Assembly (NCBI GenBank): GCA_021414045.1
Contig: JAIOPF010000244.1
Coordinates: 1-12,723 of the forward strand
DNA length: 12,723 nt
Direction of reading: 5' to 3'
DNA from: Deltaproteobacteria bacterium
GTDB lineage: Bacteria; UBA10199; DSSB01
In this document: piece after piece, positions 1 through 12,723 of the stretch
How the letters are laid out: the number at the start of each line of letters is the position of its first letter
Position numbering within the stretch: position 1 is the stretch's first letter
Notes under the pieces: model-generated
Databases searched by the model: none
The model's input: only the letters and a program-made list of their open reading frames with translations
Told to the model about the DNA's origin: nothing
Made by a program: the position numbers and the translations under genes

Positions 1-122
1 AGATCATGCTCTCCGAGATCATTCGCCTCCTCCCCCAGGTCCCCAGTCTCGAGCGGGTCGAGGTTGTCCTCCTGGATCCCGAGATTTACCAAATCTTCCA
101 AGAAGAGTACGCTAGACTCTAA
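1..122 (+). CDS. 3' end of a macro-domain-like protein (partial)
   Basis: The reading frame is open at the window edge (first full codon at 3) and ends at TAA 120-122, giving 39 residues. The visible end has a helix, then SLERVEVVLLD, then PEIYQIFQEEYARL. This helix, hydrophobic strand and final helix pattern is what the C-terminus of macro domains looks like (ADP-ribose binding or O-acetyl-ADP-ribose deacetylase family). That is a resemblance judged by eye on a short fragment; the ligand-binding loops lie outside the window. The stop overlaps the start of the next gene as TAATG, which suggests co-transcription and translational coupling. It could instead be the end of another alpha/beta protein with a similar last strand and helix. 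Confidence 0.5.
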   Translation, partial: IMLSEIIRLLPQVPSLERVEVVLLDPEIYQIFQEEYARL

Positions 123-739
123 TGGACCCTCTTTCTACCTTAAGCCTGATGATGGGCAGCTCCTGGGCCAGCGGCCTGAACGCCTATGCGACCATCGGCT
201 TCCTCGGCCTCTTCGGCAAGATCGGCTGGCTGGACCTGCCGGACGGGCTCCATCCCTTGACCCATCCCGCCGTCTTCGGCGTCGCCTTGTTCTTGTATTT
301 GGTGGAATTCGTCGCGGACAAGATTCCGGCCTTCGACACGGTTTGGGACAGCGTCAATACTTTCGTGCGTATTCCGGCGGGAGCCATCCTGGCCTACGGT
401 TCCGTGGGCGCGGTCTCGCCCGAACTCAAACTCGGAGCCACTTTGATCGGCGGCGGCCTGGCCTTTTCCTCCCACGCCACCAAGTCCAGTTTGCGGGCCA
501 TGGCCAATACCAGCCCGGAACCTTTTTCGAACTGGTTCCTTTCCGTCGGCGAAGACCTGATGGTCTTCTTCAGCCTCTGGTTCATGTTCCGGCATCCTTA
601 CGTGATGCTGGCCATCGTCGCGCTCTTCTTGGTTTTCTTCGCTTGGTTTTTGCCCAAGATCTGGCGGGGCTTTCGCTGGATGTGGCGGAAGTTCGTGGCC
701 CTATTTCGCAAGGACCCTACTCCGCTCAACGTTTCGTAG
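122..739 (+). CDS. DUF4126-family integral membrane protein
   Basis: This 205-residue protein matches the DUF4126 pattern along its whole length: ASGLNAY near residue 17, EFVADKIP at 62-69, DTVWD at 72-76, RIPAGA near 83, a SSHATK segment ending at Lys121, and NTSPEP at 129-134 followed by GED at 143-145. Hydrophobic segments lie at about 51-64, 83-98, 104-116 and 147-177, with a basic, Trp/Phe-rich C-terminus. It is therefore a polytopic inner-membrane protein; the biochemical role of the family is not known to me. The ATG at 122 overlaps the upstream TAA, so translation is probably coupled to the preceding gene. The TAG stop at 737-739 is followed directly by TGA. Its last 14 bases overlap the end of the opposing gene. 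Confidence 0.9.
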   Translation: MDPLSTLSLMMGSSWASGLNAYATIGFLGLFGKIGWLDLPDGLHPLTHPAVFGVALFLYLVEFVADKIPAFDTVWDSVNTFVRIPAGAILAYGSVGAVSPELKLGATLIGGGLAFSSHATKSSLRAMANTSPEPFSNWFLSVGEDLMVFFSLWFMFRHPYVMLAIVALFLVFFAWFLPKIWRGFRWMWRKFVALFRKDPTPLNVS

Positions 740-2744
740 TGAGCTTAGAAATAGCGGCTTTCAGAATATAGACTAGGCCATATTGGGCGGCGTAACGTCC
801 GTTAACATCGTATTTTTGCACCGGTTGAATCCGTTCCGCCATTTGCCCGTCGCGAAGTTTTTTGACGGCCTTGGCTTCCGCCTCCACCGCGGCGATTCTT
901 TCTTTCAACCCCGGAATTCCCATCAGTCTCAAGTCGAGCAAATCTTTGCGTGCGGATTCGTCGAACTCGGCCAGCACCCCCAAGGCTCGCAGGGCCTCGT
1001 TATCGTTTCGTCCCGCCAGCCCCTTCAAATGGACGATGTTCGGGTGCAATTTTTCGATTTCTTTTTTTCCCATCTCCCGTTGGTACATGGAAGACGCGCT
1101 CAAGAGTCCCGCATAGGCCTTGGCCAGGGAACCCGAATTCTGGTCGCGAATGGCCGCATTTTCCGCACGACTCAAGCGGGCTTGAAATTCCTCCGAGGTT
1201 AAAAGGCGAAGACCCAGAAACACTTCCGGTGACTCGGTCCCCAGGCGGCCCATGGAGCGGGCATAGATCGGTAAAAGCTGCTGCAAAGTCTGGGACTCCG
1301 CCTCATGGAAATAAGAGTTCCACCAAGCTCTCCAGCCACCTGTGGCGAAGGTCGGTCTGAATCTCGTGGGAATTCCCGGTTTCTCGAGGACCTCGCGCAA
1401 GGCCCTGGTCCCAGCTTCGACTTCGGGATGCCCGAGAGGATATTCCTTCAGGGCATCCGCATGGAATTCGGCGGCGCGCTTCCTTAAGAGCAAATGGTGC
1501 GCATAAAAAGGCACGGTTGCCACCGGATCCTCGACGGGATGGGACCATTCAATCTTGGGATCCTGAATCAAGCGGCGCAGCGCTTTCATGCCGAGGCCGA
1601 ATTCCTTCTCGCCTTCCTGCGTTTTGAGAATGGCGCCGAAGGTTTCCAAGTGTTCTAGTCTCTCGTCAGGCGGCAAGTCGGAGTCGAGCATGGCTTCGCG
1701 CAAATTTTTCGCCGCCTCATTTCTCGCCTCAACCGTCGCGAAACGCGAATCCCCGCGATAACCGACGACCAGGTCGCCTTTCCCTAGCAGAGGCTTGCCA
1801 TCCTTAACGGAAGCCATCATTAAAATGCCGGACGGAATTTCCGTCTGCCTAATCGAAATTTGCGGCAAGCCCGCGAAGAGCGGAGCTTCCCCGAAACTCG
1901 AGAACAGCTCGGCAGGAGGATGGTGACTTCCCCGGCTTGCCAATTCATTTTGAAATTGGGCAAAGCGCCGCCCCAATAGACGGCTTCCGAGATGAGCCCC
2001 GACGCCCAAACTCAACCAAGTCGCCAAGGTATCGGCCAGCAGCGCCCCCGACGTCGAAATCGGACGCCATCCCAAAACCTGTTCAATACGGTTCACGGCG
2101 AGCAAACCCAACAAAGAAAAGGCCTGGGGAATAGTCGCATGGCTGAAACGGGATAATCCTTGGAAGTTTTGAATGCTTTGTTGGGCACCGAAGGCAAAGA
2201 ATTTGAGAGCCCCCAAGGTCAAGACGGACTGACGAAGGTCCTGAGAAAACGCCCGATCCGTCGGATTCATCTCGCGTTGCAGCAAAGTGAAAGTCGGAGC
2301 GGCAAAACCACCCAGGTTGGCGAGAACGCGGGCTCCTATTCCTCGAGTGAATAGGCCGGCTTTCGAAACCGAGGCCAATCGCCCCAATGCCGCGGTTCGC
2401 CCGATTTGAAAAACCGTGGAACCCACCAACATGGGAAGGATCATTCGAGGATCCGAACTTTGTTGGATAAAACGTCTTGAGGATAATTCGAATTGTGCCC
2501 CGAAACTACCCCGGCCCTTCAAGGCCTCCAGGCGTTGCTCCGCACGATTCACCAGAGCCTGGGGGGGCTTGTCCGCCTTCAAACCGTCATAAATCTCGGC
2601 CGCGGCTTCCAAGTCATCAGCGGCTTCCAGTTCACCGGCTAGGCGAAGCAGAGCCTCGCCCCGCAGTTGAGGGTCGGTTTCACGGGAGATAGCTTCATAT
2701 TGACCAAGAAAAATCGATTTTAAGCGCAGAGATTCAAGGCTCAT
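726..2744 (-). CDS. Paralog 4 of the array: shared N-terminal module plus helical C-terminal domain
   Basis: This predicted protein has 672 residues from the ATG at 2744. Residues about 15-75 are TPR-like helices (TDPQL, then a DLEAAAEIY helix). Residues about 77-260 are the shared module: GRGSFG at 77-82, TRGIGAR at 133-139, GGFAAPTFTL at about 145-154, and several weakly hydrophobic Ala/Gly/Leu stretches that could be membrane-associated. This is the most divergent of the four copies and lacks the LGRPQDWSG segment of the others. A linker carries GILMMASVKDG (306-316). The region from about 340 is helical and is shared with the gene at 8014-10044 (LREAMLDSDLPPDERL, KPGIPTRFRPTF, SYFHEAE). 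About 40 extra charged residues follow at the C-terminus. It is the last gene of the minus-strand block. No catalytic motif is visible and the function is unknown. Confidence 0.8.
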   Translation of the reverse strand: MSLESLRLKSIFLGQYEAISRETDPQLRGEALLRLAGELEAADDLEAAAEIYDGLKADKPPQALVNRAEQRLEALKGRGSFGAQFELSSRRFIQQSSDPRMILPMLVGSTVFQIGRTAALGRLASVSKAGLFTRGIGARVLANLGGFAAPTFTLLQREMNPTDRAFSQDLRQSVLTLGALKFFAFGAQQSIQNFQGLSRFSHATIPQAFSLLGLLAVNRIEQVLGWRPISTSGALLADTLATWLSLGVGAHLGSRLLGRRFAQFQNELASRGSHHPPAELFSSFGEAPLFAGLPQISIRQTEIPSGILMMASVKDGKPLLGKGDLVVGYRGDSRFATVEARNEAAKNLREAMLDSDLPPDERLEHLETFGAILKTQEGEKEFGLGMKALRRLIQDPKIEWSHPVEDPVATVPFYAHHLLLRKRAAEFHADALKEYPLGHPEVEAGTRALREVLEKPGIPTRFRPTFATGGWRAWWNSYFHEAESQTLQQLLPIYARSMGRLGTESPEVFLGLRLLTSEEFQARLSRAENAAIRDQNSGSLAKAYAGLLSASSMYQREMGKKEIEKLHPNIVHLKGLAGRNDNEALRALGVLAEFDESARKDLLDLRLMGIPGLKERIAAVEAEAKAVKKLRDGQMAERIQPVQKYDVNGRYAAQYGLVYILKAAISKLTTKR

Positions 2745-2748
2745 GGTG

Positions 2749-2755
2749 CCCCTCC
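2749..2755 (-). promoter_or_regulatory. Shine-Dalgarno sequence deciding the start at 2744
   Basis: On the minus strand GGAGGGG lies five bases before the ATG at 2744, a strong ribosome binding site with good spacing. It favours this ATG over an in-frame TTG at 2774 that would add ten residues unrelated to the other paralogs. Confidence 0.75.
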
Positions 2756-2817
2756 ATGATATCCTCCGCCTCAAAAGGATAGCGGGGGCTTATCGAGCCC
2801 CTCCTGGATAAGTTGTC

Positions 2818-5427
2818 TTAGGGCCTGGAACCCCGCGAAAGCGTATCGATTTGGCTTAAGGTCGGAAGATCTTCGAGGCGCCTCGTCCGGCGAATCTCCG
2901 GGGACAAGGTCCTCGTTGCCGCGAACACTTGGCTATACAGATCTCGGATCGATCGAATACGCACGCCTCCGTTCGCCTTCAACATTTGGTCGCTAAATAC
3001 AGCGAGTAAAGTGTCGTTCAAGGGCAAGGCCGCTTCTCCCGGGAGACCGAGAGAAAAATCCTCCAAGGGAAGGAGAAGATTGCTTCCCGAGGTCGAAAGC
3101 GGCCGATTCATGGCTTCCACCGCCTCGGCGTAGGACCGGAGTTTCTCGCGTCCCATACGCTCGGAAAAACGTCGCGGGGTCCCGAGGTCGAGGCAGGCGT
3201 AGGCTCGCTCCAATAGGCGATGGATCTCGATGAAATCCCTTTGCGCACTCTCCGCAAGGGTGCGCCCAGTAGATTTGTTTTCCTTCAGCCAATGCATGGC
3301 AAGACGCGACAAGACTTCTCCGCGCCTCGCGGCGCCGTCGCTGCGGCCCGCCGCATCTTCAAACCGTCCGGGAAGGGCGAGTCGTCCGAATAATCCCTGT
3401 AGCTGACTTTCGACGGCCGTCTCGTAATTGCGAAATCCCTCGAAAGCATAGCTCGGCAATTGACTGGCTCGAAATACCTGAAAGTGTCCCATGCGGGACT
3501 GAACCGGCGCCAGCCAGAATGCTTCGGCCGGCACTTGGAACCCTTTCCACTCGGCGCGAATCAAGTCCCCCTGCCATTGAAAAGCGAGACTACCGCCACC
3601 CTTTTCCATCCATAGAATCGTCAATTTATTCCCTACGGGAAGAGGGTGCTCACCTAAGATATCCGCTAGTTCTTGCAAGCCCTTTTCCTCGACTCGTCCT
3701 CGAGTCATACGGATGGCCGGACCTCTCAGGCCCATTCCCTCCATGGTCCCTAGAAAACGGCCAAAGGCCACTTTCACCGCGGAGAAATCTTCGGCATTCG
3801 CCATATCGAATCGGTCCGATCCGGCGGCCGGCAAGGGCGGCGTCCTCGGAGGACTTGGGCGCGGAGGCACCGTCGGGGGCCTAGCCAAAATCCCGGATTT
3901 TGAAACGGCGCTCGGAGGCGTCGAGACGGCGGGGGCCTCAGGCAGGCTCGATCGGCGTTCCGCCGCCTCCAACGAGGCGACTTGCACGGAGAAGCCCATC
4001 TTCTGCCGAATAAAATGATAAGCCCGGCCATCGTAGGGCGACAAGACTGTGACGGCCGTGTCGTTCGGAACCGAATGTTCGCGAAACAAGCGATGCAATT
4101 CCAATTTCAGGACGCCTTGCAGACTCGAATCGAACTCCTTGAATCCCGCGTAAGTAACCACCACGGGGTCGCGATAATGCGTGAAATAGAGGTCCAAACC
4201 GTCGATAACGCGCGAAAGATAGTCCTGCCCGGGGCGAGGGAGGGATTCGATGGAAAAATATCGCGCATGGGGGGAAAGGTCGGAGACACCAAAATTCGGC
4301 ACTTCGGAATAATAGGGCGCCAAGGGAGCGGGGGGTTTGGAATCTCTCCCTAATCCCAATAGCGTGGGCCGGGAACGCCGGCTGCCCGAACCAGTTCCCT
4401 CTTTTCCATTGCCCTCTCCGTCTTGGGTCATCATTAAAATTTCCGGTTTAACCGGCTCGGATACGCCAGGCCGGGAAACTTCTCGGCCACCGGCCAATGC
4501 CAGGGCCGGCCTCAAAGTCGTGGGGAAATTTCCTGGAGAATTGTGTGGAAGGGGTGCCCTAAGTCTTTCGCTTCGGAGTTCGAGACTGTGCTCCCAAGCT
4601 TGAACCCGCGGTCCCAATGCCTGCGAGCTCAAACGCCCCGCCACGTGAAATTGCAGCAGCATGGCCAAAGAATCCGTCAGCAGAGTCTCTCCCGCCTGGG
4701 GTGTCCGCAGACCAGCCCTGCTTTCGAGGGCATGGCCCAACAAGATACCGGTGAACATGCCACCTTGCTGAGTCAGCGTCCTCAAGGACCCTTCGTGAAC
4801 TCCCCCGGCGCCAAAACGTTGGTAGGCAGCGCCGCTGGCCCAACCCGCGAACTTCATGGCTCCCAAAACCAAATAGCTGGAAGCCAAATCCCGGCTCAGC
4901 GCCGAACCGCTCCAATCCTGAGGGCGACCCAAGGCCTGGCTACCCAACCTGCCGACGAGGGTGAAAGTCGGCGCTTCCAGCGCGAAGCCGGCAAGCGAGG
5001 CCAGGGCGCGGGCGCCGAAACCCCGCGTCAAAAAATTCGCCGTCGGGGCCGCCGCCAAGCGGGACAAGGCCGCCAAACGCGTCAAACGAAATACGGGCCC
5101 GGCCACACCCATCGCCAGCAGGGCGCTGGGTTCCGAAGCTTGTCCCGCGAATTGTCGAAGAAGAAATTCCGCCCGAGGTCCCACCGAACCTCGTCCTAGA
5201 ATCGCATCGAGCCGCGTGCGGGCGCGATTTCGGACGGTGGAATCCGCCTCGTTTTCCGCCGCCAAGGAATAAACTTCCGCCGCTAAATCCAAACGGCCGA
5301 GTTGTTCCTCGCGCTGGGCAAAACCCAAGAGGCCCTCGGCCAAAAGCTGGGGGTCCCGTTCCCGAGTCAAGACCTCCCACTCGTGGCGAAGCACCCCGTT
5401 GAGAGGAGTGCGTAATGAGATTTCCAT
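2818..5427 (-). CDS. Paralog 3 of the array: shared N-terminal module, Pro-rich linker, unrecognised C-terminal domains
   Basis: This is an intact protein of 869 residues. Residues 24-76 are TPR-like (RDPQLLAEGLL, RLDLAAEVY). Residues 78-272 are the shared module: GRGSVG at 78-83, RAEFLLRQF at 85-93, TRGFGAR at 134-140, EAPTFTL at 151-157, LGRPQDWSG at 166-174, SSYLVLG at 183-189, and DSLAMLLQFHVAGRL at 252-266. Next comes the linker motif EILMMTQDG (329-337). Residues about 380-485 form a compact region with PVVVTYAGFKEFDSSLQGVL, which faintly recalls a STAS domain (a strand followed by DSS). A low-complexity Pro-rich linker spans about 515-535, followed by an unrecognised domain (about 545-685) and a helical C-terminus. 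The start has a weak GGCGGA upstream and lies 21 bases after the preceding gene. Its role is unknown; the STAS idea is weak. Confidence 0.85.
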   Translation of the reverse strand: MEISLRTPLNGVLRHEWEVLTRERDPQLLAEGLLGFAQREEQLGRLDLAAEVYSLAAENEADSTVRNRARTRLDAILGRGSVGPRAEFLLRQFAGQASEPSALLAMGVAGPVFRLTRLAALSRLAAAPTANFLTRGFGARALASLAGFALEAPTFTLVGRLGSQALGRPQDWSGSALSRDLASSYLVLGAMKFAGWASGAAYQRFGAGGVHEGSLRTLTQQGGMFTGILLGHALESRAGLRTPQAGETLLTDSLAMLLQFHVAGRLSSQALGPRVQAWEHSLELRSERLRAPLPHNSPGNFPTTLRPALALAGGREVSRPGVSEPVKPEILMMTQDGEGNGKEGTGSGSRRSRPTLLGLGRDSKPPAPLAPYYSEVPNFGVSDLSPHARYFSIESLPRPGQDYLSRVIDGLDLYFTHYRDPVVVTYAGFKEFDSSLQGVLKLELHRLFREHSVPNDTAVTVLSPYDGRAYHFIRQKMGFSVQVASLEAAERRSSLPEAPAVSTPPSAVSKSGILARPPTVPPRPSPPRTPPLPAAGSDRFDMANAEDFSAVKVAFGRFLGTMEGMGLRGPAIRMTRGRVEEKGLQELADILGEHPLPVGNKLTILWMEKGGGSLAFQWQGDLIRAEWKGFQVPAEAFWLAPVQSRMGHFQVFRASQLPSYAFEGFRNYETAVESQLQGLFGRLALPGRFEDAAGRSDGAARRGEVLSRLAMHWLKENKSTGRTLAESAQRDFIEIHRLLERAYACLDLGTPRRFSERMGREKLRSYAEAVEAMNRPLSTSGSNLLLPLEDFSLGLPGEAALPLNDTLLAVFSDQMLKANGGVRIRSIRDLYSQVFAATRTLSPEIRRTRRLEDLPTLSQIDTLSRGSRP

Positions 5428-5448
5428 AGTTGTCCGCCTAATTCTTCT

Positions 5449-5862
5449 TCACCGGCGCCGACGGTAGATCTGAAGGTGCAAATTCAAGCCTTGGGAGGTC
5501 GGCAACACATAGTTCACGGCCCCCGCCAAATTGGGGAGCCCCTCGTCAAAAACCTTTTCCCAGAATTCCGGATTCAGGTCTAGGTGGCGAAACGAATTTT
5601 GGGCCCCAAAATGATGGTCGGTTTGCAGGACCAAAAAGCCTCCGGGAGAAACGTCCCTGCCAAAATAATCCCCGTCTTTCCCGCCTGTGGAACGTACCAG
5701 ATAAAACGAGGAGGGGTTGGTCCAATAGGCGATGTCGGCCGGACTCTCCGCATCCAAGTCTTCGGGCTTGGCATAGCGAATGCGATTTTGCATCTCCACC
5801 GGAAAATACTTTCGCAATAAGCGAAGATGAGTGGATATTTCCGAACCTGGGTCCTTCACCAT
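5449..5862 (-). CDS. Methyltransferase-like C-terminal part, in a shifted frame of the HATPase paralog
   Basis: From the ATG at 5862 this frame gives 137 residues, but it is open back to a TAG at 5908-5910, and the coding-like sequence begins before the ATG (RWKLASLGSSV). Read with those residues it looks like the later part of a class I SAM-dependent methyltransferase: LASLGSSVMVKD (strand 2 with an acidic end), RIRYAKPEDLD, ADIAYWTNP (strand 4 region), and SPGGFLVLQTDHH (the GG turn before strand 5). The glycine-rich motif I is not in this frame; a matching DVFGLGP lies just upstream in the HATPase frame. I therefore read this as the true C-terminus of the upstream gene after a one-base shift, not as a separate gene. 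The frame ends with YRRRR and TGA, 21 bases before paralog 3. The substrate cannot be inferred. Confidence 0.6.
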   Translation of the reverse strand: MVKDPGSEISTHLRLLRKYFPVEMQNRIRYAKPEDLDAESPADIAYWTNPSSFYLVRSTGGKDGDYFGRDVSPGGFLVLQTDHHFGAQNSFRHLDLNPEFWEKVFDEGLPNLAGAVNYVLPTSQGLNLHLQIYRRRR

Positions 5863-7981
5863 GACCGAACTTCCCAGGCTGGCCAGCTTCCATCGAGTTC
5901 TCGGGCCCTAGGCCGAAAACATCCGTTTCGGAGACCGTCTTCGGCTCCACCTCATCCCGGAGAAAGGCCCGAGCCGGTATCTCGAAACGAAACTCCGTTC
6001 GGGAATTCGGCGCGCTGCGGACCCAAAGCGGTCCCCATCCCAGGGACCGCAAATTCTCGATCACGGAAGCGAGGCCGAAGCCTTGGGAACCCGTCACTTC
6101 CTTTCGCGCTTCGCGATAACCGTTGCCTCCCAGGTCGAAGAGATGCTCCGGAAGAATTCCGATGCCATCGTCACGCAGCGATATTCGTAAGCCTCCATCC
6201 GGCGTGGAATTCGCGGAAAATTCCGCGGCGGGCTTCTCCGAGGATCGATAACGCCAAGCATTGGTCAAGAGATTGGCCATCACGTCGGCCAAGGCCCGCG
6301 TCGCTCTCCGCCCTTCGGCGAATTCCATTTGATCGTGGAAGGCATTATACCACGCGCTACCGAGGACCTGCGAAACGCCGGGAAAGCTTGGCGAGGCCAG
6401 GGTGATGCCGTCTTTCAGCGCCGAGCCAGCGCTGTTGCCGCGAGGGGTTTGTAATAGGGCAAGGAGGTCCGAATCCAAGGGGCTTCCCTCGAGAAGCCCG
6501 CTCAGGCAATAGTCAACGCCGGCCAGGAATTCGCTTCGGTAATAGAGGTCGTGCAATACCCGGCGATTGGCCTCTTGCCGCCCGCGATTCGCGGGGTCCG
6601 CATCGCGGCTCAGGTCCACCGCGCTGCGCAGCGTGCCTTGGGCCAGGTTATAGATGGAAAGGCGGGCTTTTAATTGGGACTGCAAGGTCTCCAAAGCCGC
6701 GTTTTCTTGGGTTTCCAAGGCTTGTCCCGACGATAATTTGTCGCTCCATCTCGAAATTAGCGGAAACTGCTGGCCGAAATCCCGCCGCGTTCTTTCTTGG
6801 AAATCATAACCCCACTCCATCACCCGTTCGGTGAAGTCATGGGGAAGAGTCACCCGAGTCCGGAATTCGGCCTCGGGAGTGGCCAAGTGCTGGGATAGCA
6901 GGTTGATGATTTCGTTGACGGAGGCGCCCTCGAAATCGAATCGAGTCCAACCATTCTCTTCAAACCTCCGCGACTCGTTGCCCGAGGAAACTCCCTGGCT
7001 TAGGACTTTCAACTGACTCGCATCCCAATTGAAGGACTCTCTTGGTTTTAAAGGACCATTCGCGACTGATAAAAGGAGCTGGTCCCCGAAGGCGGGTGGA
7101 AAGGAGCCCCGGGAAGAACGGGGGCCGTCGCCACGAACCGCGTCCTGCAAGAGCTTTTCCCGCAAGATAAATTCTCTACCCAAGACGTTGGGCAAAATCC
7201 TTCCGCTGACATGAAATTGCAAGAGCATGGCAAGACTATCGATCAAGGTCGTCGCGCCGGGTTGTCCGCGACGCAGGCCCGTCCATTCCTCGAGGCGATG
7301 TCCGAGGAGAATGCCTGACAGCATGCCCCCTTGATGGAAAAGTCCCCCCAAGCCCGCGCTGGCGCCCAAGCGTTGCTGGAGAGATTGGCTCGCCCATCCC
7401 GTCAGCTTAAGTCCACCCAACACCAAATAACTGGAGGCCAACTCCCTACCCAGGGCCAGTCCCGTCCAATCCTGCGATCGGCCCAAAGCCTCGTTTCCCA
7501 ATTTTCCCGCCAAGGTAAAAGTGGGGGCTTCCACCGCGAAACCGGTCATAGACGCCATCGCCCTTGCCCCGAAACCTCGGGTTAAAAAGTTCGCCGTTGG
7601 AGATGCCGCCAACCGAGAAAGCGTCACGGCTCTCGCCATTTGAAAGGCCGCTCCGGCCAAGCCCATCGCGAGCAGGGTGCTGGGCTCGGAGGCTTGGTCC
7701 GCGAATCGGCGGAGCAGGAATTCCGCACGGGCCCCCGCCTCTCCCCGTCCTTGAAAGGCGTCCAGACGCCGACGCGCGGCTTCCCTCAAGGCCAAGGATG
7801 TGGGCGCATCCGATAGGATTTTTTGATAAGCGGAAGCCGCCGAGTCCAGGTGGCCGTCGTTTTCCAGACGAGACGCGAAAGCGAAGACCCCTTCCCAATA
7901 AAGTTGAGGATCCGGTTCGCGCGCGAGCGAATACCATTCGCGGGCGGCCGCGACGGACCACCCGCTATTTGAAGACTGCAT
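5546..7981 (-). CDS. Paralog 2 of the array: shared N-terminal module plus GHKL/HATPase domain, frameshifted near its end
   Basis: The open frame has 811 codons. Residues 22-75 are TPR-like and 78-268 are the shared module (TRGFGAR 134-140, EAPTFTL 151-157, SSYLVLG 183-189). Residues about 350-550 are mostly helical. Residues about 555-670 form a GHKL ATP-binding domain like that of histidine kinases: N box ANLLTNAWRY (Asn570, Asn574), G1 box DDGIGI (604-609), and G2 box TGSQGFGL (630-637). A possible H box is RVLHDL with His477, but it is not convincing; no receiver domain is seen. After DVFGLGPENS (about 687-696) this frame stops looking like protein, and the sense continues in the frame of 5449-5907. 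The repaired product would be about 843 residues, HATPase joined to a methyltransferase-like domain. AAGGA five bases before the ATG supports the start. ATP binding is likely; kinase activity is uncertain. Confidence 0.75.
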   Translation of the reverse strand: MQSSNSGWSVAAAREWYSLAREPDPQLYWEGVFAFASRLENDGHLDSAASAYQKILSDAPTSLALREAARRRLDAFQGRGEAGARAEFLLRRFADQASEPSTLLAMGLAGAAFQMARAVTLSRLAASPTANFLTRGFGARAMASMTGFAVEAPTFTLAGKLGNEALGRSQDWTGLALGRELASSYLVLGGLKLTGWASQSLQQRLGASAGLGGLFHQGGMLSGILLGHRLEEWTGLRRGQPGATTLIDSLAMLLQFHVSGRILPNVLGREFILREKLLQDAVRGDGPRSSRGSFPPAFGDQLLLSVANGPLKPRESFNWDASQLKVLSQGVSSGNESRRFEENGWTRFDFEGASVNEIINLLSQHLATPEAEFRTRVTLPHDFTERVMEWGYDFQERTRRDFGQQFPLISRWSDKLSSGQALETQENAALETLQSQLKARLSIYNLAQGTLRSAVDLSRDADPANRGRQEANRRVLHDLYYRSEFLAGVDYCLSGLLEGSPLDSDLLALLQTPRGNSAGSALKDGITLASPSFPGVSQVLGSAWYNAFHDQMEFAEGRRATRALADVMANLLTNAWRYRSSEKPAAEFSANSTPDGGLRISLRDDGIGILPEHLFDLGGNGYREARKEVTGSQGFGLASVIENLRSLGWGPLWVRSAPNSRTEFRFEIPARAFLRDEVEPKTVSETDVFGLGPENSMEAGQPGKFGHGEGPRFGNIHSSSLIAKVFSGGDAKSHSLCQARRLGCGESGRHRLLDQPLLVLSGTFHRRERRGLFWQGRFSRRLFGPANRPSFWGPKFVSPPRPESGILGKGF

Positions 7982-8013
7982 GTTTTTCCTTACCCGTTAA
8001 ATTCGAAGCCCCT

Positions 8014-8208
8014 TTAGCGTCGCGATCCTTCCTGCGCAAGGAGCTTTCCGGCGATTGGATTTCCTTGCGCGGCCAGTTGGCTCAGGAAAGCGACCGCGCT
8101 AGGATCGCTGCGCATAAACAGGGCGAGGACTTCCACCGCCCGCGGCTCTCCGGCCTTGGCCATTTCTCCCAAGGTCAAAAATATGGGGGCGAGTTGGCGA
8201 TCCGCTCG
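8014..8208 (-). other. In-frame C-terminal continuation of paralog 1 beyond an internal TAG
   Basis: After the TAG at 8209-8211 the same frame stays open for 64 codons to TAA 8014-8016. The translation (RQLAPIFLTLGEMAKAG, then EPRAVEVLALFMRSDPSAVAF, ending LLAQEGSRR) has ordinary protein composition. It aligns by eye with the paralog at 726-2744 (HPNIVHLKGLAGRND, EALRALGVLAEFDESAR). With it the protein would be 676 residues, against 672 in that paralog. It is therefore the lost or recoded end of the gene at 8209-10044. An ATG at 8163-8161 could in principle start a short separate peptide, but the homology begins before it. Confidence 0.75.
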
Positions 8209-10044
8209 CTAGACCTCCGGCAGGGACTGGGGCAAAAGGCGCAACAAAGACGCGTGCGTCCGCATCACCTCCAGCAAAAACTCCGGATCGTGCAGGTAGT
8301 CGGCAATGGGGCCCTCGCCCTCCAGCATCTTCACGATGGGTTTGGCGACCAGCATTCGAAAACCCGACCGCGCTTGGTCGCAACCCAGGGGCAAGGCATC
8401 CAACAAGGGTAAATATCGGCCCAGGTAAGCCTTGCGCAGGTTCCTCTCGGCCTCGAAGTAAGACCGCGACCAAACGTCTCGGCGAAAATAGGTGCGAAAT
8501 TTCGTCGAAAGTCCCGGTTCCAGCACGGCGCCTTCCATCATCGTGACCGCCTGCTTCAGCTCTCGTGGCTCGGCCGGAGGCTGGCGATGCAAATGGACGT
8601 AGATTTCCGCGGCGGTAAGTCTCAGCTGAAAATCCTGATTATAGAAATCCCGCACCGGCTGAGGGAGGGAAATTTCTCTCTCGAGAAGGATGTCCGGCCA
8701 ATTCTCGACCTCGGGATAAGGGAGGCGCGGATCTTGAAGCATTCTCTCCAAGGTTCGGAGGCTTTTAGCATGCTCGGGATCCCGGGTCAGTTCGCTCAAG
8801 TATTCGGGCAATTGCCGCAGCTGCGAGAGCCTTCGTTCGGGAGCCACGCCGGGATCGAGAATGCCCTCGCGCAGGTCCCTAACTTTGTTTCGAGCCTCGG
8901 CCAAAGAGGCGTAAGGCCGCGCCTGGCGGCGATAAGGAGCGGCATCCCCTTCGTCTTCGCCGCTTTTCGGAACCTCCCGAGGTTTCCACACCTGAAAAGG
9001 AATTTCTTCCCAGGCTTGCAGGAGCTTTTCCACCCAAGACGAGGCGGGCCGTCGCGGCGGTAGCCCTCCCCCATCTCCCTGCGAAGCCATGAGGAGTATC
9101 GCCGGCCGCTCGATCCGCGGCGATGGGCGTTCCGAGGCGATGCCTGTGGGGCCGGCCAAGGCGCAATCCGGTGAAAAGCCCTGTTTCGGCGCGGTTCCAG
9201 AACTCGCATCCAGGACCGCGTTCCATGCCGGAAGACGCCCACCCTGAAAATTCGTCCCCAGGCGCCCAGCGACGTGGGCCTGCAGCAAGATGGCGAGGCC
9301 ATCGGCCAGGTTCGGCGCGGCGCCTTGCGGAGGACGCAATCCCGTCCACTGCTCGAGGGCGCGGCCGAGCAGGATACCTGATAAAATTCCGCCTTTCTGG
9401 AGAAGAGTCGGCAAGAAGCGTTCGCGAGGGAGACTCGGGACGAAGCGCTGGAACCCTCCGGCCTGCGCCCATCCCGCCAATTTGAGTCCCCCCAATACCA
9501 AATAACTGGGGGCCAAATCCCGGCCCCAAGCGGCTCCACTCCAGTCCTGGGGCCTCCCCAAGGACGCCGCGCCAAGCTTGCCGATGAGGGTGAAGGTCGG
9601 GGCTTCGACGGCAAAACCCACCAAGGACGCGAGGGCACGCGCTCCGAAACCCCGAGTCATCCAACTCGCGGGTTTTTGAAGAAGCCCGCCCAGAGTCGCC
9701 AAACGCGTCAAAGAAAAAATACTTCCAGCCGCTGCCATAGCTAAGATCGTCGCGGGATCAGTGGCGTCTTGCGTTAAGTGCCGCAGCAAAAATTCGGCGC
9801 GTTGGCCGAATTTTCCGCCGCCTTGCAGCGCTTGGATTCGCTGGCGGCCGCGCTCCGACGGGAGGGCTGCATAGACGTGGGCGGCCAAGTCGGGTCGCCC
9901 CAGACCTTCTTGTTCCATCCCAAAGACCAACAGTTGTCGGGTTAAGAGCTCCGGATCCGGTTCCGAAGCGATGGCTTGGAGCTCCGCCCTCGCCGCCGAG
10001 GGCCAGGGTAATCGTTCCAATGGTCGCAGGTCCGCTCGAATCAT
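8209..10044 (-). CDS. Paralog 1 of the array: shared N-terminal module plus helical C-terminal domain, ended early by TAG
   Basis: This frame codes for 611 residues to a TAG, and about 676 if the in-frame continuation to 8014 is counted. Residues 28-72 are TPR-like (SEPDPELL, RPDLAAHVY). Residues 75-268 are the shared module: RAEFLLRHL 82-90, TRGFGAR 130-136, EAPTFTL 147-153, LGRPQDWSG 162-170, SYLVLGG 180-186, LSGILLG 221-227. The linker has PAILLMASQGDG (314-325). Residues about 380-611 are the helical domain shared with the gene at 726-2744: LREGILDPGVAPERRL, EPGLSTKFRTYF, SYFEAE. GAAGGGG three bases before the ATG supports the start, and the gene begins 30 bases after the KS gene, in the same frame. 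No catalytic motif is visible; function unknown. The premature TAG may be a nonsense mutation, a read-through site or a sequence error. Confidence 0.8.
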   Translation of the reverse strand: MIRADLRPLERLPWPSAARAELQAIASEPDPELLTRQLLVFGMEQEGLGRPDLAAHVYAALPSERGRQRIQALQGGGKFGQRAEFLLRHLTQDATDPATILAMAAAGSIFSLTRLATLGGLLQKPASWMTRGFGARALASLVGFAVEAPTFTLIGKLGAASLGRPQDWSGAAWGRDLAPSYLVLGGLKLAGWAQAGGFQRFVPSLPRERFLPTLLQKGGILSGILLGRALEQWTGLRPPQGAAPNLADGLAILLQAHVAGRLGTNFQGGRLPAWNAVLDASSGTAPKQGFSPDCALAGPTGIASERPSPRIERPAILLMASQGDGGGLPPRRPASSWVEKLLQAWEEIPFQVWKPREVPKSGEDEGDAAPYRRQARPYASLAEARNKVRDLREGILDPGVAPERRLSQLRQLPEYLSELTRDPEHAKSLRTLERMLQDPRLPYPEVENWPDILLEREISLPQPVRDFYNQDFQLRLTAAEIYVHLHRQPPAEPRELKQAVTMMEGAVLEPGLSTKFRTYFRRDVWSRSYFEAERNLRKAYLGRYLPLLDALPLGCDQARSGFRMLVAKPIVKMLEGEGPIADYLHDPEFLLEVMRTHASLLRLLPQSLPEV

Positions 10045-10074
10045 GTGCCCCTTCTTGCCTCGCGCCCGGTGGAA

Positions 10075-12723
10075 CTAAGGCCTGAACCTCAGCGCATCCA
10101 GGACATCGCGCTGGCTGAAGTTTCCGCGCCTGAGCGCTTCCTCGAGTTCCGAGGCTCGAGCCCGGTTCTCCTGGGCACGCGCCAGCCATTCGGCCCGCTG
10201 ATGCTCCGGAACTCCGTAGTCCCTCAGCATCTCGAGAGCGCCCGCTTCGTCTTGCGGAAAACGCCCCAAGACCGCGGCCGCGTCCGAGCTCAAGAAGCCT
10301 TCCGAGGTGATCAAGACATTCTCGATGCCGCCGCGCAGGGGATCGGCGCTGAATCTCAACTGCCGCAAGACCTCGGGGATCCTTTCCGCGTAGCGAGGGT
10401 CCAAATCCTCGGTGCGAAAGTTGAACAGGCCCGGGGCTTCGCCGTCGAGCAGGGTTTGGACGCCCATCACCATGTCCACCGCCGAGGCCGCGCCCATGGA
10501 GTGGCCGACCAGGCCCTTGATCGCGCTGACCGCCATGGGATGGTTCAGGCCTTCGTAGCGCAAGGCTTGGTAAATGGATTGAATCTCGGCAATGTTATTG
10601 AGATCCGTCGATGTCCCGTGGGCTTGCAGCAATTGCGGAACGGCGTCGCCGTGGGCGCGGGCTTGTCGCAAGGCCACCATGGTGGCCGTCACGATGCCCT
10701 GGTCCATGGCGGCTAGGTTCGGGGCGCCTCCTTCACCGCTGTTGACATGAATGCCCAATAAGCGACTCGACGGCCATAGCCCCAGCTCGATAGCGCGCTG
10801 GAAATTCACCCAGGGCATTCCAGCCGCCGCCTCCGCGACGACCAAGCCCCGCGCATGGCGGGTGAAGGGAGCCGAGGATTCGCTCATCGCGCGCCGGCGC
10901 ACTTCGATCGGAAGACCCTCCCAAAGCGCTTCGCGCTCGGACTCTTTCATCTGTAATACTTCGGGGCCCAAACGCCCTTGCTCGACCATTTTTTTGACCA
11001 TGCTGTCGACCGTCATGGGAGCTCTACGGCTGAAGCCGGCCACCATGGGCGCGGTATCGAAGGGAGAGAGAGTCGCGTCCGCGCCGAAGACCATCATCGC
11101 GTCCATGGGATATTCGCCGGCGATGCCGTTGCGCAACAAGGATTGACGCGCTCCGAACAAGGCGTAGAGGCCCGAGGCACAGGCGGCGGAGAAGGCCAAA
11201 TTGGTCCCGCCGGTGAGAGGCATTTCCCCGGGAGCCAGGGAAACGGGCAGTATCCTCTCGATGGCCCTCGGGTTACCCTTCAATTCGGCGAAATCGAAAT
11301 GCGGCATCAGAAAATTTAGGAAAAGGCCGCGGGCGTTTTCGAGTAGCCCGGATTGCAACATATAAGTGAGGGAATCCCGACCCTGACGGGCGGCGTCGGT
11401 TATTTCGGTCATGCGATCCATGCCAGGAAAAGCCGAGCCCTGGGCCACGCCCATGCGGCTAGAGGCGAAAAGCTCTCCTATGGGCCGACCAAAGGAATGC
11501 AGGGCCGCGAGGGCCGCATAAAGCCCATAGACTCCGGTGTCGGAAGCGTATTTTAAATTGCGTCCCTGATTCTCGAAGTCGGTCCCCTTGATCCCCTGGG
11601 GATCGAGTCCCATGTGCTTGAGCAATCTTTCGCCCGTGCGCAGAGGTTCCGGGAGCAACCCACCATGCCGCACCGGCAGCCTTTGGGCGCCGCCCTGAAG
11701 GGGAATTTCACGGACGCCGCTTTGGGATAGCAAGGTCTCGCCGAACTCCGACGCGATCTGATTCGGAGTCATGGTTGCTCCGTCCGAAACTCTTCGCCAA
11801 GTTTCCTGACCCGCGCCATCTCGACCGTTATAGCGGGTAAAACCGAAGTCCTCCGAAAGGTACGCCAGGGTCAAAGGCGCGTCGACGCCGTTCATCGCCG
11901 CCGAACGGGTGGCGCGGGAGGTTCCTCGAGTCGTGAGCAGTGACCCCCGTCCCAAACTCACCGCGATTTGTTCCGGACGCACGCGCATCCCACGCAAGAT
12001 CGCGGGAGCCAATCCGGCGGAACCCAAGGTGGTCTCGGGAACCGGAGCGAATGGAGCGGCCGCTACCAAGGGTTCGGATGTCGCCCCGGAAACAGCCGCC
12101 ACCGGTGTGGGTACGGAATGGGCCAGGGGCGATTGATCCGAAACTGGCGGGACTTCGGGCGCCACCGCGGACAAGGCGGCCAGATCATCGGAAGCTCCGC
12201 CACCGAAACTACGTACCGGGGGAGCTTCAGGCGCGCGTTCGCTCAAGCCGAACCAGGAGAGGAATTCCCCTATGGTCCTGCGACCGGTGCGGATGTCCTC
12301 TTCCCATTTCTGGGCCACGTCGCTTCGCTCGGAGAGGCGACTGCGATAAGCGGCGATCTCGGCGTGCGAATAGCCGTAGGTTTCGTGCAGGGCCTGATCG
12401 TCGATGTACCGAAACAAGGCCGATCCGTTATTGCCCGCGAAACCCTGGGATTGCCCGCCGACGAACCGTAGGGGTCCGGGCATGGTTTCCGAACTGACCA
12501 CGACGCGGTTGCCCAAGGCGGTGACGTTGGGGTCGAGTTGGCGCCCTTCCAAATTAAAGACTCCCGGGGCCAGCTGGCGGCGCAGCGACATGAGCAGCAG
12601 GCCGATTTCCATGCTGCCCGCCGCCCCGAGTCCATGCCCCAAAAGCGCCTTATAGGCCGAGAGACGCAGGGGGCCTTCGTATCCGAAGGCGTCCAAGACG
12701 GTGAGTAAATTGCTGGGCTCAAC
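10075..12723 (-). CDS. Beta-ketoacyl synthase protein, 3' part: end of one KS, linker, complete second KS
   Basis: The frame is open at the right edge (882 codons visible) and ends at TAG 10075-10077. The edge to about 12403 is the end of KS1: LSAYKALLGHGLGAAG with its catalytic-type Lys (12649-12651) and His (12634-12636), closing with GFAGNNGSALF. A helical tail follows (about 12241-12402), then an Ala/Pro-rich linker (about 11998-12237). KS2 (about 10297-11900) has SAACASGL with the active Cys (codon 11179-11181), HGTSTDLNNIAE with His (10618-10620) and KGLVGHSMGAAS with His (10501-10503), the Cys-His-His of condensing enzymes. KS2 is odd: 187 residues separate Cys from the first His, about 45 more than in FabF; GEGAG is replaced by AEAAAG; and the final loop is GFLSSDAAAVL. 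A second helical tail ends the protein. No AT, KR, DH or ACP domain is visible. It probably belongs to a polyketide- or PUFA-synthase-like megaenzyme that condenses acyl units. Confidence 0.9.
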   Translation of the reverse strand, partial: VEPSNLLTVLDAFGYEGPLRLSAYKALLGHGLGAAGSMEIGLLLMSLRRQLAPGVFNLEGRQLDPNVTALGNRVVVSSETMPGPLRFVGGQSQGFAGNNGSALFRYIDDQALHETYGYSHAEIAAYRSRLSERSDVAQKWEEDIRTGRRTIGEFLSWFGLSERAPEAPPVRSFGGGASDDLAALSAVAPEVPPVSDQSPLAHSVPTPVAAVSGATSEPLVAAAPFAPVPETTLGSAGLAPAILRGMRVRPEQIAVSLGRGSLLTTRGTSRATRSAAMNGVDAPLTLAYLSEDFGFTRYNGRDGAGQETWRRVSDGATMTPNQIASEFGETLLSQSGVREIPLQGGAQRLPVRHGGLLPEPLRTGERLLKHMGLDPQGIKGTDFENQGRNLKYASDTGVYGLYAALAALHSFGRPIGELFASSRMGVAQGSAFPGMDRMTEITDAARQGRDSLTYMLQSGLLENARGLFLNFLMPHFDFAELKGNPRAIERILPVSLAPGEMPLTGGTNLAFSAACASGLYALFGARQSLLRNGIAGEYPMDAMMVFGADATLSPFDTAPMVAGFSRRAPMTVDSMVKKMVEQGRLGPEVLQMKESEREALWEGLPIEVRRRAMSESSAPFTRHARGLVVAEAAAGMPWVNFQRAIELGLWPSSRLLGIHVNSGEGGAPNLAAMDQGIVTATMVALRQARAHGDAVPQLLQAHGTSTDLNNIAEIQSIYQALRYEGLNHPMAVSAIKGLVGHSMGAASAVDMVMGVQTLLDGEAPGLFNFRTEDLDPRYAERIPEVLRQLRFSADPLRGGIENVLITSEGFLSSDAAAVLGRFPQDEAGALEMLRDYGVPEHQRAEWLARAQENRARASELEEALRRGNFSQRDVLDALRFRP

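Follow-up and report, generated by a model that had tools for sequence, protein, structure and literature searches.

A shared N-terminal helical module in a four-gene array and in many further proteins of one bacterial lineage: a possible cytoplasmic docking cassette

What does a common beginning do for proteins that end in entirely different ways? The question is raised by the window, the whole analysed stretch of 12,723 nucleotides, in which four consecutive genes were said by the initial annotation to start with one module. The module HMM recovered all four on the minus strand (i-E-values of 1.1e-83 to 2.9e-110, not independent of these proteins, because the HMM was trained on P0001-P0004 and their paralogues), and pairwise BLAST, which is independent of the HMM, agreed (P0003/P0004, E 8e-37; P0001/P0002, E 2e-67). 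Downstream of the module the sequences diverge, except that P0001 and P0004 end in related tails (26% over a stretch of 195 residues, E 1.4e-10), which fits the helical domain that had been noticed twice. The features are as follows, with the start of P0004 taken as the ATG at 2744 (the ORF list has a TTG at 2774).

8209-10044, minus strand: P0001, 611 aa, module and helical tail related to the P0004 tail
9211-9996, minus strand: P0001 module
9064-9105, minus strand: P0001 post-module motif (PAILLMASQGDGGG)
5546-7981, minus strand: P0002, 811-aa ORF, module and HATPase_c
7163-7948, minus strand: P0002 module
7043-7084, minus strand: P0002 post-module motif, weak form (score 8.6)
2818-5427, minus strand: P0003, 869 aa, module, Gly/Pro-rich linker and a tail matching no known family
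4579-5388, minus strand: P0003 module, the one modelled with AlphaFold2
4405-4446, minus strand: P0003 post-module motif (PEILMMTQDGEGNG)
726-2744, minus strand: P0004, 672 aa, divergent module and helical tail related to the P0001 tail
1941-2702, minus strand: P0004 module, without the otherwise invariant EAP-segment glutamate
1791-1832, minus strand: P0004 post-module motif (SGILMMASVKDGKP)
10075-12723, minus strand: P0005, tandem ketosynthase protein, 5' end lost at the contig edge

The HATPase of P0002 was found again as HATPase_c (residues 562-671, E 1.3e-14), while the methyltransferase-like part assigned to the same protein had to be removed from it. The 3'-terminal part of P0002 is overlapped by a second ORF in another frame, and the part in question is this separate ORF of 137 aa (5449-5862), closed on its upstream side by an in-frame stop at 5908-5910 and lacking any match up to E 1 in either Pfam or NCBIfam. 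A search of P0001-P0005 for PADLOC defence genes gave no match. P0005 carries Ketoacyl-synt_C (E 7.6e-21), and since its orthologues (L113:4538-9793, 1752 aa; L112:10452-15659, 1736 aa) bear the module, it is, to judge by sequence, very probably a fifth module protein, and probably a module-KS-KS protein of which the window has the C-terminal part. The suspected tie to the neighbouring synthase is supported, as the synthase orthologues themselves bear the module; the expectation that modules lie near KS genes was nevertheless too narrow, with KS_C on two contigs of the own genome and modules on 46. In G001 (100% complete), a ketosynthase search gave nothing beyond one module-KS protein and a fragment of FAS alpha.

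The module comprises ~270 residues, stands mostly at the N-terminus of its proteins, and consists of a TPR-like part followed by a helical bundle. A conserved Met-rich motif of the form PxhhMM usually follows 25-58 residues after the module, then a Gly/Pro-rich linker and then the cargo, so that, read from the sequences, the shared unit is bigger than first described: TPR-like part, bundle, Met-rich motif and linker. Conservation of columns was strong across the 49 modules aligned (the full-length ones among 62 own-genome matches), and the EAP-segment glutamate was invariant wherever its position was filled, P0004 being the module without it. The motif was absent or weak in several tails, in a test whose training and test sets have orthologues in common.

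The view that the module belongs to no named family held in Pfam, NCBIfam, PADLOC, PHROGs and PDB sequences. In P0001-P0004, only the HATPase part of P0002 matched anything in the first four of these libraries, the rest being sub-threshold noise, and the best PDB sequence hit of the module had an E-value of 0.27. Up to E 1, no TPR family was detected in these proteins in Pfam or NCBIfam, and no carrier family model in Pfam; fold searches with the whole module and with the core apart gave no significant match, and the fold matches of the TPR-like part scored below the caution level of the tool for helical proteins. A PEP-CTERM sorting signal was considered for P0002 residues 98-115, inside the module, and rejected on score (15.3 bits against a cut-off of 20.7) and on position, which is not C-terminal. 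The titles and abstract openings of the literature searched contained no description of the module, which, like a bacterial fungal-type FAS, may already have been described in print.

The module HMM identified 62 ORFs with the module in the own genome (84% complete). Two near-complete relatives with genomes of ~3.5 Mb gave 87 and 94 matches (follow-up count for G001 and G004, all candidates scored), which is noteworthy for a domain absent from every library searched. Among 46 genomes of the phylum, modules were nearly confined to one family-level lineage, as the proposal of a narrow lineage-specific family had foreseen; at most 64 or 55 candidates were scored per genome in this survey, and its counts for G001, G002, G004 and G000 are to be read as "at least". 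No module was found in two same-family genomes (73% and 82% complete), so not every member of the family needs it. At E 0.01, distant class relatives gave 10 matches (G007), two (G012) and one each (G015 and G019), and none in G005 and G006; as a source of the module these relatives were rejected, a protein search from the best match having given nothing at E 0.001. A contig search with P0003 alone found no relative, and one with ten close modules found 13 loci from a single isolate. The protein search scored 7992 candidates and found 176, of which the best 120 were listed (117 new); the wider protein alignments covered 61 of these 117 together with P0001, P0002, P0004 and the window fragment.

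Varied domains behind the module were indeed found elsewhere. The cargo includes a fungal-type FAS beta (1178 bits against a fungal FAS beta), a eukaryote-type acetyl-CoA carboxylase (ACC; 266 bits for its carboxyltransferase against yeast ACC), ketosynthases, kinases, sigma factors, helicases, HTH and PadR proteins and many unknowns. With tails below 100 aa removed (54 of 62 kept) and the four window tails excluded, the window proteins being scanned whole and apart, 19 of the remaining 50 tails had a curated Pfam match, of many kinds, and 31 had no Pfam family above cut-off. The FAS-beta tree comprised 6 lineage and 19 fungal sequences, with a midpoint root and no outgroup. FAS beta was not found in G004 (99% complete, 94 modules), and lipid synthesis is therefore not the common theme.

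The module moves as a cassette, because near-identical modules precede unrelated cargo in two gene pairs. Module-cargo pairings are mostly kept from genome to genome, and when 166 modules were compared, of which 126 had tails in families of at least three, the modules of tail families did not form single clades. Within one genome, modules have a mean identity of 35%, apart from the ACC and FAS-beta modules of the own genome, which are 98% identical over 189 residues.

Considering these results, we propose that the module is a cytoplasmic docking or address cassette that co-localises its cargo, a reading whose chances we put at even. The TPR-like part, the bundle of long helices and the downstream Met-rich hydrophobic peptide would together attach to a single shared partner or surface in the cytoplasm, and this attachment would gather diverse cargo (fatty-acid/polyketide-type synthases, ACC, kinases, sigma factors, helicases) at one place. 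Location as the common property and the identity of the bound partner are what we infer, and the reading as a whole is as open to doubt as to belief. Of the localisation or docking unit suggested earlier, the common module before varied cargo and the link to the synthase stood, while docking itself we infer. Points against the cassette are the low-scoring TPR-like matches, the 31 tails without a Pfam family, the two same-family genomes without the module, the lack of FAS beta in G004, the tail families that are not single module clades, and the motif that is absent or weak in several tails. More tentatively, the lineage may run a general cytoplasmic address system that places up to ~90 proteins in a compartment of an undescribed kind, either membrane-linked or built of protein; a domain-sized helical cassette and a short Met-rich peptide would have been added to protein starts, including those of fungal-type FAS and eukaryote-type ACC.

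A membrane-embedded helical anchor tethering the cargo to a cytoplasmic or internal membrane is the foremost alternative, although we regard it as unlikely. Structure prediction, asked for a membrane or helical bundle, gave a bundle of long helices whose fold neighbours are mostly membrane proteins (44 of 50, counted from titles and with no control model beside the count), but Foldseek gave no hit with an E-value of 0.001 or lower, which weakens this likeness, and composition argues against insertion. By hydropathy and insertion scales, 42 of the 49 modules have no 19-residue segment of mean hydropathy of at least 1.6, whereas two such segments occur in the DUF4126 neighbour that served as control, and the best 18-residue window of four of the five core helices contains a median of one charged residue (zero in helix 212-237). 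Moreover, because there are five long helices, the TPR-like part and the cargo would face opposite sides of a membrane. Insertion of the module is thus doubtful on composition, though its fold resembles membrane bundles.

Self-assembly of the module into a filament, shell or condensate, with tagged proteins forming a protein body without a separate receptor, seems improbable. It would suit the many copies of a single fold, and the ACC and FAS-beta modules look as if they were kept matched; the 35% mean identity of the other same-genome modules is, however, much divergence for a single lattice. The five module-rich genomes contained neither a BMC shell (PF00936; control positive in E. coli and Synechococcus) nor an encapsulin shell (PF04454 only; control positive in 3 of 14), which is in keeping with self-assembly and means that a compartment, if there is one, would have to be built on something else. 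That the module is a leader for secretion or delivery, with exported effectors as tails, is very improbable: sets of exported effectors do have a shared N-terminal part before many domains, kinases included, and the module resembles this pattern, but the FAS beta, ACC, sigma factor, HTH and PadR tails have cytoplasmic functions and the leaders inspected by eye had no classical signal peptide. Just as remote is a freely spreading segment without its own function, recombined onto gene starts, since its cassette-like exchange and lineage restriction are set against cargo pairings mostly kept between genomes, strong column conservation over 49 modules and a separate motif retained behind the module.

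If the module is a docking cassette, it would represent an unusually large bacterial cytoplasmic co-localisation system, with its cargo list. Module and motif together make a compact testable unit, and the finding bears on how a bacterium operates a fungal-type fatty acid synthase.

Several known systems can be compared with it. TPR and 14-3-3 or SNAP-like helical repeats would correspond to only about one quarter of the module, which has no TPR match up to E 1. The similarity to the mitochondrial carrier fold (UCP1) does not reach the caution level that applies to helical bundles; there is no Pfam carrier match, and the core has ~200 residues where the UCP1 chain has ~290. The fungal type I FAS and eukaryotic ACC are alike to the cargo here, but both are headed by the module in this lineage, whereas the named fungal FAS-beta homologues are without it. 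PEP-CTERM and type IX secretion sorting domains are C-terminal; like them, the module is a single domain on many proteins per genome, but it is N-terminal. The dockerins of secreted cellulosomal enzymes are calcium-binding repeats of ~70 residues, and the Pfam scan of P0001-P0005 showed no dockerin match. Dockerins likewise place one docking domain on dozens of enzymes of one genome with varied catalytic domains; in contrast, the module has ~270 residues, is all-helical and N-terminal, and heads proteins of cytoplasmic function.

Five minus-strand genes, P0005, P0001, P0002, P0003 and P0004, follow one another in the window, which is an entire contig (G000:C186) of a 2.61-Mb genome that is 84% complete and in 385 contigs. 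The initial annotation had proposed one N-terminal module heading four consecutive genes, and a common module of ~270 residues was indeed found in P0001-P0004, whose ORFs, as listed, are separated by 228, 119 and 44 bp. With regard to the C-terminal parts, a HATPase_c domain downstream of the module in P0002 and a relationship between the tails of P0001 and P0004 were recovered, but the methyltransferase-like part was not; it is a separate 137-aa ORF (5449-5862, minus strand) that overlaps the 3' end of P0002 in a different reading frame and has no family match. This ORF may be a separate gene or the sign of a frameshift. P0003 continues after the module into a linker and then a tail of no known family. 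The genes flanking these four are as follows:

10075-12723, minus strand: P0005, cut by the contig edge
122-739, plus strand: DUF4126 membrane protein (E 5.3e-56), convergent with the array

P0005 very probably represents the C-terminal portion of a fifth protein with the module, because orthologous ketosynthase-ketosynthase (KS-KS) proteins carry the module. They do so in the orthologous loci of the relatives G002 (1752 aa), G004 (1736 aa), G001 (the 5' part) and G003 (a shorter form of 1247 aa).

The module matched no family tested. In its own genome, 62 ORFs in 46 contigs match the module profile, with one module per ORF; at E 1e-6, with all candidates scored, there are 87 matches in G001 (100% complete) and 94 in G004 (99%). 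The narrow, lineage-specific family expected from a profile search was borne out. At E 1e-6, matches occur in 9 of 46 genomes of the phylum, own genome counted; the module is present in 5/7 same-family genomes and absent at that threshold from same-family G005 (73% complete) and G006 (82%), the sole genome of the same order has five weaker matches, and 3/38 other genomes have one or two weak ones. Among the matches listed, named homologues come from MAGs labelled 'Deltaproteobacteria bacterium' or 'bacterium'. Divergent module-like stretches were also seen within large proteins of more distant relatives (L088-L101 in G007, G012, G015 and G019), and in L091 such a stretch precedes one that by eye resembles a J domain.

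Varied domains had likewise been expected behind the module elsewhere, and this was confirmed. Of 50 tails taken from the own genome outside the window, 29 lack a Pfam match at E 0.001; among the 21 that match, 19 exceed a curated cut-off, with cargo of many kinds:

Protein kinase (4), biotin carboxylase (2), FHA (2), ResIII helicase (2)
Sigma-70 with amine oxidase; sigma-70 region 4; HTH; PadR; PAS
PAS with HATPase; phosphofructokinase; methyltransferase with aminotransferase; fatty acid synthase (FAS) beta

The tagged phosphofructokinase is not alone in its genome, a module-less piece being present on contig C58. Among the database matches listed, the cargo also includes GGDEF, metallo-beta-lactamase fold, HEAT and KS_C. 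In relatives, the cluster equivalent to the window includes module-ACC (acetyl-CoA carboxylase), module-KS-KS and module-MaoC, with the ACC (2431 aa) containing biotin carboxylase, ACC_central and carboxyltransferase. Another module-ACC (L122) has a carboxyltransferase nearest to eukaryotic ACC (yeast, 266 bits), compared with 105 bits for the best chain named bacterial propionyl-CoA carboxylase. Eukaryotic-type single-chain ACCs, both with the module, were noted at L112:2244-9536 and L122:2759-10426, and G001 has two different ones, on C62 and C78.

Genes for fungal-type FAS were located at:

L068 (G000:C44), L122:10457-15154 (G001:C78) and L123 (G003:C371): FAS beta
L116:1-2367 and L126:1-1083: C-terminal pieces of FAS alpha (best score against the fungal protein 957 bits), the visible part excluding the N-terminus and any module

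The FAS-beta search returned 231 proteins, 120 of them listed. Among those listed, the module is present in P0125 and P0126 and gave no match in P0127, a partial sequence from a 'Deltaproteobacteria' MAG; every other organism-named match comes from a fungus and is without the module. A tree built without an outgroup groups the lineage sequences in a single clade next to chytrids. FAS beta would probably have been transferred from a fungus and have gained the module afterwards. It was present in G000-G003 and not found in G004-G008 or G012, that is, in 4/10 genomes, and thus does not always accompany the module. The KS_C matches of G001 are the module-KS piece and the FAS-alpha piece, G004 has an additional KS within a 1900-aa ORF, and Ketoacyl-synt_C had no match in G005 or G007 (same order, 98% complete).

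A second conserved element lies downstream of the module, usually at 25-58 residues (16 in one tail), and reads P-x-h-h-M-[MS]-[ST] followed by an acidic Gly-rich stretch (PEILMMTQDGEGNG in P0003). With database proteins as the training set, a matrix found it in the first 110 residues of 41/54 own-genome tails (following stretches 5/51, 1/51 and 0/39; shuffled 5/54), and one trained on own-genome tails in 109/117 database tails (later stretches 14/116, 7/112 and 2/95; shuffled 14/117), training and test sets having orthologues in common in both cases. By eye, the Met-rich motif is also present in the relatives' ACC, KS-KS and FAS-beta proteins. Many tails, such as that of P0003 (2818-5427), have a small element, P-A-[LFY]-A-x-A-G, seen by eye only, between the module and this motif.

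Module DNA is 94.9% identical over 625 bp between the L053 biotin-carboxylase gene and the L068 FAS-beta gene, and 84.9% over 848 bp between L035 and L036, with no relation between the tails of either pair by BLAST. In both pairs, identity falls away some 20 residues or less from the edge of the module; for L068 only the 3' edge is visible, because the contig begins within the module. The orthologous ACC and FAS-beta genes of G001 are adjacent (30 bp between), and their modules share 74% identity across the 189 residues compared, against 98% in the own genome; between the two genomes the ACC tails are 80% and the FAS-beta tails 78% identical. The simplest reading of these sequences is that one module was recently copied over the other in the own genome. 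Across a broader set, modules tend to keep their cargo, the nearest neighbour of a module having a tail of the same family in 88/126 cases (shuffled mean 4.2, maximum 11). No tail family is a single module clade, which may reflect exchange, weak resolution, or both.

The module is confidently predicted to be all-helical (AlphaFold2, 65 aligned sequences; pLDDT 89.6, pTM 0.78; core modelled separately, 91.7 and 0.83), with these parts in the model:

About residues 8-81: TPR-like part
Residues 100-126, 132-165, 174-205, 212-237 and 246-271: long helices
Residues 82-97 and 273-290: amphipathic helices flanking the long helices

E151 has no exception among 49 full modules where the position is filled; P0004 is without it. 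Since FAS, ACC, sigma factors and kinases share no obvious chemistry, location or assembly would be the natural candidate for what they have in common. We place first the reading of a putative docking or address module, to which we give about an even chance. Insertion of the module into the membrane is a less probable alternative, in that 44/50 fold neighbours listed for the core have titles of integral membrane proteins, in a search run without a control, and amphipathicity is low; however, 42/49 modules lack a strongly hydrophobic segment, the best 18-residue window holds a median of one charge in 4/5 core helices, and with five long helices the module ends would lie on opposite sides. Self-assembly of the module is less probable still, and a secretion leader, which fits the cargo poorly, is very improbable. 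As a putative docking module, it would resemble the dockerin in being a shared docking tag; a new compartment or receptor, if the module serves one, would make it more than another such tag.
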